From Flavobacterium collinsii (GTDB lineage: Bacteria > Bacteroidota > Bacteroidia > Flavobacteriales > Flavobacteriaceae): a DNA stretch of 64,000 nucleotides. Each line of letters opens with the position of its first letter. Position 1 is the stretch's first letter. The notes under the pieces are model-generated. The model searched no databases, was not told the DNA's origin, and saw nothing but the letters and a program-made list of their open reading frames with translations. The DNA is taken from positions 1-64,000 of the forward strand of contig NZ_CADCST010000071.1 of NCBI RefSeq assembly GCF_902804485.1. The letters are read 5' to 3'. A program made the position numbers and the translations under genes. Positions 1-64,000 of the stretch are shown here, piece after piece.

Positions 1-441
1 CGACTGAAAAAATTTAGGAGTCGCTTCAATCAATAATGCTATTCCTTCCTGAGTAGATTCATTTGCATTGTTTCCGATCCAAAATTTAATAAAATCCTCA
101 TTATTGTATTCTATCAAGCCAAAAGCAGGATCGGAAATATAGTAAGTCTTTTTTTTAATTTTATAGAGTACTACATAGTGATTTTTGTTCCAGTGCAGAA
201 CACAAGGCAATGGAGCCTCTTCTAGTCTTTCCAGATTTAATTTTACACCTAAAGTTCTAAAACCAATTTTCTCTGCCGCATCACTCAAAAAAAGCAAGTT
301 ACTTCCTTCACGAGTTGTTTCGCTGATGTCTCTCAACTCCTGGATGTTGATCGTTTTACCGTAATGTTTCGCTATTATTTTTAAACATGTTGGGCCACAA
401 TCTTTATAATCGGCCTGCTTATAATTGGTGAATTTTTTCAA
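1..441 (-). CDS. C39-peptidase bacteriocin/peptide ABC exporter, N-terminal part
   Basis: Partial gene that runs off the left edge; 147 codons are visible. It starts at a TTG (439-441), because an in-frame TAA lies 6 bases upstream and no ATG is available. The visible part is a peptidase C39 domain: N-terminal QADYKDCGPTCL block (Gln9, Asp15, catalytic Cys16), then the LHWNKNHYVVL histidine block and the SDPAFG aspartate block. C39 domains cut leader peptides after a double glycine and are normally fused to an ABC transporter, which should lie outside the window. The neighbours are GG-leader peptide genes, which are plausible substrates. Family assignment is firm; fusion to a transporter is inferred. 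Confidence 0.85.
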   Translation of the reverse strand, partial: MKKFTNYKQADYKDCGPTCLKIIAKHYGKTINIQELRDISETTREGSNLLFLSDAAEKIGFRTLGVKLNLERLEEAPLPCVLHWNKNHYVVLYKIKKKTYYISDPAFGLIEYNNEDFIKFWIGNNANESTQEGIALLIEATPKFFQS

Positions 442-496
442 TTTAATTTAGAGTTAATCATTTTATGCACAAATAACCTTGTCATTCTTCCTCTTA

Positions 497-504
497 CAAA
501 AATA
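497..504 (-). promoter_or_regulatory. Possible -7 box of the C39 exporter gene
   Basis: Read on the minus strand this is TATTTTTG, matching the Bacteroidota -7 consensus TAnnTTTG, about 55 bases before the TTG start. A TTG lies roughly 15 bases further upstream, shorter than usual spacing, so this is only a candidate. Confidence 0.35.
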
Positions 505-940
505 TAATATTTATACACCAAAAATTCGTAATTAATTGTTTTTCCTTTTGATTTATAGTTAAAAAAACTCAATCCGCTTTAAAAGATGAGATTAGTAAAA
601 TCATTCGTACCAGATCTAAAACTACTCCTCCCAATCTATCTTCTCAATTTACAAATAGGAGTGTAACAACATTTGCTCCGGTTGCATCATAAAAAAATGA
701 TCTGTTTTTGTTACTTTCTCCTTCACTTTTTTTTTCGAACAACCATCCTTTATCAATATTAAACCAATTAAATCATTAAAAGCTTTTCTTTTCCATTTTT
801 TTCAATCTACGTCAATAACTATCAATTCTAAATTTCAGTTAATCAGATCTCTATTTTTTACTCCCTCCGTTGGTTATAGGAATACATTTAAAATACTGAA
901 ACAGAAAATAAACTTAACATACTATGGTCAACCAAAAAAA

Positions 941-968
941 AACAGAGAAGAAATTAATCTTCTCTGTT
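941..968 (-). terminator. Rho-independent terminator after the cysteine-rich precursor
   Basis: Perfect 11-bp stem AACAGAGAAGA / TCTTCTCTGTT with a 6-base loop. On the minus strand it is followed by a T-run (positions 940-934), so it ends leftward transcripts coming from the VKOR fusion and the precursor gene. It separates these from the C39 exporter. Confidence 0.8.
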
Positions 969-1316
969 AGAGTATTTAAAAACATATTTATTAGAAATAC
1001 AATTTCTTTAGGACATGGCACTGGTTAACCCTAACCAATTAAAATCAACTCAGTGACCAATTTCCTAAGAATCCCTACACCAATCATCAATGTGGGGAAA
1101 TTTGCTCAATGTTCCACGATCGAGCGCCTACAAATTAAAAAAAACATGACTAAATTCTAAAAAAGGCTATTTCGTACTTCTATTAAAACGCTAAAAATTA
1201 ATATCAAAAGTGACTTACGTCATTTTTTATTCTTCTTTACTACAATTTCAGGCATTCTATAAACCGGAGTTTGTTTCTATCTCCTTATTACCAAACGCTC
1301 TTCAACGAAGTAAGAA

Positions 1317-1514
1317 CTACAAACAATCCGGAAGTACTGCCGGTATTGTACCATTTGAACAAAACGAATCACACGCTACAAGAGTTGTCGAGCCTTTACC
1401 CGGGCAAACACAACATTTCTTTGGCGAATTAATCGGTTGGCCTCCCACCATACCTTTTTGCTCGTAAGCACTTAGCTTTTGAGCACCTTCTAAGTTTAAA
1501 ATAATTTTTAACAT
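1317..1514 (-). CDS. GG-leader precursor peptide with six-cysteine core
   Basis: 65-residue peptide. Residues 1-25 form a double-glycine leader (NLEGAQKLSAYEQKGMVGG), with GG at 24-25 as the expected C39 cleavage site. The predicted 40-residue core has six cysteines (34, 35, 37, 48, 52, 64) and a PGKGST stretch, suggesting up to three disulfides. It lies 85 bases downstream of the VKOR/thioredoxin fusion on the same strand and ends before the terminator at 941-968. Leader features match the flavobacterial bacteriocin-type family; target, activity and actual disulfides are unknown. A plus-strand ORF over the same bases is a shadow. Confidence 0.75.
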   Translation of the reverse strand: MLKIILNLEGAQKLSAYEQKGMVGGQPINSPKKCCVCPGKGSTTLVACDSFCSNGTIPAVLPDCL

Positions 1515-1599
1515 AACTAAAGGTTTTTATTTTTGAATTCGCACCTCAGTCATTTTAAGACAGCTGAAGTTTCTGTCTGTTGTCACTATTTTTTAAATA

Positions 1600-3162
1600 T
1601 CACGCCGTTTTTTCCAAAACAATCGTTTCTTTCTCTTCAATATAATCGTTCAGAAAATATTTTAGTTCACCCAGTTCATATTCTGCCGGAAAAACTTTAT
1701 CGTTCACAATCTTAACAGGTGTATAATTAAAATCATTTTTAGAACACCATTCATATTGTTTGTTTATTTCCTGGCTTATCATCATACTTACGGAATCGAC
1801 ATGCCATTTTTTCAACCATTTTTTAAGACTCATATTTTTAATATGCCAGTCTGAGATAGCTTCAACTGTTTTTCCCGGTGTAGATCTGTTTATTGTTAAA
1901 AGTCTTTCGACAACCGCTTTATATGGATTTTCGATATTTTCCGGGTTCACGTTGAACAATACATTCAGATATATTTTATCCGGAAACCTCAACACTAAAT
2001 CAAATGCTTCCTGAAATGTTTTATGACAATGTGCACAACTAGGACTAATAATTACTGATAATCTAACGGCCGCATTTCTATTTCCAAAATTCAATCCTCT
2101 TAAGTCGTCAAGTCCATTTATGTGAGGTACTTTTTTAGACAAGAAATTCAATAAAGAATAATTTCTTTTAAACTTCTTCATCTCCTTAAGCGAGTTTTCA
2201 GTTCCCAAAACATTAGTTATAATTGTTTTCAAAACCATCCAAATAGGAACTAAAAGTACCAGTGAGAACACGAATGGAAAGATTTCAGCAAAACTAAAAC
2301 TCAACGTAAACAGATCTGAAGCAAACCATATAACACTTTGTACAAAAATCAAAGAAGACACCATTAAACACATTACACACCATCTTTGAATCTCAAATTT
2401 TTGAATCCAAATCGAGGATACTATAACCGGTATGGCCAGTAAGCTTAAAAAACCAACAAAAATTGATGACTCTACTGGTTTAACCAAAATTGCAATCAAG
2501 CTGGCTCCAAAGAACATTAATGGCAGGTCTGGAAAGCTAATCCATTTACTTTCATTTCCTTCCTTGTTATTGAGAACAGAACTACAGGAAGAGTTTGAAC
2601 TCAAATTGCAAAGTTTCGAGACAACACTATTCTTGAATCCTAATTTTTCCTGAACAATAAAAACACTTACAATAAACCCTAAAATTGATGTCACTAAAAA
2701 AACAACACTAAATAAACTGTAAGTATTATAAAAAAATGACAATCCAACTAGCAATAAAAGTGGCAAACCATATTTCAACCAACTGAATTCAACTTTTAAA
2801 TTTTCTTTTGCAACAACATTGTTTGGTTCGATTGCAACGATAACTCCATTCCAGTCTAATAAAAACTTTTCATACGCCATTTTATGACTTCCTTTTTTCA
2901 CTGTATTGATACGAACAAAATTTTTTGCCTTTTCAACCAATATTAACTCTTCTTTGAAATAAGCCAAAAAATTTGAAGGCAAATCTACTATTTGCTCTTT
3001 CGGAACTCTTATCGCAGCATTCTCTACAGACAGTAAATCCAGAGAATCTGTTATCGCAAATAAACTAGGATAATTTGGATGAGAAAGAAACAAATCTTTA
3101 AACTCATTTTTAATCTCCGAGTACTTGTTTATTTGTAGAAATTTTTGGACAAGTTTTAACAT
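1600..3162 (-). CDS. Pseudo-C39 / vitamin K epoxide reductase / thioredoxin fusion
   Basis: 520-residue membrane protein. Residues 1-115 resemble a C39-type fold (HPNYPSLFAITDSL block) but lack the catalytic cysteine. Residues 130-310 are membrane segments with VKOR cysteines: Cys185, Cys193 and the WCVMC motif (262, 265). Residues 365-520 are a thioredoxin-like domain with CAHC (376, 379). VKOR-Trx fusions make disulfides in exported proteins and recycle electrons to quinone. Next to a six-cysteine precursor and a C39 exporter, its job is probably oxidative folding of exported peptides; the degenerate C39 domain may bind GG leaders. Domain calls are firm, substrate inferred. Confidence 0.85.
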   Translation of the reverse strand: MLKLVQKFLQINKYSEIKNEFKDLFLSHPNYPSLFAITDSLDLLSVENAAIRVPKEQIVDLPSNFLAYFKEELILVEKAKNFVRINTVKKGSHKMAYEKFLLDWNGVIVAIEPNNVVAKENLKVEFSWLKYGLPLLLLVGLSFFYNTYSLFSVVFLVTSILGFIVSVFIVQEKLGFKNSVVSKLCNLSSNSSCSSVLNNKEGNESKWISFPDLPLMFFGASLIAILVKPVESSIFVGFLSLLAIPVIVSSIWIQKFEIQRWCVMCLMVSSLIFVQSVIWFASDLFTLSFSFAEIFPFVFSLVLLVPIWMVLKTIITNVLGTENSLKEMKKFKRNYSLLNFLSKKVPHINGLDDLRGLNFGNRNAAVRLSVIISPSCAHCHKTFQEAFDLVLRFPDKIYLNVLFNVNPENIENPYKAVVERLLTINRSTPGKTVEAISDWHIKNMSLKKWLKKWHVDSVSMMISQEINKQYEWCSKNDFNYTPVKIVNDKVFPAEYELGELKYFLNDYIEEKETIVLEKTA

Positions 3163-3385
3163 CTTTTCGAGTCTTTAAAATCATAATTACACTGCAAATA
3201 TTGTTGTTTTTATTGAGAAAAAAACGCTAGTAGTACACATTTTATTAATTATACTACATACAATTTATAAATTATATCAGTCTGAATAAAACAAACAAGT
3301 CCTTTATTATCAATACATTAAACAAAAAATGCTTTGTCAAAAACCCAAAAAACCCCATTCTCGATTAAGCGTTTTCCTTTTTGTC

Positions 3386-3393
3386 TAGTTTTG
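3386..3393 (+). promoter_or_regulatory. -7 box of the five-peptide array
   Basis: TAGTTTTG matches TAnnTTTG and lies 30 bases before the first peptide ATG. No good -33 TTG is seen at the usual distance, so an activator may be needed. Confidence 0.45.
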
Positions 3394-3422
3394 ATATATC
3401 AATAATCCTAATACAAACAATC

Positions 3423-3560
3423 ATGACAAATCAAGCACAAAAATTCGAAGATTTTCAATTAGAAAAACTATCCAATAAAGAGCAAAAAACTATTCAGGGA
3501 GGAGATGAATCTAATGTTCTTAGTGACACAATTAGAGGGAATGGAAAAGGGTCTAATTAA
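3423..3560 (+). CDS. GG-leader peptide 1 of 5, core DTIRGNGKGSN
   Basis: 45-residue peptide, below usual gene-caller cut-offs. Leader 1-27: KFEDFQLEKLSNKEQKTIQGG with GG at 26-27. Core of 18 residues, DESNVLS followed by the shared DTIRGNGKGSN tail. First gene of a head-to-tail array, 18 bases before peptide 2. The leader fits C39 processing. No cysteine, so no lanthionine or disulfide is possible. This copy has Ser before DTIRGN where the other four have Gly. Coding is supported by conservation of leader, GG position and core in all five copies; function is unknown (antimicrobial or signal). Confidence 0.85.
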   Translation: MTNQAQKFEDFQLEKLSNKEQKTIQGGDESNVLSDTIRGNGKGSN

Positions 3561-3578
3561 TAAATTAAATCTAACAAA

Positions 3579-3719
3579 ATGGCAAATAAAAAATTAAATA
3601 TCGAAGATTTTACAAATAACACTCTTTCAAAAAAAGAACAAAAAACTGTTAGAGGAGGAGGAGACGAATCTTGTACTCCTGGTGACACAATCAGAGGAAA
3701 TGGTAAAGGATCTAATTAA
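3579..3719 (+). CDS. GG-leader peptide 2 of 5, GDTIRGNGKGSN core
   Basis: 46-residue peptide. Leader KKLNIEDFTNNTLSKKEQ ... TVRGG with GG at 26-27, followed by a third Gly. The rest of the product is GDESCTP plus GDTIRGNGKGSN and carries the only core cysteine of the array (Cys32). Gap of 20 bases to peptide 3. Differences from the neighbours are concentrated between the GG and the GDTIRGN block, as expected if leader and tail are both under selection. Confidence 0.85.
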   Translation: MANKKLNIEDFTNNTLSKKEQKTVRGGGDESCTPGDTIRGNGKGSN

Positions 3720-3739
3720 TCATTAAAAATCTCATAAAA

Positions 3740-3901
3740 ATGGAAACTAAAAAATTAAATATCGAAGATTTCAAAAGTAATACACTTTCAAAAAAAGAAC
3801 AGAAAACTGTTCATGGAGGGGATGAACCTAATATTCCCGAAGACATAATTACTGGTATTGCTGGTGATACAATTAGAGGAAATGGTAAAGGATCTAATTA
3901 A
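3740..3901 (+). CDS. GG-leader peptide 3 of 5, longest linker
   Basis: 53-residue peptide. Leader nearly identical to peptide 2 (METKKLNIEDFKSNTLSKKEQ), GG at 26-27. Core of 26 residues: DEPNIPEDIITGIA then GDTIRGNGKGSN. The linker is eight residues longer than in peptide 1, showing that spacing between the cleavage site and the conserved tail varies while the tail does not. Same strand and array as its neighbours, 20 bases before peptide 4. Confidence 0.85.
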   Translation: METKKLNIEDFKSNTLSKKEQKTVHGGDEPNIPEDIITGIAGDTIRGNGKGSN

Positions 3902-3921
3902 CCTTTAAGAATCCGGTAAAA

Positions 3922-4059
3922 ATGAAAAACAAAAAATTAAATTTAGACGATTTTACGAGCACTGCACTTTCAGAAAAAGAACAAAAAACTATTCAAGGAG
4001 GTGATGGCGACACAATCAGAGGAAATGGTAAAGGATCTACACAACCAATAAATATTTAA
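3922..4059 (+). CDS. GG-leader peptide 4 of 5, short linker with C-terminal extension
   Basis: 45-residue peptide. Leader MKNKKLNLDDFTSTALSEKEQ with GG at 26-27, then only Asp before GDTIRGNGKGS. The tail is extended by TQPINI, so the conserved block need not be C-terminal. Three bases separate its stop from the ATG of peptide 5, suggesting translational coupling. Confidence 0.85.
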   Translation: MKNKKLNLDDFTSTALSEKEQKTIQGGDGDTIRGNGKGSTQPINI

Positions 4060-4062
4060 AAA

Positions 4063-4197
4063 ATGAAAACTAAAAAAATGGAATTAGAAAATTTTGGAAA
4101 CGAAAAATTATCAAAAAAAGAGCAACAAACAATTTGTGGAGGTGACGGTGACACCATCAGAGGAAATGGTAAAGGAAGTAACGCTGAGAATCCTTGA
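4063..4197 (+). CDS. GG-leader peptide 5 of 5, divergent leader
   Basis: 44-residue peptide, the most divergent leader of the set (MKTKKMELENFGNEKLSKKEQ, Cys25 just before GG at 26-27). Core D-GDTIRGNGKGSN with an AENP extension. Its stop is 12 bases from the stop of the convergent TPR-AraC gene, with no room for a normal terminator between them, so array transcripts may run antisense into the regulator gene. Confidence 0.85.
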   Translation: MKTKKMELENFGNEKLSKKEQQTICGGDGDTIRGNGKGSNAENP

Positions 4198-4209
4198 TCA
4201 ACTTGTTTT

Positions 4210-5955
4210 CTAGATATTATTCGCAAACTGAGCTGGAGACACTCCAGTTCTTTTGCGAAATGATTTAGCAAAAGACACTGCGTTTTTAAAGCCTACACTT
4301 TCTGCAATTGCCTGAGTTGAATATTTGCGGTACATATGATTCGTAATCATTTCATTAATGACGTAATTAATTTTCAACTCATTTGAGTATTCTCCAAAAG
4401 ATTTACCAAATCGCTTGTTTACAACATAAGATAAATAAGTGGTATTGGTTTTTATCTTCTTAGCCACATAAGGTAAAGTAAAATCGGCATGTAAATATTC
4501 CTGTTTACTTTCTAAGGCCAACAATTTTTCTACGATTTTGTTCTCTTTTGCCTCATCAATACTTAAATTGACATTCTCTTTCTTAAGTTGTACTTCTTCA
4601 GAGTCAAGAACAGTCTCCCGTTCTGGTTCCGGTTCATTTTTCTTCTCTAAGTTAGCTTTGAATTCTTCTATTAAAGCATTCATTTTTTTATGCGCTTTAT
4701 TCTTATCCCGTATGTTCTTTATCAGCAAAAAGACAATCCCTATAAACAAAACAACATAAAATACTTTCAGCGCTTTGTTTAGAAAAACATCATACTTATA
4801 TTTCTCCTGAATGGTAATCATCTCGTTGGTCAGATCTCCTACTCCAAGTTTATAATTTACCTCTAAAACCTCATCATTTAATTTTGATTCCGATTTTTCA
4901 TAATTATCCAGGTAAATTTTTGAATGCTTATAAGCCAGTTCAGGCTCTTTACGTATGTTGTAAATTTTTGCCTGATAGTAATTGGACTTCAAATTGTCAA
5001 CCTGATTCGTTTTCGTTATATCGCCAATCGAGTCTGATTTTTTAAAAAATACCAGTGCTTTATCATACTTCTTAATATTATAATATAAGTCACCCAAGTT
5101 ATAATTAGTGGTACATAAAATATCGAGCATACTGTTTTGATTGGCCAGATAAATTATATCATAATAGGTTTTCTCAGCATCTTTGTACTCTTTTAGTTCA
5201 TTATAAATGTTCCCTAAACTTAATTTTGCTACAATTTTATTATCGGGGAAGTTCTGAGAATAACTAATCGTTTTTTGATAAAAATATTTGGCAGAATCAA
5301 GTAAAACCTTCTTTTTAGGATCTTTCATATAAAAGCTTTCATATGATCCTGCTAAGCTAAGATTAATGTTACTCTTATTATTTAGATATTGCTGCTTGTT
5401 ATAAACACTTTGATTCTTATCAACAAATTCATTAAGACTCCTCAAATCCTTTATCGCCAAACGATAATTACCTACAGCAACATTTATAGACGCGATATTA
5501 CTCTTAAATTTTACAATTTGAATAATATCATCAATTTTTATAGAAAGCTTTATGCCTTGCTGATAATTTTCGATTGCGTCGCTATAGTTCTCTCTTTTCC
5601 ATTCTGATAGTCCGGCATAATTATACAAATAAGACCTAAGCTGTATTTTTTCCTGACCATCCGGTATTTTATCTAAGAATTTTAATGCTAACTGATATTT
5701 CTCTTTAGATTTTGCTGTATTTCCTTTTAACTGACTCAAATAAGACAATGCTGCATTTGCAAAAGCCAAATGCTTATTATTATTGGATCTCGCCAGCTGA
5801 TTGGCGTATACGATCGCACTGTCAACATTGGCATTTGCCGTTAGTCGAATTTTGTCTTGCAAGATTAAGTACTCTTGTTCTGTAAAAACCCTTTTCTCTT
5901 GAGAAACAGCAATATTTAGAACAAAAAAGAGTATAAAAGAGATGATCAGCCTCAT
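4210..5955 (-). CDS. TPR-transmembrane-AraC regulator
   Basis: 581 residues. Signal-like N terminus (RLIISFILFFVLNIAVSQ), then TPR-type helical repeats to about residue 385, one membrane segment (about 394-412, VFYVVLFIGIVFLLI), a charged linker, and a C-terminal AraC-type double helix-turn-helix (about 480-581, ending FRKRTGVSPAQFANNI). Topology puts the TPRs in the periplasm and the DNA-binding part in the cytosol, a Bacteroidota-specific architecture. It converges on the peptide array, so it may sense an exported peptide or control the array; that link is positional inference only. Confidence 0.85.
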   Translation of the reverse strand: MRLIISFILFFVLNIAVSQEKRVFTEQEYLILQDKIRLTANANVDSAIVYANQLARSNNNKHLAFANAALSYLSQLKGNTAKSKEKYQLALKFLDKIPDGQEKIQLRSYLYNYAGLSEWKRENYSDAIENYQQGIKLSIKIDDIIQIVKFKSNIASINVAVGNYRLAIKDLRSLNEFVDKNQSVYNKQQYLNNKSNINLSLAGSYESFYMKDPKKKVLLDSAKYFYQKTISYSQNFPDNKIVAKLSLGNIYNELKEYKDAEKTYYDIIYLANQNSMLDILCTTNYNLGDLYYNIKKYDKALVFFKKSDSIGDITKTNQVDNLKSNYYQAKIYNIRKEPELAYKHSKIYLDNYEKSESKLNDEVLEVNYKLGVGDLTNEMITIQEKYKYDVFLNKALKVFYVVLFIGIVFLLIKNIRDKNKAHKKMNALIEEFKANLEKKNEPEPERETVLDSEEVQLKKENVNLSIDEAKENKIVEKLLALESKQEYLHADFTLPYVAKKIKTNTTYLSYVVNKRFGKSFGEYSNELKINYVINEMITNHMYRKYSTQAIAESVGFKNAVSFAKSFRKRTGVSPAQFANNI

Positions 5956-5975
5956 TCATTTTGTTTTTGGAATCT

Positions 5976-5983
5976 CAAAAATA
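5976..5983 (-). promoter_or_regulatory. Candidate -7 box of the TPR-AraC gene
   Basis: Minus-strand TATTTTTG, 20 bases upstream of the ATG. The nearest minus-strand TTG is only 13 bases further up, so the -33 element is unclear. Confidence 0.4.
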
Positions 5984-6074
5984 GCTTATAAATTTTCAAT
6001 AAACTAAAATTAATTCGTGTTTATACTATTTTTCTTCTCTAGTATTTATAAAAATATAACAATTTAACAGTATT

Positions 6075-6101
6075 TTGTTATATTTTTATTGCGTAGATTT
6101 G
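6075..6101 (+). promoter_or_regulatory. Promoter of glutaryl-CoA dehydrogenase
   Basis: TTG (6075-6077) and TAGATTTG (6094-6101) are separated by 16 bases, close to the Bacteroidota pattern, and lie 19 bases before the ATG. Confidence 0.5.
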
Positions 6102-6120
6102 TATTATAAAACTATCAAAA

Positions 6121-7299
6121 ATGAAACCAGACCTATTTCAAGCCCCAGATTATTATAACCTAGATGACTTATTGACAGACGAACACAAATTAGTTCGAGA
6201 ATCAGCACGAGCCTGGGTCAAGAGAGAAGTTTCTCCTATTATAGAAGAATATGCTCAAAAAGCAGAATTTCCAACACAAATTATAAAAGGACTCGGAGAA
6301 ATTGGCGGTTTCGGACCTTATATTCCGGTAGAATACGGAGGTGCGGGTCTGGATCAGATTTCTTATGGTTTGATTATGCAGGAAATAGAACGTGGAGACT
6401 CAGGTGTTCGATCTACTTCATCTGTACAGTCTTCGTTAGTAATGTATCCTATTTGGAAGTATGGAAACGAAGAGCAACGAATGAAATACTTACCAAAACT
6501 GGCTACAGGAGAATTCATGGGATGCTTTGGTTTAACTGAACCAGATCACGGTTCTGACCCCGGAAGTATGATCACTAATTTTAAAGATATGGGAGATCAC
6601 TATCTTTTAAATGGTGCTAAAATGTGGATTTCAAACGCTCCTTTCGCAGATATAGCGGTAGTTTGGGCAAAGAATGAAGAAGGAAGGATTCACGGTCTTA
6701 TCGTTGAACGCGGAATGGAAGGTTTTACAACTCCTGAAACACATAATAAATGGTCACTTCGTGCCTCTTCAACCGGAGAATTAATCTTTGACAATGTAAA
6801 GGTTCCTAAAGAGAATCTATTACCTAACAAATCTGGTCTTGGCGCACCTCTTGGATGCTTAGATTCAGCACGATACGGAATCGCCTGGGGAGCAATTGGG
6901 GCAGCAATGGATTGTTACGATACTGCTTTGCGTTATGCTAAAGAAAGAATTCAATTTGGAAAACCAATTGGAGGAACGCAATTACAACAGAAAAAATTAG
7001 CCGAAATGATTACCGAAATCACAAAAGCACAATTATTAACCTGGCGTTTAGGTGTTTTACGTAACGAAGGAAAAGCTACCACTGCGCAAATATCTATGGC
7101 CAAACGTAATAATGTCGATATGGCAATACATATTGCACGTGAAGCAAGACAAATGTTGGGCGGAATGGGTATTACGGGAGAATACTCGATTATGCGTCAC
7201 ATGATGAATCTTGAAAGTGTTATTACTTATGAAGGAACTCACGACATTCATCTCTTAATAACAGGTATGGATGTAACTGGAATTCCAGCATTTAAATAA
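6121..7299 (+). CDS. gcdH: Glutaryl-CoA dehydrogenase-type acyl-CoA dehydrogenase
   Basis: 392-residue FAD enzyme of the acyl-CoA dehydrogenase superfamily, full length. The GCFGLTEPDHGSDP block and the C-terminal TYEGTHDIHLLI block, with catalytic Glu371, match glutaryl-CoA dehydrogenases, which oxidise and decarboxylate glutaryl-CoA to crotonyl-CoA in lysine and tryptophan breakdown. RIQFGKPIGGTQLQQ and RQMLGGMGITGEYSIMRH are standard family motifs. Monocistronic: own promoter upstream, hairpin terminator downstream. Soluble cytosolic enzyme. Other short-chain acyl-CoA dehydrogenases are the alternative, but the YEGTHDIH signature favours GCDH. Confidence 0.9.
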   Translation: MKPDLFQAPDYYNLDDLLTDEHKLVRESARAWVKREVSPIIEEYAQKAEFPTQIIKGLGEIGGFGPYIPVEYGGAGLDQISYGLIMQEIERGDSGVRSTSSVQSSLVMYPIWKYGNEEQRMKYLPKLATGEFMGCFGLTEPDHGSDPGSMITNFKDMGDHYLLNGAKMWISNAPFADIAVVWAKNEEGRIHGLIVERGMEGFTTPETHNKWSLRASSTGELIFDNVKVPKENLLPNKSGLGAPLGCLDSARYGIAWGAIGAAMDCYDTALRYAKERIQFGKPIGGTQLQQKKLAEMITEITKAQLLTWRLGVLRNEGKATTAQISMAKRNNVDMAIHIAREARQMLGGMGITGEYSIMRHMMNLESVITYEGTHDIHLLITGMDVTGIPAFK

Positions 7300-7333
7300 T
7301 AAACAACTATTAAAATATATACAAAACCAATAC

Positions 7334-7363
7334 AAAAAGCTTCTTCTTAACGGGAAGCTTTTT
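7334..7363. terminator. Terminator of gcdH overlapping the next promoter
   Basis: Stem AAAAAGCTTC / GAAGCTTTTT (10 bp) with a 10-base loop, flanked by A and T runs so it can work in both directions. Its last base is the first base of the -7 box of the next gene. Confidence 0.75.
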
Positions 7364-7370
7364 ATATTTG
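7363..7370 (+). promoter_or_regulatory. -7 box of the DUF3050 gene
   Basis: TATATTTG, exact TAnnTTTG match, 17 bases before the ATG at 7387. The right arm of the gcdH terminator hairpin touches it. Confidence 0.5.
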
Positions 7371-7386
7371 CAGAAAAAATACGAAA

Positions 7387-8169
7387 ATGAATATTGAAAC
7401 TATAAACAATAGCATTCAACCCCAAAAAGATCAACTATTACAACATTCATTATACAATAAAATCCAAAGCATTGATGATTTACATCGTTTTTTAGAAACT
7501 CATGTTTTTGCCGTTTGGGATTTCATGTCATTATTAAAAGCATTACAATCGAAACTTACCTGTACTTCTACCCCTTGGTTTGCTACAAAAAATCCGGAAA
7601 CAAGATACTTAATCAACGAAATTGTTCTGGCAGAAGAAACAGATTTAAGTATTGATGGAAAAAGACAAAGTCATTATGAAATGTATCTTGAAGCAATGGA
7701 AGATTGTGGTGCCGATACAAGCGGAATCAATACCTTTTTAGCTGAAGTAAATTCATTGCATAATATTTTTGTTGCCATAAAACAAAGCTCCTTACATCCT
7801 AATACAAAAGCTTTCTTAGATTTTACTTTTAGAGTGATTGAAGAAGGGAAACCGCATCAAATTGCAGCCGCGTTTACTTTTGGAAGAGAAGATTTAATTC
7901 CAAGTATGTTTACGGCAATCCTAAAGAACTTTCAGAAAAATCTTCCTGAAATAGATTTAAGTAAGCTTTTATACTATTTTGAAAGACATATAGAATTGGA
8001 TGCTGATGAGCATGGACCAATGGCCATGCAAATGATTTCTGATTTATGTGAAGATGACGCCCAAAAATGGAAAGAAGTGGAAGAAATTTCGATTCTGGCA
8101 TTAGAAAAACGTATCGGACTTTGGAACGCTATTGAAGAAGAAATTCTAATGAAAACGGAGATGGTCTAA
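7387..8169 (+). CDS. DUF3050 family protein, heme-oxygenase-like fold
   Basis: 260 residues, soluble, no signal peptide. Sequence fits the DUF3050 family: HSLYNKIQSIDDLHRFLETHVFAVWDFMSLLKALQ near the N terminus, then EIVLAEETD, YEMYLEAMEDCGAD and FERHIELDADEHGPMA. Conserved His, Glu and Asp residues in these helices resemble metal ligands of heme-oxygenase-like diiron proteins. The reaction is not known. It has its own promoter and is monocistronic, with the lipoprotein gene 67 bases downstream. Confidence 0.8.
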   Translation: MNIETINNSIQPQKDQLLQHSLYNKIQSIDDLHRFLETHVFAVWDFMSLLKALQSKLTCTSTPWFATKNPETRYLINEIVLAEETDLSIDGKRQSHYEMYLEAMEDCGADTSGINTFLAEVNSLHNIFVAIKQSSLHPNTKAFLDFTFRVIEEGKPHQIAAAFTFGREDLIPSMFTAILKNFQKNLPEIDLSKLLYYFERHIELDADEHGPMAMQMISDLCEDDAQKWKEVEEISILALEKRIGLWNAIEEEILMKTEMV

Positions 8170-8236
8170 AAACCAAAACAAGTTATTTAACGTAACTATT
8201 TGTTTAAAATGAGCCGAAACTTAATTTATCTAAGTT

Positions 8237-8965
8237 ATGAAACAATTCAAACAAATAGTTATTGTTATCCTTTCTATATTCCTCTTAAGCTGTAGTTCTG
8301 ACGAAACAGCTTCAGAAATTCCTGCCGCTCCAATTACTCCACTTACCGGTTCCATAAAATATTTGGCTTTAGGAGACAGCTATACCGTTGGGCAAAGTGT
8401 CTGCGAAACCTGCGGATTTCCTGAACAGCTAAAATCAAGTTTAAAGGCAATTTATCCGCAAGCCAGCTTTTCTTTAAAAATCATTGCAACCACCGGATGG
8501 ACGACGACTAATCTAATTTCGGCAATAAATACTCAAAATCCCGATCCTGTATACGATATCGTTACCCTTCTTATTGGAGTTAACAATCAGTATCAGGGAA
8601 AAAGCTTTTCGATCTATGAGAAAGAATTCCCAGAACTCGTAAACAAAGCAATTATTTTAGCAAAAGGGAATAAAAAAAGAGTAGTTGTTATCTCCATTCC
8701 TGATTATGCCTATACTCGTTTCGGTAAAGTACAAATGGAAGGAGAAGGCGAGAGAATTTCAAGCGAAATCAACCAATACAACTCCTTTGCCGAAAACTAC
8801 TGTAAACTCAACAATATTGTTTTTGTTTCGATAACCGATATTTCTCGTCAAGGTCTTGACAATCCTGATTTGGTGGCCACAGATGGCTTACATCCTTCAG
8901 CCAAAGCTTATACTTTATATGCAGAGCGTATTTTACCTAAGATAAGAGTCGCTTTAGAAGATTAA
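8237..8965 (+). CDS. SGNH/GDSL hydrolase lipoprotein
   Basis: 242 residues. Lipoprotein signal with lipobox LLSC (Cys19). SGNH blocks: ALGDSYT with nucleophile Ser48, LIGVNNQ as block III, and DGLHPSAKAY carrying the catalytic Asp and His. Family members are esterases or lipases that remove acyl or acetyl groups from lipids or glycans. The lipobox is followed by SSDE; export to the outer surface is possible but not certain. Two cysteines in SVCETCGFP could form a disulfide. Substrate unknown. Confidence 0.85.
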   Translation: MKQFKQIVIVILSIFLLSCSSDETASEIPAAPITPLTGSIKYLALGDSYTVGQSVCETCGFPEQLKSSLKAIYPQASFSLKIIATTGWTTTNLISAINTQNPDPVYDIVTLLIGVNNQYQGKSFSIYEKEFPELVNKAIILAKGNKKRVVVISIPDYAYTRFGKVQMEGEGERISSEINQYNSFAENYCKLNNIVFVSITDISRQGLDNPDLVATDGLHPSAKAYTLYAERILPKIRVALED

Positions 8966-9142
8966 TTATTTTGAGCTCTTCTGCAAAAAAATAACTCGGG
9001 CGGAGTATTCACCACATAATGCATCACTATGGAAAAGAACATCTACAAAGAGTCCGGAAAACTGTAATTGAAAAAATATCCTTAATTTTATCAAAAGTTA
9101 TTTTCTTACCAATCAAAAATGATCTCCTAAAATTGACTCTAA

Positions 9143-9160
9143 TTGATTGCACTCAATCAA
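9143..9160. promoter_or_regulatory. Palindrome upstream of the AraC-type regulator
   Basis: TTGATTG-N4-CAATCAA, centred about 20 bases before the ATG at 9172. Could be an operator or a small mRNA hairpin; no further support. Confidence 0.3.
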
Positions 9161-9171
9161 CTGTTTAAACC

Positions 9172-9999
9172 ATGCAGATTTCGCCATCAGAAGAATTAGC
9201 GCCTTATATTAAACATTATCTCTTTTTAGATCATAATGAAATGGCTGTACAAAAACTTCGTTTGTTTTCTGATGGTAATACCGGTATCGTATTTTCCTTA
9301 AAAGGTAAACTCAGTTCTGATTTTAATGATTCCAAGATAAAAAATCATTTACCTGATTCTTTTCTCTACGGACAGCTTAGCGGATTTAAAGACATTTATT
9401 CGAACAGTGCAATCACTTTAGTTATTGTTGTTTTTCAGCCAAACGGAATCCACCAACTGCTAGGAATTCCGGCTCATGAGTTTCTGGATTCTATTGTTTC
9501 TATTGACGACATTTTTGACAAAAACGGTTTGATTCTTCAGGAGAAATTATCTGAAAATTATACGATCCCAAAGAAAGTCAATCTTCTCAATCATTTTTTC
9601 AGTACTCACATTTCCAATAAAGGGGTTTCTCACCAATTAATCGTAGAAAGTGCGATTCATTTCATTACTGCCCACAAAGGAAGTTTTAATGTAAACCAAC
9701 TGGCTAAATATACTGGCTATACGGAAAGGCATCTGGAAAGGAAGTTTCAGGAATCTATCGGATTAAATCCAAAGAAATTTGGGAACATTATAAAACTGCA
9801 TCATTTTTTAAAATTATTAAAAGATAAAACTGCCGACACCAATCTCACAAGTATTTGCTACAATGCCGGATTTTCAGATCAGTCTCATCTGATCAAAGAA
9901 TTCAGAAAACATACGGGAATAACCCCAAAAGAATACCTAAACAATACCGGAAAGCTAACCAATAATCTTCTCAGAACCGCTCCGCCTATTGTTCTTTAA
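9172..9999 (+). CDS. AraC family transcriptional regulator
   Basis: 275 residues. The N-terminal half (ISPSEELAPYIKHYLFLDH ...) is the sensor domain common in small Bacteroidota AraC proteins. The C-terminal part (about 165-260) is a double helix-turn-helix with LAKYTGYTERHLERKFQ and the hallmark CYNAGFSDQSHLIKEFRKHTG-type segment. No membrane segments. The nitrilase gene starts 69 bases downstream on the same strand, with GNAT after it, so the regulator may control these genes. Ligand unknown. Confidence 0.88.
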   Translation: MQISPSEELAPYIKHYLFLDHNEMAVQKLRLFSDGNTGIVFSLKGKLSSDFNDSKIKNHLPDSFLYGQLSGFKDIYSNSAITLVIVVFQPNGIHQLLGIPAHEFLDSIVSIDDIFDKNGLILQEKLSENYTIPKKVNLLNHFFSTHISNKGVSHQLIVESAIHFITAHKGSFNVNQLAKYTGYTERHLERKFQESIGLNPKKFGNIIKLHHFLKLLKDKTADTNLTSICYNAGFSDQSHLIKEFRKHTGITPKEYLNNTGKLTNNLLRTAPPIVL

Positions 10000-10068
10000 A
10001 ATGTCGGTTTTATACAATTTTCAAAATAGGACTAGGGCTACTTTTGTCTCAAATCAATAGTATGCCTT

Positions 10069-11028
10069 ATGAAAAATCTAAAAATAGCCACCGCACAGTT
10101 TGAGAACAAAAGCGGTAACAAAAACTATAATTTAGCTGTAATTGAAAAACTTTCTCAACAGGCAGCAAGCCAGGGTTGTGATGTTATTTCGTTTCACGAG
10201 TGCTCTGTAACCGGCTATACCTTTGCGCGACATTTATCTAAAGAACAAATGTTAGACTTAGCAGAATTAATTCCGAGTGGAGAAAGCATCTTAAAATTGA
10301 CTGAAATTGCCCGAAACAATAATATTGTGATTCTGGCGGGGCTTTTTGAAAAAGACGAGAACAATAACTTATTCAAAGCTTATGTGTGTGTAGACCAAAA
10401 CGGTTTAGTCGCCAAATACCGAAAATTGCATCCGTTTATAAATCCGTACCTTACTCCGGGAGATCGTTACTGCATTTTTGAGATTAAAGGCTGGAAATGT
10501 GGAATCTTAATTTGTTACGACAACAATATTGTTGAGAATGTTCGTGCCACAGCTCTTTTAGGAGCAAAGATCATTTTCATGCCGCATGTTACGATGTGTA
10601 CTCCTTCTACCCGACCGGGTGCTGGTTTTGTTTCTCCGCAACTGTGGGAAAACCGTGAAGCCGATCCTACTTCTCTACGACTAGAATTTGACGGAATGAA
10701 AGGCAGAGACTGGTTAATGAAATGGTTGCCTGCAAGAGCCTACGACAATGCTATTTATGCCGTATTTTCGAACCCAATCGGTATGGATGATGATCAGCTG
10801 AAAAATGGCTGTTCGATGATTATTGATCCTTTTGGAGATATTCTGGCCGAATGCCGCTCTTTTGATGACTCTTTTACAACCGCGATACTAACTTCTGAAA
10901 AATGTACTCAGGCTGGTGGCAATCGTTACATAAAAGCAAGAAGACCAGAATTGTATCGGGATATTATTGGTCAGGAGCATCAATCCGAACAAAATGTGGT
11001 ATGGCTGGACGCTAATAAAAAAAGTTAA
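10069..11028 (+). CDS. Nitrilase-superfamily amidohydrolase
   Basis: 319 residues, carbon-nitrogen hydrolase fold. The catalytic Glu-Lys-Cys triad can be placed at Glu44 (SFHECSVTGY), Lys119 (YRKLHPF) and Cys149 (GILICYDNN). Family members hydrolyse amides or carbamoyl groups, occasionally nitriles. No signal peptide, so cytosolic. It sits between an AraC regulator and a GNAT acetyltransferase on one strand, a possible small catabolic or detoxification unit. Exact substrate cannot be read from sequence. Confidence 0.85.
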   Translation: MKNLKIATAQFENKSGNKNYNLAVIEKLSQQAASQGCDVISFHECSVTGYTFARHLSKEQMLDLAELIPSGESILKLTEIARNNNIVILAGLFEKDENNNLFKAYVCVDQNGLVAKYRKLHPFINPYLTPGDRYCIFEIKGWKCGILICYDNNIVENVRATALLGAKIIFMPHVTMCTPSTRPGAGFVSPQLWENREADPTSLRLEFDGMKGRDWLMKWLPARAYDNAIYAVFSNPIGMDDDQLKNGCSMIIDPFGDILAECRSFDDSFTTAILTSEKCTQAGGNRYIKARRPELYRDIIGQEHQSEQNVVWLDANKKS

Positions 11029-11108
11029 AACTGATGTTTCATGGGACTTTACGCTCCTTAAAGATTTATCTTTGAAGCATTCATTAATCTACAGCATACA
11101 ACCTAAGA

Positions 11109-11615
11109 ATGGAATTTTTTAAAACTACAAATGAAGATATCGATGCCGTTTTCGATCTTTACAATGCCGCTACATCTTATCAAAAAACAGTCAACAATAA
11201 AAGCTGGAGAGGTTTTGAAAGGACTCTTATCGAAAAAGAAATTGCCGAGAATCGTCATTTCGTCATCAAAGAAGGAGATGAAGTTGCCTGTACATTTGTG
11301 CTAACTTTTAACGATTTGATTATCTGGAAAGAAGCCAGTGCCGATCCTGCAGTTTATCTTCATCGTATTGCAACGAATCCAAAATTCAGAGGGCAATCGT
11401 ATGTCAAAAAAATCATTGCCTGGACCAAAGAATACGCCAAAGAGAACAACAAAGAATATATTCGTCTTGACACCCACAGCGGAAACGAAAGGATAAACAA
11501 CTATTACACCAGCTGTGGTTTCGAATACAAGGGTATCAGCTCCATCGAATGGACAAGCGAATTACCGGAGCATTATAAAGAAGGTTCTTTTAGTTTGTTT
11601 GAGATTAAGCTTTAG
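11109..11615 (+). CDS. GNAT family N-acetyltransferase
   Basis: 168 residues. Contains the acetyl-CoA-binding strand-loop-helix (HRIATNPKFRGQSYVKKIIAW, with RGQSYV in the pyrophosphate loop) and a C-terminal YYTSCGFEYKG block usual in GNATs. Substrate unknown. Third gene behind the AraC and nitrilase genes, 80 bases from the latter. Its last 24 bases and the bases just after the stop are duplicated at 12018-12045, beyond the next small gene. Confidence 0.85.
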   Translation: MEFFKTTNEDIDAVFDLYNAATSYQKTVNNKSWRGFERTLIEKEIAENRHFVIKEGDEVACTFVLTFNDLIIWKEASADPAVYLHRIATNPKFRGQSYVKKIIAWTKEYAKENNKEYIRLDTHSGNERINNYYTSCGFEYKGISSIEWTSELPEHYKEGSFSLFEIKL

Positions 11616-11619
11616 TTTA
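11592..11619 (+). repeat. Direct repeat copy 1: GNAT gene 3' end
   Basis: 28 bases spanning the GNAT stop codon match 12018-12045 at 25 of 28 positions, including an exact 16-base run ATTAAGCTTTAGTTTA. The pair brackets the small gene 11653-11967. Confidence 0.75.
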
Positions 11620-11652
11620 CTTACCTTCATTCATAAAATAAAATCTCAAGAA

Positions 11653-11967
11653 ATGGACAAGCATAGTTTTTTAATTAAAAATGTCTTTATCGGGCTTGAA
11701 AATCTTAACAATGGTTTTGATTCTGAATCAATATATTATTTCTCTGAAAATGATTTTGAAATAGTTCTCGATAGAGTAGAAAAACTTGGTGTTGAAATTT
11801 TAGGAATAGAACCTTGGAAAAATGGAGCATTTTATGATGTCATAACAAACGAGGACTTTAACTCTGATTTAAAATGGTATCGAAAAGCATTTATTAAATT
11901 TAAAGAAAGTGGAGAAAATCTCCAGTATGCTGCAAGTTATAAAATACCATCTGAATTATTAGTATAG
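11653..11967 (+). CDS. Small orphan protein between duplicated GNAT ends
   Basis: 104 residues with ATG at 11653. A longer in-frame extension to 11515 would run back through the GNAT gene in another frame and is unlikely. Soluble, acidic and aromatic, no recognised motif; the size and composition (GLENLNNGFDSESIYYF, EPWKNGAFYDVI) resemble immunity-type or hypothetical accessory proteins, but this is only an impression. It starts 37 bases after the GNAT stop and is followed by a hairpin and then a copy of the GNAT 3' end, so it looks like an inserted cassette. Confidence 0.6.
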   Translation: MDKHSFLIKNVFIGLENLNNGFDSESIYYFSENDFEIVLDRVEKLGVEILGIEPWKNGAFYDVITNEDFNSDLKWYRKAFIKFKESGENLQYAASYKIPSELLV

Positions 11968-11984
11968 ATACAATAACTTAAATA

Positions 11985-12014
11985 AACTCCTTGTAAACAA
12001 CATTACAAGGGGTT
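11985..12014. terminator. Hairpin after the orphan gene
   Basis: Stem AACTCCTTGTA / TACAAGGGGTT (11 bp, one G-T wobble) with an 8-base loop. No clear T-run follows, so it may be a weak terminator or an mRNA 3' stabiliser. Confidence 0.45.
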
Positions 12015-12017
12015 ATC

Positions 12018-12045
12018 AATTTGTTTAATATTAAGCTTTAGTTTA
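12018..12045 (+). repeat. Direct repeat copy 2: duplicated GNAT 3' end
   Basis: Second copy of the 28-base sequence at 11592-11619 (3 mismatches). It lies directly before the stop of the convergent operon at 12055 and has no coding role here. Confidence 0.75.
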
Positions 12046-12054
12046 AGTTTACTT

Positions 12055-13074
12055 TTACTTTTTAGATTTCCAGATAAAGCCGTCTAAAATATAGTGTGTA
12101 AATTGAGGCACACTCAGAAGCGGCACTAATAGAAACTGCCATCCTGAAAAATCGAAACGGCTCAACGTTATATTTTCATTCCAGACAAAAAACTCCCAGA
12201 GAAACTCTTCTGAAAAAGCAATTAACACTAATATGCCAATATAAATTAAAACGCCATTGTATCTCTTTAAATAAGTCAAAGCACCTATTTCTTTTCTACT
12301 CTTCCCATCAATTTCTTTAAAATACACTAAAGCCATATAAGGAATTCCGTGTGAAACCACATTTAGCAAAGTAAAAATAAGATCGTCGTTGAAATAAACA
12401 ATTCCGAAATACCACGAAAGCACAGTTCCTAAAATAATGCTGTTTTTAGGGATATTAAAGAATTTAGTTTTAACCGAAACGATTATAGTGCGAATAACAT
12501 AAAGAGATAGAATGGCAATATAAACCCAAAACAAAATTTCTAAGACGGTTTTATTTTCAAAACGAAAGAATTCATTTTCAACAAACCAATTGAACTTTCT
12601 TTCAGAAGAAAGAAACCAAAATAGCATTGGGTAAACTGTAGCAGCATAAATTGCCAGATTATTCATCCACACAGAAACTTTCGTTTTCTCCTCCTTACGC
12701 GCATACAATCGCATGAAACCATATTGCTGTCGAATAAAATGAAAAACAGCCACATAAGCCAGAAAAGACCAAAAAACTAAGCTCCCGAAAGAGAATAAAA
12801 CTAAGCCGGTAAGAAAACAAATAACAGGCAAAAGAATCAATCTTTTCCTGTCTTTTTGAAATTCACTTTTTACAAAATAGGTTTTAAATAAGGTGGCATA
12901 AACGTGTGCGACATCAATAAAAACAATTAGAAAAAGCCAGGTATAAAAAGAATAATTATTTTCGATCGAAGTGATATAGTTCTGAAAAACAAAAATAACT
13001 GCCAACACAAAAAATGAAGGGCCAATGATAAACAATGAGTCTGTTTTTGCTTTATGAATCCAGGGTTGTTCCAT
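12055..13074 (-). CDS. Polytopic membrane protein, last gene of the aminopropyl operon
   Basis: 339 residues with about eight to nine hydrophobic segments. Histidines recur near segment ends (DVAHVYAT, FHFIRQQYGF, VSHGIPYM, FTHYILDG), a pattern seen in membrane enzymes with metal centres, though no known desaturase or hydroxylase box set was matched. Its start overlaps the FAD oxidase gene by 23 bases, so it is translationally coupled as the last of seven genes. Function not recognised; it could be the membrane enzyme or transporter that uses the product made by the upstream genes. Confidence 0.8.
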   Translation of the reverse strand: MEQPWIHKAKTDSLFIIGPSFFVLAVIFVFQNYITSIENNYSFYTWLFLIVFIDVAHVYATLFKTYFVKSEFQKDRKRLILLPVICFLTGLVLFSFGSLVFWSFLAYVAVFHFIRQQYGFMRLYARKEEKTKVSVWMNNLAIYAATVYPMLFWFLSSERKFNWFVENEFFRFENKTVLEILFWVYIAILSLYVIRTIIVSVKTKFFNIPKNSIILGTVLSWYFGIVYFNDDLIFTLLNVVSHGIPYMALVYFKEIDGKSRKEIGALTYLKRYNGVLIYIGILVLIAFSEEFLWEFFVWNENITLSRFDFSGWQFLLVPLLSVPQFTHYILDGFIWKSKK

Positions 13075-14683
13075 CTAAAATTTTATTTACGGCATTAATT
13101 CCCTGATGAAAAGCTTCTTCAAAAATTGAAATTCCCGACAAATCGGAGTGAGCAAAATAGATTCGATTTTCGATACTCTGTGAAGCCTTCTCTTTTGCTT
13201 CTCCAAAAATAAAATCAGGCACCGGAGAAATCATTCCGTGCCCTAATAAAAAAACTTCCATTTCTTCGGTATCATTTTCAATATCCGGATGGGCAATTTT
13301 CAAATCATTAAAGACAACCTGTTTCCAATATCCTTTGTCTTTTTTATAAATTTCTTTGCGCATTTTCCTTAAATCTCCGGATGAAAAACTGTAATAATAC
13401 GTAACCACTTTTTTGTCCTGAATCTGATTTAACGTCTGATGTTGTGCGTAAACATAACCTAAGCCTTTTGCTTCATAAATTACGTTATCCCACGAAAGCG
13501 GGAAACTTAAATTGTCAGTCAAATTGTTTACAACTAAAGTCGCCAAAAGCCAAGGCGTGTAATGAAACTGTTTTGTAAATTGTTTTCGGTCTTTGATGAG
13601 ATATTGGTTTACAAACTGCGGTGTTGCCATAATAACTTTATCTGCTATTATTTCTATTGTTGTCTTTTTGACATCATCAAAAGCTTTAACAATAACTTTT
13701 TCTTTTTCAATTTTCACCTCGTAAACCAAATGGTTTTTCAGTGCTTTTTGCTCTGTATATTTCTTAAGATGCTGTGTCAATCTTGCATTTCCTTCCGGCC
13801 ATGTCAAAACACTATCCATTTTTTCTACAGCTGCATCTTGCTTTCTTCCGGCAAAGTAATGAATTCCTGCCCAGGCCGAAACAAAGGCAATTCCTAATCC
13901 AAAATCGTCCTTACAGCAATAATCAATATAATTAAACAAAGGTTCTGATTTGAAATTGTTCTCTTCAAACCATTGCTGCATTGTAATTTTATCCAATACT
14001 CTTGTTTTTTCATTTTTAGAAGAAAGAGAAAGAGGAATATCGAATAAGTACTTCTGATCTTCTCCTTTTGCAATTCGAAAGGCATCCATTTCTTTAAAGA
14101 AACGCAAAAATTCTTTATTTTCTTCCGGAGAGTTTCCTTCCTTTGGAACAACGCCTTCCTGCCAATTATTTTTATAAAACAACCGTTCATCCGGTGCAAA
14201 AGTCAGTTGTAATTCATCAAAAACAGGAAGTCCATTTTTATCGTAATCAAGAATAATTTTTTCTTCTTCAAGAAAACCGAGAAGTTCTTTATCATTAAAA
14301 TTTGGAAGCGGCAGATAATGCGCGCCCAAAGGGTATTTAGAATATTTATTCTCCCCATTAGAAGAGTTCCCTCCCAAATGATCTGCCATTTCAATCAATA
14401 AAAAATCTGAGATTCCTTTTTTATGAAACTGACGTGCAGCGCTCAAACCTGAGATTCCACCACCAATAATTAAATAAGGGATTTTTACTTGTTGCTGTGG
14501 TTTCGGAAAGTCCTTTATCCACAAACGATGTCCTAAAAGATGATTTGTTCCTGATAACCGAATCATCAGAACTGCTATTTTATCGGAGCAAAATTGTAAA
14601 AAAGGGATTAAAAGCAAAGATGCCGTAATTCCTTTTACGAAATTTCGTCTTCCTCTATTGCAATTTTCCCCATTCTTCATCAA
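13052..14683 (-). CDS. Tat-exported FAD-dependent amine oxidase-like protein
   Basis: 543 residues. The N terminus holds a twin-arginine signal (RRNFVKGITASLLLIPFLQF) that predicts export in folded form with FAD bound. Residues 70-110 are a Rossmann dinucleotide fold (YLIIGGGISGLSAARQF, then acidic IEMADHLGGNS). The C-terminal part (RIYFAHSDLSGISIFEEAFHQG) is the usual FAD-contact block of amine oxidases. The upstream gene encodes a membrane aminopropyltransferase and overlaps by 29 bases, so a polyamine or aminopropyl group is a natural guess for substrate. Ends overlapping the next gene. Confidence 0.85.
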   Translation of the reverse strand: MMKNGENCNRGRRNFVKGITASLLLIPFLQFCSDKIAVLMIRLSGTNHLLGHRLWIKDFPKPQQQVKIPYLIIGGGISGLSAARQFHKKGISDFLLIEMADHLGGNSSNGENKYSKYPLGAHYLPLPNFNDKELLGFLEEEKIILDYDKNGLPVFDELQLTFAPDERLFYKNNWQEGVVPKEGNSPEENKEFLRFFKEMDAFRIAKGEDQKYLFDIPLSLSSKNEKTRVLDKITMQQWFEENNFKSEPLFNYIDYCCKDDFGLGIAFVSAWAGIHYFAGRKQDAAVEKMDSVLTWPEGNARLTQHLKKYTEQKALKNHLVYEVKIEKEKVIVKAFDDVKKTTIEIIADKVIMATPQFVNQYLIKDRKQFTKQFHYTPWLLATLVVNNLTDNLSFPLSWDNVIYEAKGLGYVYAQHQTLNQIQDKKVVTYYYSFSSGDLRKMRKEIYKKDKGYWKQVVFNDLKIAHPDIENDTEEMEVFLLGHGMISPVPDFIFGEAKEKASQSIENRIYFAHSDLSGISIFEEAFHQGINAVNKILDGTTLDS

Positions 14684-16187
14684 AATAGCGTACTAAAATC
14701 TGGTTATCTAAACGATTGATTTCTACTTGACTAGAAATCATATCGTTAGTAAAATAATTAAATCTGTCAAATTGATAATTGTAGAATTTCAATCCCGGGC
14801 TTTTTCGGTTTACTTCATTAAAAGTAGTTCCAAAACCATTGATTGCGATGGTATATCCCCATTCTCCAAACGAAGGAACATATGCATGATAAGCATCAAC
14901 CTGCGGAAAAACCTGCATCACAGTTTTATTAATACACCAAAATGATTTTGGAGCAAAATAGGGTGAAGTAGTCTGAATCACAACTGCCGCATCCGGTTTT
15001 AAGATGTTTTTCATAGTTTGATAGAAATTCAGAGAATATAGCTTTCCTAAACTATAATTTGAAGGGTCAGGAAAATCTATAATCGCAACGTCAAACTTTT
15101 CGGTACAGCTTTTTGCCCAGATATAGGCATCGGTATTTACAACCGTAACTTTTGGATTGTTTAATGAATTTTGATTGAATTTTGTCAGAACCTTATTGAT
15201 TTTAAAAAGTTTGGTCATTCCTTCATCCAAATCGACTAAGGTCACTTTTTGGACTTCTTTGTATTTCAGTATTTCCCTAACCGCTAATCCGTCACCTCCT
15301 CCTAAAACTAGAACGTTTTTTACCTCTTTAGCTATTGACATTACTGGATGAACTAAGGCTTCATGGTAACGATATTCGTCTACAGAACTAAACTGGAGAT
15401 TGTTATTTAAATACAATCTGTAATCACTTTTATTGTGTGTTAAAACAATTCGCTGATAAGGAGTTGTACTAGTGTAAATTATATTTTCTCCATATAATTT
15501 TCCTTCTGAATAAGATAAAATAACATCTGAAAAAATAAAAACCGTAAGTAAGACTAAAAATGAAAAAATAGCTTTTACCTTTAAGAAGTAAGGCTTTTTT
15601 AATTCTTTAGTAAGCAAAAAGCACAACACAATGGCTATGCTAACATTGATCATTCCAAAGAAAAGAGACGTTCCCATTATCCCTAATTTTGGAACTAAAA
15701 CCAAAGGAAAAAGTATTGACGCCAACAGAGCCCCGATATAATCGAATGTAAATACATTAGAGACCAAATCTCTGAATTCGACTTTGTCTTTTAAAATATT
15801 CATCAAAAGTGGGATCTCTAATCCGACCAAAAAACCTGTTACAAAAACAAACAGATACAATATGAATTGAAAGGATTCGACACTTTCGAACAATAGAAAT
15901 AAAACTACCGAACTCAAACCGCCTATCAAACCAACCAAAATCTCGATTTCGACAAATGTATTGAGCAGGTTTTTGTGAAAAAACTTTGAAAAAAAGGAGC
16001 CAATACCCATCGAAAACAGGTAAACTCCAATTATAAATGAAAATTGTTTTACGGAATCGCCTAATAAATAACTTGCTAATGTTCCTGCGACAAGCTCATA
16101 AATAAGCCCGCAGGTCGCAATAATAAATACGGCAAACAGCAAAAGAAATTCAAACCTAAGAAACTTTTTACCCATGAATTGCCGCAC
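14655..16187 (-). CDS. Membrane-bound spermidine synthase-like aminopropyltransferase
   Basis: 510 residues as listed. A second ATG at 16175 (MGKKFLRFEF) gives 506 residues and a shorter overlap with DUF350, and may be the real start. About seven hydrophobic segments (residues 10-225) precede a soluble spermidine-synthase fold with LVLGGGDGLAVREIL (decarboxylated SAM site), VTLVDLD and VAIIDFPDPSN. It would transfer aminopropyl groups from decarboxylated AdoMet, supplied by the SpeD-like protein upstream, to an amine or other acceptor near the membrane. Full length for the membrane-fused family. Confidence 0.88.
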   Translation of the reverse strand: MRQFMGKKFLRFEFLLLFAVFIIATCGLIYELVAGTLASYLLGDSVKQFSFIIGVYLFSMGIGSFFSKFFHKNLLNTFVEIEILVGLIGGLSSVVLFLLFESVESFQFILYLFVFVTGFLVGLEIPLLMNILKDKVEFRDLVSNVFTFDYIGALLASILFPLVLVPKLGIMGTSLFFGMINVSIAIVLCFLLTKELKKPYFLKVKAIFSFLVLLTVFIFSDVILSYSEGKLYGENIIYTSTTPYQRIVLTHNKSDYRLYLNNNLQFSSVDEYRYHEALVHPVMSIAKEVKNVLVLGGGDGLAVREILKYKEVQKVTLVDLDEGMTKLFKINKVLTKFNQNSLNNPKVTVVNTDAYIWAKSCTEKFDVAIIDFPDPSNYSLGKLYSLNFYQTMKNILKPDAAVVIQTTSPYFAPKSFWCINKTVMQVFPQVDAYHAYVPSFGEWGYTIAINGFGTTFNEVNRKSPGLKFYNYQFDRFNYFTNDMISSQVEINRLDNQILVRYFDEEWGKLQ

Positions 16188-16383
16188 TAATGATCATCGA
16201 AATCCCGATGATGAATGCAGCCAGAACAATTGCAACGGCAACATTATTTTTCTCCCCAACTTCTTTCCAGGTGTTTTCAGGAGTGATTTTTTCGATAATT
16301 AAGTAAGCTGCCAATAAAATGATAATTCCTAAAAAAGAAAAAATGACTGAATTAACTACTGGTTGAACATGTATTAAATCCAT
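16168..16383 (-). CDS. DUF350 small membrane protein
   Basis: 71 residues, two hydrophobic helices (VIFSFLGIIILLAAYLII and AVAIVLAAFIIGISMIISAA) joined by a charged loop with EKITPENTWKEVGEKNN. Matches a single DUF350 unit with the conserved loop Glu and Asn. DUF350 is known to cluster with DUF4178 and spermidine-synthase-like genes. Overlaps the next gene start by 8 or 20 bases depending on that start. Probably a membrane component of the system; mechanism unknown. Confidence 0.85.
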   Translation of the reverse strand: MDLIHVQPVVNSVIFSFLGIIILLAAYLIIEKITPENTWKEVGEKNNVAVAIVLAAFIIGISMIISAAIHG

Positions 16384-16392
16384 AGTAAAATG

Positions 16393-16572
16393 TTATTTGT
16401 GATAAAAACGGTTATAAGAAGTACGGCTTCCCGTTGACTTGTAATTTTCTGTGCTTTCACAGTCGCAAATTCGATTTCCTGCCATTGCAAAATAAAGATA
16501 AACTCCAAAGCAAAAAAGTCCTATTGCTAGTGAAGCGGCATTATTAAATATAAAATCCAAAAATTTTTTCAT
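16393..16572 (-). CDS. 59-residue membrane protein between DUF4178 and DUF350
   Basis: Too short for standard ORF lists. 59 residues: one membrane helix (about 12-32, ASLAIGLFCFGVYLYFAMAG) followed by a CxC pair (CDC, 36-38) and a Ser/Tyr/basic tail. ATG at 16572 follows the DUF4178 stop by 6 bases and its stop is 9 bases before DUF350, so position and spacing argue for a real gene. No family recognised; the CxC could bind metal or form a disulfide. Confidence 0.7.
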   Translation of the reverse strand: MKKFLDFIFNNAASLAIGLFCFGVYLYFAMAGNRICDCESTENYKSTGSRTSYNRFYHK

Positions 16573-16578
16573 AACTGT

Positions 16579-17811
16579 TTATTCCTCATAGCGAGAATAA
16601 GAACTGTCTGCCCATCTCCCTTTTTCAAAATTATAATTAAAAAACCATATTATTAAGTAAATGATAATCATGCCAATAACAACCATCCATACATTTCTGC
16701 TTGAAGGCTCATTCCAGACCACATTTACACGCATTTCGCTATTAATAACATCTTCTGGCGCTTTCATTGGTGTTATTAAAAGATGGTATTTGCCTGCTTT
16801 TACACCGCAAATATTAAATTCTTCAGAATTATTCCCTTCTGTCCAGGACTCTCCGTCCGTATAGCCGTGATAATATTCGATGTCTTTGTTTGCATAAATT
16901 TCATCATTGGTCACTTCATTTACTAAAGCGACATTCAGATTGGCCCATGAATTATCAACATCTGTAGAAACTTTAATGGTCAATGGTGCCGAACCTCCGT
17001 TCAGAATAAAAGCATCACTTGTAACTTCTTTATTATCAAATTCGGTAAACTTTATTGATTTAGAAAAAACATTCTGTTCGAATTGATCCTTATAGATATA
17101 CCAGTTGGCCGTAATGATCAATAAAGCAATAAAGCAGAAAATAATTCCGGTATTTCTGAGATCAAATCCATAAGGCTGAACCATATTTGTACCAGACTGA
17201 TACGGTAAAGTAATCTTCTTAAAAGCCTTTTTTATTTCTCCTTTTTTAATGTATTCTCCGTAAAAAGCGGTTTCAACACCATTCATTCTTTCCACCGAAA
17301 TCATATACGGTGGTCTTATGTACTCCACTAAATGAATATTCCTGTTCTGAGGCAATTCGAAATCGAAAAACCCCTGAGCATTTATAATTGCGGCATCTGA
17401 ATATTCAAAAATATTATAGTCTTCCTTATTATGCTCCAAAATCAGAGGATGTTTTTTTACCTCAAAAACCTCTTCCATTTGAGTTAATAAAATCCAATGC
17501 CCTTGAGAAAGTGAAAGATAGACAAATTCATTTTTATGGTTTTGGAGTATAAACTCGGTCCATCTATAATCAGGATGAACCTTCTTTACCAAAATGCCTG
17601 TAACTTTATATTCGCTTCCTTTTAAAAAACCAACATCACCTATCGCTAAAGGAAAATCATTGATTGTCGTTTTATACTGAGTTTTTTTGCGAAACATCCC
17701 TTCTTTGTCCCGAGCATATAAACTCTGACAATTAGGACAGACAAAATTCACAACGTCAAAACCAACCTGTAATTCGGTTTCTATATTACAATCGTAACAA
17801 TGAATTTTCAT
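16579..17811 (-). CDS. DUF4178 protein with zinc ribbon and two membrane helices
   Basis: 410 residues. Starts with a zinc-ribbon-like CYDCNIE ... FVCPNCQSLY (Cys pairs near residues 5-8 and 28-31), then a DUF4178 beta domain (about 50-200), a membrane helix (TGIIFCFIALLIITANWYIY), an extracytoplasmic beta domain, and a second helix (VWMVVIGMIIIYLIIWFFNY) near the C terminus. DUF4178 is a known partner of SpeD, DUF350 and aminopropyltransferase genes. It starts 3 bases after the SpeD stop. Role unknown, probably a scaffold or sensor at the membrane. Confidence 0.82.
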   Translation of the reverse strand: MKIHCYDCNIETELQVGFDVVNFVCPNCQSLYARDKEGMFRKKTQYKTTINDFPLAIGDVGFLKGSEYKVTGILVKKVHPDYRWTEFILQNHKNEFVYLSLSQGHWILLTQMEEVFEVKKHPLILEHNKEDYNIFEYSDAAIINAQGFFDFELPQNRNIHLVEYIRPPYMISVERMNGVETAFYGEYIKKGEIKKAFKKITLPYQSGTNMVQPYGFDLRNTGIIFCFIALLIITANWYIYKDQFEQNVFSKSIKFTEFDNKEVTSDAFILNGGSAPLTIKVSTDVDNSWANLNVALVNEVTNDEIYANKDIEYYHGYTDGESWTEGNNSEEFNICGVKAGKYHLLITPMKAPEDVINSEMRVNVVWNEPSSRNVWMVVIGMIIIYLIIWFFNYNFEKGRWADSSYSRYEE

Positions 17812-17814
17812 ATA

Positions 17815-18177
17815 CTATCGGTTAATTTCAAAATCTTTAATAATCTTTCCTTCAAAATAGCTGATATAATCTGCCATTACGTCTTTGACCTTTTGCGAGT
17901 TATCCTGAAGATAGTTACACAAATAAACATCCAGTGTTAATTGATTGTATTCTGGCCAGGTGTGTATGCAAATATGAGATTCTTTTAAACAGAATGAAAT
18001 TGTAAAGCTATCGTTGTCAAAATTGTGTACAACCGCACCAACCTTCTCCAATTCATACTTTTCTAAAATTATATGGGTTGCATCAACAAAACCCTGACTA
18101 TTGGTTAGTTTTTGAATTTCATCGACATGTAAAGTAACCAGTTTATGCAGTCCTGGCGAATAAGGAGGTAAATCCAT
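17815..18177 (-). CDS. S-adenosylmethionine decarboxylase (SpeD-like)
   Basis: 120 residues, bacterial SpeD size. Contains LKESHICIHTWPEYN with the processing Ser67 that becomes the pyruvoyl group, His72, and Cys87 in DVYLCN, so it should be active. It makes decarboxylated AdoMet, the aminopropyl donor for the membrane aminopropyltransferase four genes downstream. First gene of the operon; an XRE regulator is divergent across about 310 bases. Cytosolic. A dedicated SpeD in this operon suggests the pathway is self-contained rather than part of general spermidine synthesis. Confidence 0.9.
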   Translation of the reverse strand: MDLPPYSPGLHKLVTLHVDEIQKLTNSQGFVDATHIILEKYELEKVGAVVHNFDNDSFTISFCLKESHICIHTWPEYNQLTLDVYLCNYLQDNSQKVKDVMADYISYFEGKIIKDFEINR

Positions 18178-18370
18178 TCTAGTTTTTTAGGTAACAAAAG
18201 GAGCCAAATATATAATAATTTATCTAATAAATTTAACTTAAAAATAAGATTTGAAAGCCTTCATCAAATTTCTGTTTTCAATGTATTTTTTAATATTACT
18301 ACTACTGAAAATCTGATCAATTGCTTTTAATTTTTGATTAATTTATTGTAGACGAATCCGAATAACAGAC

Positions 18371-18400
18371 TTGTACCAGAGTAGAAAAACCGTATTTTTG
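18371..18400 (+). promoter_or_regulatory. Consensus promoter upstream of the XRE gene
   Basis: TTG (18371-18373), 19-base spacer, TATTTTTG (18393-18400): a full Bacteroidota promoter. A start site about 7 bases downstream would fall at the ATG of a 13-codon ORF (18409). Confidence 0.6.
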
Positions 18401-18408
18401 CATCAATA

Positions 18409-18450
18409 ATGAAATCCGTATCTTACAAAAAAGAATCTGTTTTTTACTAA
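18409..18450 (+). CDS. Possible 13-residue upstream ORF
   Basis: Encodes MKSVSYKKESVFY and a stop. Its ATG lies 8 bases after a consensus -7 box and it precedes the XRE gene out of frame. It could be a leader peptide or chance. Confidence 0.25.
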   Translation: MKSVSYKKESVFY

Positions 18451-18476
18451 AATCTATTTTCTCTAAAATTTTTAAA

Positions 18477-18484
18477 TATCTTTG
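18477..18484 (+). promoter_or_regulatory. -7 box directly at the XRE start codon
   Basis: TATCTTTG ends only 4 bases before the ATG at 18489. If used, the transcript would begin near the start codon and be leaderless. The -33 element is unclear. Confidence 0.45.
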
Positions 18485-18488
18485 ATTT

Positions 18489-18896
18489 ATGAGCACAGCA
18501 ACAAAACCATATCATATAGGGCGAAAAATCAGCCGTATTCGTGAACTTAAAGACATGAAGCAAGAAGCATTGGCACAAGCTTTAGGTATATCTCAACAAT
18601 CGGTTTCTGCTATAGAAAACAGCGAAACTATTGATGATGAAAAATTGAAAGAAGTGGCAAAAGTACTTGGAATGACTGTTGAAGCCATTAAGAACTTTTC
18701 TGAAGAAGCCGTAATCAATTATTTTAATAATATTTATGATCATGGAGCTTTTAACAAGCATTATAATGATTGTACTTTTAATCCTTTAGATAAATTGGTT
18801 GAAGTTTATGAAGAAAAAGAAAAGCTATACGAACGTTTATTACAGTCTGAAAAGGATAAAAATGAGTATTTGGAGAAATTGTTAAAAGAGAAATAA
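18489..18896 (+). CDS. XRE-family helix-turn-helix regulator
   Basis: 135 residues. HTH at about 10-65 (IGRKISRIRELKDMKQEALAQAL ... SVSAIENSETI), then a linker with NYFNNIYDHGAFNKHYNDCTFNPLDKL and a C-terminal coiled coil (VEVYEEKEKLYERLLQSEKDKN), probably for dimerisation. This Bacteroidota-type XRE protein is common as an orphan regulator. Divergent from the SpeD operon; regulation of that operon is possible but no operator was identified. Confidence 0.85.
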   Translation: MSTATKPYHIGRKISRIRELKDMKQEALAQALGISQQSVSAIENSETIDDEKLKEVAKVLGMTVEAIKNFSEEAVINYFNNIYDHGAFNKHYNDCTFNPLDKLVEVYEEKEKLYERLLQSEKDKNEYLEKLLKEK

Positions 18897-18961
18897 ATTC
18901 TTAATACATACACGATCCTTTTTTGTATCACTATTTCAAAACGAGACATAAGTTCAAAATC

Positions 18962-19171
18962 ATGATTAAAATAAATTATAAAATTCAATTTGTCTTATTT
19001 GTTATTTGCTTATTCTTTATTGGTATAGGCATATTTAAAACATTAGACGAAGGCTTAAAAACTGGAATTGGTCTTTTTGGGCAAATTTCACATTTTGTTC
19101 CATTTTTAATGGCTGCGATTATTTTTGGCAATAACATCTATTCTAAACGAATTGAAAAATTCAAAAAATAA
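18962..19171 (+). CDS. Small two-helix membrane protein
   Basis: 69 residues from the ATG at 18962; an in-frame upstream ATG at 18923 adds 13 unlikely residues. Two hydrophobic helices (FVLFVICLFFIGIGIF and HFVPFLMAAIIFGNNIY) and a basic tail KRIEKFKK. Follows the XRE gene by 65 bases. No family recognised. Next to it is a strong terminator and the decayed tRNA copy that marks an island edge. Confidence 0.6.
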   Translation: MIKINYKIQFVLFVICLFFIGIGIFKTLDEGLKTGIGLFGQISHFVPFLMAAIIFGNNIYSKRIEKFKK

Positions 19172-19310
19172 AAGTACTTACAGAATTCGTCTACAATAAA
19201 ATTTGAGTTGGTTTTTCTAATACGCAAATGACACATTCAAAATTAAAAGAAGTCAGTTTCTAGAATATCTAAAATCCAACAAAAAAGAGAATCAAAACTT
19301 TATCAAATTC

Positions 19311-19343
19311 AAAAGGGGCTGTCATATTGAGACAGCCCCTTTT
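19311..19343 (+). terminator. Strong terminator left of the island
   Basis: Perfect 13-bp stem AAAAGGGGCTGTC / GACAGCCCCTTTT, 7-base loop, followed by T-rich sequence. Ends rightward transcription from the XRE and membrane-protein genes. Confidence 0.85.
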
Positions 19344-19348
19344 TATTT

Positions 19349-19430
19349 CAGAGAGCACGAGATTCGAACCCTCGATACAGTCAACCCTTATACTAGCTTT
19401 CCAAGTTAAATCCTTCAACTATTCTAAGCT
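19349..19430 (-). pseudogene. Decayed tRNA-Ser copy (island end)
   Basis: Aligns with the intact tRNA-Ser at 25655-25741 over almost its full length, with an exact 21-base match (19361-19381 versus 25667-25687, GATTCGAACCCTCGATACAG plus T) and an exact 15-base match around the anticodon loop. The acceptor stem and anticodon stem no longer pair, so it is not functional. The best-conserved part is the 3' (T-arm) half, as expected for an attachment-site duplicate left when DNA integrates into a tRNA 3' end. Confidence 0.75.
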
Positions 19431-19448
19431 TATGCTTAGCGCTAAAAT

Positions 19449-20249
19449 TTATTTATTGGCAACTGGTTTGGTTTTCATTGGATAATTAAAGAAGGTACTT
19501 GTTAGTATCGGTACAAAAAATACGGCAGCGGTAAGGACCGAGATTCCTATATCTGCGGCATGGCTTGCTAAGAATTTACTGAATGCTGTTTCGGGATAAA
19601 AATGTTCATATAAAGATAACGCCAGTTTAATCCCTAAAATGGCAATTACTACAAAAGCTGCGGTTTCCAGAAAATTGTATTTTTGCATAAGCCCCACAAA
19701 CCACTGTGCTATAAAACGCATCGCCAAAATACCTATAAATACACCAATGCATACTAATATGATATTTGGCGTAAAGGCTACAGCTGCAAATACATTATCA
19801 ATCGAAAAGGCCATATCCATAAGCTCCACAAGGCAAACAGTAGCCCAAAAATGGCCTATTGAGCCTACTGTTACACGGTATAACCAATTACCTTCCTTAT
19901 TTACTTTTTCTTCTTCGCCTCCTTCTTTTTGCTTGTCTTTGTACCATGAATACACCAGATAGAGCAGGTAAAGCCCACCAATAGGTTTAAGCCACCAAAT
20001 GGCAATAAGTGCCGAAGCAAATATCATGGCAACACCCCTAAAGAAATAAGCCCCCCAGATACCATACTTAAGCGCACGATCACGCTGATTTTCGGGCAAA
20101 TCCATTACCATTGTAGCCAGTACAGCTGCATTATCAACAGAGAGCAAGCTCTCGATAAGAATAAGGTTTCCAATAATTGCCAGTGATGTACCGGGATGTG
20201 CAATAATATCTTGCCAAAGGCTATTAATAGTCGTAAGTAATTCAGTCAT
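19449..20249 (-). CDS. TerC family integral membrane protein
   Basis: 266 residues, about seven membrane segments. Two TerC signature blocks: ESLLSVDNAAVLATMV and ELMDMAFSIDNVFAAVAFT, whose acidic and Asn residues are thought to bind metal. TerC/Alx proteins export manganese or other metals, often helping metal loading of exported proteins. Soluble loop GGEEEKVNKEGN between halves. First gene inside the island from the left; the symporter gene lies 42 bases upstream on the same strand, so the two may be cotranscribed. Confidence 0.88.
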   Translation of the reverse strand: MTELLTTINSLWQDIIAHPGTSLAIIGNLILIESLLSVDNAAVLATMVMDLPENQRDRALKYGIWGAYFFRGVAMIFASALIAIWWLKPIGGLYLLYLVYSWYKDKQKEGGEEEKVNKEGNWLYRVTVGSIGHFWATVCLVELMDMAFSIDNVFAAVAFTPNIILVCIGVFIGILAMRFIAQWFVGLMQKYNFLETAAFVVIAILGIKLALSLYEHFYPETAFSKFLASHAADIGISVLTAAVFFVPILTSTFFNYPMKTKPVANK

Positions 20250-20291
20250 TTTGTATTATTTTAAAGAATGATGCCATAATGGCTTGTTTAT

Positions 20292-21536
20292 TTATTTTGA
20301 TATGGAAAGATCTATTTCGGGGTTTGGCTCAAAGTCTTTTTCATATTTAGAAATGATTATAACCGCTACACCATTGCCTATAAAATTAGTTATGGTACGG
20401 GCTTCGTTCATGAACTTATCAATACTGAAAAGCAGTGCCAATCCTTCTAAAGGAAATTTATTAAGTGTTGTAAACGTTATGGTAAGCGCTATAAAACCAG
20501 AACCAGGTATTCCCGATGCTACTTTTGATGTAACCATGATAACCAGCCCTATAGTTATGATATCGTGAAGCGTAAGTGGGATGTCAAACAACTGAGCAAC
20601 AAACAATGTACATACTGGCAAAAATATAGACGCACCCGCAAGGTTAAAAGAATAGCCCAACGGTATTGAAAGCCCCACTACAGCTTTACTACACCCCGCT
20701 TTTTCAAGCTTTGCAACAATTAAAGGAAACGCTGTTCTGGATGACGATGTACTAAAAACAATAAGCAGTTCTTCTTTAATATAATTCAGAAACTTCCAGA
20801 GACTTATATTGTAATAACGCAGCAAAAGTCCCAGTACAACAAATACAAAGAGAGCCATTGTTATATAAGTAGTCGCTAGCAATTTGCCTAAAGGCAACAG
20901 GCTATGTATACCAAATCGCGATACTGCGTAAGCCATTCCGCCAAAAGCAGCAACCGGTATAAGCAAAAACAGGTACATCAGTATCTTATACAAAAAGGTC
21001 ATAATTTTTTGCAGCGTGGTTACGTACTTTGCCCGGCCCGGAGAGAGGCTAAGCAAAACACCTGTTATAACTGCCAACAGAACCAATACCAGCGGTCGGT
21101 TAAGTATTATAAAGTTAAACCAGCCGTCATTAAGTGATTCGGTAGCTGTAAAATGTTTGGGTAAGGCCGCATCGATAAAGCTTTTTTCTATCTTGCCCGG
21201 TTCTATAAATAATGCTGCCATTATACCCATTATCATGGCAAGAGTAGTTATTATTTCAAAATAAACGAGCGCCTTGAACCCGACACGACTCACTTTTTTA
21301 AGATTATCAATACTACTTACACCTATAATTATCGTTAAAAATATTATGGGCTGTATAAGCGGTTCAATAAGATATAAAAATCCACTGCCTAAAAAATCCA
21401 GCTGAATACCCTGTTCAGGATAATAGTGACCCACAGCAATTCCCAACAGCAACGCTATGGTAACATAAGCTGCTAAATTTTTCAAATACTTTTGCGGTAT
21501 TCCAGTACTTTCCGGATGTTGTTGTGTGGTATCCAT
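20292..21536 (-). CDS. Dicarboxylate/amino acid:cation symporter (DAACS family)
   Basis: 414 residues, sodium/dicarboxylate symporter fold with eight membrane helices and re-entrant hairpins. Signature serine-rich hairpin VFSTSSSRTAFPLI and the KVASGIPGSGFIAL block that binds substrate and sodium. Family members take up C4-dicarboxylates or glutamate/aspartate. Between TerC and the CitMHS gene (41 bases) on one strand, suggesting an organic-acid uptake operon. Confidence 0.88.
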   Translation of the reverse strand: MDTTQQHPESTGIPQKYLKNLAAYVTIALLLGIAVGHYYPEQGIQLDFLGSGFLYLIEPLIQPIIFLTIIIGVSSIDNLKKVSRVGFKALVYFEIITTLAMIMGIMAALFIEPGKIEKSFIDAALPKHFTATESLNDGWFNFIILNRPLVLVLLAVITGVLLSLSPGRAKYVTTLQKIMTFLYKILMYLFLLIPVAAFGGMAYAVSRFGIHSLLPLGKLLATTYITMALFVFVVLGLLLRYYNISLWKFLNYIKEELLIVFSTSSSRTAFPLIVAKLEKAGCSKAVVGLSIPLGYSFNLAGASIFLPVCTLFVAQLFDIPLTLHDIITIGLVIMVTSKVASGIPGSGFIALTITFTTLNKFPLEGLALLFSIDKFMNEARTITNFIGNGVAVIIISKYEKDFEPNPEIDLSISK

Positions 21537-21577
21537 TTTTTAAACCTTATTCATTAAATTGCTCCGTAAAGGTAATT

Positions 21578-22870
21578 TTAAAAAGTTATTAACCCGATAA
21601 GCAAGGCCGCAATAAGCATAGCAAGTGATGAGCCCAAAGCCCATTTTATAGTAAACTTTACGTGGTCAGAAAACTCAACACCTGCCAAACCTACTAAAAG
21701 ATAAGTTGAGGGTACAAGCGGACTTAACAGATGAACGCCCTGACCAATAAGCGATGCCGCTCCTATTTCTAACTTTGTAGCGCCCAAGTGTAATCCCGTT
21801 TCTGTAATTAATGGCAGTATGCCAAAATAATAAGCATCGTTGCTTAAAAAAAATGTTAGCGGTGCACTGCTTACGGCTGTTAGTACAGGAAAAGCACTCC
21901 CCCAAGTATCTGGTACCACTGATATCATAGAAGCTGCCATAGCATCCATCATTCCAGTACCAGAAAGTATGCCTGTAAAAATACCTGCCGCAAATATCAT
22001 CGATGCTACAGAAAGAGCATTGCCCGCATGCAGCCTCATTACTTTTTGCTGTTGCTCTACTTTTGGATAATTAATAATAAGCCCGATGCAGAATGCTATC
22101 ATAAAGGAAACGGCCAATGGCAACACATCAAACATCATTGAGGCCAACAGTAGTATTGTAAGCAGAAGGTTGAACCATATCAGACCTGGTCTTCTGAGTT
22201 CACGCTCTATAACAACTTCTTCCTCATTTATAAGGTGCTTGTTCATGTCGCCTTCGCGTGCAATCCTTCTTTTTTCGCGAAGCCCAAGCCAGAATGCTGC
22301 AAATAGTACCCATAGTATACCACCAATCATGACCGGTATCATAGGCATAAACAATTCTGATGCATCCATTTTAAGAGTCGTCATCGCACGTGCTGTAGGT
22401 CCGCCCCAAGGTAGTATATTCATTACCCCGCCACCAAGCATTATAATGCACGCGAGAACAAGCGGATTCATGCCCAGTTTTTTATATAATGGCAACATTG
22501 CGGCTACAACTATCATATATGTAGTGGCACCATCACCATCAAGCGAAACCAATATGGTAAGCAAGGCAGTACCCACGGCTATTTTTAAAGGGTCGCCTTT
22601 TACAAACTTTAATATTAGGTTTACCAACGGGTCAAATAATCCCGCATCAATCATTATACTAAAGAAGAGTATCCCAAAAATAAGCATGATTCCGGTGGGA
22701 GCAATATTCTTTACACCTTCCATGATTATTGAACCAAGATCGGCAGTAAAACCACCTAAAATAGCAAAAAGAATAGGGATAAGTATTAGCGCCGTTAACG
22801 GAAACAAGCGTTTTGTCATGATCAGGTACATAAATACAATGATCATTGAAAATCCTAAGATTGTAAGCAT
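21578..22870 (-). CDS. CitMHS-family metal-citrate:proton symporter
   Basis: 430 residues, about twelve membrane segments. N-terminal MLTILGFSMIIVFMYLIMTK and the GGGVMNILPWGGPTARAMT and SLDGDGATTYMIV blocks are typical of CitMHS transporters, which import citrate complexed with magnesium, calcium or other divalent cations. An acidic/basic cytosolic loop (NEEEVVIERELRRPG) separates the halves. Together with the adjacent C4-dicarboxylate-type symporter and TerC metal transporter it suggests coordinated organic acid and metal handling. Confidence 0.9.
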   Translation of the reverse strand: MLTILGFSMIIVFMYLIMTKRLFPLTALILIPILFAILGGFTADLGSIIMEGVKNIAPTGIMLIFGILFFSIMIDAGLFDPLVNLILKFVKGDPLKIAVGTALLTILVSLDGDGATTYMIVVAAMLPLYKKLGMNPLVLACIIMLGGGVMNILPWGGPTARAMTTLKMDASELFMPMIPVMIGGILWVLFAAFWLGLREKRRIAREGDMNKHLINEEEVVIERELRRPGLIWFNLLLTILLLASMMFDVLPLAVSFMIAFCIGLIINYPKVEQQQKVMRLHAGNALSVASMIFAAGIFTGILSGTGMMDAMAASMISVVPDTWGSAFPVLTAVSSAPLTFFLSNDAYYFGILPLITETGLHLGATKLEIGAASLIGQGVHLLSPLVPSTYLLVGLAGVEFSDHVKFTIKWALGSSLAMLIAALLIGLITF

Positions 22871-22888
22871 GACTCTATATTTTTAAGT

Positions 22889-23581
22889 TTAATTATTTTC
22901 TGTTTTAGCCGACCAGTCAAATGAGTTTCTAAACCCCGCCAACACATAATTGCTTGTATCATCAGGGCTTACCTGATTGACAAATGAAAGTTCTATTGCT
23001 GATTGTTTACCAAGATTGATACCCAATCCAGCTGTAATCCGGTTGCTGTCAAATTGTTCCTCCTTTACCACATTCATCCTGATTTCATTTTTTAGAATGC
23101 CATACAAGAGGTTATTTCCCTTTTCTTTACCCAATGGGATTTTTAACGATATGAGATAACGCAGCCTCAAAACAAAATCATCAGGATTGGTTAAAAAACG
23201 TTCTTCGACACGATAACGGTGTAATAATGTAGTACGCCCAAGTTTACTTTTAATCGTTAACTGTTGAAACGGCCTGTTTTCATAACGTATCTTTTTATCG
23301 GTAAAACTTGTGTACGGTTGTAGCACCAAAAACATGAAACCCACAGCCGGATACAGGTCGTTGTCTAGCTTTCTTTCAAGATAGGTCGAAACTAAAAAAA
23401 GACGTGAATCTTTTACCAAATCGTATGCGCGATATTGAGAAAGGGCTGTAAAGCTGTACTTTTCGCTCAGTTTTGCCGACATTGTATATTGCAGCCACAT
23501 GTTAAGATTATCTTGTTGTGCTGATGCTTTCGTAGAAAAAAGCATTAAAAAAAACATGATTGATATATATATTCTATACAT
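22889..23581 (-). CDS. DUF2490 outer membrane beta-barrel-like protein
   Basis: 230 residues with an N-terminal signal peptide ending STKASA-QQ. The rest is alternating amphipathic strands, beginning NMWLQYTMSAKLSEKYSFTALSQYR, as in DUF2490 proteins, with a C-terminal aromatic segment. Likely an outer-membrane barrel. First gene of the leftward transporter operon (18 bases before CitMHS), divergent from the two-component genes, so it may be the outer-membrane port for the citrate-type substrate. Confidence 0.78.
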   Translation of the reverse strand: MYRIYISIMFFLMLFSTKASAQQDNLNMWLQYTMSAKLSEKYSFTALSQYRAYDLVKDSRLFLVSTYLERKLDNDLYPAVGFMFLVLQPYTSFTDKKIRYENRPFQQLTIKSKLGRTTLLHRYRVEERFLTNPDDFVLRLRYLISLKIPLGKEKGNNLLYGILKNEIRMNVVKEEQFDSNRITAGLGINLGKQSAIELSFVNQVSPDDTSNYVLAGFRNSFDWSAKTENN

Positions 23582-23765
23582 TCTGATAAATTGTTAATTT
23601 ATTTGTGTGAGGTAAAAGTATAGGATTGATTTTTTCAAAAAATTAATTTTCAACGAACGACTCATTTAATAAACAAACAACGCAAAGTGCCTATTATAAA
23701 ATAATGATATTTGTATTTTAAATGATATAATTTTAACGGGTGAATAATTTTTAACACAAAAAAGT

Positions 23766-24866
23766 ATGGTTTTACTAATAAACATCATTATCCTCCTTGT
23801 AGCTTTTAGATTACTGTTTGAACAAAAGATTATAGGCAGCCTCATGAAAAAACAATGGACGAACCTTATCAGGTTTCAACATGTTTTATTTTTTGTTATA
23901 TATACCTCCTTTCTGATAATTTCAATGTTTTATTTTACCGACATGCCTTTTGCGCTGTATAGGATACTATTTATTATGACGATCAATACTGCCTTGTATA
24001 TCGTTTGTTATGCCTATTTAGTTCCTGCCTATTATCAAACCAATAAGTATCCTGAATACCTGTTGTATGCCCTGATATTATTTATATCAACAACATTGCT
24101 ACGACTGCTCGCTGAGCCTGAATTTTCAAAAGGAAGTGGTGTAGCACAAGACCAAACGCTTTTTTTGATAAGTGTATACAGTTCGCAAAGTATCGTGATT
24201 TTAGTAGCTTCCTTTTTAGGAATATCAAAACATAAGTTTTTAATAGAATATGACTATCTCGACCTTGAGGTAAAAAAAAATGAGACCGACCTCAACCTTA
24301 TGAAGTCAAAGATAAATCCGCACTTTTTACTCAATACTCTTAATAATATCTATGCGGGCAGTTACAGCCAGCATGCTAATACGACCGAAGCAATACTACA
24401 GCTAAGTCAGTTGCTACAATATGTCATATATGAAACCGACAAAAAAACTATTGCCATACACAAAGAGTTTGAAATGATGAAAGCACTTGCTGGCTTATAT
24501 CAGCTCAAATACAACAATACACTCCATATAGTATTTGAACTAAATGATAGTGAAGTGCAGGAACAGGTAGAGATTCCTCCTTCTATATATTTTACTCTTT
24601 TTGAGAATGCACTCAAGCATTCAGACATTGGAACAGACATGGATGCCTATATTTCTGTGAGGTTTGATAAGGAAGACGATAACTTGTTGTTCAGAATAGA
24701 AAACTCTGTACCAGAACACGCTCAAATTAGTAATAACAAAGGATATAACGGAATGGGACTGGTTGCATTGAAAAAAATATTAGCAATGGAATACGCAGAA
24801 AATTATGAATTGTTTGATGAATTATCAAATAAGACGTACTTTTCTACTCTCAAAATAAAGTTATGA
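23766..24866 (+). CDS. LytS-type sensor histidine kinase
   Basis: 366 residues. Four or five membrane helices (residues 1-155), then a His_kinase domain with KSKINPHFLLNTLNNIYAG (phosphoacceptor His186) and an ATPase domain with NALKHSDIG and NGMGLVALKKIL. An internal ATG at 23844 (MKKQWTN) would remove the first helix and is a possible start. Stop overlaps the LytTR gene by 4 bases (ATGA), a standard coupled pair. Divergent from the DUF2490-CitMHS-symporter-TerC genes, so it probably controls them in response to organic acids. Confidence 0.88.
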   Translation: MVLLINIIILLVAFRLLFEQKIIGSLMKKQWTNLIRFQHVLFFVIYTSFLIISMFYFTDMPFALYRILFIMTINTALYIVCYAYLVPAYYQTNKYPEYLLYALILFISTTLLRLLAEPEFSKGSGVAQDQTLFLISVYSSQSIVILVASFLGISKHKFLIEYDYLDLEVKKNETDLNLMKSKINPHFLLNTLNNIYAGSYSQHANTTEAILQLSQLLQYVIYETDKKTIAIHKEFEMMKALAGLYQLKYNNTLHIVFELNDSEVQEQVEIPPSIYFTLFENALKHSDIGTDMDAYISVRFDKEDDNLLFRIENSVPEHAQISNNKGYNGMGLVALKKILAMEYAENYELFDELSNKTYFSTLKIKL

Positions 24867-25549
24867 ACCAATTGCAGGTTGTAGGCGTAGATGATGAATA
24901 CCTTGCGCTGGAACTGATAAAAAAGTATTGTACCAAAACGGATGACATAAAGTTGCTGGCTACCTACAGCAACCCAAAGGAAGCCATGGTTTTTTTGCAG
25001 CACAATGAAGTTGACCTGCTGATACTGGATATTAATATGCCCGGCATCAACGGGATAGAATTACTACAAAACACACACAACAAGCCGCTCTGTATTTTTA
25101 TAACTGCCGAAGAGCAACATGCCGCCAAAGCATTTGAACTTGATGTTGTAGATTATCTTATAAAACCCATAAGTTTTGAGCGTTTTGAAAAGGCCATCAC
25201 AAAAGCCAAAGAATACCACCGCTTTATAAAATCTAAAGACATTGTTGAAGATTACATTATGTTTAAATCAGACAACATTGTAAACAAAGTAAAACTGGAT
25301 GATATTTTTTGGATAGAAGGTTTTGGAGAATACCTCAAAATTGTATCCCGCTATAAAAAATACATGGTCCTGGAACGTATGGCAAAGTTTGAAGAAATGC
25401 ACCGTCCTCTGGGATTTATTAGAATACATAAGTCATACCTGATTTTGAAAAACCACATCGTATCATTCAATTCACGTATGGTACAGCTCAGAGACGGCAA
25501 GGAGTTGCCCATAGGCCGTACTTACAAGGACAACCTTAAGGAAATCTAA
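24863..25549 (+). CDS. LytTR family response regulator
   Basis: 228 residues. Receiver domain 1-115 with phosphoacceptor Asp56 (LLILDINMPG) and the conserved Lys in DYLIKP; LytTR DNA-binding domain about 130-228 (IFWIEGFGEYLKIV, FIRIHKSYLILKNHI, LPIGRTYKDNL). Such regulators bind paired direct repeats upstream of transport genes. ATGA overlap with the kinase gene. Followed by a strong terminator. Confidence 0.9.
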   Translation: MNQLQVVGVDDEYLALELIKKYCTKTDDIKLLATYSNPKEAMVFLQHNEVDLLILDINMPGINGIELLQNTHNKPLCIFITAEEQHAAKAFELDVVDYLIKPISFERFEKAITKAKEYHRFIKSKDIVEDYIMFKSDNIVNKVKLDDIFWIEGFGEYLKIVSRYKKYMVLERMAKFEEMHRPLGFIRIHKSYLILKNHIVSFNSRMVQLRDGKELPIGRTYKDNLKEI

Positions 25550-25576
25550 GATATAAGGTACTGGTGCAAAAAAAGA

Positions 25577-25610
25577 AAACCGGCAAGTTTATAACTTGCC
25601 GGTTTTTTTT
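25577..25610 (+). terminator. Terminator of the kinase-regulator operon
   Basis: Perfect 13-bp stem AAACCGGCAAGTT / AACTTGCCGGTTT with a 3-base loop and an eight-T tail. Confidence 0.9.
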
Positions 25611-25654
25611 AGCTTTTAATAAAATTTAAGCAAAATACATTGCTTGTTTTTTTG

Positions 25655-25741
25655 CAGAGAGGAAGGGATTCGAACCCTCGATACAGTTACCCATATACTA
25701 GCTTTCCAGGCTAGCTCCTTCAACCACTCGGACACCTCTCT
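25655..25741 (-). tRNA. tRNA-Ser (anticodon GGA)
   Basis: 87 bases on the minus strand. Acceptor AGAGAGG pairs fully with CCTCTCT, discriminator G, no encoded CCA. Anticodon stem CTAGC/GCTAG with loop CTGGAAA gives GGA (reads UCC/UCU). A long variable arm, as in class II tRNAs, precedes T-loop TTCGAAT. It marks the right end of the putative island. Confidence 0.95.
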
Positions 25742-25801
25742 AAATTGGTCTGCAAATAACATAAAAAAAAATGACTTAGAAAAACAAAATCGGATATTAC
25801 T

Positions 25802-26671
25802 TTACATACTTTTTCTAAATTCTTCCATAAATAGTTTGACAGCCTTTTTTTGATAGCCTCCAATAGTCAGCATAAACGAGTCTCTCTTCGTGGGAACTCC
25901 TGTAATCTGAATCGCTTTGAGGTCATCCCAACCTTTTAGAGCTTTTTCAGCAACTATTGTAGCCCAATCACTATCCTGAACCATTTGCAACAAGGCATGA
26001 ATTGAGTTTAGTTCAATCGAAATCTTGGGTCTCATTTTGTTCTTGGCAAATAAATCTTCTACAAATTCCCTCGAATTCGAACCTTTTCCAGGTAAAACAA
26101 GCGGAATTTCCTCTATCTTCTTAAACGCAATTTTGTCTAAAGCTGCCAGAGAATGTGTTTTCGAAACCACCATTACCATTTGCGAAGTAAACAAAGGCAC
26201 TTTCTCAACGGGAATATTTATCTCATGTGATGAAATCACCAGAACCAAGTCTAACTCGTTCGTCAGTAATTTTTGTTCTAAAGCCTCTGTTGTACCGTAT
26301 TCGACCACAATTTTCAGGTTCGGATATTGTTTGGCGAACGTATTGATAACGGGCAGAATCAAAAGTCCGAAAATATAGGTTACTCCGATTCGCAGTTCAC
26401 CACCAATCATTTCGTTTAAATCTTCAATAGCCTGCTTCCCGTTTTCTACATTTTCAATGACTTTTTTGGCGTGAATCAGGAAAACGGCACCGGCTTCTGT
26501 AAGCTGCACTTTTTTCCCTATCCTTTTAAACAAAGGCATTTCCAGTTCTTCTTCCAGTTTTTTTATCTGTTGTGATAATCCGGATTGCGTTACAAAACAC
26601 AACTCGGCCGCTTTTGTAAAATGCAGCACCTCTGCTGTTTTGATAAAATATTCTAACTGATAAATTTCCAT
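25802..26671 (-). CDS. LysR family transcriptional regulator
   Basis: 289 residues. N-terminal winged HTH 1-60 (MEIYQLEYFIKTAEVLHFTKAAE, then QSGLSQQIKKLEEEL), followed by a periplasmic-binding-like effector domain (about 90-289). Divergent from an MFS exporter across 91 bases that hold a LysR-type palindrome, so it most likely controls that transporter. Effector unknown. Confidence 0.9.
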   Translation of the reverse strand: MEIYQLEYFIKTAEVLHFTKAAELCFVTQSGLSQQIKKLEEELEMPLFKRIGKKVQLTEAGAVFLIHAKKVIENVENGKQAIEDLNEMIGGELRIGVTYIFGLLILPVINTFAKQYPNLKIVVEYGTTEALEQKLLTNELDLVLVISSHEINIPVEKVPLFTSQMVMVVSKTHSLAALDKIAFKKIEEIPLVLPGKGSNSREFVEDLFAKNKMRPKISIELNSIHALLQMVQDSDWATIVAEKALKGWDDLKAIQITGVPTKRDSFMLTIGGYQKKAVKLFMEEFRKSM

Positions 26672-26675
26672 ATTG

Positions 26676-26693
26676 ATAAGTTTAATTACTTAT
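26676..26693. promoter_or_regulatory. Candidate LysR operator
   Basis: ATAAGT-N6-ACTTAT palindrome just upstream of the LysR start, in the LysR/MFS intergenic region; fits the T-N11-A form of LysR sites. Confidence 0.45.
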
Positions 26694-26762
26694 TACAAGT
26701 AAAATTATTAATTTTTCTAATGAAATCATAATCCCGAACTTTGTAAAAAAATATCAGGCATC

Positions 26763-27995
26763 ATGTTTCAAGCGTTAAAATCAAAAAACTTCAAGTTATT
26801 CTTTTACGGACAATCTGTTTCTGTAATTGGAACCTGGCTTCAAAAAACAGCCGTAAGCTGGATGGTTTATAGCGTTACGGGGTCGGTTTTTTTACTGGGA
26901 TTAGCAACTTTTTTAAGTATGATCCCGTCTTTATTTCTGGCTCCTTTAGCCGGAAGTATTATTGGCCGCTACGACAGACACCGTGCTATGATTTTATTAC
27001 AATCTTTGGCCATGCTTCAGGCAGGTGCTTTGGCGCTGTTGATTTACCTGAAAATATATAACATCAACTTTATTCTGGCTTTAAGTCTGATTCAGGGTAT
27101 CATCAATTCTTTTGACATGACCTGCAGACAAACGATGATGATTGATATTGTCGACAACAAAGAAGATTTACCCAATGCAGTCGCCTTAAACTCTACCCTG
27201 AATAATTTTGCCAGAATTGCAGGCCCTGCTCTGGCGGGAATTATTCTGCACAATTATGGAGAGGATATTTGTTTTATTGGGAACTTCTTAAGCTACATTC
27301 CGGTTTTGATTTCGCTGTTAATGATGAAAATTACGCCACATATTAAAGCCACTGACAAGATGAAAATGGTAGATGATTTTCTCGAAGGTCTGGATTATGT
27401 AAAAAAAGAAACCGAAATGGCCAAAATGCTTCTGATGTTAATGTGCAGCAGCTTATTTGTAATTTCTTTCAACACTTTAATGCCTGTTTTTGCCAAGGAT
27501 ATTTTTAACGGAAATGCGCAGACTTTCAGCTGGTTTGAAAGTGCTGCCGGGATTGGATCAATACTATCCGCTATTTACTTAGCTAACCTTAAAAAAGCCG
27601 ACAATATGGGCAAAATAATGATCTCTGCAAGCTTATTGTTAGGTTTTAGCATTATCATATTGGCCTATTCAAATAGCTTAACAGTAGCGCTTATTTGCAT
27701 GGCTTTGAGCGGTATAGGAATGATGGCGCAAACCTCATCAATCAACATTTACATTCAGACGCAAAGTACGGTAAATATGCGTTCGAGAAGTATTAGTTAT
27801 TATTTAATGGCGTATCAGGGAATGATTCCTGTGGGAAGTTTGATTATTGGTTATGTCTCACACATTATCGGAACCCGAGAAACTGTCGCCATTCAGGGTG
27901 TTATCAGTATTATCTCGGTCATTGTTTATGTGCACTACAAAAAACAGAGTTCTGAAGAAGAGTTTGGAACTTGTGAGGTTCGTTATAAAGATTAA
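26763..27995 (+). CDS. MFS exporter (enterobactin-exporter-like subfamily)
   Basis: 410 residues with about twelve membrane helices. NFKLFFYGQSVSVIGTWLQKTAVSWM at the N terminus and the GRYDRHRAM loop 2-3 motif are typical of the MFS_3 exporters that pump drugs or siderophores. Divergent from the LysR gene. Followed by a region of short repeats and a perfect inverted repeat that can serve as terminator. Confidence 0.85.
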   Translation: MFQALKSKNFKLFFYGQSVSVIGTWLQKTAVSWMVYSVTGSVFLLGLATFLSMIPSLFLAPLAGSIIGRYDRHRAMILLQSLAMLQAGALALLIYLKIYNINFILALSLIQGIINSFDMTCRQTMMIDIVDNKEDLPNAVALNSTLNNFARIAGPALAGIILHNYGEDICFIGNFLSYIPVLISLLMMKITPHIKATDKMKMVDDFLEGLDYVKKETEMAKMLLMLMCSSLFVISFNTLMPVFAKDIFNGNAQTFSWFESAAGIGSILSAIYLANLKKADNMGKIMISASLLLGFSIIILAYSNSLTVALICMALSGIGMMAQTSSINIYIQTQSTVNMRSRSISYYLMAYQGMIPVGSLIIGYVSHIIGTRETVAIQGVISIISVIVYVHYKKQSSEEEFGTCEVRYKD

Positions 27996-28076
27996 AATTT
28001 AAATTCCAATCTTTTTAAATCCCAAATTCCAATCTTGTAAAGCTGCAAATCCCAAACTTTTAAAATTCCAAAATAG

Positions 28077-28134
28077 AAATTCCAAATTCCAAAACGGAGA
28101 TAATAACCAACGTAAAGTTTGGAATTTGGAATTT
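28077..28134. repeat. Perfect 17-bp inverted repeat between convergent genes
   Basis: Left arm 28077-28093 (AAATTCCAAATTCCAAA), right arm 28118-28134, loop 24 bases. The whole 28000-28145 stretch is rich in AAATTCCAAAT units, related to sequences at 41590 and 46990-47070. It sits between the MFS and asparaginase gene ends and probably acts as a two-way terminator. Confidence 0.7.
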
Positions 28135-28149
28135 AAACAATTTGGAATT

Positions 28150-29181
28150 TTACAAAGAAATCTCCCCGCGTAAAGCCGTTTCGAAGATCGTTTTAAACTC
28201 GGACTGAGGAATATTCTGTCCTAACAAATACATTAATTTTGTTATGGCTGCTTCTGTAGTAATGTCTTTTCCTGAGATCACTCCAAGAGATTTTAAGGCA
28301 GTACTGGTTTCATATTGTCCCATATTGACACTTCCTCCAGAACATTGCGTAACGTTAACGATGTGCAATCCGGATTGAATTGCTTTCTCAATCAAATTTA
28401 AAAACCAATCTTCTGTTGGGGCATTTCCCGAACCGTAGGTTTCCAGAACAATTCCTTTTAAATCTTTAATAGCCAGAATGGACGCCAAAACCACTTCGCT
28501 CATTCCAGGGAACATTTTGATAATCGCAACGTGACTGTCTAAATTTTTATGAACGATTAGTTTTCCTTCTGTATTTACAGGAAGAAACAAGTGTGTGTTC
28601 AGCTTTAAATGAACTCCTGATTCTACCAATTCAGGATAATTTGGTGCTGTAAATGCTTTAAAATGTTCTGCATTTACTTTTGAAGTTCGGTTACCACGGT
28701 ACAGTTTATATTCGAAATACAAACAAACCTCGTTGATTACCGGTCTTCCATTTTCCTGAAGTGAGGCAATCTGAATGGCTGTAATCAGATTTTCTTTGGC
28801 ATCGGTACGTAAATCTCCTATCGGAAGCTGAGAACCTGTAAACACTACCGGTTTTGCTAAATTCTCGAGCATAAAACTCAATGCCGAAGCAGAATACGAC
28901 ATGGTATCTGAACCATGAAGCACTACAAATCCGTCGTAAGCAGCGTAATTTTCCTCAATAATAGTAGCAATCTTTGTCCACTCCTCAGGATTCATATTCG
29001 AAGAATCAATGGGAGTTTCAAATGAAACCGTTTCAATCTCACAATCTAATTGTTTGATTTCGGGTATCTTTTGCAATAATTTACCAAAATTGAACGCCTT
29101 AAGTGCGCCCGTCTCAAAATCTTTACTCATACCGATAGTTCCTCCGGTATAAATTAGCAGTATTTTAGGTTTAGATGACAT
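28150..29181 (-). CDS. ansA: Type I L-asparaginase
   Basis: 343 residues, cytosolic (no signal peptide). Catalytic blocks: IYTGGTIGMS with the N-terminal nucleophile Thr, and VLHGSDTMSYSASALSFML with the second Thr-Asp pair; ETYGSGNAP in the C-terminal domain. Hydrolyses asparagine to aspartate and ammonia. Overlaps the acyltransferase gene by 11 bases and is the last gene of a TatD-acyltransferase-asparaginase operon. Confidence 0.92.
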   Translation of the reverse strand: MSSKPKILLIYTGGTIGMSKDFETGALKAFNFGKLLQKIPEIKQLDCEIETVSFETPIDSSNMNPEEWTKIATIIEENYAAYDGFVVLHGSDTMSYSASALSFMLENLAKPVVFTGSQLPIGDLRTDAKENLITAIQIASLQENGRPVINEVCLYFEYKLYRGNRTSKVNAEHFKAFTAPNYPELVESGVHLKLNTHLFLPVNTEGKLIVHKNLDSHVAIIKMFPGMSEVVLASILAIKDLKGIVLETYGSGNAPTEDWFLNLIEKAIQSGLHIVNVTQCSGGSVNMGQYETSTALKSLGVISGKDITTEAAITKLMYLLGQNIPQSEFKTIFETALRGEISL

Positions 29182-30307
29182 CCTGATATTTTAATTTATT
29201 GACAACAGGATTGGCATACATTGCCAAAAATCCTTGTCTTGTCACTGGGTTATCACTTCCGATACGCATTTCTAAACGACGCTCAAACAATGATTTTTCA
29301 CTTTCTTTGTACAAGTGAGCAAACCTATTTGTCTCATTTAAAATATCATAAGCAATAAAATTCGTTGGCCATAATTGATAATTTTTCAAAACCGAATCAT
29401 CAATAACCTGTGCCAAAGCCTGCACTTGTTTGTTGGCATTGTCATTCTCAGCTACAATCTGATCGATCTCTGTATCTAAAACGTCTCCAACAGAAATATG
29501 TATTCTTTTTTTAGTTCCCATGACACCACTTATGATGGTCATGAAATCTTCATTTTTTTCTTTAATATAAACCTCATTATTGGCTTCTGCCATTAACTGT
29601 GGCATCTTCAGAACATCTGTTGGATCGTATTCGTATGAAATAGAAACCGGAACAATTTTTAATTTCTTAAAATAATCCATCAAATTAGGCTCATCAGACC
29701 CCATTCCGATCATTTTTAGGACTCCCGGATTGGTTTCGTCATTTCCGTCTTTTGTACGACCTTCTCTTTGTGCAATCCAAACCGAACGATTTTCGCGAAG
29801 TAATAATTGCCCGATATACTCAGATAATAATTTAGAGCTTTGCAACATTTCTCTTGGCGTTAAACCTCTTAAAACCAAAAAGTTTCGATTTAGTTTTGCC
29901 AGCGTACTCAGGAATGCTTTTTTAACCAGATTGTCTCCAATTGCAGATGCCGTCATGACTAAACCATGCTCGAAAAGACAAACATTTAATAAGGTTGTAT
30001 CCAATAAAATATCTCTGTGATTGGAGATAAATAAGTAAGAAGTATTTTTTTCTAATTTCTCAAATCCTGAAGTGGTAAGTCCTTCTGAACTTTTCTCTAA
30101 AACCTTTTGTATGGTATTGTAAATAAAGTTGCATTGAAAATCACGAATCGAATGTGTTTTTTTAAGCTGCTCTTTCCAAACCTCATCTGCTACTTCCGGA
30201 AAAGTAAAGTTCATCATGGTTTTCATCATCGGATGATTGACAACATCATGAAGTGCTTCATTTATTTCAGAATCATAAAACGGTCGAATGGCATCAAATC
30301 TCTGCAT
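29171..30307 (-). CDS. Glycerolipid acyltransferase (PlsC-like)
   Basis: 378 residues. The acyltransferase core has ISNHRDILLDTTLLN in place of the usual H-X4-D motif, VLRGLTPRE, and WIAQREGRTKDGND, which corresponds to the EG substrate-binding block. Probably adds acyl chains to glycerol phosphate or lysophosphatidate for membrane lipid synthesis. No clear membrane helices. 64 bases after TatD and overlapping asparaginase. Exact acceptor cannot be told. Confidence 0.75.
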   Translation of the reverse strand: MQRFDAIRPFYDSEINEALHDVVNHPMMKTMMNFTFPEVADEVWKEQLKKTHSIRDFQCNFIYNTIQKVLEKSSEGLTTSGFEKLEKNTSYLFISNHRDILLDTTLLNVCLFEHGLVMTASAIGDNLVKKAFLSTLAKLNRNFLVLRGLTPREMLQSSKLLSEYIGQLLLRENRSVWIAQREGRTKDGNDETNPGVLKMIGMGSDEPNLMDYFKKLKIVPVSISYEYDPTDVLKMPQLMAEANNEVYIKEKNEDFMTIISGVMGTKKRIHISVGDVLDTEIDQIVAENDNANKQVQALAQVIDDSVLKNYQLWPTNFIAYDILNETNRFAHLYKESEKSLFERRLEMRIGSDNPVTRQGFLAMYANPVVNKLKYQDVI

Positions 30308-30371
30308 TATTTATATTGGTTTTAAGTGGGCAAAAGAACAAAAAAAAAATTAAACTATTGTAAGGTATGGG

Positions 30372-31151
30372 TTAAATCCCAAAAACGTCTTTTGAATTTT
30401 GAGTTGTTCGCGCTGCAATTTCTTCTTCAGAAACATTATATATATCGGCTAATTTCGCAATAACATTTACTAAGTAACTGCTTTCATTTCGCTTTCCACG
30501 GTACGGAATTGGCGCTAAATAAGGAGAATCAGTCTCTAAAACAATGTGTTTCAAATCGATTTGATTTAAAAACTGATCAATCTTTCCGTTTTTAAATGTT
30601 ACCACTCCGCCGATTCCCAACTTCATATTATAAGAGAGCGCCTGAAGTGCTTGTTCGTATGTTCCTGAAAAGCAATGAAAAATTCCAAATAAATCAGCTG
30701 ATTTTTCCTCTTCCAGTACTTCAAATATTTCATCAAAAGCTTCACGGCAATGAATCACAATAGGCAATTTATATTGTTTCGCTAGTTGAATTTGTCTTTT
30801 AAAGGCAATTTGCTGCTCCTTAAGATGTGTTTTATCCCAATACAAATCGATCCCAATTTCACCAACAGCGTAAAACTTTCGTTTGGCTAACTCCTTTTCC
30901 ACATGTTTTAATTCTTCTTCGTAATTATCTTTCACATAGGTAGGATGCAATCCCATCATCAGGTATACATAATCGGGATAATTTTGCTCCAAATCGTACA
31001 TAGAAGGTGTTGCAGCAGCATCAATAGCAGGAATAAAAAAACGGGTTACTCCGGCATCTATCGCTCTTTGCATCATCTCGTCGCGATCCTGATCAAATTC
31101 TTCAGAATATAAATGTGTATGTGTATCGGTAATTATGGGCTTCAAATTCAA
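30372..31151 (-). CDS. TatD family metal-dependent hydrolase
   Basis: 259 residues, TIM-barrel metallohydrolase. Metal ligands in TDTHTHLYSEEFDQDRDEM, EIGLDLYWDKT-like block (EIGIDLYW), VIHCREAF, FHCFSGTYEQA and LETDSPYLAP. TatD proteins are deoxyribonucleases acting on DNA ends in repair and degradation. First gene of a three-gene operon with a good promoter upstream. Confidence 0.92.
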   Translation of the reverse strand: MNLKPIITDTHTHLYSEEFDQDRDEMMQRAIDAGVTRFFIPAIDAAATPSMYDLEQNYPDYVYLMMGLHPTYVKDNYEEELKHVEKELAKRKFYAVGEIGIDLYWDKTHLKEQQIAFKRQIQLAKQYKLPIVIHCREAFDEIFEVLEEEKSADLFGIFHCFSGTYEQALQALSYNMKLGIGGVVTFKNGKIDQFLNQIDLKHIVLETDSPYLAPIPYRGKRNESSYLVNVIAKLADIYNVSEEEIAARTTQNSKDVFGI

Positions 31152-31172
31152 TTGTTGTAATTTTTAATGGCC

Positions 31173-31204
31173 CAAAATTACGATAATATTAAAAACTTTC
31201 CCAA
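31173..31204 (-). promoter_or_regulatory. Promoter of the tatD operon
   Basis: Minus-strand TTG (31204-31202), 21-base spacer and TAATTTTG (31180-31173), 21 bases before the ATG. Matches the Bacteroidota consensus. Confidence 0.55.
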
Positions 31205-31343
31205 TTTGAATGAAATGAGGAAAAATGGGACGCGAATTTTTACGGATTCACTTCGTGAAAACGCGGATAAAAACGGATTTTTTAAACACTGTCAGACTGA
31301 ATGAAATCGAAGTCTATGAAGCTATGGTTATTATTTAAATAGT

Positions 31344-31376
31344 AAACCCGACAGGTTTTAGAAACCTGTCGGGTTT
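31344..31376. terminator. Terminator hairpin, AAACCCGACAGG family
   Basis: Perfect 15-bp stem AAACCCGACAGGTTT / AAACCTGTCGGGTTT with a TAG loop, 22 bases beyond the S41 peptidase stop. Related hairpins occur at 33169 and 55319. Confidence 0.75.
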
Positions 31377-31397
31377 GAATCGGTACACGATACTAAA

Positions 31398-33044
31398 TTA
31401 TTTCCCTGTTTTAACAAACACTATGGCGCGATCTAAAACCTCATCTCTTCCTTCCTGAATTCCTTTAATGGTTGGTTTCACTTCAATGTCTGGAACAATT
31501 CCAATTCTTTGCGTTTCGCGTTTATCCGTATAATAAACTCCAATTCCGGTATATCGGGTATGAAATCCTTTAAATTCAAGATCGAATACATTACCGTCTG
31601 TCCCGGCAGTCTGGCTTCCGATTATAGTGGTATTCCCCGCGGCTTGAAAACACATTGCTGTCCATTCGGATTGACTTATGGATTTCTCATTAAGCAGCAC
31701 TACAACTTTCCCTTTATAATTGTCTTTGTTTTCAAATCCGACCTTTATCCCTTCTTTCCACTTATAACGTCCCGGATAATTTAAATAAGGTATAGTGTAA
31801 TCACAGAATTTCTTTTGCTGAGGGTTCAAAAAATTTGCGATGAGTTCAAAGGTTTCATTTGGATAGTTTCGCATATCAAAAACAATCGCCTGTGTAGATT
31901 TCAGAGCTTCAATCATATCGGGAATATGTCTGTTCTTTATGACCCCCATATCGACATAACCGATATTATTGTCTAACAGTTTAAATTTCTCCTTCTTTTT
32001 AATAGCTCCTTTTTTATATTCATTCCGATGAGAATCATGGTAATTAAACCAAATCATTGATTTCGTTTCGTATTTCCCCTCTTTTAAAAATTCTACCTCA
32101 ACATTTTCGTCGTAACTTTTCAAAATAGGCAACGTAACTTTATCTAAAAGCTTAGCCTCGTTGGAAGCACTTATTAAGTCCCGATTCTCCTGAATTAGCT
32201 CTTTTATCGTTTTGCCTTTTATTTTTGTAATTACATCTCCAACTTTTATATTGTCTGCCTGAGCCAGACTATCCCCTACTATCTCTGTAACAACCAGCTT
32301 TTCTTCTATTATTCTACCCGTTGCAGGAAAGTAAACCGGCTTTTTCCCGGCAGCTCCCGCTCTATATGCTGTCGTTTCTACATGACTGTCGTTAAGTTTG
32401 GCTGTCAATTTTTTAAGTGCAATGAAAAAATCTGTTTCATTTTTAGCATCAAGAACAGATGGTAACGCCTGTTCTAAACTCAAATCCCACTTTTGATCCA
32501 TTACATATTTATACGGAAAATAATATTCTATCACATTCCAATAGGCAAACAACATTAGTATTCGGGAGTTTTTACTAGTGTAATCAAGATCGAAATAGTT
32601 TTTTAGATTCTTAAAACTATCAAAATCATGGCCAAATTCCTGATCACTCTGAAACCTGTTTGCCTCTATAAATTTCAGTTTCTTTGAAAGTTTTTTAGAA
32701 AACAACTTACTATTAAACCAGCTTAAGTCAAAATTTTTATCGAAGAATTCAACCTCTTTTGGAATTACAATTGGCGCAACCATTTTAATTTCTCCTAAAT
32801 CATTAATCCAATTTTCGAGAATTAAAGAAAACTCTTCTTTAGTTTGCGCTTTTTCTATTAATGGTAATTTTTCTAAAAGCTGATGGTCCCAATTCACTTG
32901 TCCACTGCCAATTTTTGGATGATAATATTTTAAAAATCCCCAAACTTTGCAGGTCGCAGCAAGCTTTTCGGTTTCTGTGATTTTGGTATAGCCAAAGATC
33001 GTCTGAGTGCATACAATAAGAAAAACTAAAGTAATTTTGTTCAT
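31398..33044 (-). CDS. Secreted S41 (tail-specific-type) peptidase
   Basis: 548 residues with a signal peptide (MNKITLVFLIVCTQTIFG). After an N-terminal helical domain, a PDZ domain (about 235-320, VGDVITKIKGKTIKEL) precedes the S41 core: IGYVDMG, VFDMRNYP, and NEKSISQSEWTAM with the likely nucleophile Ser, then GSQTAGTDGNVF. Family members cleave proteins near C termini in the periplasm. Monocistronic between two hairpin terminators. Confidence 0.88.
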   Translation of the reverse strand: MNKITLVFLIVCTQTIFGYTKITETEKLAATCKVWGFLKYYHPKIGSGQVNWDHQLLEKLPLIEKAQTKEEFSLILENWINDLGEIKMVAPIVIPKEVEFFDKNFDLSWFNSKLFSKKLSKKLKFIEANRFQSDQEFGHDFDSFKNLKNYFDLDYTSKNSRILMLFAYWNVIEYYFPYKYVMDQKWDLSLEQALPSVLDAKNETDFFIALKKLTAKLNDSHVETTAYRAGAAGKKPVYFPATGRIIEEKLVVTEIVGDSLAQADNIKVGDVITKIKGKTIKELIQENRDLISASNEAKLLDKVTLPILKSYDENVEVEFLKEGKYETKSMIWFNYHDSHRNEYKKGAIKKKEKFKLLDNNIGYVDMGVIKNRHIPDMIEALKSTQAIVFDMRNYPNETFELIANFLNPQQKKFCDYTIPYLNYPGRYKWKEGIKVGFENKDNYKGKVVVLLNEKSISQSEWTAMCFQAAGNTTIIGSQTAGTDGNVFDLEFKGFHTRYTGIGVYYTDKRETQRIGIVPDIEVKPTIKGIQEGRDEVLDRAIVFVKTGK

Positions 33045-33168
33045 GTAAATAACTGGTTAGGTTGAAATTGTTTTTTGGTAAATTTTTCTAAAAAAAAAAT
33101 CAGCCGAATGTAAAACTAAAAATCCGGATTCGTTTACGACTTTACGTAAAAACCTTTTTTATATAAAT

Positions 33169-33201
33169 AAACCGGACAGGTTTTAAAAAACTGTCCGGTT
33201 T
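33169..33201. terminator. Terminator hairpin behind the anti-sigma gene
   Basis: AAACCGGACAG / CTGTCCGGTTT stem with an A/T-rich inner part; lies between the anti-sigma stop (33248) and the S41 start. Confidence 0.7.
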
Positions 33202-33247
33202 GAATAAGTATAAAAATTCTTAGCGATTTTGATGTTCTAACAAGCAA

Positions 33248-33973
33248 TTAATCCAAATCGTCCAGCAGCTCCTGAACATCGTCGTAGTTTTCATAATCCT
33301 GAGAAATGGTCTGCAGGATTTCTCTACAGCCATTGTAATCTTTTTGTTTTAATTTAGACAATGCCAGATACCATTTGGCTTTCTCTTTATAAGCAGAAGT
33401 ACCTGATTTTAATTCATTAAAAATCGCTTCTGCCTGTTTATAATGGTCTTCTTCCAATAAAGAAATTCCGTAAAAATATTGCATTTCAGCGGTTTTATTT
33501 TCTGTTAACAGTTCTTCAAAAAACGGAATTGCCAATACATATTTTCCTTCATTGAAAGCCTTTTCAGCCTGTTTTAAGGTTTCGTCTGTATCGCCTCGTT
33601 CGACAAAAGAAGCTGTTTCCGGATGATTAAAATCCTCAAATTCAGGAGTCTGATTGTAATCAAAAAAGAACAGTCCGAATAAAATAATAATCGATGCCGC
33701 TGCCGCGAAATACCAAGGTCGCATTCGGACCACTTTGGGCTTGTTGGCATTGAAATGTTTCTCCGAAACCTTTGTCAAGTTTGCTGCAAAGGCTTCTCTC
33801 TCTTCTTCATGTTCAAATTTGTTCCTAAGCTGTGACTGTACTTCTTTAAAAGTTTCAAACTCCGAAGCCAGTTCATGATCCTCAGACAATTGTTTCTCAA
33901 AACTATCCCGTTCCTCAGCAGTCATTTCTTCCTGAAGATATTGATCGAATACTATATAGCGTTCTTCATCCAT
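33248..33973 (-). CDS. Anti-sigma-like membrane protein with TPR-type C terminus
   Basis: 241 residues. N-terminal cytosolic part (about 1-85) with DQYLQEEMTAEERDSFEKQL, typical of anti-sigma N domains. One membrane helix (WYFAAAASIIILFGLFFF, about 88-106). The extracytoplasmic part has TPR-like helices (AEKAFNEGKYVLAIPFFEELL, YFYGISLLEEDHYKQAEAIF). Two bases behind the ECF sigma gene. Probably holds the sigma factor at the membrane and senses an envelope signal. Confidence 0.75.
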   Translation of the reverse strand: MDEERYIVFDQYLQEEMTAEERDSFEKQLSEDHELASEFETFKEVQSQLRNKFEHEEEREAFAANLTKVSEKHFNANKPKVVRMRPWYFAAAASIIILFGLFFFDYNQTPEFEDFNHPETASFVERGDTDETLKQAEKAFNEGKYVLAIPFFEELLTENKTAEMQYFYGISLLEEDHYKQAEAIFNELKSGTSAYKEKAKWYLALSKLKQKDYNGCREILQTISQDYENYDDVQELLDDLD

Positions 33974-33975
33974 GA

Positions 33976-34560
33976 CTATTTATTTTTTAGCGAATTAAAA
34001 TTTTTAGCTTCCTGAATCCACTGTGTCAACTGCCCCACACACAACGATTTTTTCTTACGGACATACCCATAAGTTACATTGAGTTTAGCCGCTACTTCTT
34101 CCATCGTTTTAGTGGCAAAACTAAGTTTTAACAACTCCTGGCATTTGTCTCCCAATTTCTGAAACATGGCATCAAAGAGCTGTTGTTTTTCATCAAATTC
34201 TTCTGTTTGACCAATTAATTCCAGTGCAGATTCATTCATAGATACTGCATCTTCATTAATTGTTACCCCTCTGTTTGCTGTTTTTTTAAGTTCGTTAAGC
34301 CACTTCCTTTTACACAATAAAAAAAAGTAAGCATCAAAAGGACAAGTCAGCTGTAGTGTTTTCGCCTTGGCCTGATTAAAAAGCAAAATCATGACTTCCT
34401 GAACCACATCCTGTGCATGTTCCTTGTCTCCGGAATTATTCATGACGAACATCACCACTTTAGGAACGAATTTCTTGTAAATGATTTGAATGATTACAGA
34501 GTTGTTTGCAGCAATGCCATCAATATACATTTGATCGGGATGAGTTTTTGCCTTAGCCAT
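33976..34560 (-). CDS. ECF-type RNA polymerase sigma factor
   Basis: 194 residues from ATG at 34560. The open frame extends to 34662, but the added 34 residues are unlike a sigma N terminus and cover the motif at 34618-34647. Region 2: IQIIYKKFVPKVVMFVMNNSGDKEHAQDVVQEVMILLFNQA. Region 4 HTH: LSFATKTMEEVAAKLNVTYGYVRKKKSLC. Coupled to the anti-sigma gene. The three repeated boxes nearby are candidate promoters for this sigma. Confidence 0.85.
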   Translation of the reverse strand: MAKAKTHPDQMYIDGIAANNSVIIQIIYKKFVPKVVMFVMNNSGDKEHAQDVVQEVMILLFNQAKAKTLQLTCPFDAYFFLLCKRKWLNELKKTANRGVTINEDAVSMNESALELIGQTEEFDEKQQLFDAMFQKLGDKCQELLKLSFATKTMEEVAAKLNVTYGYVRKKKSLCVGQLTQWIQEAKNFNSLKNK

Positions 34561-34617
34561 AAAAAACCTTTTTGAAGCTAATTTAAAAAACAATTGGAAA
34601 TAAATTTCATGCAAGGG

Positions 34618-34647
34618 GGTAACAATTAACAAATCAAGTTGATATAA
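34618..34647 (+). promoter_or_regulatory. GGTAACAAT-N12-TTGATATAA box 1
   Basis: First of three boxes with exactly the same two half-motifs and 21-base period. It sits between the ECF sigma gene and the plus-strand gene at 34711. GTAAC resembles ECF -35 elements and GATATAA could be the -10, giving about 17-base spacing and a start 60 bases before the ATG. Confidence 0.6.
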
Positions 34648-34710
34648 CACCAAAGGACTCATAAAAATTGTTTAAAAAAATGTTCCTACAACCATCAAAA
34701 ATCAATAAGA

Positions 34711-35010
34711 ATGGAAACCTGTCAATTTGTAAGCGAGAAGAATTTAGATCAATTTCACCAAATGATTTCTACCAAAACACGAAATGGTTTTGTGATTGTG
34801 GAGCATAACGAGAAACTTCCGTACGTCGTTTTATCCAAAAAACAAAAAGCAATCAATCATCCTTTACATCTCTTTCTTACCTGCATCACATTTGGGCTGT
34901 GGTTAATGGTATGGCTTTATTTTATTGTGACGCTTTCGCGAAAAACAAGTATTCTCGTTGCGGTAGACGAAGACGGCAATCTCTTTGAAGACAAGTGCCT
35001 ATCTGCATAA
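34711..35010 (+). CDS. Small one/two-helix membrane protein downstream of box 1
   Basis: 99 residues. N-terminal soluble part (METCQFVSEKNLDQFHQMISTKTRNGF), then a hydrophobic block (LHLFLTCITFGLWLMVWLYFIVTL, about 53-75) that could span the membrane once or as a hairpin, and a polar tail VAVDEDGNLFEDK. Not recognised. Divergent from the sigma gene and preceded by the first GGTAACAAT box, so it may belong to the same regulon. Confidence 0.65.
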   Translation: METCQFVSEKNLDQFHQMISTKTRNGFVIVEHNEKLPYVVLSKKQKAINHPLHLFLTCITFGLWLMVWLYFIVTLSRKTSILVAVDEDGNLFEDKCLSA

Positions 35011-35031
35011 ATTCTGAAATACAAAAGCAGA

Positions 35032-35061
35032 GGTAACAATTGTTTAAAGGAATTGATATAA
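35032..35061 (+). promoter_or_regulatory. GGTAACAAT-N12-TTGATATAA box 2
   Basis: Exact second copy, 21 bases after the stop of the 34711 gene and 70 bases before box 3. Confidence 0.6.
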
Positions 35062-35101
35062 CGACATCTCTGCAAATTCAAAAATAAACTTCAACAGTAA
35101 G

Positions 35102-35131
35102 GGTAACAATATCAAACCCAAATTGATATAA
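35102..35131 (+). promoter_or_regulatory. GGTAACAAT-N12-TTGATATAA box 3
   Basis: Exact third copy, ending 67 bases before the lipoprotein ATG at 35199. Confidence 0.6.
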
Positions 35132-35198
35132 GTATAATTAACAACCGAAATCTGAAAACCACCTGATCATCAGGACAGATTTATAAAAACTAGAAATC

Positions 35199-36179
35199 AT
35201 GAACACAAACTTAAAAAAAATCGGGCTTTTATTTTTACTAACAATCAGTTTTGCAAGCTGCGACAATGGCGACAGTGATGATAATCTTATTTTACCACCT
35301 TCTCCTGCAGCTTTTAAAAGCATAAGCACCAAAGGAGTAAAGTCCGCTACGCAAAAATTTACGATTACAGCCGGAACCGGTGTGGTTACTGTAACTTCAG
35401 TAAAAGGAGTAAAATTAAGTATCAATGGAAACTGTCTGACTAAAAACGGTGCAGCGGTAACGGGCGCAGTGGATATCGAATACATTGAACTTTTTGACAA
35501 AGGGAATATGCTAATTACGAACAAACCTACGATGGGAGTTATGCCAGACGGAAAGAAAAGTCTATTGATTTCAGGTGGAGAATTCTTCATCAAAGCCACG
35601 CAGGGCGGAGTAGAACTTAAAACTTCCTGCTCTATGAATTTAATTGTTCCCGCTGCTTTAACAGATGGTGTAGATAATGCGATGACTTTATGGACCGGTG
35701 TAATAGATCAAAATGACGAATTGACCTGGGAAGTACCTAAACCAAATGCAGACGGAACAGGTGGCAAAGGCGGTGTTCAGGGAGAAGGAACCAATTACTT
35801 TGTGACATTTGGAAACTTTGGATGGACAAACGTAGACCGTTTTTACAGCGACCCTAGACCTAAAACTACGCTGTTGGTTGATGCTCCCGATGGCTACAAC
35901 AATACAAATAGTGCCGTTTACCTGTCATACGATGGTGAAGGAAATGCACTTGCGAAATTAGACACTTACACCGCAGCAGGATTATTCAGCGAGCACTACG
36001 GACAAATTCCGATTGGCTTAAAATGTCATGTGATTTTTGCAACCGAAGATAATGGTCAATGGCGATACGCAATCAAGGCCGTAACCGTTGCTGCAAATGA
36101 TGTGTACACCTTTACACTTGCCGAAACAGTTGTAGGTACCGAAGCCCAACTGGTAGCCGCAATCAATGCTATTCAGTAA
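35199..36179 (+). CDS. Secreted lipoprotein of unknown function
   Basis: 326 residues. Lipoprotein signal with lipobox FASC (Cys21) followed by acidic DNGDSDD, a pattern linked to surface export in Bacteroidota. The body is beta-rich (FTITAGTGVVTVTSVKGVKLSINGN, VDIEYIELFDKGNML), with a Gly-rich linker GTGGKGGVQGEGTN near residue 190. No known domain recognised by eye. Two GGTAACAAT boxes upstream suggest control by the ECF sigma factor; a terminator follows. Confidence 0.75.
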   Translation: MNTNLKKIGLLFLLTISFASCDNGDSDDNLILPPSPAAFKSISTKGVKSATQKFTITAGTGVVTVTSVKGVKLSINGNCLTKNGAAVTGAVDIEYIELFDKGNMLITNKPTMGVMPDGKKSLLISGGEFFIKATQGGVELKTSCSMNLIVPAALTDGVDNAMTLWTGVIDQNDELTWEVPKPNADGTGGKGGVQGEGTNYFVTFGNFGWTNVDRFYSDPRPKTTLLVDAPDGYNNTNSAVYLSYDGEGNALAKLDTYTAAGLFSEHYGQIPIGLKCHVIFATEDNGQWRYAIKAVTVAANDVYTFTLAETVVGTEAQLVAAINAIQ

Positions 36180-36200
36180 CTTACAAAATTCTTTTTAAGA

Positions 36201-36230
36201 AAAAGTGGTGATTTGCTCATCACTTTTTTT
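36201..36230 (+). terminator. Terminator after the lipoprotein gene
   Basis: AAAAGTGGTGA / TCATCACTTTT stem with one wobble, 5-base loop and an eight-T run. Confidence 0.8.
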
Positions 36231-36267
36231 TACATTTAATCCAGTTTTCAAATTAATTCTGATGCTT

Positions 36268-36352
36268 TTCAGAAGCTAATCCTGCTGTCCGCTGTATCTT
36301 TTGTTCCGAACCCCGGCACAAAAGGATGCCGCTCCCATCAGGGCTAAAACCC
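36268..36352. repeat. Structured intergenic element, flavobacterial type
   Basis: Stretch with nested complementarity: AGC..CCTG with CAGGGCT, and GTATCTTTTGT with ACAAAAGGATGC. It resembles an intergenic element I associate with Flavobacterium genomes (CCGCTGTATCTTTTGT ... AAAGGATGCCGCTCCCATC). It may be a small mobile repeat or a structured RNA upstream of the PKD gene. Confidence 0.4.
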
Positions 36353-36359
36353 TCTAGTT

Positions 36360-38312
36360 ATGAAACCACTATCGTCTATTTTATTGATGCTGCTTTCTGT
36401 TTTCGCAATGGGACAAACGAAGGTAAAAGACACCATAACGCGAAGAGCCAATATTGTTTTCATTCAGAACGGAAATGCGGTTACGTATAAACCCGAAACT
36501 CCGCCTTTAATTCCGATTGCGGGAGCTCCAAAACCAAGTTATTCTTATTTATGGGAGCTTGGCGACGGACATTACAGCAAAGAAGCAGAACCCAAACATG
36601 TCTACAAAAACAAGGGAACCTATACCACCAAACTTGCCGTGACCAACAATTACGACAACGGAAAACCTCCCGCAACACGCCCAAAAAAAGTGGCTATAAA
36701 CGATATTACCGATACCAACTATAAAGACATTGCTTCTATAGCCGATCAAAACGGATTTGCAATCTTAAAAAATTGCGACCCTATTCCCGAACAGGAAATG
36801 GTAGTTGTAGTAAGTTATCAAAATCTTGAGAATTATGTCTCAAGCGGAAAACTGTATTTATTTTATAATGAAAAACAATTTAAGGATAACAATTTCGAAC
36901 TGGTCGATTTTCGCACCTATGCCAATGAACGTGAAGTAAAAGAGAAAGCGGTAGCTCTTATTGACGATCTGGATGATTCTAAAAATTATGTGGCTTCGGC
37001 TGAAAACACTTTCAAAACCAAAAAATACAGAAATACAACCAGCGAAGAAGATCTGGATGCATCGTTGCTGGATGCCAATAAAATCTATCATAATGTTTCG
37101 GTTATAGAATTTGATGATGCCAATCCAAATGAGACCCGAAATGTTTTTTACACTTTTAAAACAACTCCCGAAATGATCAAAGACACCAGCGCAACGGTTA
37201 CAATGCGTGGTATTTTTATTCCAAACCGAAGTTATAAAAACCATAAAATAAAGAATCTCGAAATGGAGATCGTAACGTCCCACGACCCCAATAAAATGGG
37301 TTCTAACGGAAGTTTTATGAATTACAGACTAGTTCGGTTTAAAAGGGTAAATTTTAAAACGCGCTTTCAGAACAACGGTGAAGGTCCTGCACGAATGATC
37401 AGACTTGAAACGGATGTCCCTGATATGTTTGACAAAAAAACTTTCCAGATTGAAGACATGTATCCTAAATGTCCCATCTGTCCAAAAGATGAAGTTCCAA
37501 CGACAAGCTGTCTGGATACCATTATCAAAAAGAATCAAATCTTTTTTACCTTCAAAAACATTTACTTACCCGGGAGCGAACAGAAAAATGTACATGAAAA
37601 AGACAGTACAAAAGGCTTTGTAAAATATTCGATGAAGTTTGGTGAAGACTTTCACAAAGTGAAAACCCGAAGCCGAACGGCTATTATTTTTGATAAAAAT
37701 GAACCTATAATCACCAACTATGCCACAACCCGATTCCTTCCCGGAATTTCGATTGGGGCAAAAGCAGGTTATAATTTATATCCTGATCTTGAAAAATCGA
37801 CAAGTTATTTTGTAGGTGCCACTATTTCGCCTTTTAAATCCTATCGCTTTTACTGGCAGGCAGAATGGCTTAATGCACTGAACAAATACGAAAGCGGACT
37901 AACCGTGATTGATCAAACCGTAGTAAATGCAAATGGTGTAAAGCAATTTCAGCGCACGACCAGCACAACCGAAAACAAAAATGTAAACTGGGAAATTCCG
38001 GTATTGATTCGGTATAACCTTAACAATTATATTGGAATCGGAGTTGGGATTCAGGCCAATTTTGATGTTTCGTCAGAACAAAACCAAACTCAGAAATTTG
38101 AAACTTTTGAAGGCGGAACAGACCAATTTTTGATTAATACCCGAACGCAGTCAAACTCCGTAAAGAACAGTTTTGTGAATTTAAGAACTGGTGTTTTGTT
38201 TGATTTAACCGCTGGTTTTGCCAGAATCGGGCCCAGTTTTGGAGCGCGCTATGTGATTAATTTTGAACAGAATTTCAACTATTTTCAGCTTTATGGAATC
38301 TGGAAGTTTTAG
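36360..38312 (+). CDS. PKD-domain outer membrane protein
   Basis: 650 residues. Signal peptide (MKPLSSILLMLLSVFAMGQ). A PKD domain at about 55-110 (YSYLWELGDGHYSKEAEPKHVY). Long middle region with a Cys cluster (MYPKCPICPKDEVPTTSC, about 360-380). C-terminal 200 residues form alternating beta strands ending GIWKF with a final Phe, typical of outer-membrane barrels. So a surface-facing PKD/adhesin-like part attached to a barrel. Precedes the CHAT protease gene by about 230 bases. Confidence 0.75.
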   Translation: MKPLSSILLMLLSVFAMGQTKVKDTITRRANIVFIQNGNAVTYKPETPPLIPIAGAPKPSYSYLWELGDGHYSKEAEPKHVYKNKGTYTTKLAVTNNYDNGKPPATRPKKVAINDITDTNYKDIASIADQNGFAILKNCDPIPEQEMVVVVSYQNLENYVSSGKLYLFYNEKQFKDNNFELVDFRTYANEREVKEKAVALIDDLDDSKNYVASAENTFKTKKYRNTTSEEDLDASLLDANKIYHNVSVIEFDDANPNETRNVFYTFKTTPEMIKDTSATVTMRGIFIPNRSYKNHKIKNLEMEIVTSHDPNKMGSNGSFMNYRLVRFKRVNFKTRFQNNGEGPARMIRLETDVPDMFDKKTFQIEDMYPKCPICPKDEVPTTSCLDTIIKKNQIFFTFKNIYLPGSEQKNVHEKDSTKGFVKYSMKFGEDFHKVKTRSRTAIIFDKNEPIITNYATTRFLPGISIGAKAGYNLYPDLEKSTSYFVGATISPFKSYRFYWQAEWLNALNKYESGLTVIDQTVVNANGVKQFQRTTSTTENKNVNWEIPVLIRYNLNNYIGIGVGIQANFDVSSEQNQTQKFETFEGGTDQFLINTRTQSNSVKNSFVNLRTGVLFDLTAGFARIGPSFGARYVINFEQNFNYFQLYGIWKF

Positions 38313-38388
38313 GAGTTATCCCGCGGAGATTCACAGAGGGTTTTCACGAAGATACACAAAGATTTTTCACCGAGATACGTTAATTTTT

Positions 38389-38481
38389 TTGCCACGAATT
38401 CACGAATTTTCAAGTTTTTTGTATTTATTACTCCCTTTGTGCTACGTTATGCATTTGTAAAAATTCGTGAATTCGTGGCAA
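38389..38481. repeat. 22-bp perfect inverted repeat inside a larger imperfect palindrome
   Basis: Arms 38389-38410 and 38460-38481 (TTGCCACGAATTCACGAATT ...) are perfect complements. The flanks (38315-38388 and 38482-38535) also resemble each other in inverted orientation (GAGATTCACAGAGGG versus CCCTTTGTGAATCTC). The 55237-55310 gap holds a related GCCACGAATT ... ATTCGTGG sequence. Probably a flavobacterial repeat element. Confidence 0.65.
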
Positions 38482-38539
38482 ACGCCCTTTGTGAATCTCT
38501 GCGAGAAAACTTTGTGAATCTTTGTGAAACAAAAAAGCT

Positions 38540-41197
38540 ATGAAAAAAATATATTGCTCTATATTATTCTTGACAACAATGATTCTATTAGGACAGAATC
38601 AGGAAGATCAAATATATACCGCAATTGACATCTTTATTGCTCACCCTTCAGCCAAAGCGCTACAAGATCTCACTAATACAGAATCTGCTTTCTGGAAAAA
38701 TCCGAAGTCAAAAACCAAAGAAGAATTACTCGCAATTGTGGTTTTAAACTGCAATAAAGCCTACTACGAAAATCAATTTGGTAAAACGGAAAACGCTATT
38801 ACGAGTTATGAAAACGCCTGGCAAATTTATCAGAAAAACAAACTTGGCGGTTATGACATTATCGAATACTGCCTGAAACCTCTGGGAAACCTATACACCG
38901 TTTTAGGCGATTACGACAGTGCTGAGAATACGATAAAGCAGTATTTTTTTATTGTAAATACGACTCCCGGTTATCCCGATTCCCAAAAACAAAAATTTGC
39001 TGCAATCCTGAATTTATCCAATGTATATCAGAGCTTGGGCAAGTTTAATCCGGCCATTGATTTATTAGAACAAATACTAAGAACCGAAAAACTGTCAAAT
39101 GTTCAGAAAGGAATCGTACTCAATAATCTGGGAAACAATTATCTGTTGAGCTCGACCGAAGGTTTAATGCGTCCTGAGATTTATCAAAAAATCGAAAACA
39201 GCTTTGAGTCGTCTGTAAATTATCTGAAAAACGAAAAGAAACAATCGGAAACTTTGTCTAATTCGTATCGGAATCTGGCCGTGCTTAAGAGACAAAGGAA
39301 TCAATTTAAAGCAGCAGATTCTTATTTAACAAAAGCTGAAAAACTTTTACTGGAAACGCCGCACGTACAAGTCCGAAAAATGGCGAAACTGTATTATGAA
39401 AAGGCTTTATTGCTTTTTGATGAAGGAAAATATGCTGAAAGCGCGCAACAGATTGAAGGCGTTTTTAAAATTTTAATCCCGAATTACAAAACCAAAGAGG
39501 TGCTTCCGAATCTAAATCAATTGTATGCTGAAACGGTTTTAATTGATGCCCTTGATTTGCGAGCGCAGATTTTTCTAAACCAAAATCAGCCTAAAAAAGC
39601 ATTGGAGTCTTACCGGCTTTCTCTTCATATCGAAGATCTGCTGATGAATATTACACTGTATGAAAACTCCAAAATAATTACACAACTACGCTCCCGAAAT
39701 CGTACCGAAAAATGTCTCTTGATTTATGATCGCTTGTTTCAAAAAGAAAATAAAACGGAATATCTGGAGGAAGCTTTTCAATTGGCAGAACGAACAAAAT
39801 CAGGGGTTTTAAAAAGTTATCAATCGAATATTAAAAAGGCAACAACACAAGAAAAATCACTTCTACAGCAACTTCAAAGTTTAAACAATGCGATTGTAAA
39901 AGAACAGCAAAAAGGTCCTTCAGCCAATATTCCCAACCTCAACAACGCCATTAAAAAGCAGAATGAACTGATGCTTTCCCTAAAGCAAATTCAATCTAAG
40001 AATCCGAATTCGCTTCCTGACAATTGTGATTTAAAGAGGCTATTTTCAAAATTAGAAAAAGACAAGGCGGTCCTGGTTTACTATTTTATGGGTGCCGAAA
40101 ACCTGTATTATTTCACCTTGCAAAATAACCGAATCAGTCTTAATCATCTCTATAATGCTCATACGGCGATGTCCAATATTCTAAAATTCATCAATTATTT
40201 TAATACTGCGGCAGCCATTACAAATGATATTTCCGGATACAATTATTACGGTAAAAAAGTATACGATTTATTGCGATTGCCTCAAAATGTCGTTTACAAA
40301 AACCTAATCATTATTCCTGACGGTATTTTGAACTTCCTGCCTTTTGAGGCGCTAATTACAAGTGCATCAAAAACGACAAATTTTGCCAAAATGCATTACT
40401 TATTAAATGATTTAAGGATCGCTTACAATACTTCGGCAAACCAGTATCTTAATGCCAAACCGATTTTACATTACGGAAATACAATTTTGGGCGTTTTCCC
40501 TGTTTTCAAAAATACTTCCTTTGAACTGCGCTACTCGAGGAAAGAACTCGAAGTCATCCGAAATAATTTCAAAGGAAAATATTTAGAAAATTCCGAAGCC
40601 AATTTCTCCAATTTCAAAAACAACGCTAACCACTACTCCATTTTACATTTAAGTACTCACGCCTCTTCGGGTGATGTCGAAACGCCGGCAAGCATCAGGT
40701 TTTACGACCAGGAAATCTTATATTCAGAACTGTACAATCTCAACATCAATCCCGATTTGGTAGTTCTGAGTGCTTGCGAAACCGGAATCGGGAAATTGTA
40801 TAAAGGTGAAGGTGCAATGAGTGTAGCAAGGGGTTTTCAATTTGCGGGAGCTCAAAATTTACTGTTCTCGTTGTGGAAAGTGAATGATTACACTACGGCT
40901 GTTTTTATGGCTGATTTTTATAAAAACATCAAAAAGGGGCAATCTTATTTTGAAGCAAATGCAAACGCTAAACTTGCTTTTTTACAGGACAAGTCCATTT
41001 CGAATGCCAAAAAATCTCCTTATTACTGGAGTTCTTTTGCATACTACGGCGCTGTTTCGGCCGAAGAGAAATCCTCAAATTATATCTTTTATATCATTAG
41101 TTTATTGGCAGTAATTGGTTTATTTTTGGTTTTCAATCATTACCGAAAATGGAAAATCTTCACGAGATTCTCAAAAAAGAGAAATACAAAAAAATAA
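38540..41197 (+). CDS. TPR-CHAT caspase-like protease, exported and membrane-anchored
   Basis: 885 residues. Signal peptide (MKKIYCSILFLTTMILLG), TPR-type repeats to about residue 480, then a CHAT protease domain (about 520-840) with catalytic His707 (LHLSTHASSG) and Cys746 (VVLSACETGIGK) and the ARGFQFAGAQNLLFSLWKVND block. A C-terminal membrane helix (FYIISLLAVIGLFLVF, about 850-866) is followed by a basic tail, placing the protease in the periplasm. CHAT proteases are caspase relatives used in programmed death and secretion systems. The 3' end overlaps the retropepsin gene by 49 bases. Confidence 0.85.
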   Translation: MKKIYCSILFLTTMILLGQNQEDQIYTAIDIFIAHPSAKALQDLTNTESAFWKNPKSKTKEELLAIVVLNCNKAYYENQFGKTENAITSYENAWQIYQKNKLGGYDIIEYCLKPLGNLYTVLGDYDSAENTIKQYFFIVNTTPGYPDSQKQKFAAILNLSNVYQSLGKFNPAIDLLEQILRTEKLSNVQKGIVLNNLGNNYLLSSTEGLMRPEIYQKIENSFESSVNYLKNEKKQSETLSNSYRNLAVLKRQRNQFKAADSYLTKAEKLLLETPHVQVRKMAKLYYEKALLLFDEGKYAESAQQIEGVFKILIPNYKTKEVLPNLNQLYAETVLIDALDLRAQIFLNQNQPKKALESYRLSLHIEDLLMNITLYENSKIITQLRSRNRTEKCLLIYDRLFQKENKTEYLEEAFQLAERTKSGVLKSYQSNIKKATTQEKSLLQQLQSLNNAIVKEQQKGPSANIPNLNNAIKKQNELMLSLKQIQSKNPNSLPDNCDLKRLFSKLEKDKAVLVYYFMGAENLYYFTLQNNRISLNHLYNAHTAMSNILKFINYFNTAAAITNDISGYNYYGKKVYDLLRLPQNVVYKNLIIIPDGILNFLPFEALITSASKTTNFAKMHYLLNDLRIAYNTSANQYLNAKPILHYGNTILGVFPVFKNTSFELRYSRKELEVIRNNFKGKYLENSEANFSNFKNNANHYSILHLSTHASSGDVETPASIRFYDQEILYSELYNLNINPDLVVLSACETGIGKLYKGEGAMSVARGFQFAGAQNLLFSLWKVNDYTTAVFMADFYKNIKKGQSYFEANANAKLAFLQDKSISNAKKSPYYWSSFAYYGAVSAEEKSSNYIFYIISLLAVIGLFLVFNHYRKWKIFTRFSKKRNTKK

Positions 41198-41586
41198 AAT
41201 TCAAAGTCACCAAAACGCAGCATTTGCTAATTAAAGCAAAAATCAATGGTGTTTCGGGAAACTTCATTTTAGATACCGGAGCCTCTAATTCCTGTGTAGG
41301 ATTTGAGAGTATTGAACGTTTTGAACTGACGGCAAAAAAGTCTAAAACCAAAGCCTCGGGAGCCGGAGGAACGGGAATGCGAACACAAATTTCGAAACAC
41401 AATCACTTACAACTTGGCAGCTGGAAAAACCCTGATTTTGGTCTGGTAATTTTTGATCTTTCACACGTCAATGAGGCTTTAGAATCTTATAAAACAAAAC
41501 CAGTTCAGGGCATTATAGGAGCCGACGTTTTGCTTGAAGGTAAAGCAATTATCGATTATTACAATCATTATTTGTACCTTAAATAA
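41149..41586 (+). CDS. Retropepsin-like aspartic protease
   Basis: 145 residues. Single-domain aspartic protease: catalytic NFILDTGASNSCVG (Asp43), and GIIGADVLL as the second hydrophobic-Gly motif. Such proteins act as dimers. No signal peptide is seen; the first 15 residues are Lys-rich and are read from the other frame of the CHAT C-terminal tail, so the two genes overlap by 49 bases and are very probably coupled. A later start is possible but no ATG lies before the protease fold. Confidence 0.8.
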   Translation: MENLHEILKKEKYKKIKFKVTKTQHLLIKAKINGVSGNFILDTGASNSCVGFESIERFELTAKKSKTKASGAGGTGMRTQISKHNHLQLGSWKNPDFGLVIFDLSHVNEALESYKTKPVQGIIGADVLLEGKAIIDYYNHYLYLK

Positions 41587-41645
41587 TAAACTCCAAATTT
41601 TAAAATTCCAAATTCCAATACCAGAGTTTTAATACGCTTTTTATA

Positions 41646-41653
41646 TATATTTG
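41646..41653 (+). promoter_or_regulatory. -7 box of the SprB-like gene
   Basis: TATATTTG, exact TAnnTTTG match, 28 bases before the ATG at 41681. It overlaps an in-frame upstream ATG (41651), which argues against that start. Confidence 0.5.
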
Positions 41654-41680
41654 CTTGGCTATTTTAACAAACCTATACGT

Positions 41681-44600
41681 ATGAAAAAAACTCTACTTTT
41701 TTTTATTTTACTGTTTTCTAATTATTTTTATGCTCAGGTCAATGATATAGAGCATTGTTATGGGGATACCCGATTTAATTTAACGCTCAATCAGTCCGCT
41801 TTACTTGGTAATTTAAATCCGGTAGAAACTACGATTAGCTATCACGTAAGCGCTCAGGAAGCTACTGCAAATACAAACGCAATTGCACAGCCTGCCTCCT
41901 ACAATAGTACCGCACCGTCTACCACTATTTATGCCAGAATAGACAATAAAGGAACTGTTACAACAAACTATTTTAATTTAAAAATATACAATCAGATCAA
42001 TGCTATACCCCTTACAACACCTGTAAGATGTAAAGGAGAAAACAATGGTATTTTAACTGTAGCTCCATCAGGAGGCAAAACACCTTATGCTTATAGTCTG
42101 GATGGAGGCTCTTTTACCGTTCATATCGGTAACCCCATAGGTACTTTTACTAACTTGTCAGCAGGCACACATACCATTGCTGTAAAAGATGCCTTAGGTT
42201 GTCAATCGATGCTTCAGACGTTTCAGATTACCGAACCTTCTGCTTTGACAGTAAAGCTATTTACTGAAAATCAAACGGTAGTGGTTAATGCCTCAGGAGG
42301 AACATCTCCTTATCAATATTCTTTGGATGGAATCAATTATCAAACGAGCTATGTTTTTTCAAATATGCCTGTCGGATCATACACTTTTAGGGTAAAAGAT
42401 GCTCAGGGTTGTATAACATCAGAATCGGTGAATGTTTATTATCCACTGGCTGTAGGAACCCAGATATTAAAACCTATTGACTGTATTGAGAAGGCTAGAG
42501 TTAGTGTCTTTGCAGCAGGAGGAAGTGCTCCGTACCTTTACGCAGTCAACAAAGGTCCTTATCAACCTATAAATGTTTTTTCGAACCTTGCCGCAGGAGA
42601 TTATGTTTTTGAAGTAAAGGATGTCCAAAATGTAGTACGTTATGCTAATGTCACGATAGCCGAATTTGTTCCTCTTTCAATAGCAACAGCAAAAACAGAC
42701 GCTACAACTAACGATGACAATGACGGTACTATAACCGTTACCGCCAATGGAGCCCTTAAACCTTATACGTATACCCTAACCGATAACGCAGGTAATCCTC
42801 TTAAACCTTCTCAGCCATCAAATAGTTTTACAGGTTTGAAATCGGGAACTTATGGTGTTCTGGTGAACGATGCCACTAATTGTATCGCATCACAAACCAA
42901 CATTTCTATTCTTAAAAAGCCCGCCGTATTAGCTGCTACTGTAAATATATCACCAATAACCTGCTCTATTCCAACAGGAACAATAACAGTGGTTGCGTCG
43001 GGAGGTAAAGCTCCTTACAAATTTTCGGCGGACAACGGAAATACGTTTGTTACTTTGAATATTTTTAGCGGATTGGCCGCCGGAATTTATACGGTAAAAG
43101 TACGTGACGCAGAAAACACCGAAATCCAGTTTATTCTCGAAATTTCTCCTCTAAATCGTCCATTGGTTAATGTAACTACTTTTTCAAATGTTCGCTGTAA
43201 AGGAGACAACACCGGTTCAGCATCGGTGGAAACAACCGGTGGAAAAGCTCCTTATAAATATGCCATCGATGGAGGTCCATTCAGTTCAGCTTCCACTTTT
43301 ACGAATCTGCGTACCGGAACTTATAACATTACCGTACAGGATGCCAATGGCTGTACAGCATTAGCCAGCGTTCATATTTCAGAACCAACAGAAGGTTTGT
43401 CAGCAACAGCAATCCCGATAAATGATCAGGGTATCATTGTTAATGCAAAAGGAGGAACTGCTCCTTATCTGTATTCTTTACAAAACAATTTAGGAGTTGT
43501 AATCGCAGGCCCAAAAGATAACGGAGTTTTTACCAAATTACCACTTGGTGTTTATACGGCACAGGTTACAGATGTTTACGGTTGCGGTTATATGCAAGGA
43601 GGAATAAATGTGATTCCCGCTCCGCCTCTTTCGGCTACCACTGAAGTTATCCCTGCAACTTGTAGTTCTTTAGGAAAAGTAACGGTTACGGCTAACGGAG
43701 GAATTGCTCCTTACAACTATTCACTAGATAATGAAGCTGCAAAGACTTCAAATGTGTTTTCTAATTTAGCTCCTGGAAATTACTCGATAACCGTTCGCGA
43801 CGCTAACAATGCTACCTACGCTCTTACTTTTAAAATAGCACCTTTAGATTCGTTTGTTGCGACTGTAGCGATTGTATCTCAGGTAACCTGCTTCTCAAAA
43901 GGAATAGCACAAGTTATCGCTAATGGTGGCAAAGCCCCTTATCTGTATTCGATAAACGGAGGTTCTTTTCAAAATGCCTTTCAGTCTACCACAACTTTTA
44001 CGGGGCTAAATCCCGGTGATCATGTTATAACCATAAAAGATGCTAACGATTGTAAGCAGACTATCGCTATTCATTTGGCTCCGCCTGTACCTGTAACCGC
44101 GGTTGCAACTGTAAACAATCAAACCATAACCGTTACTGCTGCCGGTGGTTCTGGTAATTATCAATTTTCAATAGATGGAGCCGTTTTTCAATCCAGTAAC
44201 ATTTTTACCATCGCTACTTATGGAGTATATCGCATAGTTGTAAGGGATCAAAATGGCTGTGTGGAATCTATTTCGATTGTAGTAAATCCTCCAGCTCCTT
44301 TAATTAATGGCAAAAAAGAAATCGCGGTCGCATTTAAAACAGGGCAGACTTTAGGTGATTTGATCATTGAAGGTCAGAATATAAAATGGTACAGCACTAA
44401 AGGTATTTCAACTGGCAAAACGAGTAAAACTTCAGAAACTCCTTTACCTCCGACCACTCTTTTGGTAGATGGAGTTACCTATTATGCTTCTCAAACCATT
44501 GACGGAATCGAAAGTACAGAACGTCTTGCGGTTACTGCAAAAGTAAACGGATCGCTTGCTACATCAGATTTTGTTTTACCTGATTTTAAATTTTATCCAA

Positions 44601-44806
44601 ACCCTGTTCACCATACTTTATCAATACATAATACTTCTGCTATTGATGAAATTGAGCTAATATCAGTATCCGGAAAATCTGTTTTAGCGAAGAAAATAAA
44701 CGATACTCATTCTGAAATTGATTTGTCGAATGTTACCGCTGGATTTTATTTCTTAAAAGTAAAAGCAGAAGGGCAGCTTAAAACAATTAAAATTGTTAAG
44801 AAATAA
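41681..44806 (+). CDS. SprB-repeat surface protein with type IX secretion tail
   Basis: 1041 residues from the ATG at 41681. Signal peptide (KKTLLFFILLFSNYFYAQ). About ten SprB-type beta repeats of 75-95 residues, each with a GG.(A/S/T)PY.YSLDGG-like core and an AG.YT..V.DA.GC-like end. The C terminus (about 970-1041, FYPNPVHHTLSI ... GFYFLKVK) is a type A T9SS sorting domain. SprB-repeat proteins are gliding adhesins or related surface filaments. It is far smaller than SprB itself. Follows the retropepsin gene by 94 bases with its own promoter. Confidence 0.88.
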   Translation: MKKTLLFFILLFSNYFYAQVNDIEHCYGDTRFNLTLNQSALLGNLNPVETTISYHVSAQEATANTNAIAQPASYNSTAPSTTIYARIDNKGTVTTNYFNLKIYNQINAIPLTTPVRCKGENNGILTVAPSGGKTPYAYSLDGGSFTVHIGNPIGTFTNLSAGTHTIAVKDALGCQSMLQTFQITEPSALTVKLFTENQTVVVNASGGTSPYQYSLDGINYQTSYVFSNMPVGSYTFRVKDAQGCITSESVNVYYPLAVGTQILKPIDCIEKARVSVFAAGGSAPYLYAVNKGPYQPINVFSNLAAGDYVFEVKDVQNVVRYANVTIAEFVPLSIATAKTDATTNDDNDGTITVTANGALKPYTYTLTDNAGNPLKPSQPSNSFTGLKSGTYGVLVNDATNCIASQTNISILKKPAVLAATVNISPITCSIPTGTITVVASGGKAPYKFSADNGNTFVTLNIFSGLAAGIYTVKVRDAENTEIQFILEISPLNRPLVNVTTFSNVRCKGDNTGSASVETTGGKAPYKYAIDGGPFSSASTFTNLRTGTYNITVQDANGCTALASVHISEPTEGLSATAIPINDQGIIVNAKGGTAPYLYSLQNNLGVVIAGPKDNGVFTKLPLGVYTAQVTDVYGCGYMQGGINVIPAPPLSATTEVIPATCSSLGKVTVTANGGIAPYNYSLDNEAAKTSNVFSNLAPGNYSITVRDANNATYALTFKIAPLDSFVATVAIVSQVTCFSKGIAQVIANGGKAPYLYSINGGSFQNAFQSTTTFTGLNPGDHVITIKDANDCKQTIAIHLAPPVPVTAVATVNNQTITVTAAGGSGNYQFSIDGAVFQSSNIFTIATYGVYRIVVRDQNGCVESISIVVNPPAPLINGKKEIAVAFKTGQTLGDLIIEGQNIKWYSTKGISTGKTSKTSETPLPPTTLLVDGVTYYASQTIDGIESTERLAVTAKVNGSLATSDFVLPDFKFYPNPVHHTLSIHNTSAIDEIELISVSGKSVLAKKINDTHSEIDLSNVTAGFYFLKVKAEGQLKTIKIVKK

Positions 44807-44840
44807 AACCATTAAGTACTACAAACTTTCTATTAAAAAT

Positions 44841-44876
44841 AAAAGGGACCGTCTGAATTCAGACGGTCCCTTTTTT
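44841..44876. terminator. Bidirectional terminator between convergent genes
   Basis: AAAAGGGACCGTCTG / CAGACGGTCCCTTTT, 15 bp perfect, centred on GAATTC, A- and T-flanked. Confidence 0.9.
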
Positions 44877-44894
44877 AATTAAACGAACCTATCG

Positions 44895-45863
44895 TTAAGA
44901 ATTTGCTCCTGGATTAGGAATAATACATCCTGCCCAATTGAAGGCACCGTTTGCAATATTGTTGTATGTTACATAAAAGAAACCGCTGCGTCCCCAACCT
45001 GATCCCCAAGAGTTTTGTACTTTAAAGAGTCCGGTCGCATCGTCATATCCTACGATACAAACACAGTGACCTCCCTGTCTGCTGCCGTAAAGACTGGACC
45101 AAACATGGTTGTTGTTACGGATATCATAAAAACTCTGATTCACGTCAAAACATACTGCAACAGCATAATTTTGGTTTAGATAATACTTAATATCTGCCGT
45201 ACTTCTAGGATTTACGTTAAACCAGCCTCCTGATTTTCTGGCAGCCGCCCAGTTTTTCTGCTGTGTAGAAGGTTGTGTAAAACAGCCTCCGGCAACATAT
45301 GGCATTTGAACATCTGAACATTCTCCCTGATTTTTGATCAAATTCATGGCGTCATTCGGATAAGAACCCGCTCCGCAATTGCCTAATTTTATTTGATTGT
45401 AAACATATGCCGCACTTCTCGAAGCACCACTCCAATTACTTTGATGAACAGTGTTATTAAGGTATCGGGCAATACTGTGTGCTGCGTATCCTACTCCCCA
45501 GCCTACACAGGAACCTTCGCTTCCCTGATCTCCAACCGGTGGCGTTGGTAAGTTTTTGGCTGCCGCAACTTTAGCCGTCAAAGACATTTTCTGAGTACTT
45601 GTAATTAAATCCGGTCTTAACTCAGCGATTCTGGCACGGTAATCAACAGGAGTTAAAAATTCGATACTCTTTAAATAAGCATCCGGCATCTGAGCAAGTC
45701 CGTATCTTCCTTTGTCCAAAAGATTGACATCACCGTCCATTAATTTTTCCTGAACATCGGCTTCAGCCTGATCATTACCTTTATCACAAGAGTACAAAGC
45801 AAGTAATGCAAACAGTACAAGAGCGATTTTTCTAATTGAGAATTTAATAAGTGGTTTTTTCAT
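44895..45863 (-). CDS. Papain-family (C1) cysteine peptidase lipoprotein
   Basis: 322 residues. Lipobox LYSC near residue 26. C1 peptidase core: GDQGSEGSCVGWGVGYAAHS (catalytic Cys after GS), GGHCVCIVGYDD (catalytic His) and NSWGSGWGRSGFF (catalytic Asn). N-terminal propeptide-like region of about 80 residues. Cysteine-rich, as usual for papains. It faces the SprB-like gene and adds another protease to the CHAT/retropepsin neighbourhood. Promoter-like TAAATTTG on the minus strand lies at 45911-45918. Confidence 0.87.
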   Translation of the reverse strand: MKKPLIKFSIRKIALVLFALLALYSCDKGNDQAEADVQEKLMDGDVNLLDKGRYGLAQMPDAYLKSIEFLTPVDYRARIAELRPDLITSTQKMSLTAKVAAAKNLPTPPVGDQGSEGSCVGWGVGYAAHSIARYLNNTVHQSNWSGASRSAAYVYNQIKLGNCGAGSYPNDAMNLIKNQGECSDVQMPYVAGGCFTQPSTQQKNWAAARKSGGWFNVNPRSTADIKYYLNQNYAVAVCFDVNQSFYDIRNNNHVWSSLYGSRQGGHCVCIVGYDDATGLFKVQNSWGSGWGRSGFFYVTYNNIANGAFNWAGCIIPNPGANS

Positions 45864-46061
45864 AATTATTGGTTTTTTGTTGTTAATTTTCAGCCTGTTA
45901 AATTATTTAACAAATTTATTAGTAATTTTGGCATAACATTAACAATAAAAAGATCACAACAATAACTTATCTTACACACAAATCTATAACCGGGATTTAA
46001 CTAGCTGGAATTGTATTTAATTATCTTGAAAAAGAACCTCAATTATTAAAAAAATTCGCCC

Positions 46062-46889
46062 ATGGAAATCATTATAGAAAAATTAATAAAAGGCATACAA
46101 TCACACCCAATTATACAAAACAGCACCTTGTCTGGTGTTCAGGAGTGGAAAAGAGCACATTATATCATCCTGTCGGAAATAATTTCTGATGTTTTAGAGA
46201 AATCAGAATTTATGCAGGGAGCTAAAAGAAACGAACTTGGATGCTCTATCTCGAGTATGACCTTACAAAGGATTTTTACAAATGATTCTTCTAAAACCAA
46301 AAACTCTGATTTGCGTTTTTTAAAAAGTCTCGACAAACTGGCTATTTTTATTGGATATCCTTCTTTAAACCATTTTCTAAATGAGGAAGCCACAGATGCT
46401 GTTAAAGTGGAGAACAAAATTGAATCCGCCTCCTTTTTTGAAAAACTGGTTGCCGACTATTGTCAGGAAGAGTTTTATTCATTACAAAAATTACCACTGA
46501 TTAATATTGAAAGCTTGTCTGATTTTGTGTTCAAAGAAGGACCTTTTGCAAAAAGGATTATGGATCTTTTCGAGAATTATTCAACCTTAAAATATCATCT
46601 CAACTGCGAGAACAACCGCTCTAATTTTGAGATTTTTGATTTTAAGATTTCAAGTATTACAGAGAGCATCGCTATTATCACAGCAAAAGAATTTTGGAAT
46701 CTGGAGTGGAAGGACGAAAATGAAGTTACTTCAATAGTTCTGAATAAAGTAAACAGGCAAACGTATTTCATCAAAAAAAGAGACGATGTCTGGAAAATAT
46801 GGGACAACTACAATCCTGATTATAACGAAATCTCAACAAGAATACACTCGGCTATAGAAAACCAACACATCAAAAAAGTTCTCATTTAA
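46062..46889 (+). CDS. Bacteroidota regulator-like protein, unknown family
   Basis: 275 residues, soluble. Residues 55-110 (RNELGCSISSMTLQRIFTND ... LDKLAIFIGYPSLNHFL) resemble the helical DNA-binding-like N terminus of small Bacteroidota proteins that pair a helix-turn-helix-type segment with a C-terminal sensor domain. The C-terminal half (about 130-275) has alternating strands and helices of NTF2 type (VWKIWDNYNPDYNE). No confident family. Follows the papain gene divergently. Confidence 0.55.
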   Translation: MEIIIEKLIKGIQSHPIIQNSTLSGVQEWKRAHYIILSEIISDVLEKSEFMQGAKRNELGCSISSMTLQRIFTNDSSKTKNSDLRFLKSLDKLAIFIGYPSLNHFLNEEATDAVKVENKIESASFFEKLVADYCQEEFYSLQKLPLINIESLSDFVFKEGPFAKRIMDLFENYSTLKYHLNCENNRSNFEIFDFKISSITESIAIITAKEFWNLEWKDENEVTSIVLNKVNRQTYFIKKRDDVWKIWDNYNPDYNEISTRIHSAIENQHIKKVLI

Positions 46890-46990
46890 TCATGCATACT
46901 AATAATCTATTAAGAGTAGTTATTTTTTACACATAGAGACATAGATGCTATATTAATTACACCCAAAAGATTCTCTAAATTTAAACCATA

Positions 46991-47030
46991 AAAAAATCCC
47001 AAACTCCTTTCGGAATTTGGGATTTTTTTT
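46991..47030. terminator. Hairpin between the regulator-like gene and the efflux operon
   Basis: AAAAAATCCCAAA ... TTTGGGATTTTTT stem, T-flanked, about 60 bases beyond the RND pump stop. It can serve both directions. Confidence 0.8.
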
Positions 47031-47091
47031 ACCATTTCCTCCCGAAGTGTCGGGATTAGAATTTGGAATTTCTTTATTAAGATTTTAAATC

Positions 47092-50000
47092 TTAATGGGT
47101 ATGTTTAGGATTAAAACCATCCTCGCTTACTTCTGTTGGCGTATAATCGGCCACCATTTCAGCTTCATAGTCGATTTTTTCTCCTTTAGAGAATTTATGA
47201 ATAATTTTCTCCATGATATTATAAATCACCGGAACTACAATTAAGGTAAGGAATAAAGAAGAAATCAATCCTCCGATAATTACCCATGCTAAACCGTTTT
47301 TCCACTCAGCTCCTGCCCCTGATGCCAATGCAATTGGGAACATACCAAATACCATCGCAATAGTTGTCATCAAAATTGGACGCAAACGAGCGTGATTGGC
47401 CTGAATTAATGCTGTTCTTATTGATTCACCTGCAGCTCTTCTCTGGTTGGTGTAATCGACCAGCATGATCGCATTCTTACACACCAGACCGATCAACATG
47501 ATGATCCCCAGAATTGTAAAGATGTTCAATGAGTTGTTGGTCAAAGCCAAGGCTAACATCGCACCGATAAACGAAAGCGGGATAGCAAACAATACCACAA
47601 ACGGGTGAACGAAACTGTCATAAAGTCCAACCATTACCAGGTAAACCAAAATAATAGCAGCCAATAAAGCGATTCCTAAGGTACCAAATCCTTCCGATTG
47701 GTTCTCCTGATCTCCACCCCAGATGTAGTTTACACCAGCAGGTTTTTTCAGTTTGTCTAACTTCACTTGCCATTGTTGAACGATTGTTCCTGACGGTACT
47801 CCAACGTTTTGTCCTTTTACCGTTACCGAAGCCGATTTATCTCTTCGCTCTAACTGGCTAGGTCCTGATCCTTCTGTAATGTCTGCAAACTGAGACAATT
47901 TAATTTGTTGACCAGCTGCATTTACAAAAATCAAATTACTAACGTCTGTAATACTTTTTCTGTCAAAAGCATTGTATCTGATATTGATGTCATATTCGTA
48001 TTCACCAGCTCTGTATTTACCATCGGTATTTCCACTAAAAGCAGTCTGCATGGTCAAACCAACTGTTTGAAGTGTTAAACCTAATGCTGCCATTTTATCA
48101 CGATCTACCTTAACGTTGATCTCCGGGTTTCCGTCCTCAACCGTTAATTTAATCTCTGTTGTTCCCGGAATAGTACGTAATTCTGCCTCTGCCAATTTAG
48201 CAAATGCCATCGCACTTTCTGTTGACGGACCTGTTACGATCAATCCCAATGTAGCATCTTCAGCTGTTCCTAAGATACCTACCGGAACTGTTTTTACTTT
48301 AGCTCCAACCAGTACTTTCTCTAACTTACGTTTGATTTTTGCTGCATAGACGTTAGCATCATCTGTACGGTCTTTTTGCTCGATCATTTTTACGTCAATC
48401 TCTGCTTTGTAAGCTGTAGCCTGCGATGCTCCAAAACCTTCACTAGTTTGTCCCACGGTTGTAATCTGACTGTGTACATATTCCTGTGCTTTCAAATACG
48501 CTTCTGCTTTTTGGGTCATGAAGTTGGTTTGCTCTAACGAAGCGTCTTTCGGCATTTCGATTTGAACTAAAAACTCCCCACTATCAGAAGAAGCGAAGAA
48601 CTCCCCTCCAATGAAACCTCCGGCCATTAAACCTATGGTTGAAGCAAAAAACAATACAATTACTACCGCAAATGTTTTAATATAATGATCCAGACACCAT
48701 GTTAACAAGTGAGAAACCCAGTCTGTAAAACGTGTTAAATAACTTTCGAAACCAAGAATGATTCTTCCAAATAAATTCTTTCCTTCAATATGCTCTAATT
48801 TACCATAACGAGATGATAACCAAGGAATAATAGTAAATGAAGCCAAAAGCGACAACAAAGTCGAAATAATTACCGTAACACAGAATTGTGTAATGATATT
48901 AGATACTAATCCGGAACTCATAGCAATAGGCAAGAATACTACCACAATTACTAAAGTAATCGAAGTTACCGTTCCACCAATTTCTGCTGTTCCGTCGTAC
49001 GAAGCACGAATTCGGCTTTTCCCCATCTCCATGTGTCTGTAGATGTTTTCCAGTACCACAATCGCATCATCGACCAGAATACCTACTACAAGAGATAATC
49101 CTAATAAACTCATTAAGTTCAGGGTATATCCCATTAAATATATACCGATAAAAGTAGCAATCAAAGATGCCGGAATCGATACCATTACAATCAATGAGTT
49201 TCTGATACTATGCAGGAAGAACAACATTACAAAAGCTACCAGTACTACTGCAATCAATAAATCGTGTACTACAGAATCTGCCGCTTCTAATGTAAAAACG
49301 GTACTGTCTTTTGCAACTTCCAGTTTTAACTGGTTTACTTTATAATCTTTTTCAAGAATTGCAATTGTTTTTAATAAATGCTCACTTACTGCAACCGCAT
49401 TTGCATCTGATTGTTTTACAATTTGCAAAACGATCGCACTTTTCTGATCTACACGTGATATTTTTTCAGCAATTTTTTGCGTATCCTGAACATCTGCAAT
49501 ATCACTTAAACGAACCTGAATTCCGTTTTGAGAAGAAACCACTAAGTTTCTTAATTCTTCAACACTTTTGTATTTACCCGCTAAACGGATTAATATTTTT
49601 TGATCACGTGTCTGAATGTTACCCGTTGGGAAATCCAGATTCGAGGTCAGAATATTTTGTTGCACCTGCGGAACAGATAGTCCGTAACCCTGCATTTTTA
49701 ATGCATCAAGGTTTACCTGAATTTCACGCTCTGAACCACCAATAATATTTACCTGAGCCACACCTTGTACACGGGATAAAATAGGTGCAATTTTTTTGTC
49801 AATTAAGTCATAAAATGCTGCTTCGTCCATTTTTCCGTTGGCACCAAGCGTCATGATTGGTAAATCACTCAGCGAGAACTTGGTTAGTGCCGGTGTTTTC
49901 ACATCATCGGGTAAATCACTGATAATCGCGTTTATTTTTCGTTGTGCATCATTCAAAGAGAAATCGACTTTTGCATTTGATGTCAATGTAATTGAAACAA

Positions 50001-50268
50001 TAGACAAACTTTCGTACGATTTTGAGTCAATTTTCTTGACATTCTCTAAGGATGCGATCGCATCTTCAATTTTCTTGGTCACTGTATTTTCTACCTCACT
50101 AGGAGAAGCTCCCGGATATATGGTAGAAATGGTAATAACGTTTTGTTCAAATTTCGGGATCAGCTCATAACCTAACTGGCTGTAGCTAAACAGTCCACCT
50201 AGTGTTAGAATTGTAAACAGTACAATTACTAACGACGGACGTTTTATGGATATTTCGGCTAATTTCAT
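47092..50268 (-). CDS. RND efflux pump inner membrane protein
   Basis: 1058 residues, AcrB/HAE1 type with 12 helices and two large periplasmic loops. N terminus KLAEISIKRPSLVIVLFTIL, VLVGDDAIVVLENIYRHM-type helix 4 with the proton-relay acids (ILVDDAIVVLENIY), and the repeat half ending ...NGLAWVIIGGLISSLFLTL. Cytoplasmic tail is short. Last gene of the TetR-TolC-MFP-RND operon; 71 bases of short GCTTTAGGC repeats lie between the adaptor and this gene. Exports small hydrophobic compounds; substrate unknown. Confidence 0.95.
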   Translation of the reverse strand: MKLAEISIKRPSLVIVLFTILTLGGLFSYSQLGYELIPKFEQNVITISTIYPGASPSEVENTVTKKIEDAIASLENVKKIDSKSYESLSIVSITLTSNAKVDFSLNDAQRKINAIISDLPDDVKTPALTKFSLSDLPIMTLGANGKMDEAAFYDLIDKKIAPILSRVQGVAQVNIIGGSEREIQVNLDALKMQGYGLSVPQVQQNILTSNLDFPTGNIQTRDQKILIRLAGKYKSVEELRNLVVSSQNGIQVRLSDIADVQDTQKIAEKISRVDQKSAIVLQIVKQSDANAVAVSEHLLKTIAILEKDYKVNQLKLEVAKDSTVFTLEAADSVVHDLLIAVVLVAFVMLFFLHSIRNSLIVMVSIPASLIATFIGIYLMGYTLNLMSLLGLSLVVGILVDDAIVVLENIYRHMEMGKSRIRASYDGTAEIGGTVTSITLVIVVVFLPIAMSSGLVSNIITQFCVTVIISTLLSLLASFTIIPWLSSRYGKLEHIEGKNLFGRIILGFESYLTRFTDWVSHLLTWCLDHYIKTFAVVIVLFFASTIGLMAGGFIGGEFFASSDSGEFLVQIEMPKDASLEQTNFMTQKAEAYLKAQEYVHSQITTVGQTSEGFGASQATAYKAEIDVKMIEQKDRTDDANVYAAKIKRKLEKVLVGAKVKTVPVGILGTAEDATLGLIVTGPSTESAMAFAKLAEAELRTIPGTTEIKLTVEDGNPEINVKVDRDKMAALGLTLQTVGLTMQTAFSGNTDGKYRAGEYEYDINIRYNAFDRKSITDVSNLIFVNAAGQQIKLSQFADITEGSGPSQLERRDKSASVTVKGQNVGVPSGTIVQQWQVKLDKLKKPAGVNYIWGGDQENQSEGFGTLGIALLAAIILVYLVMVGLYDSFVHPFVVLFAIPLSFIGAMLALALTNNSLNIFTILGIIMLIGLVCKNAIMLVDYTNQRRAAGESIRTALIQANHARLRPILMTTIAMVFGMFPIALASGAGAEWKNGLAWVIIGGLISSLFLTLIVVPVIYNIMEKIIHKFSKGEKIDYEAEMVADYTPTEVSEDGFNPKHTH

Positions 50269-50339
50269 ATTTGTTGCTTTAGGCTTTAGGCTTTAGGCAA
50301 TAAGCTTAATGCTTACAGCCTATAGCTTAATGCTTTAAT

Positions 50340-51407
50340 TTATTTAATAATTTCTACTGTGTTACCGTCTTGCAGGTTAATTTGACCTGTAATTACTACA
50401 GTTTCTCCATCAGTTAATCCGTTGATGATTTCTACTTTATCACCCAAAATTCTTCCAGCAGTTACTTTTCTTAATTTTGCAACACCTTTTTCTACTACAA
50501 AAATCTGGTTACTGCTCACACTACCTACGAATGCATTTCTAGGTACCACCATAAGGTGTTGTTTTTGTTGTTTCGATGCAAAGTTTGCAGTTCCGTACAT
50601 ACCTGCTTTCAAGTCGTTATTGGTATTGTTTGTAATTTCAATTTCAACCGGAAAGTTCAAAGATTCATCTGCTTTTGCAGCAATGAAAGTAATTTTTCCT
50701 GAAAACGTTTTGTCCGGGTAAACACTCGCTGATACATTAATGTGATCTCCAACTTTTAAACTCGCAACCTGATTTTCGTTTACCGTAACTACCAATTTCA
50801 ACTTTGAAACGTTTACGATATCAAACAATGCTGTTGCTGGCATTCCTGTTAAGATAGATCCTGGTTCAATGTATTTTTTATTGATAAAACCATTGATTGG
50901 TGCTTTTACTCTGGTATCACCAACATTAATTTTAGCCTGTGTATAATGAGACTGAGCATTTGTCAAAGCCAGTTTTGCCTGGTCTAATTGCTGCTTGGTA
51001 ACACCTCCGGTTTTAAAGGCATTTTCGTATCTGTTATAATCTGATTTTGCATTTTGATATGCTGCCTCTGCATTCTGAGCATCTACATTAATAATGTCTC
51101 CTCTCATCGTCAATAAAGTTTGACCTACTCTTACGTAGTCTCCTTCTTTAGCCAGAACCGTAATTACTTTTCCAGATTTCTCAGCAGAAAATGTCAATTG
51201 TTGAATTGGTTGAAAATTTCCGTTTGCTACGAAATCCAATGAAACTTCTTCTGTTTTTACAGGAGCTACTTTTACAGAAACGGCAGCATTCTTTTCTGCT
51301 ACGATATCTGTTTTCTCTTTGTTCTCTTTCTTATTATTATTTAAGACATATCCAATCACACCCAGGGCTGCAATTATGATTACGATTGTTATAATAGTTT
51401 TCTTCAT
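50340..51407 (-). CDS. RND membrane fusion protein (periplasmic adaptor)
   Basis: 355 residues. N-terminal anchor helix (TIITIVIIIAALGVIGYVL), no lipobox. HlyD-type lipoyl halves (KSGKVITVLAKEGDYVRVGQTLL and RVKAPINGFINKKYIEPGSI) flank a coiled hairpin (NAEAAYQNAKSDYNRYENAFKTGG). Bridges the RND pump and the TolC-type channel. Nine bases after the TolC stop on the same operon. Confidence 0.93.
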   Translation of the reverse strand: MKKTIITIVIIIAALGVIGYVLNNNKKENKEKTDIVAEKNAAVSVKVAPVKTEEVSLDFVANGNFQPIQQLTFSAEKSGKVITVLAKEGDYVRVGQTLLTMRGDIINVDAQNAEAAYQNAKSDYNRYENAFKTGGVTKQQLDQAKLALTNAQSHYTQAKINVGDTRVKAPINGFINKKYIEPGSILTGMPATALFDIVNVSKLKLVVTVNENQVASLKVGDHINVSASVYPDKTFSGKITFIAAKADESLNFPVEIEITNNTNNDLKAGMYGTANFASKQQKQHLMVVPRNAFVGSVSSNQIFVVEKGVAKLRKVTAGRILGDKVEIINGLTDGETVVITGQINLQDGNTVEIIK

Positions 51408-51416
51408 TGTAATTAG

Positions 51417-52751
51417 TTATTTAATAAGAGTTTTAAGTTGACCTTTTGATTTGATTAGTGCTACTTCGGCAATTTTGTAATTCAAAACCGCTCTGGTATA
51501 ATTATTTTGTGCTTCAAGTGATGCGTTTTCTGCATCTAATAAGTCTGTTAAAGACGCCAATCCCTGAAGGTAATTGTTTTTTGTATTGCTTAAGATCTCA
51601 GTCGCTAAGCGCATGTTTTCTTTTTGATTATTAATGGTCACAAGGTTATTATCGATTTGCGCCATTGCATTTCTATAATCTAAATCAAGCGAAAGTTTGG
51701 TATCCTTGATGTCTTCCTCAAGCGATCTTAGTTCAACATCTGCCTGTCTTACTTTTGCACGAGTTCCAAATCCTGTAAAAATTGGCACATGCAGGTTTAA
51801 TGCAATTGCAGAGAAATCTGACCAGTACACTCCCTGAGAAGGTTTGGCAAACCATGGCATTTGAGGCCCCTGACCAATATAGTTATACCCCGCAGTTAAT
51901 GAAAGTGTTGGATAATATCCTGCTTCAACTGCTTTTTTGTTGAATACTAAAAGTTCTTGTTGTTTTTTCAAAAGCAGATACTCAGTTCTGTTTTCTATAT
52001 TTGGTACTTCTGTTAAGGCAGCCGGTACCACTTCAAATTCTTCTTTTGGAATCTCTATTACAGTTTCAATAGGCATTCCCATGTAAAACTTTAAAGCGTT
52101 TTCCTGTAAGGTAATTTGATTTTTAATTTGTTGACGTTCTGTATCAATATTTGACATTTTTACGATGATACGATCTAAGTCAATTTTCTTAGCCAGTCCA
52201 TTGTCAAATTGTCCTTTTACGATATCACGAACTTTAGTAGTATTCACATAATTGCTGTCTAATAAAGTCAATCTTTCGCGTTGCACGTAAACAGAATAAT
52301 AGTTATTTGCAACTCTTTCGATTACTTGTTCTTCTGTTAACTGATCGTTTATTTGATAAAACTCACGAGTAGATCTTGCTGCTCTTAATCCTGTAAAAAC
52401 AGACTGATCAAAGATAGCCTGAGTTAAAGAAACTCCGGCAGTTGAAACCCATTTTTGACCAAATGCTGCCTGAATTGTAGTTCCCGGTGCACCAAATCCT
52501 GCTCCATCGATTACGGTTGTCTGAATTATCGGATTGTGAGTTAGATTTCCGTTAGCAGAAATTTGAGGTAACGCTCTGGAGCGTATTTCCTGAATTTTAT
52601 ACTCACTGTTTTCAACCTGTAATTTTGCTTTTTTCGCGTCGGCTTTGTTTTCAAGCGCATACGTAAGAGCTTCTTTCAAGGTTAGGTTTTTGACTTGTGC
52701 GCTGGCAGACAAGCCAATAGAACACAAAAATATAAGAATTATTCGTTTCAT
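51417..52751 (-). CDS. TolC-family outer membrane efflux channel
   Basis: 444 residues. Signal peptide (MKRIILIFLCSIGLSASAQ). Two TolC repeats with long coiled segments (KNLTLKEALTYALENKADAKKAKLQVENSEY; EAENASLEAQNNYTRAVLNYKIAEVAL-like end). Forms the outer-membrane exit duct. Ten bases downstream of the TetR gene. Confidence 0.93.
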   Translation of the reverse strand: MKRIILIFLCSIGLSASAQVKNLTLKEALTYALENKADAKKAKLQVENSEYKIQEIRSRALPQISANGNLTHNPIIQTTVIDGAGFGAPGTTIQAAFGQKWVSTAGVSLTQAIFDQSVFTGLRAARSTREFYQINDQLTEEQVIERVANNYYSVYVQRERLTLLDSNYVNTTKVRDIVKGQFDNGLAKKIDLDRIIVKMSNIDTERQQIKNQITLQENALKFYMGMPIETVIEIPKEEFEVVPAALTEVPNIENRTEYLLLKKQQELLVFNKKAVEAGYYPTLSLTAGYNYIGQGPQMPWFAKPSQGVYWSDFSAIALNLHVPIFTGFGTRAKVRQADVELRSLEEDIKDTKLSLDLDYRNAMAQIDNNLVTINNQKENMRLATEILSNTKNNYLQGLASLTDLLDAENASLEAQNNYTRAVLNYKIAEVALIKSKGQLKTLIK

Positions 52752-52761
52752 AGATTGATGA

Positions 52762-53373
52762 TTAAATAGTAATTTTTTTAAGTTGTTTTTCCAATTCCGG
52801 TATTCCTTTTTCTGTTGCCATAGCTCTGGTGTGATATTCCAGTGCCTCCAATTCTATTTTTTGTGCTTCCCGTTCTGAAACAGTCGTTTCATTGATGTGA
52901 AAAATAAGTGTATAATAAAATTTCACATAGATGTCTATATTCAGATCTTTACGATAAAGTCCCTCACGAATTCCTTTTTCAATATTCTCTTTGAACCAAT
53001 GACTACACAAATCGATCTCCTGACTCAATATATTTTGATAAATTTCCGGATAGTGTTTTTTCAATTGATAAATGGGAGAAGTATCCATATTATTTTTAAA
53101 CATATCTCTAAACATTTCTCTAATTTCAAAATTCTCATGAATCGCATTATAACCTTTCGCTACAATCGTATTAATTATTTCATGTACCTGTTTATGAACT
53201 AATGATGTGCTTTCTTCAATCAAAACTTCTTTATTGCAAAAGTATTTGTAAATGGTTTTTTTCGAAATACACATTTCTCCTGCAATATCATCCATTGTAA
53301 CACTTTTAAAACCAAGTTTTAAAAACAACTCACTTGCTTTTGATATAATTTTCTCTTTCATTTTAATTTTCAA
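52762..53373 (-). CDS. TetR family repressor of the efflux operon
   Basis: 203 residues. N-terminal HTH (KASELFLKLGFKSVTMDDIAGEMCISKKTIYKYFCNKEVLI, about 8-50), C-terminal ligand domain. First gene of its own operon, so autoregulation is expected. A GGAAACT-N15-AGTTTCC palindrome lies directly over the promoter, and two more copies flank the YceI gene, making a three-site regulon plausible. Confidence 0.9.
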   Translation of the reverse strand: MKIKMKEKIISKASELFLKLGFKSVTMDDIAGEMCISKKTIYKYFCNKEVLIEESTSLVHKQVHEIINTIVAKGYNAIHENFEIREMFRDMFKNNMDTSPIYQLKKHYPEIYQNILSQEIDLCSHWFKENIEKGIREGLYRKDLNIDIYVKFYYTLIFHINETTVSEREAQKIELEALEYHTRAMATEKGIPELEKQLKKITI

Positions 53374-53382
53374 ATTTCATTA

Positions 53383-53423
53383 CAAATATACTTAGGAAAC
53401 TAAAATCAAAAAAAACAGTTTCC
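53383..53423 (-). promoter_or_regulatory. Efflux operon promoter with TetR palindrome
   Basis: Minus-strand TATATTTG (53390-53383) with TTG at 53409-53407 (16-base spacer). Overlapping it is GGAAACT (53395-53401)-N15-AGTTTCC (53417-53423). A TetR bound here would cover the spacer and block transcription. Confidence 0.65.
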
Positions 53424-53469
53424 ATGATTTTTGTAATAATTTTACATTAATTTATTCATTAGGTATAAT

Positions 53470-53991
53470 TTATATGCTAAACTCTAAATTTGCGATAAGC
53501 TTAATATCTTTTCCTAAAGCCAAACCTCCATTATGATTGAATGAATTATAATCTAAACCAAAATCCTGACGCTTAATATCTCCTTTGATTTCAAAAGCAA
53601 CTTTCTTCTCGCCATTGTAGGTATTGACCCCTATAAACTCAGCATCAAGTTCTACTACCTTAGTAACGTCCTTAATGGTTAAGTCACCTTTGAAAAAATT
53701 TATATTGTTGTTTACTTTCTGAAAAGAAGTCGATTTAAAACTAATGATTGGGTGTTCGTTTACATCAAACAGATCCTGAAGCTGTAAATACGTATCGATT
53801 TGCTGAAAATTATCAATTTTGTTATTGATGTCAAGTGAAAACTCAACCGATGCATCTTCAATTTCATTGTCTTCAATGTTCACATAACCACCAAATTTAT
53901 TTGTAGTTCCTCCCATATAAGCAATGATCGAATGTCTCATTTTGATTAAAACATCTGATTGGCTAGAATCTAAGGTCCATGTTGTTTTCAT
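53470..53991 (-). CDS. YceI family lipid-binding-like protein
   Basis: 173 residues, full YceI length (TWTLDSSQSDVLIKMRHSIIAYMGG at the start, DLTIKDVTKVVELDAEF, FGLDYNSFNHNGGLALGKDI near the end). The YceI fold is a beta-barrel that binds isoprenoid-type or fatty ligands. Unlike periplasmic YceI, no signal peptide is present, so it is cytosolic. It has a consensus promoter overlapped by TetR-type palindromes and therefore probably shares the efflux regulator. Confidence 0.85.
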   Translation of the reverse strand: MKTTWTLDSSQSDVLIKMRHSIIAYMGGTTNKFGGYVNIEDNEIEDASVEFSLDINNKIDNFQQIDTYLQLQDLFDVNEHPIISFKSTSFQKVNNNINFFKGDLTIKDVTKVVELDAEFIGVNTYNGEKKVAFEIKGDIKRQDFGLDYNSFNHNGGLALGKDIKLIANLEFSI

Positions 53992-54035
53992 AAATTACTG
54001 ATTTTACTGAGGTTATAAATTACTCAACTTTTCAC

Positions 54036-54063
54036 GGAAACTATTACAGTGTTCTAAGTTTCC
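54036..54063. promoter_or_regulatory. TetR-type palindrome, downstream of the yceI start site
   Basis: GGAAACT-N14-AGTTTCC (54036-54042, 54057-54063), within the transcript leader of the YceI gene. Confidence 0.6.
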
Positions 54064-54074
54064 GTTTAACGGTG

Positions 54075-54114
54075 CAAATATAGACAGGAAACTCTGAATA
54101 CCAAAAAAGTTTCC
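54075..54114 (-). promoter_or_regulatory. YceI promoter with overlapping TetR-type palindrome
   Basis: Minus-strand TTG (54104-54102), 19-base spacer, TATATTTG (54082-54075): a full consensus promoter. GGAAACT (54087-54093)-N14-AGTTTCC (54108-54114) covers the spacer and -33 box. Confidence 0.7.
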
Positions 54115-54227
54115 AAGTTTTTTTAAAAATAATTTTAACATCTTACAAATTAGAAGATTTAAAGCCCATTCTAAACCCTGTTAAATCATTTCAATTTTTA
54201 AAAAAGGAATAATTGATTAATGAATTG

Positions 54228-54235
54228 TATCTTTG
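54228..54235 (+). promoter_or_regulatory. -7 box of the polyprenyl synthase gene
   Basis: TATCTTTG matches TAnnTTTG and lies 26 bases before the ATG at 54262. Its position inside the 5' extension of the frame supports the shorter start. Confidence 0.5.
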
Positions 54236-54261
54236 GGCTTCGCAAATCAGAATTTCATTTT

Positions 54262-55236
54262 ATGCACGATATTAGTCAGTACCAGGATTTTTTTATTAGT
54301 TATTTAAAAAAACAAAGCATACAGAAAGAACCCCAAAATCTTTACGCTCCTATTGAATACATTCTCGGCCTTGGCGGAAAACGAATACGTCCCGTACTTA
54401 CTTTGATGGCCGCAGAAGTTTTTAACACTTCTTATACAAAAGCACTTCCGGCTGCGATGGCTGTTGAAGTTTTTCATAATTTCTCGCTTGTACATGATGA
54501 CATTATGGATGATGCACCTTTGCGCAGAGGACAGGAAACGGTTCATGAAAAATGGGACCTCAACACTGGTATTCTTTCCGGCGATGCGATGCTTATTCTG
54601 GCTTATCAGTATTTTGAACAATATGAACCAAATGTTTTCAGAAATCTGGCAAAACTGTTCAGCAAAACTGCTCTTGAAGTTTGTGAAGGGCAACAATGGG
54701 ATGTTGATTTTGAAAAAAGAAACGATGTTACGATTCCGGAATATCTTAAAATGATCGAATATAAAACAGCTGTTCTGGTTGCTGCAGCCATGAAAATGGG
54801 AGCTATTGTAGCCGAAACATCTGAAAAAGAAGGCGATTTAATTTATGATTTCGGATTGAATTTAGGGCTTGCTTTCCAGCTTCAGGACGATTATCTGGAT
54901 GCTTTTGGAGATCCGGAAACCTTCGGAAAACAAGTTGGAGGAGATATTATCGAAAACAAAAAAACATATTTATACCTCAAAGCAAGAGAATTTTCTTCTC
55001 CTGAAAAGGCTTCAGAATTAGAGCAATTATTCAGCCTACAATTAGAAGACAATACCGATAAAATAGCGACTGCAAAAACCATTTTTAATGAATCAGGAGC
55101 TTCAAAAGCAACGCAGGATGCTATAGAGATGTATACTTTTAAAGCTTTTGAAACTTTAGAAAAAATGGATATTAATGCCGAAAAGAAAGATATTCTTAGA
55201 ACTTTTGGCGAGAATTTAATGGGTAGAAAAGTTTAA
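54262..55236 (+). CDS. Polyprenyl diphosphate synthase
   Basis: 324 residues from ATG 54262; the upstream in-frame ATG at 54220 would place a promoter box inside the gene. Trans-isoprenyl diphosphate synthase with GGKRIRPVL, first Asp-rich motif LVHDDIMDDAPLRRGQ and second QLQDDYLDAFGD. Chain length likely long or medium (octaprenyl or similar, for quinone side chains), but cannot be set by eye. Cytosolic. Confidence 0.92.
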   Translation: MHDISQYQDFFISYLKKQSIQKEPQNLYAPIEYILGLGGKRIRPVLTLMAAEVFNTSYTKALPAAMAVEVFHNFSLVHDDIMDDAPLRRGQETVHEKWDLNTGILSGDAMLILAYQYFEQYEPNVFRNLAKLFSKTALEVCEGQQWDVDFEKRNDVTIPEYLKMIEYKTAVLVAAAMKMGAIVAETSEKEGDLIYDFGLNLGLAFQLQDDYLDAFGDPETFGKQVGGDIIENKKTYLYLKAREFSSPEKASELEQLFSLQLEDNTDKIATAKTIFNESGASKATQDAIEMYTFKAFETLEKMDINAEKKDILRTFGENLMGRKV

Positions 55237-55318
55237 TTTTTTTGCCACGAATTACACTAATTTTCACCTATTTAATTATGATGGATTCGTGGAAATTAAT
55301 GTGTTTTGACAAAATAGT

Positions 55319-55350
55319 AAACCCAACAGGTTTTGAAACCTGTCGGGTCT
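55319..55350. terminator. Terminator hairpin, AAACCCAACAGG family
   Basis: AAACCCAACAGGTTT / AAACCTGTCGGGTCT with a short loop; third member of the hairpin family at 31344 and 33169. Between the polyprenyl synthase and trehalase stops. Confidence 0.7.
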
Positions 55351-55364
55351 GTCATTTTAGAACA

Positions 55365-57230
55365 TTAAAAAAGTGTATCAGGATCAACCAAATCCGATAA
55401 TTTTTGTTTTAAATCTTCTTCCAAAATGGTTAAACCGTACTGGTACGAAGCGTTCATCCATCCAAAACCTTCTTCGGTTATAAAATCAAATTCGGTGCCT
55501 ACGTTTCCGTATTCTGCAAAAATCTTGTGCGAACTGATCGATAAATCAAACTTCTCCGGAATGGTTCCGTTATAATCAACCGCATTTCTGGTAATCAGCC
55601 AAAGCCAGCGATATATCATTTCCTGCGCTTCTTCATTAAAATTATAATTCAGCAAACCTTCCCATAAAAGCATTTGATGCGGCGCCCATCCAAACGGATA
55701 ATCCCATTGTCGAATTGGTGCGTTTTCGTCTATATCTGCAATAGATTCTTTGGTACTTCCTGCAATTCCACCTTTCATTTTAAATCTCGGAAGCGTCTTT
55801 TTTACCAGAATTTCGGCCTGTTCCGGTGTGCTTATTTTTGCCCACAGTGGGTAAAATGTCGGAGCTGCTTCAAAAAAATGCTGCTCCTCGTTTACAAAAT
55901 TATAATCCAGATAACAGCCGTATTCTGAATTCCAACACAACTGATTGATTTTTTCTTTTCTGGAAGCTGCTTTTGAAAGCCAATATTCGCTTGAGAAAGA
56001 TTTGTCTTCAAAATATTGAAATTCATCTTTAAAATACTTTTTAATCAAAAACGCAATATCCGTTTCGTATTTATAAAGCAAACTATTAATGGCAACCGTA
56101 TTTAAGTTTGCACAAACTCCAACCAGTCTGTTTGTGGTATCATGGCCGCTTTCACGCATACTTCGATCGTGAATAAAATACTTATCCAATTCGGCATCAA
56201 CAACTTCACGCTCCAGGTATTTTTTCTCGAATTCCCGAGTAGACAAATTGTACTTCAGCGCATATTGCTCCAGAATATCATCAAAATGACCTTCTTCTAC
56301 TTCAAATGGCAAGCCAATACCTTCCGCCTTATAACGATTCAGTCCATTGGCCGTAAGCCTTTTGCCTTCCTCCATCCAAACCGTTCTGTATTCTTTAATC
56401 GCGGTTTTCAAATGCCTTTCGATCCAGAAAATATCAGGATTCGACTTTTCTAAAACATCTCTGATCAATGACGTATAAAGCGGTGGCTGGGTACGGGTTA
56501 AATAATAACTGCGGTTGGCATTTAGTATTTTTCCGTAGTGATCAATTTGGTATTTAAAGTTCTCGGCAATACCCATGGCAAGCTCTATTTTATCATCGAT
56601 TAAAAGTCCTTTGGCAATAAAATAACTGTCCCAACCATACATTTCATTAAACCTTCCACCCGGAACGACAAACGGAACTCCCGAAATTTCATTGTTTTTA
56701 ATTTGAAGTGCCAAAGCCAGAATACCCGGCTTTTGGTTCAGTGACAATACATACTCCGGTGAGATATGTTTCGGCAGCTGTACCACTTTTAACTTTGGCG
56801 TTATGGCTTCTAACTTTTTGAAATAATCAAAAACAATTTCATCACCAAAAGGCACATACAGATACGAAATAGCATTTTCTATTTTATTGTCTTCTAGTAT
56901 TTTTTTGACACCATTGGTATCGATCGTACGTGTCAGCCCTTTCCAATACAGGTTTTTTATTTTTCCTGATATTCTTTTTACAGGATCTTCAATGATTTGA
57001 TCCAGACTGATTTCAGCAAATTCAACATTATCTTTTTTAGCCAAAGCCAGTTCCTGCAATAAGTTTGAAAGTTGATAGGTTCCTTCAATAACAGTCGAAT
57101 TTCCTTCCTCACCGTTCAGTAAAAATCTCTTTGGACCCTGATCATCAATCGTTATTTTTTTATCACCATCAGTATCTTCCTGAGCCAATAGTTTTTCGAT
57201 AGTTTGGGATATATGTAGTTTAAATTTCAT
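55365..57230 (-). CDS. Trehalase (GH37) with an N-terminal EF-hand loop
   Basis: 621 residues, no signal peptide, so cytosolic. Family signatures: VPGGRFNEMYGWDSYF (190-204), MRESGHDTTNRL with acid residue Asp364, QWDYPFGWAPHQ and GTIPEKFD with the second catalytic Glu. Hydrolyses trehalose to glucose. Residues 19-30 (DTDGDKKITIDD) form a canonical calcium-binding EF-hand loop. Overlaps the MFS sugar transporter gene by 11 bases. Confidence 0.9.
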   Translation of the reverse strand: MKFKLHISQTIEKLLAQEDTDGDKKITIDDQGPKRFLLNGEEGNSTVIEGTYQLSNLLQELALAKKDNVEFAEISLDQIIEDPVKRISGKIKNLYWKGLTRTIDTNGVKKILEDNKIENAISYLYVPFGDEIVFDYFKKLEAITPKLKVVQLPKHISPEYVLSLNQKPGILALALQIKNNEISGVPFVVPGGRFNEMYGWDSYFIAKGLLIDDKIELAMGIAENFKYQIDHYGKILNANRSYYLTRTQPPLYTSLIRDVLEKSNPDIFWIERHLKTAIKEYRTVWMEEGKRLTANGLNRYKAEGIGLPFEVEEGHFDDILEQYALKYNLSTREFEKKYLEREVVDAELDKYFIHDRSMRESGHDTTNRLVGVCANLNTVAINSLLYKYETDIAFLIKKYFKDEFQYFEDKSFSSEYWLSKAASRKEKINQLCWNSEYGCYLDYNFVNEEQHFFEAAPTFYPLWAKISTPEQAEILVKKTLPRFKMKGGIAGSTKESIADIDENAPIRQWDYPFGWAPHQMLLWEGLLNYNFNEEAQEMIYRWLWLITRNAVDYNGTIPEKFDLSISSHKIFAEYGNVGTEFDFITEEGFGWMNASYQYGLTILEEDLKQKLSDLVDPDTLF

Positions 57231-58440
57231 CTTTTGCAGTTATTTTTTTAAGAATAAAAAAGGATATTAATAATAAAGACATTGGAATCAAAGTAAAGTA
57301 AAATGCCTTTTCAGGCCCTTCATTTTTAAACAGCCAACCTGTTATTCTGGAGCCTAATGTTCCGCCAAGAGCCGAGAAAATCACGATTAATCCCGTCATT
57401 GAACTTTGCAGGTTTTTGGGCAGCGCACTCAATACAATCGAATTTAACAGAGGATAAATGGGAGCAATAAACAATCCGATTAAAGGAAATGCGAAACCTA
57501 TTAAGGGGATATCTGAGAGCGTATTGATGTTCTTCACTTCCAGCCCAACAGTTTTTGGGAGTACAAAAATCACAATCAGCATGGCCGAAAGAATACAGAA
57601 ACTCAACACCCAGATCCAATTTACTTTTTTGGTCACAATCCCCGCAATCAATCTTCCTACTGCCAATGAAATAGCCAGAATACTCGCCATCATAATACTG
57701 ATGTTCTCCGGTAAATGAAGCACTTTTGTATTGAATGTAGGCAGCCAGGAAAGAATTCCCTGCTCAATCATCACAAACAAAAAGACACTAATAACAAAGA
57801 TAACCGTTAGCAATTTCGCCATTAAACGGAACATCTGCATAAAATCGTCTTTGAGATTTGCTCCCGCAGCGACTTCAGTTTCTTCAAATTTTATAAAAAA
57901 CAAAAACAGAAACGATAGCAACGACAATCCTGCCAAAAACCAATACACATTCAGCCATGAATTGGGATCATCTTCATTGTTAAAAGCCGGAAATAAAAAA
58001 TAAGCCAGTGCAATTCCAACCATAAAAAAACCTTCAATACTGCTCATCAAGGCGTTGTGTTCTTTTTTGGTTTCGGTTACTGTACCAATCAACGAATACA
58101 CCGAAACTTTAATCAAAGCAAATGACACTCCAACGGTTGCAAAAAGAATTTTAGCATTGTCGAATGAGTTTCCAAAATACATAGAAATACATGCCAGCGT
58201 AACCAGTCCCAAACCAATCAGCATCGATTTTCGATATCCGATTCTGGGTAAAAAAGAAGCTATAAAAAAGGAAACAATCGCAATAGGCATATCCTTAAAC
58301 GCTTCTAAAATACTCGCCTGAACTTCATCTACTCCATAATTTTTCTGCGATTTCAAAATCACAATGCCCACGCTATTCAGAAGAATAGCGAAGACAAAAT
58401 AATTAAGGTAAAGAGATATTTTAATTCCTATGTTTTTCAT
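57220..58440 (-). CDS. MFS sugar transporter
   Basis: 406 residues, 12 helices. N terminus KNIGIKISLYLNYFVFAILLNSVGI; loop 2-3 RIGYRKSML. In a cluster with trehalase and a TonB receptor it most likely imports trehalose or a related glucoside from the periplasm. 11-base overlap with trehalase. Confidence 0.8.
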   Translation of the reverse strand: MKNIGIKISLYLNYFVFAILLNSVGIVILKSQKNYGVDEVQASILEAFKDMPIAIVSFFIASFLPRIGYRKSMLIGLGLVTLACISMYFGNSFDNAKILFATVGVSFALIKVSVYSLIGTVTETKKEHNALMSSIEGFFMVGIALAYFLFPAFNNEDDPNSWLNVYWFLAGLSLLSFLFLFFIKFEETEVAAGANLKDDFMQMFRLMAKLLTVIFVISVFLFVMIEQGILSWLPTFNTKVLHLPENISIMMASILAISLAVGRLIAGIVTKKVNWIWVLSFCILSAMLIVIFVLPKTVGLEVKNINTLSDIPLIGFAFPLIGLFIAPIYPLLNSIVLSALPKNLQSSMTGLIVIFSALGGTLGSRITGWLFKNEGPEKAFYFTLIPMSLLLISFFILKKITAKDEI

Positions 58441-58518
58441 TTTTTATTGGTTTGTCTTTTAGTTGATGAAATGTTTCAGGTTTAAAGTTTCAGGTTTCAA
58501 ACATACATTTAACATCTC

Positions 58519-61158
58519 TTAAAAATTAATCGCAACCGAAAATCTAAAAGCACGTCCTAAAATAGGTCTTGCCATAAATACATCGCTTGCGGCTGATGTT
58601 GTTTGTCTTGGATCACCTTCGGTTAAACCAATTTCATTGAACAAATTCGAAGCATCAACTGCAAAACGAAGATTATGATAGGTATAATTTAAACCTGCTC
58701 CCACTTCTTTATACGCTGGTAAAACTTGTTTGTTGTCTTGATTCGTGAACTTTTTATCGTAGTACGAAAACTGAACATAAGCGGTAAAATCTTTTGTAAT
58801 GTCTACTTCCGGTCTTAAGTTACAGAAAAATTTAGGGATTCTTCGTGCCGTATTTCCGTTAAAATTAAATGTAGAGCCATCTGCATTTGTACCTGTAAAA
58901 TTATCGTACTCCGGTTTTTGAACGGTAAACGTAAAGTTCAGCTTTACCATTTCATATCTCGCATTCGTTTCTACTTCAAGACCAATATTATTTACATCGG
59001 CGAATTTATTTTCAGAAGATCCATCCGATAAAATATCTGTAAAGGCAACATTTTTTAAGCCCATGTGAAACAAATTGGCATTCACATTAAAGAAAGAATT
59101 AGAATATTTATACCCCAACTCAAACTGATTCACCTCGGTATTTTCCAGTTTGCTCAAATCGGCCGCATTATCATAAAAAGACTCTTCGATAGGCGATCTG
59201 AAACCATGACTGTAACGTACATATGAAGCCATATTGTCATTGAATTTGTAGTTTCCGGCAGCGGTATACGACCATTCGCTCACATCATATCTCCAGTACG
59301 TATACGGATTTCCTTTAACCGTTGTTACCTTATCATCGGCCGTATTGTTATCTAAAATCCCTACATTCTCTGCAAAAAAACGAGCATTGTCTCTGTAACC
59401 GGAATATTTGTCTTTGTTGTATCGTAAACCGGCATTAAAAGTCAGATTGTCTGTTGCTTTGATTTCGGCATCGGCATAAACATCATTCAAAAGTCCTTTG
59501 GTTTGCGCATCCCTTTCCAACCATGTAATTCTTTCCACCCCGTTCCAGGTATGATTTACTCCGGTTGTATTGTCTTTTACATTTAACAATCTCGGATTAT
59601 CTGAAACCCCCACTAAATACGAGTTCCAGTTCCAATATTGATTCGATTTCCAGTTCGAATAATAGTACCCTGCTGTTAGTTTTACCGGATCTAAATCAAA
59701 TGCAAAAGAGAAGTTATTGGCAAAATTGCTCATCTTTTTCTCGATATGCCAAAGATCTGCTCTCATGATTAAAGCATTTGGATCAAGTGTTGCGCCGTTA
59801 TCTACATAAGAATAGGTAAGATTACTGGCCGTTGTATTCTGAACACCGCTTGCATAAGCGCTTTGTGTCCACGGACCTCCATTTGGAAAAATAGCATTGT
59901 AATTCAAATTGATACTCGTTTGTTTGAATGCATTTTTAAAAGTCACTTTCTCCGATATTTTATTTTTAAATTCAGCACCAATCGAGTTGATTATCGGATG
60001 AGAACCGTCTTCTAAATCGGCACTAAAAGTTCCGCCACCGTATTGAGGCACATTTAAACGACTGAAATTTACTGACGTCAGTGTTCCATAATTAGGATTA
60101 AAGCCCGGAATTCCTTCGATTTTTCCATTATTACTTTTTAACGGAATTGGCAGGTAGAAGGTATTTCTGTCGTCTAGGTGTTTGAAGTTAATTCTCAAAT
60201 AATCGTTGTCATCAAACTTATACGTAATGTTTCCTTTTATCTGCCCTCCTTTATTAGCAGTAAACCCTGTATTTCTTACGCCATTATCAGCTCTGTAAAA
60301 ACCTCCTATATTAAAGAACAATTTGTCCTGGATTAAAGCACCCGATAAGTTCAGATCTGTTCGGAACATCCCATAATCCGAAGTCGAGAATTTAGCTCTT
60401 CCCTGAAAGTCATTCTGACCCGTCTTAGAAATGAAATTGATGATTCCTCCCGGAGCATTATTGGCAAAAATGGATGCCGAGCCTCCACGAACCGCTTCCA
60501 TTTTACTCACGGTTTCGTCTAATCGGTAAAAAGTATCGGCATTTGCAAATTGCAGTGCACCATCTTCAAAAACAGGTAATCCGTCTTCCTGAATCTGTAC
60601 ATACTCATACGCTCCTGCAGACGGGATTCCTCTTGCAAAAAGGTTATTCCCAATTTCTCCTCCCGAGGCTTCTACCACAAATCCGGGAATAGTCTGCAAT
60701 AAAGCCGCCGTACTGGCCGGAGCTCTGTCTTCGATAGCCTTAGCGCCCATTGTGGTAATGGCCACACTGGATTCTAATTTAGACCTCGGACTTGAAGATC
60801 CTGTTACTACAACTTCTTTCAGACTTTGGGATTCTCCTTCGAGAAGTAAATTTACCTCTAAAGATTCTCCTTCTTTTACTGTAATTTGTTTTCCAAAGGT
60901 TTTATAACCAATATTAGTGGCTACAATGGTATAATCTCCTGCGGCAAGGTTCGCAAATACGAACCTTCCGTTTTCGTCAGTAATAGTATTTTTATCTGTT
61001 CCTTTAAGCGAAACATTGGCTCCCGGAATGGTTTGGCCACTCTCATCGAGTACCTTTCCCGAAACGGTATTTTTATTCTGAGCAAACAGATGGTTTGGAA
61101 CAGAGATTAAGCACAATATCAAAAATAATATGCCTAAATAAGAATGTTGCTGTTTCAT
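58519..61158 (-). CDS. TonB-dependent receptor, trehalose locus
   Basis: 879 residues. Signal peptide (LGILFLILCLISVPNHLFAQ), carboxypeptidase-regulatory-like domain (about 30-115, VSGKVLDESGQTIPGANVSLKG), plug domain (about 125-245, with VEASGGEIGNNLFARGIPS), and a long barrel ending AFRFSVAINF with a terminal Phe. No SusD partner is present, so it may be a stand-alone sugar receptor. First gene of the leftward operon; preceded by paired LacI operators. Confidence 0.92.
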   Translation of the reverse strand: MKQQHSYLGILFLILCLISVPNHLFAQNKNTVSGKVLDESGQTIPGANVSLKGTDKNTITDENGRFVFANLAAGDYTIVATNIGYKTFGKQITVKEGESLEVNLLLEGESQSLKEVVVTGSSSPRSKLESSVAITTMGAKAIEDRAPASTAALLQTIPGFVVEASGGEIGNNLFARGIPSAGAYEYVQIQEDGLPVFEDGALQFANADTFYRLDETVSKMEAVRGGSASIFANNAPGGIINFISKTGQNDFQGRAKFSTSDYGMFRTDLNLSGALIQDKLFFNIGGFYRADNGVRNTGFTANKGGQIKGNITYKFDDNDYLRINFKHLDDRNTFYLPIPLKSNNGKIEGIPGFNPNYGTLTSVNFSRLNVPQYGGGTFSADLEDGSHPIINSIGAEFKNKISEKVTFKNAFKQTSINLNYNAIFPNGGPWTQSAYASGVQNTTASNLTYSYVDNGATLDPNALIMRADLWHIEKKMSNFANNFSFAFDLDPVKLTAGYYYSNWKSNQYWNWNSYLVGVSDNPRLLNVKDNTTGVNHTWNGVERITWLERDAQTKGLLNDVYADAEIKATDNLTFNAGLRYNKDKYSGYRDNARFFAENVGILDNNTADDKVTTVKGNPYTYWRYDVSEWSYTAAGNYKFNDNMASYVRYSHGFRSPIEESFYDNAADLSKLENTEVNQFELGYKYSNSFFNVNANLFHMGLKNVAFTDILSDGSSENKFADVNNIGLEVETNARYEMVKLNFTFTVQKPEYDNFTGTNADGSTFNFNGNTARRIPKFFCNLRPEVDITKDFTAYVQFSYYDKKFTNQDNKQVLPAYKEVGAGLNYTYHNLRFAVDASNLFNEIGLTEGDPRQTTSAASDVFMARPILGRAFRFSVAINF

Positions 61159-61240
61159 GATTTTTTGGTTTAGTTAGTAAATCTTTCATTTGTGAATGTA
61201 AACTTACTCAAGGAATTAACTCTAATTTAAGAATTCCAAA

Positions 61241-61256
61241 TCGAAAACGTTTTCGA
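61241..61256. promoter_or_regulatory. LacI-type operator 1
   Basis: TCGAAAACGTTTTCGA, a perfect 16-bp palindrome with the CG-centred AAAACGTTTT core of LacI-family sites. Confidence 0.8.
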
Positions 61257-61264
61257 AATGACCT

Positions 61265-61274
61265 AAAACGTTTT
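61265..61274. promoter_or_regulatory. LacI-type operator 2
   Basis: AAAACGTTTT, same core as operator 1; centres 21 bp apart, two helical turns, favouring cooperative binding. Confidence 0.75.
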
Positions 61275-61324
61275 CGGAAGTTAATTTTTTACTAATACAC
61301 TTTATTTTTTAGTACTTTTATTTC

Positions 61325-62350
61325 ATGAATGACACAAAATTAATAGATATAGCCTCGGCATTGGGAATTTCGGTTACCACGGTTTCAAAAGCACTAAAAG
61401 GCTATACAGATATTAGCAAGTCTACACGTGCCCGGGTGATCGAAATGGCCGAAACCATGAACTACATGCCCAATTCGGTTGCGGTAAACCTGAGAACCAA
61501 TGAAACCAAAACAATAGGTGTCATTATTCCGGCCACCGTGCATCATTTCTTCTCAAGTGTCTTAAATGGTATTCTCGAAGAAGCCGAAAAAAGAGGCTAT
61601 CTTGTCATTATATTACAATCCAACGAAAAATACGAACTGGAGAAAAAACAGCTGGCCCTATTAATTCAAAAACGTGTTGACGGGGTTCTGATGTCGCTCT
61701 CTAACGAAACGGATGATTTTACTCATATTAATGAAGCCATCCGCAAAAACACGCCCGTTGTTTTATTTGATAAAATTGCCAAAAGAGTCGATTGTTCCAA
61801 AGTCGTAATCAATGATGCCAAAGCGGCATTCGATGCAGTTTCTTACCTCATTAATAAAGGATTCAAAAAGATCGCCCATTTTAGAGGTTCTTATGTTCCG
61901 CAAAACTCCATCGATCGTTTCTTGGGATACAAAAGAGCTTTGGAAGCACACGGAATTGAATACGATTCCAAACTGGTTTATGTGTGTGACAACAATACCG
62001 ATTTTGAAGACGGTTACGAAAATGCCCAGAAAATAATGACGGAACACCCGGACATAGACGCAATTTTTGCCATCACCGATTTGGTTGCCATCGGAATTAT
62101 CAAATATTTTAATGAAGCGGGAATCAAAACACCGGAACAGGTAGCCGTTTTTGGGTTCAGCAATTGGTTTATGAGTACCGTTATCTCACCCAAACTAACT
62201 ACAATTGACCAGCCCGGTTTTGAAATGGGGCATCAGGCGGTTTCGCTTTTAATAGATGAAATTGCAGACCTGAAAGAACATCGACCGGTGACACATCAAA
62301 TTATTGAACTTCCTACAAGAATCATTGAAAGAGAATCAACCGTTAAATGA
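61325..62350 (+). CDS. LacI family regulator of the trehalose locus
   Basis: 341 residues. N-terminal HTH (KLIDIASALGISVTTVSKALKG, about 4-26, then hinge helix MPNSVAVNLRTN) and a periplasmic-binding-like effector domain. Divergent from the TonB receptor, with two operators between. Likely represses the receptor-MFS-trehalase operon until trehalose or a derivative is present; effector unproven. Confidence 0.92.
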   Translation: MNDTKLIDIASALGISVTTVSKALKGYTDISKSTRARVIEMAETMNYMPNSVAVNLRTNETKTIGVIIPATVHHFFSSVLNGILEEAEKRGYLVIILQSNEKYELEKKQLALLIQKRVDGVLMSLSNETDDFTHINEAIRKNTPVVLFDKIAKRVDCSKVVINDAKAAFDAVSYLINKGFKKIAHFRGSYVPQNSIDRFLGYKRALEAHGIEYDSKLVYVCDNNTDFEDGYENAQKIMTEHPDIDAIFAITDLVAIGIIKYFNEAGIKTPEQVAVFGFSNWFMSTVISPKLTTIDQPGFEMGHQAVSLLIDEIADLKEHRPVTHQIIELPTRIIERESTVK

Positions 62351-62391
62351 TTTTTTAGTTTTAACTTTGCGTCAATTCTTAAAAAGCATCA

Positions 62392-62745
62392 ATGTTTCCG
62401 ATTCCTGAAAATACCGATATTTTATTGGCTGATGCCGAAAGTGAAAATCTATATTTGAGTTTGATTGAACAGATTAATAAAGACTTTAATTTGGCCAACG
62501 AAGGAATCGATTTTCCGATGAGTATCTCTCCCGAAGAACTAAAGATTCAGCTTCACGAAAAAATCTACCGAATGATTCAGTACAAATTTGCTGAATACCT
62601 GAACCTGCTTTATATTATCGATGTTTCTGAAAATGAAATTAAAAAACTCGACGGTTCTGATTTAGTGATTTTAGCCGAGCAGGTTTCTTTTTTAATTTTA
62701 AAAAGAGAATGGCAGAAGGTTTGGTTTCGAAATTATTATAAGTAA
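62392..62745 (+). CDS. Conserved small cytosolic protein
   Basis: 117 residues, soluble, helical (ESENLYLSLIEQINKDFNLANE, MIQYKFAEYLNLLYIIDVSE). No named domain recognised; the even composition suggests a conserved Flavobacteriia protein. Its last 19 codons and stop (QVSFLILKREWQKVWFRNYYK) are duplicated, with changes, at 63387-63449, beyond an inserted gene. Confidence 0.75.
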   Translation: MFPIPENTDILLADAESENLYLSLIEQINKDFNLANEGIDFPMSISPEELKIQLHEKIYRMIQYKFAEYLNLLYIIDVSENEIKKLDGSDLVILAEQVSFLILKREWQKVWFRNYYK

Positions 62746-62817
62746 AATACCAGGCTTCTCCATTATTCACAAAAAGAAAACTCAAAGTTTCAATCGCTAA
62801 ACTAAATTTCATATAAC

Positions 62818-63339
62818 ATGAACAGTTCAAATAGCAACCTTAAAAACGAGTTAACAATTGAATATGGAGGTTTTTCCAAAGAAGACTTACTGCAAAAATT
62901 AAAAGCGTCTACTATCATGCTCAATGAATTTGCTGAAATTATCTTTTCAAATAAAGCATTTAAGACCTCTAAAAAAAAGAAGTTAATTTCGATAAAAGAA
63001 ATTTCAATAAATGAATTAGGATTTCCGAATGGTGCAACAATATCTGAAATAAAAGAATCTCTGAAGAAATTTGGATTATCCGAATGTCCACTGGAAGCAG
63101 CCCCATATTTACGACTCAAATTACTCAACCAAGAAGAAATCACTGTTTCTGAGCACCAAAAAAACAAGGCACCTCTTGGTTCCTTAACAATCTTTACCAA
63201 TTCTATTAGTAACGACGATAGTTTCCCAAAAGGATTTTACCTTAGAAAAATGAACGGTCAATTGTGGTTAAGGGGATACACCTGCTCCTTAGATTTCGTT
63301 TGGAGTCCAGATGATCGATTTATATTCAAATGTCATTAA
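62818..63339 (+). CDS. Orphan protein inserted between a gene and its duplicated 3' end
   Basis: 173 residues, soluble. N-terminal half helical and Lys-rich (FKTSKKKKLISIKEISINELGF), then a beta-rich C terminus (GFYLRKMNGQLWLRGYTCSLDFVWSPDDRFIF). AT-rich like accessory genes. No family recognised. It is bracketed by the true and duplicated 3' ends of the 117-residue gene, so it looks like a recently gained cassette. Confidence 0.65.
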   Translation: MNSSNSNLKNELTIEYGGFSKEDLLQKLKASTIMLNEFAEIIFSNKAFKTSKKKKLISIKEISINELGFPNGATISEIKESLKKFGLSECPLEAAPYLRLKLLNQEEITVSEHQKNKAPLGSLTIFTNSISNDDSFPKGFYLRKMNGQLWLRGYTCSLDFVWSPDDRFIFKCH

Positions 63340-63386
63340 GAAACAGCAACAGATTCAAAATAAAAATAAGCACTTTGTAGAGGAAA

Positions 63387-63449
63387 ATGTCTTTTTTGAT
63401 TTTAAGAAGAGAATTACAAAAAGTTTGGTTCCGAAATCATTACACTTAA
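63387..63449 (+). pseudogene. Duplicated 3' end of the 117-residue gene
   Basis: Reads MSFLILRRELQKVWFRNHYT and a stop, matching the last residues of the 62392-62745 product (VSFLILKREWQKVWFRNYYK). Upstream similarity continues for about 10 bases with a one-base shift, then ends. It has no gene context of its own and is best explained as a duplicated insertion boundary. Confidence 0.75.
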
Positions 63450-63451
63450 TT

Positions 63452-63555
63452 AGGCGCAGAGGTACAAAGTTGCAAAGCGACAGAGGCTTCCCTTCTTTGC
63501 AGTAAAATTTGTTTTCAAAACCTTTGAACCTTTGTCTCTATGTCTCTTTGAACCT
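63452..63555. repeat. Short Flavobacterium-type intergenic repeats
   Basis: Contains GGCGCAGAGGTACAAAGTTG and inverted CTTTGAACCTTTGTCTC-type units, similar to the CACAGAG/CTTTGTGAATC units at 38315-38535. Non-coding. Confidence 0.5.
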
Positions 63556-64000
63556 TTAAAAGTACACTCTCACAAAAGGCATAAATCCGGATCCGTAAAG
63601 ACTGGTATCCTTATTAAACAAAACATCGTAGCGGGCTCCAATCGTTACACTTCCGGTTCTGTAACCTGCGCCAAGGTATAAGGCAGTATTCCAATAATTA
63701 TCGGAATAACTTGGTCGGTAAGGAGTCGATTTATAATCCGTATTTACACGAACCTGTTCTAGTTCGGCAGACAATTGAATTTCAGGAATTGGATTCACAA
63801 GTCCAATCAGACTTCCACCATAAACAAAAGAGCTGTAATAGTTTTTGGAGGACAGGTAACCAAACTGCAATCCAACACCAACAGATACAATTTCGTTTAC
63901 ATTATATATAGCACTTGGCAAAACGGAAATATCCGTATATCCGGAACCAATTCCTAAACCAAGACCTCCTCCAAATTGAACTTTCTCCCAAAAATGATTA
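63556..64000 (-). CDS. Outer-membrane beta-barrel protein, C-terminal part
   Basis: Partial; continues beyond the right edge. The visible reading runs VQFGGGLGLGIGSGYTDIS ... FVRVYF, with alternating strands and a final Phe, typical of an outer-membrane barrel (IVSVGVGLQFGYLSS, TALYLGAGYRTGSVTIGARY). No ATG in the visible part; the real start is outside the window. Confidence 0.7.
   Translation of the reverse strand, partial: NHFWEKVQFGGGLGLGIGSGYTDISVLPSAIYNVNEIVSVGVGLQFGYLSSKNYYSSFVYGGSLIGLVNPIPEIQLSAELEQVRVNTDYKSTPYRPSYSDNYWNTALYLGAGYRTGSVTIGARYDVLFNKDTSLYGSGFMPFVRVYF

Follow-up and report, generated by a model that had tools for sequence, protein, structure and literature searches.

Tandem GG-leader mini-genes beside a TPR-AraC regulator form a genus-wide, fast-diversifying Flavobacterium cassette with a likely pheromone function

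We analysed 64,000 nucleotides of Flavobacterium collinsii DNA (the window; contig NZ_CADCST010000071.1), in which five tandem GG-leader mini-genes lie between a divergent VKOR-domain gene and a convergent gene for a membrane regulator. The features of this locus are the following.

1..441, minus strand: C39 peptidase domain (PF03412, E 7e-36), likely of a peptide-export ABC transporter
941..968, minus strand: terminator-like hairpin after the VKOR and Cys-rich peptide genes, weak as statistics because three such hairpins were found versus 2.3 in shuffles
1317..1514, minus strand: GG-leader peptide rich in Cys, encoded beyond the VKOR gene, likely a bacteriocin-like cargo
1600..3162, minus strand: divergent VKOR-domain gene; its C39-like and thioredoxin-like matches are weak and fall below the Pfam cut-offs
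3241-3253 and 3264-3276, plus strand: putative operator, direct repeats TTTATNAATTATA of 13 bp each, offset 23 bp
3386..3393, plus strand: TAGTTTTG, predicted array promoter, where the 57-locus alignment is conserved
3423..3560, plus strand: GG-leader mini-gene 1, 45 aa, linker of 7 residues, core codons 3525-3554
3579..3719, plus strand: GG-leader mini-gene 2, 46 aa, linker of 8, core codons 3684-3713
3740..3901, plus strand: GG-leader mini-gene 3, 53 aa, linker of 15, core codons 3866-3895
3922..4059, plus strand: GG-leader mini-gene 4, 45 aa, linker of 2, core codons 4009-4038, C-terminal extension
4063..4197, plus strand: GG-leader mini-gene 5, 44 aa, linker of 2, core codons 4150-4179, C-terminal extension
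4210..5955, minus strand: membrane AraC-type regulator, putative pheromone receptor (Pfam TPR and HTH_18), convergent with the array
4213..4575, minus strand: nearly invariant HTH part of the regulator (residues 461-581; entropy 0.02-0.32 over 461-580)
4771..5898, minus strand: fast-evolving predicted periplasmic sensor of the regulator (residues 20-395; entropy about 1 bit per site)

All five mini-genes start with ATG. Their coordinates and translations confirm what a sequence-only reading of this DNA had described, namely five intact tandem GG-leader ORFs of 44-53 aa with Gly-Gly at residues 26-27 in every copy (copy 2 has GGG there) and C-terminal extensions on two copies, which are copies 4 and 5. 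The same reading had placed a nearly invariant DTIRGNGKGS block after a linker of 1-15 residues; the block is identical in all five copies, but the linkers span 2-15 residues. Cysteine past the Gly-Gly is indeed confined to copy 2, and copy 5 has another Cys in its leader (TICGG). Among the core codons of the five copies, 8 of 30 nucleotide sites are variable, with no amino-acid change. This silent variation, together with the same-genus matches of the five-copy profile described below, indicates that the mini-genes are more than chance. Instead of the random third-position pattern that the sequence-only reading had named as grounds for dismissal, we found core changes that are all silent in the window and mostly silent across other arrays, and we reject chance ORFs on these grounds.

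With a profile built from the five window peptides, 100 of 398 same-genus genomes, the own genome among them, gave matches at E<=0.01. The profile is narrow and weak matches are counted, the weakest of which may be leader-only, so that this figure sets no upper and no lower bound. Homologues, whose absence had been named as a possible refutation, are thus present in the genus. We compiled two sets of relatives. The first comprises 60 of the 100 peptide-match genomes, those ranked high in the table, and a script found the array in 59 of these 60 peptide-chosen loci, L075 having one variant peptide. The second comprises 80 loci fetched via the neighbouring regulator, from Flavobacterium and a few genomes labelled Flavobacteriaceae or [Flexibacter]; mini-genes lie beside the regulator in 79 of them (78 by script, L109 by hand), and the sole exception, L173, is at a contig end. 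Together with the window these sets make 141 loci, of which 99 are distinct after removal of identical regulators. In 98 of the 99, all with mini-genes, the propeptide gene adjoins the receptor gene. The arrays of L078 and L090, on contigs without the regulator, were left out of later counts. Typically the exporter and the Cys-rich GG peptides come first, followed by the VKOR gene, the array, the regulator(s) and the acyl-CoA dehydrogenase gene, whose protein product shares 96-99% identity with that of the window across relatives. Chance adjacency to a common type of regulator is rejected, since the nearest other match to the regulator in its own genome shows only 26% identity. Of the neighbours named earlier, the TPR-AraC regulator directly adjoins the array, whereas the C39 domain lies 3 kb off in a gene cut by the contig start.

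In a sample of 299 genomes of the family, including the own genome and one more of the same genus, a broad profile matched 12 genomes besides the own; most of these matches cover mainly the leader, while that in G693 spans positions 1-43 (E 0.008). The regulator was found at E<=1e-40 in the own genome only, among the best four or fewer candidates per genome of this sample. A deep variant within the same genus, at L075 (9909-10112), has Gly-Ser in place of Gly-Gly in its peptide, a regulator 50% identical and a VKOR protein 43% identical. One of the loci, L133, shows that the laboratory species F. johnsoniae has the cassette in its strain CI04. The cassette is real, genus-wide and fast-diversifying.

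We then compared the cores, or "words", of the arrays, using a pattern for the 10-residue core that was written after the sequences were viewed and that omits two copies (one of L108 and one masked copy of L168). Over 60 arrays, the core consensus starts with [DENY]-P-x-[KR] and ends in a Gly-rich tail; DTIR, the version of the window, is the only one of the 60 without Pro at position 2. Identity of the decapeptide is 0.84 within arrays and 0.46 between arrays or species, compared with 0.69 and 0.51 for the leader (45 arrays), and 80 distinct consensus cores occur among 96 arrays. Linker and tail lengths differ among copies. Among copies, the non-synonymous share of single-base codon changes is 0.15 in the core (132 of 908), where random change would give 0.76, and 0.50 in the leader (1141 of 2270), where it would give 0.80, the within-array codon pairs being not independent; with multi-base changes included, the core has 331 of 1135. 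From this low non-synonymous share, selection appears to keep the word. In L044 (10438-10620), the core occurs twice in a single precursor ORF, as if it were the released unit.

Several peptide copies are present in 72 of the 96 loci. Cores are fully uniform in 20 of these 72 multi-copy arrays and unlike (identity under 0.6) in 8, and we count the latter against the pheromone reading presented below. In each of four two-copy arrays (L058, L091, L143 and L148), one copy has the core EPGKGSTGNG and the other the unlike core EPGKDGKGGN; a receptor in these loci perhaps has two words. The remaining 24 loci have single-copy arrays, at least two of which (L127 and L162) are cut by a contig end. The earlier proposal that repeated cores amplify the dose is thus possible but not needed, since these loci show one copy.

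The regulator consists of a signal-like N-terminal helix, a TPR solenoid (residues 26-370), a long helix that includes a hydrophobic, membrane-type segment, and an HTH_18 domain of the AraC type (residues 468-580; Pfam E 1.4e-12). The first helix and the hydrophobic segment are apparent in both the sequence and the structural model. Its AlphaFold2 model has a mean pLDDT of 83.6 and a pTM of 0.59. Among solved structures, the nearest folds are diverse TPR proteins; they include the pheromone receptors RapF, a phage Rap and NprR, ranked below APPBP2 and APC/C. Two to three tandem receptors are found in 11 of 96 loci. All 11 have exactly one peptide gene, as against 13 of 85 single-receptor loci, at least two of these 13 being contig-cut (Fisher p 3e-8, kinship ignored), and a tree of the ACAD gene alone places the 11 loci in two clades. 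Nine extra receptor copies in L077, L124, L135, L139 and L146 have kept the sensor (50-55% identity) and show no HTH; they could be decoys or co-receptors. Seven further extra copies, in L076, L079, L085, L095, L131 and L138, have a diverged HTH (70-85%).

Operators of AraC-type regulators are direct repeats set some two helical turns apart, close to the promoter that they control. The putative operator has this feature, with its offset of 23 bp. In 92 of 93 loci it stands between the array and the divergent VKOR gene, each half having one mismatch or none; direct repeats at eight other offsets were not found in the same 93 loci. The site occurs once in the whole genome, even when three mismatches are allowed. 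The motif was composed after inspection of the 57-locus alignment, and the VKOR-array intergenic block that holds the repeats is nearly invariant over the 93 loci. Downstream, TAGTTTTG at 3386..3393 matches the -7 consensus of Bacteroidota promoters, TAnnTTTG. A nearly invariant HTH and a nearly invariant site serving both promoters suggest autoregulation as well as control of the VKOR and Cys-rich peptide side. As to the sign of this control, we infer that the regulator is an activator at 3241-3276.

On the other side of the operator, the VKOR gene has the same place in relatives, and other Cys-rich GG peptides occupy the place of the window's Cys-rich peptide in many of them. Across many species, the Cys-rich GG-leader peptides past the VKOR gene are of several kinds (for example, the MLKKILNLE...GGIPECW type). 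They are likely bacteriocin-like cargo needing disulfides. Base 1 of the window is base 1 of the contig, in an assembly of 205 contigs; the contig thus starts inside the C39 exporter gene, and the remainder of the exporter lies outside it. Four relatives examined have ABC exporters on this side, one with a partial C39 domain.

With Cys-rich GG peptides next door, the mini-gene peptides might themselves be antimicrobials, that is, unmodified bacteriocins, in which case the TPR-AraC regulator would answer another cue and core diversity would reflect competition among relatives. Bacteriocins also use a GG leader and C39 export. We regard this explanation as unlikely. The core is short, Gly-rich and hydrophilic, and the copies mostly keep like cores, whereas one would expect the members of a weapon repertoire to grow apart inside an array. 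The window's interval from the VKOR gene to the regulator gene holds, at >=35 aa, no ORFs other than the five mini-genes and those that overlap them; without a separate small ORF, there is no candidate immunity gene there, although one could be elsewhere. Finally, the bacteriocin explanation sits poorly with the covariation of the core and the sensor of a regulator.

This covariation was seen at equal genomic distance, where sensors differ by 5% with matching cores and by 25% with different cores. Among 48 close pairs, which are not independent, sensor distance is 0.047 for matching cores (n=21) and 0.253 for differing cores (n=21), while the VKOR protein gives 0.043 and 0.058, respectively. 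The distance of the HTH protein is 0.017 where that of the sensor is 0.25. In 26 disjoint locus pairs, independent apart from kinship, the sensor values are 0.055 (n=16) with matching and 0.182 (n=10) with differing cores (p 0.002). Exceptions to the rule are L050/L165 and, less so, L166/L161, and we count a close pair that breaks it against the pheromone reading. A covariation test of groove positions of the sensor against the core did not reach significance (p 0.15), and we count this against the pheromone reading as well.

Might linkage and joint recombination alone, without any binding, produce this pattern? Synonymous sites in the regulator rise in the same pairs in which the core changes, so that array and regulator were likely replaced together, and such joint replacement makes the covariation weaker as proof of binding. 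Linkage accounts for part of the covariation, a further point against the pheromone reading; an exchange of matched signal and receptor also predicts joint replacement. As a complete explanation, linkage seems to us quite improbable, because in the window the VKOR gene is nearer the array than the sensor is (260 bp against 574 bp) and yet its protein changes less, because the HTH protein hardly differs where the sensor does, and because it would leave unexplained the purifying pattern seen among cores of the same array.

We also considered the family to which the peptides belong. Databases label relatives as 'rSAM-modified peptide', 'TIGR04149 family rSAM-modified RiPP' or 'natural product precursor', and 30 of 64 members match TIGR04149 at E<=0.01 (best 4e-6); some relatives may pass its cut-off, since they bear that family's name. 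These names would make the mini-genes precursors of rSAM-modified RiPPs, which we consider very improbable. The window copies are below the TIGR04149 cut-off of 25 bits (four at 13.0-23.8, copy 1 with no match), and a search of flanking ORFs of >=120 aa for the radical-SAM motif CxxxCxxC near the array (within 9 kb, flanks often being shorter) found it in 2 of 136 locus records. On both grounds, the TIGR04149 rSAM-RiPP assignment is rejected for the window copies. The earlier statement that no described family could be recognised holds for the window peptides on these scores and motif counts, but not for relatives, which carry family names. In its leader, the window peptide is similar to the model of the TIGR04149 or 'natural product precursor' GG peptides of Bacteroidota; the window copies differ from these in their sub-cut-off scores, their linkage to a receptor and the lack of a radical-SAM motif linked as a rule. 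A radical-SAM-like motif, CNLNCTYC, was seen in an ORF near the array in L049 and L108, whose records look like the same contig.

RRNPP systems of Bacillota (Rap-Phr, NprR-NprX, PlcR-PapR, Rgg-SHP) use short linear peptides, show pherotype diversity and act through an XRE-type HTH or a phosphatase. The cassette is like them in its TPR fold, which is generic, and in having a propeptide gene beside the receptor; the accessible part of a survey of Firmicutes and viruses describes TPR receptors encoded beside their propeptides (PMC10075063). Unlike the cytosolic RRNPP receptors, the Flavobacterium regulator is predicted to be membrane-bound with a periplasmic TPR, and its output domain is an AraC-type HTH_18; moreover, its precursor has a GG leader, and import of the peptide would not be needed. 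ComC-ComD, BlpC-BlpH and the inducers of class II bacteriocins combine a GG leader and C39 export with a histidine kinase and pherotypes. The cassette shares with these two-component pheromones the GG leader and, putatively, a neighbouring peptide/exporter unit and pherotypes; in contrast, no histidine kinase was found among 12 neighbours scanned with Pfam (one side being contig-cut), a single protein would both sense the peptide and bind DNA, the precursors are in tandem, and the host is Gram-negative. In the way it would work, the cassette resembles both the RRNPP systems and the GG-leader pheromones, yet it lacks features that define each: the cytosolic receptor and XRE output of the former, the histidine kinase of the latter.

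By its title, the screen of Dirix et al. (2004) predicts GG-leader signal peptides and bacteriocins in Gram-negatives. That work is merely cited in the available text of PMC5524665, which has a different subject from the cassette, and it also appears among the references in that of PMC8939145. Bacteroidales RiPP clusters have GG peptides and TPR-protein genes, TPR proteins of other bacteria regulate genes after pheromone binding, and the authors suppose that the mature peptides might signal (accessible part of PMC10352776); that part mentions no fusion of TPR and AraC, no core shared in tandem, no operator and no covariation.

On sequence comparisons, a pheromone function of the cassette is likely. 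The signalling role raised by the sequence-only reading is, as far as sequences can tell, well supported by core conservation within arrays, divergence among species, covariation with the sensor and the conserved site. Specifically, we propose, with moderate confidence, that the mini-gene peptides are a secreted, species-specific pheromone sensed by the adjacent TPR-AraC regulator. A C39 exporter would cut after the Gly-Gly and export a linear peptide, which would bind the periplasmic TPR solenoid of the regulator; the regulator would then work from 3241-3276 on both divergent promoters, raising pheromone output (autoinduction) and the VKOR and Cys-rich GG-peptide side. Multiple precursor copies would deliver one word, and new words may arise by joint recombinational replacement of the array and the receptor gene. 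The same genes and site, and a predicted periplasmic sensor within reach of an exported peptide, would also serve a cell that monitors its own export, the peptide being a private ligand that reports inner-membrane export to the TPR with no cell-cell action. Such a monitor seems unlikely to us, as species-specific diversification of core and sensor better fits a signal between cells and most loci have several copies. Whether the pheromone reading extends to a categorically new signalling architecture, and a peptide pheromone system of Bacteroidota, is in our judgement evenly balanced. In this architecture a one-component receptor (periplasmic TPR, one TM helix and AraC domain) would sense linear GG-leader peptides on the periplasmic side of the inner membrane, dozens of species-specific pherotypes would be switched through exchange of the array and receptor as a block, and the HTH-less copies added in some lineages would be decoys or co-receptors.

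Bacillota provide the best-known cases of peptide quorum sensing (PMC10075063, accessible part), and no peptide pheromone with its receptor from Flavobacterium appeared among the titles listed in a search of the open literature (no preprints, few subscription papers). If the pheromone reading is true, a Gram-negative Flavobacterium has a private peptide language in which word and ear are exchanged together, and a large environmental genus, fish-associated species included, offers some 80 readable "words" paired with receptors. These pairs would be a natural data set for the evolution of ligand-receptor specificity, and peptides now filed as rSAM-modified natural products would gain a testable function.
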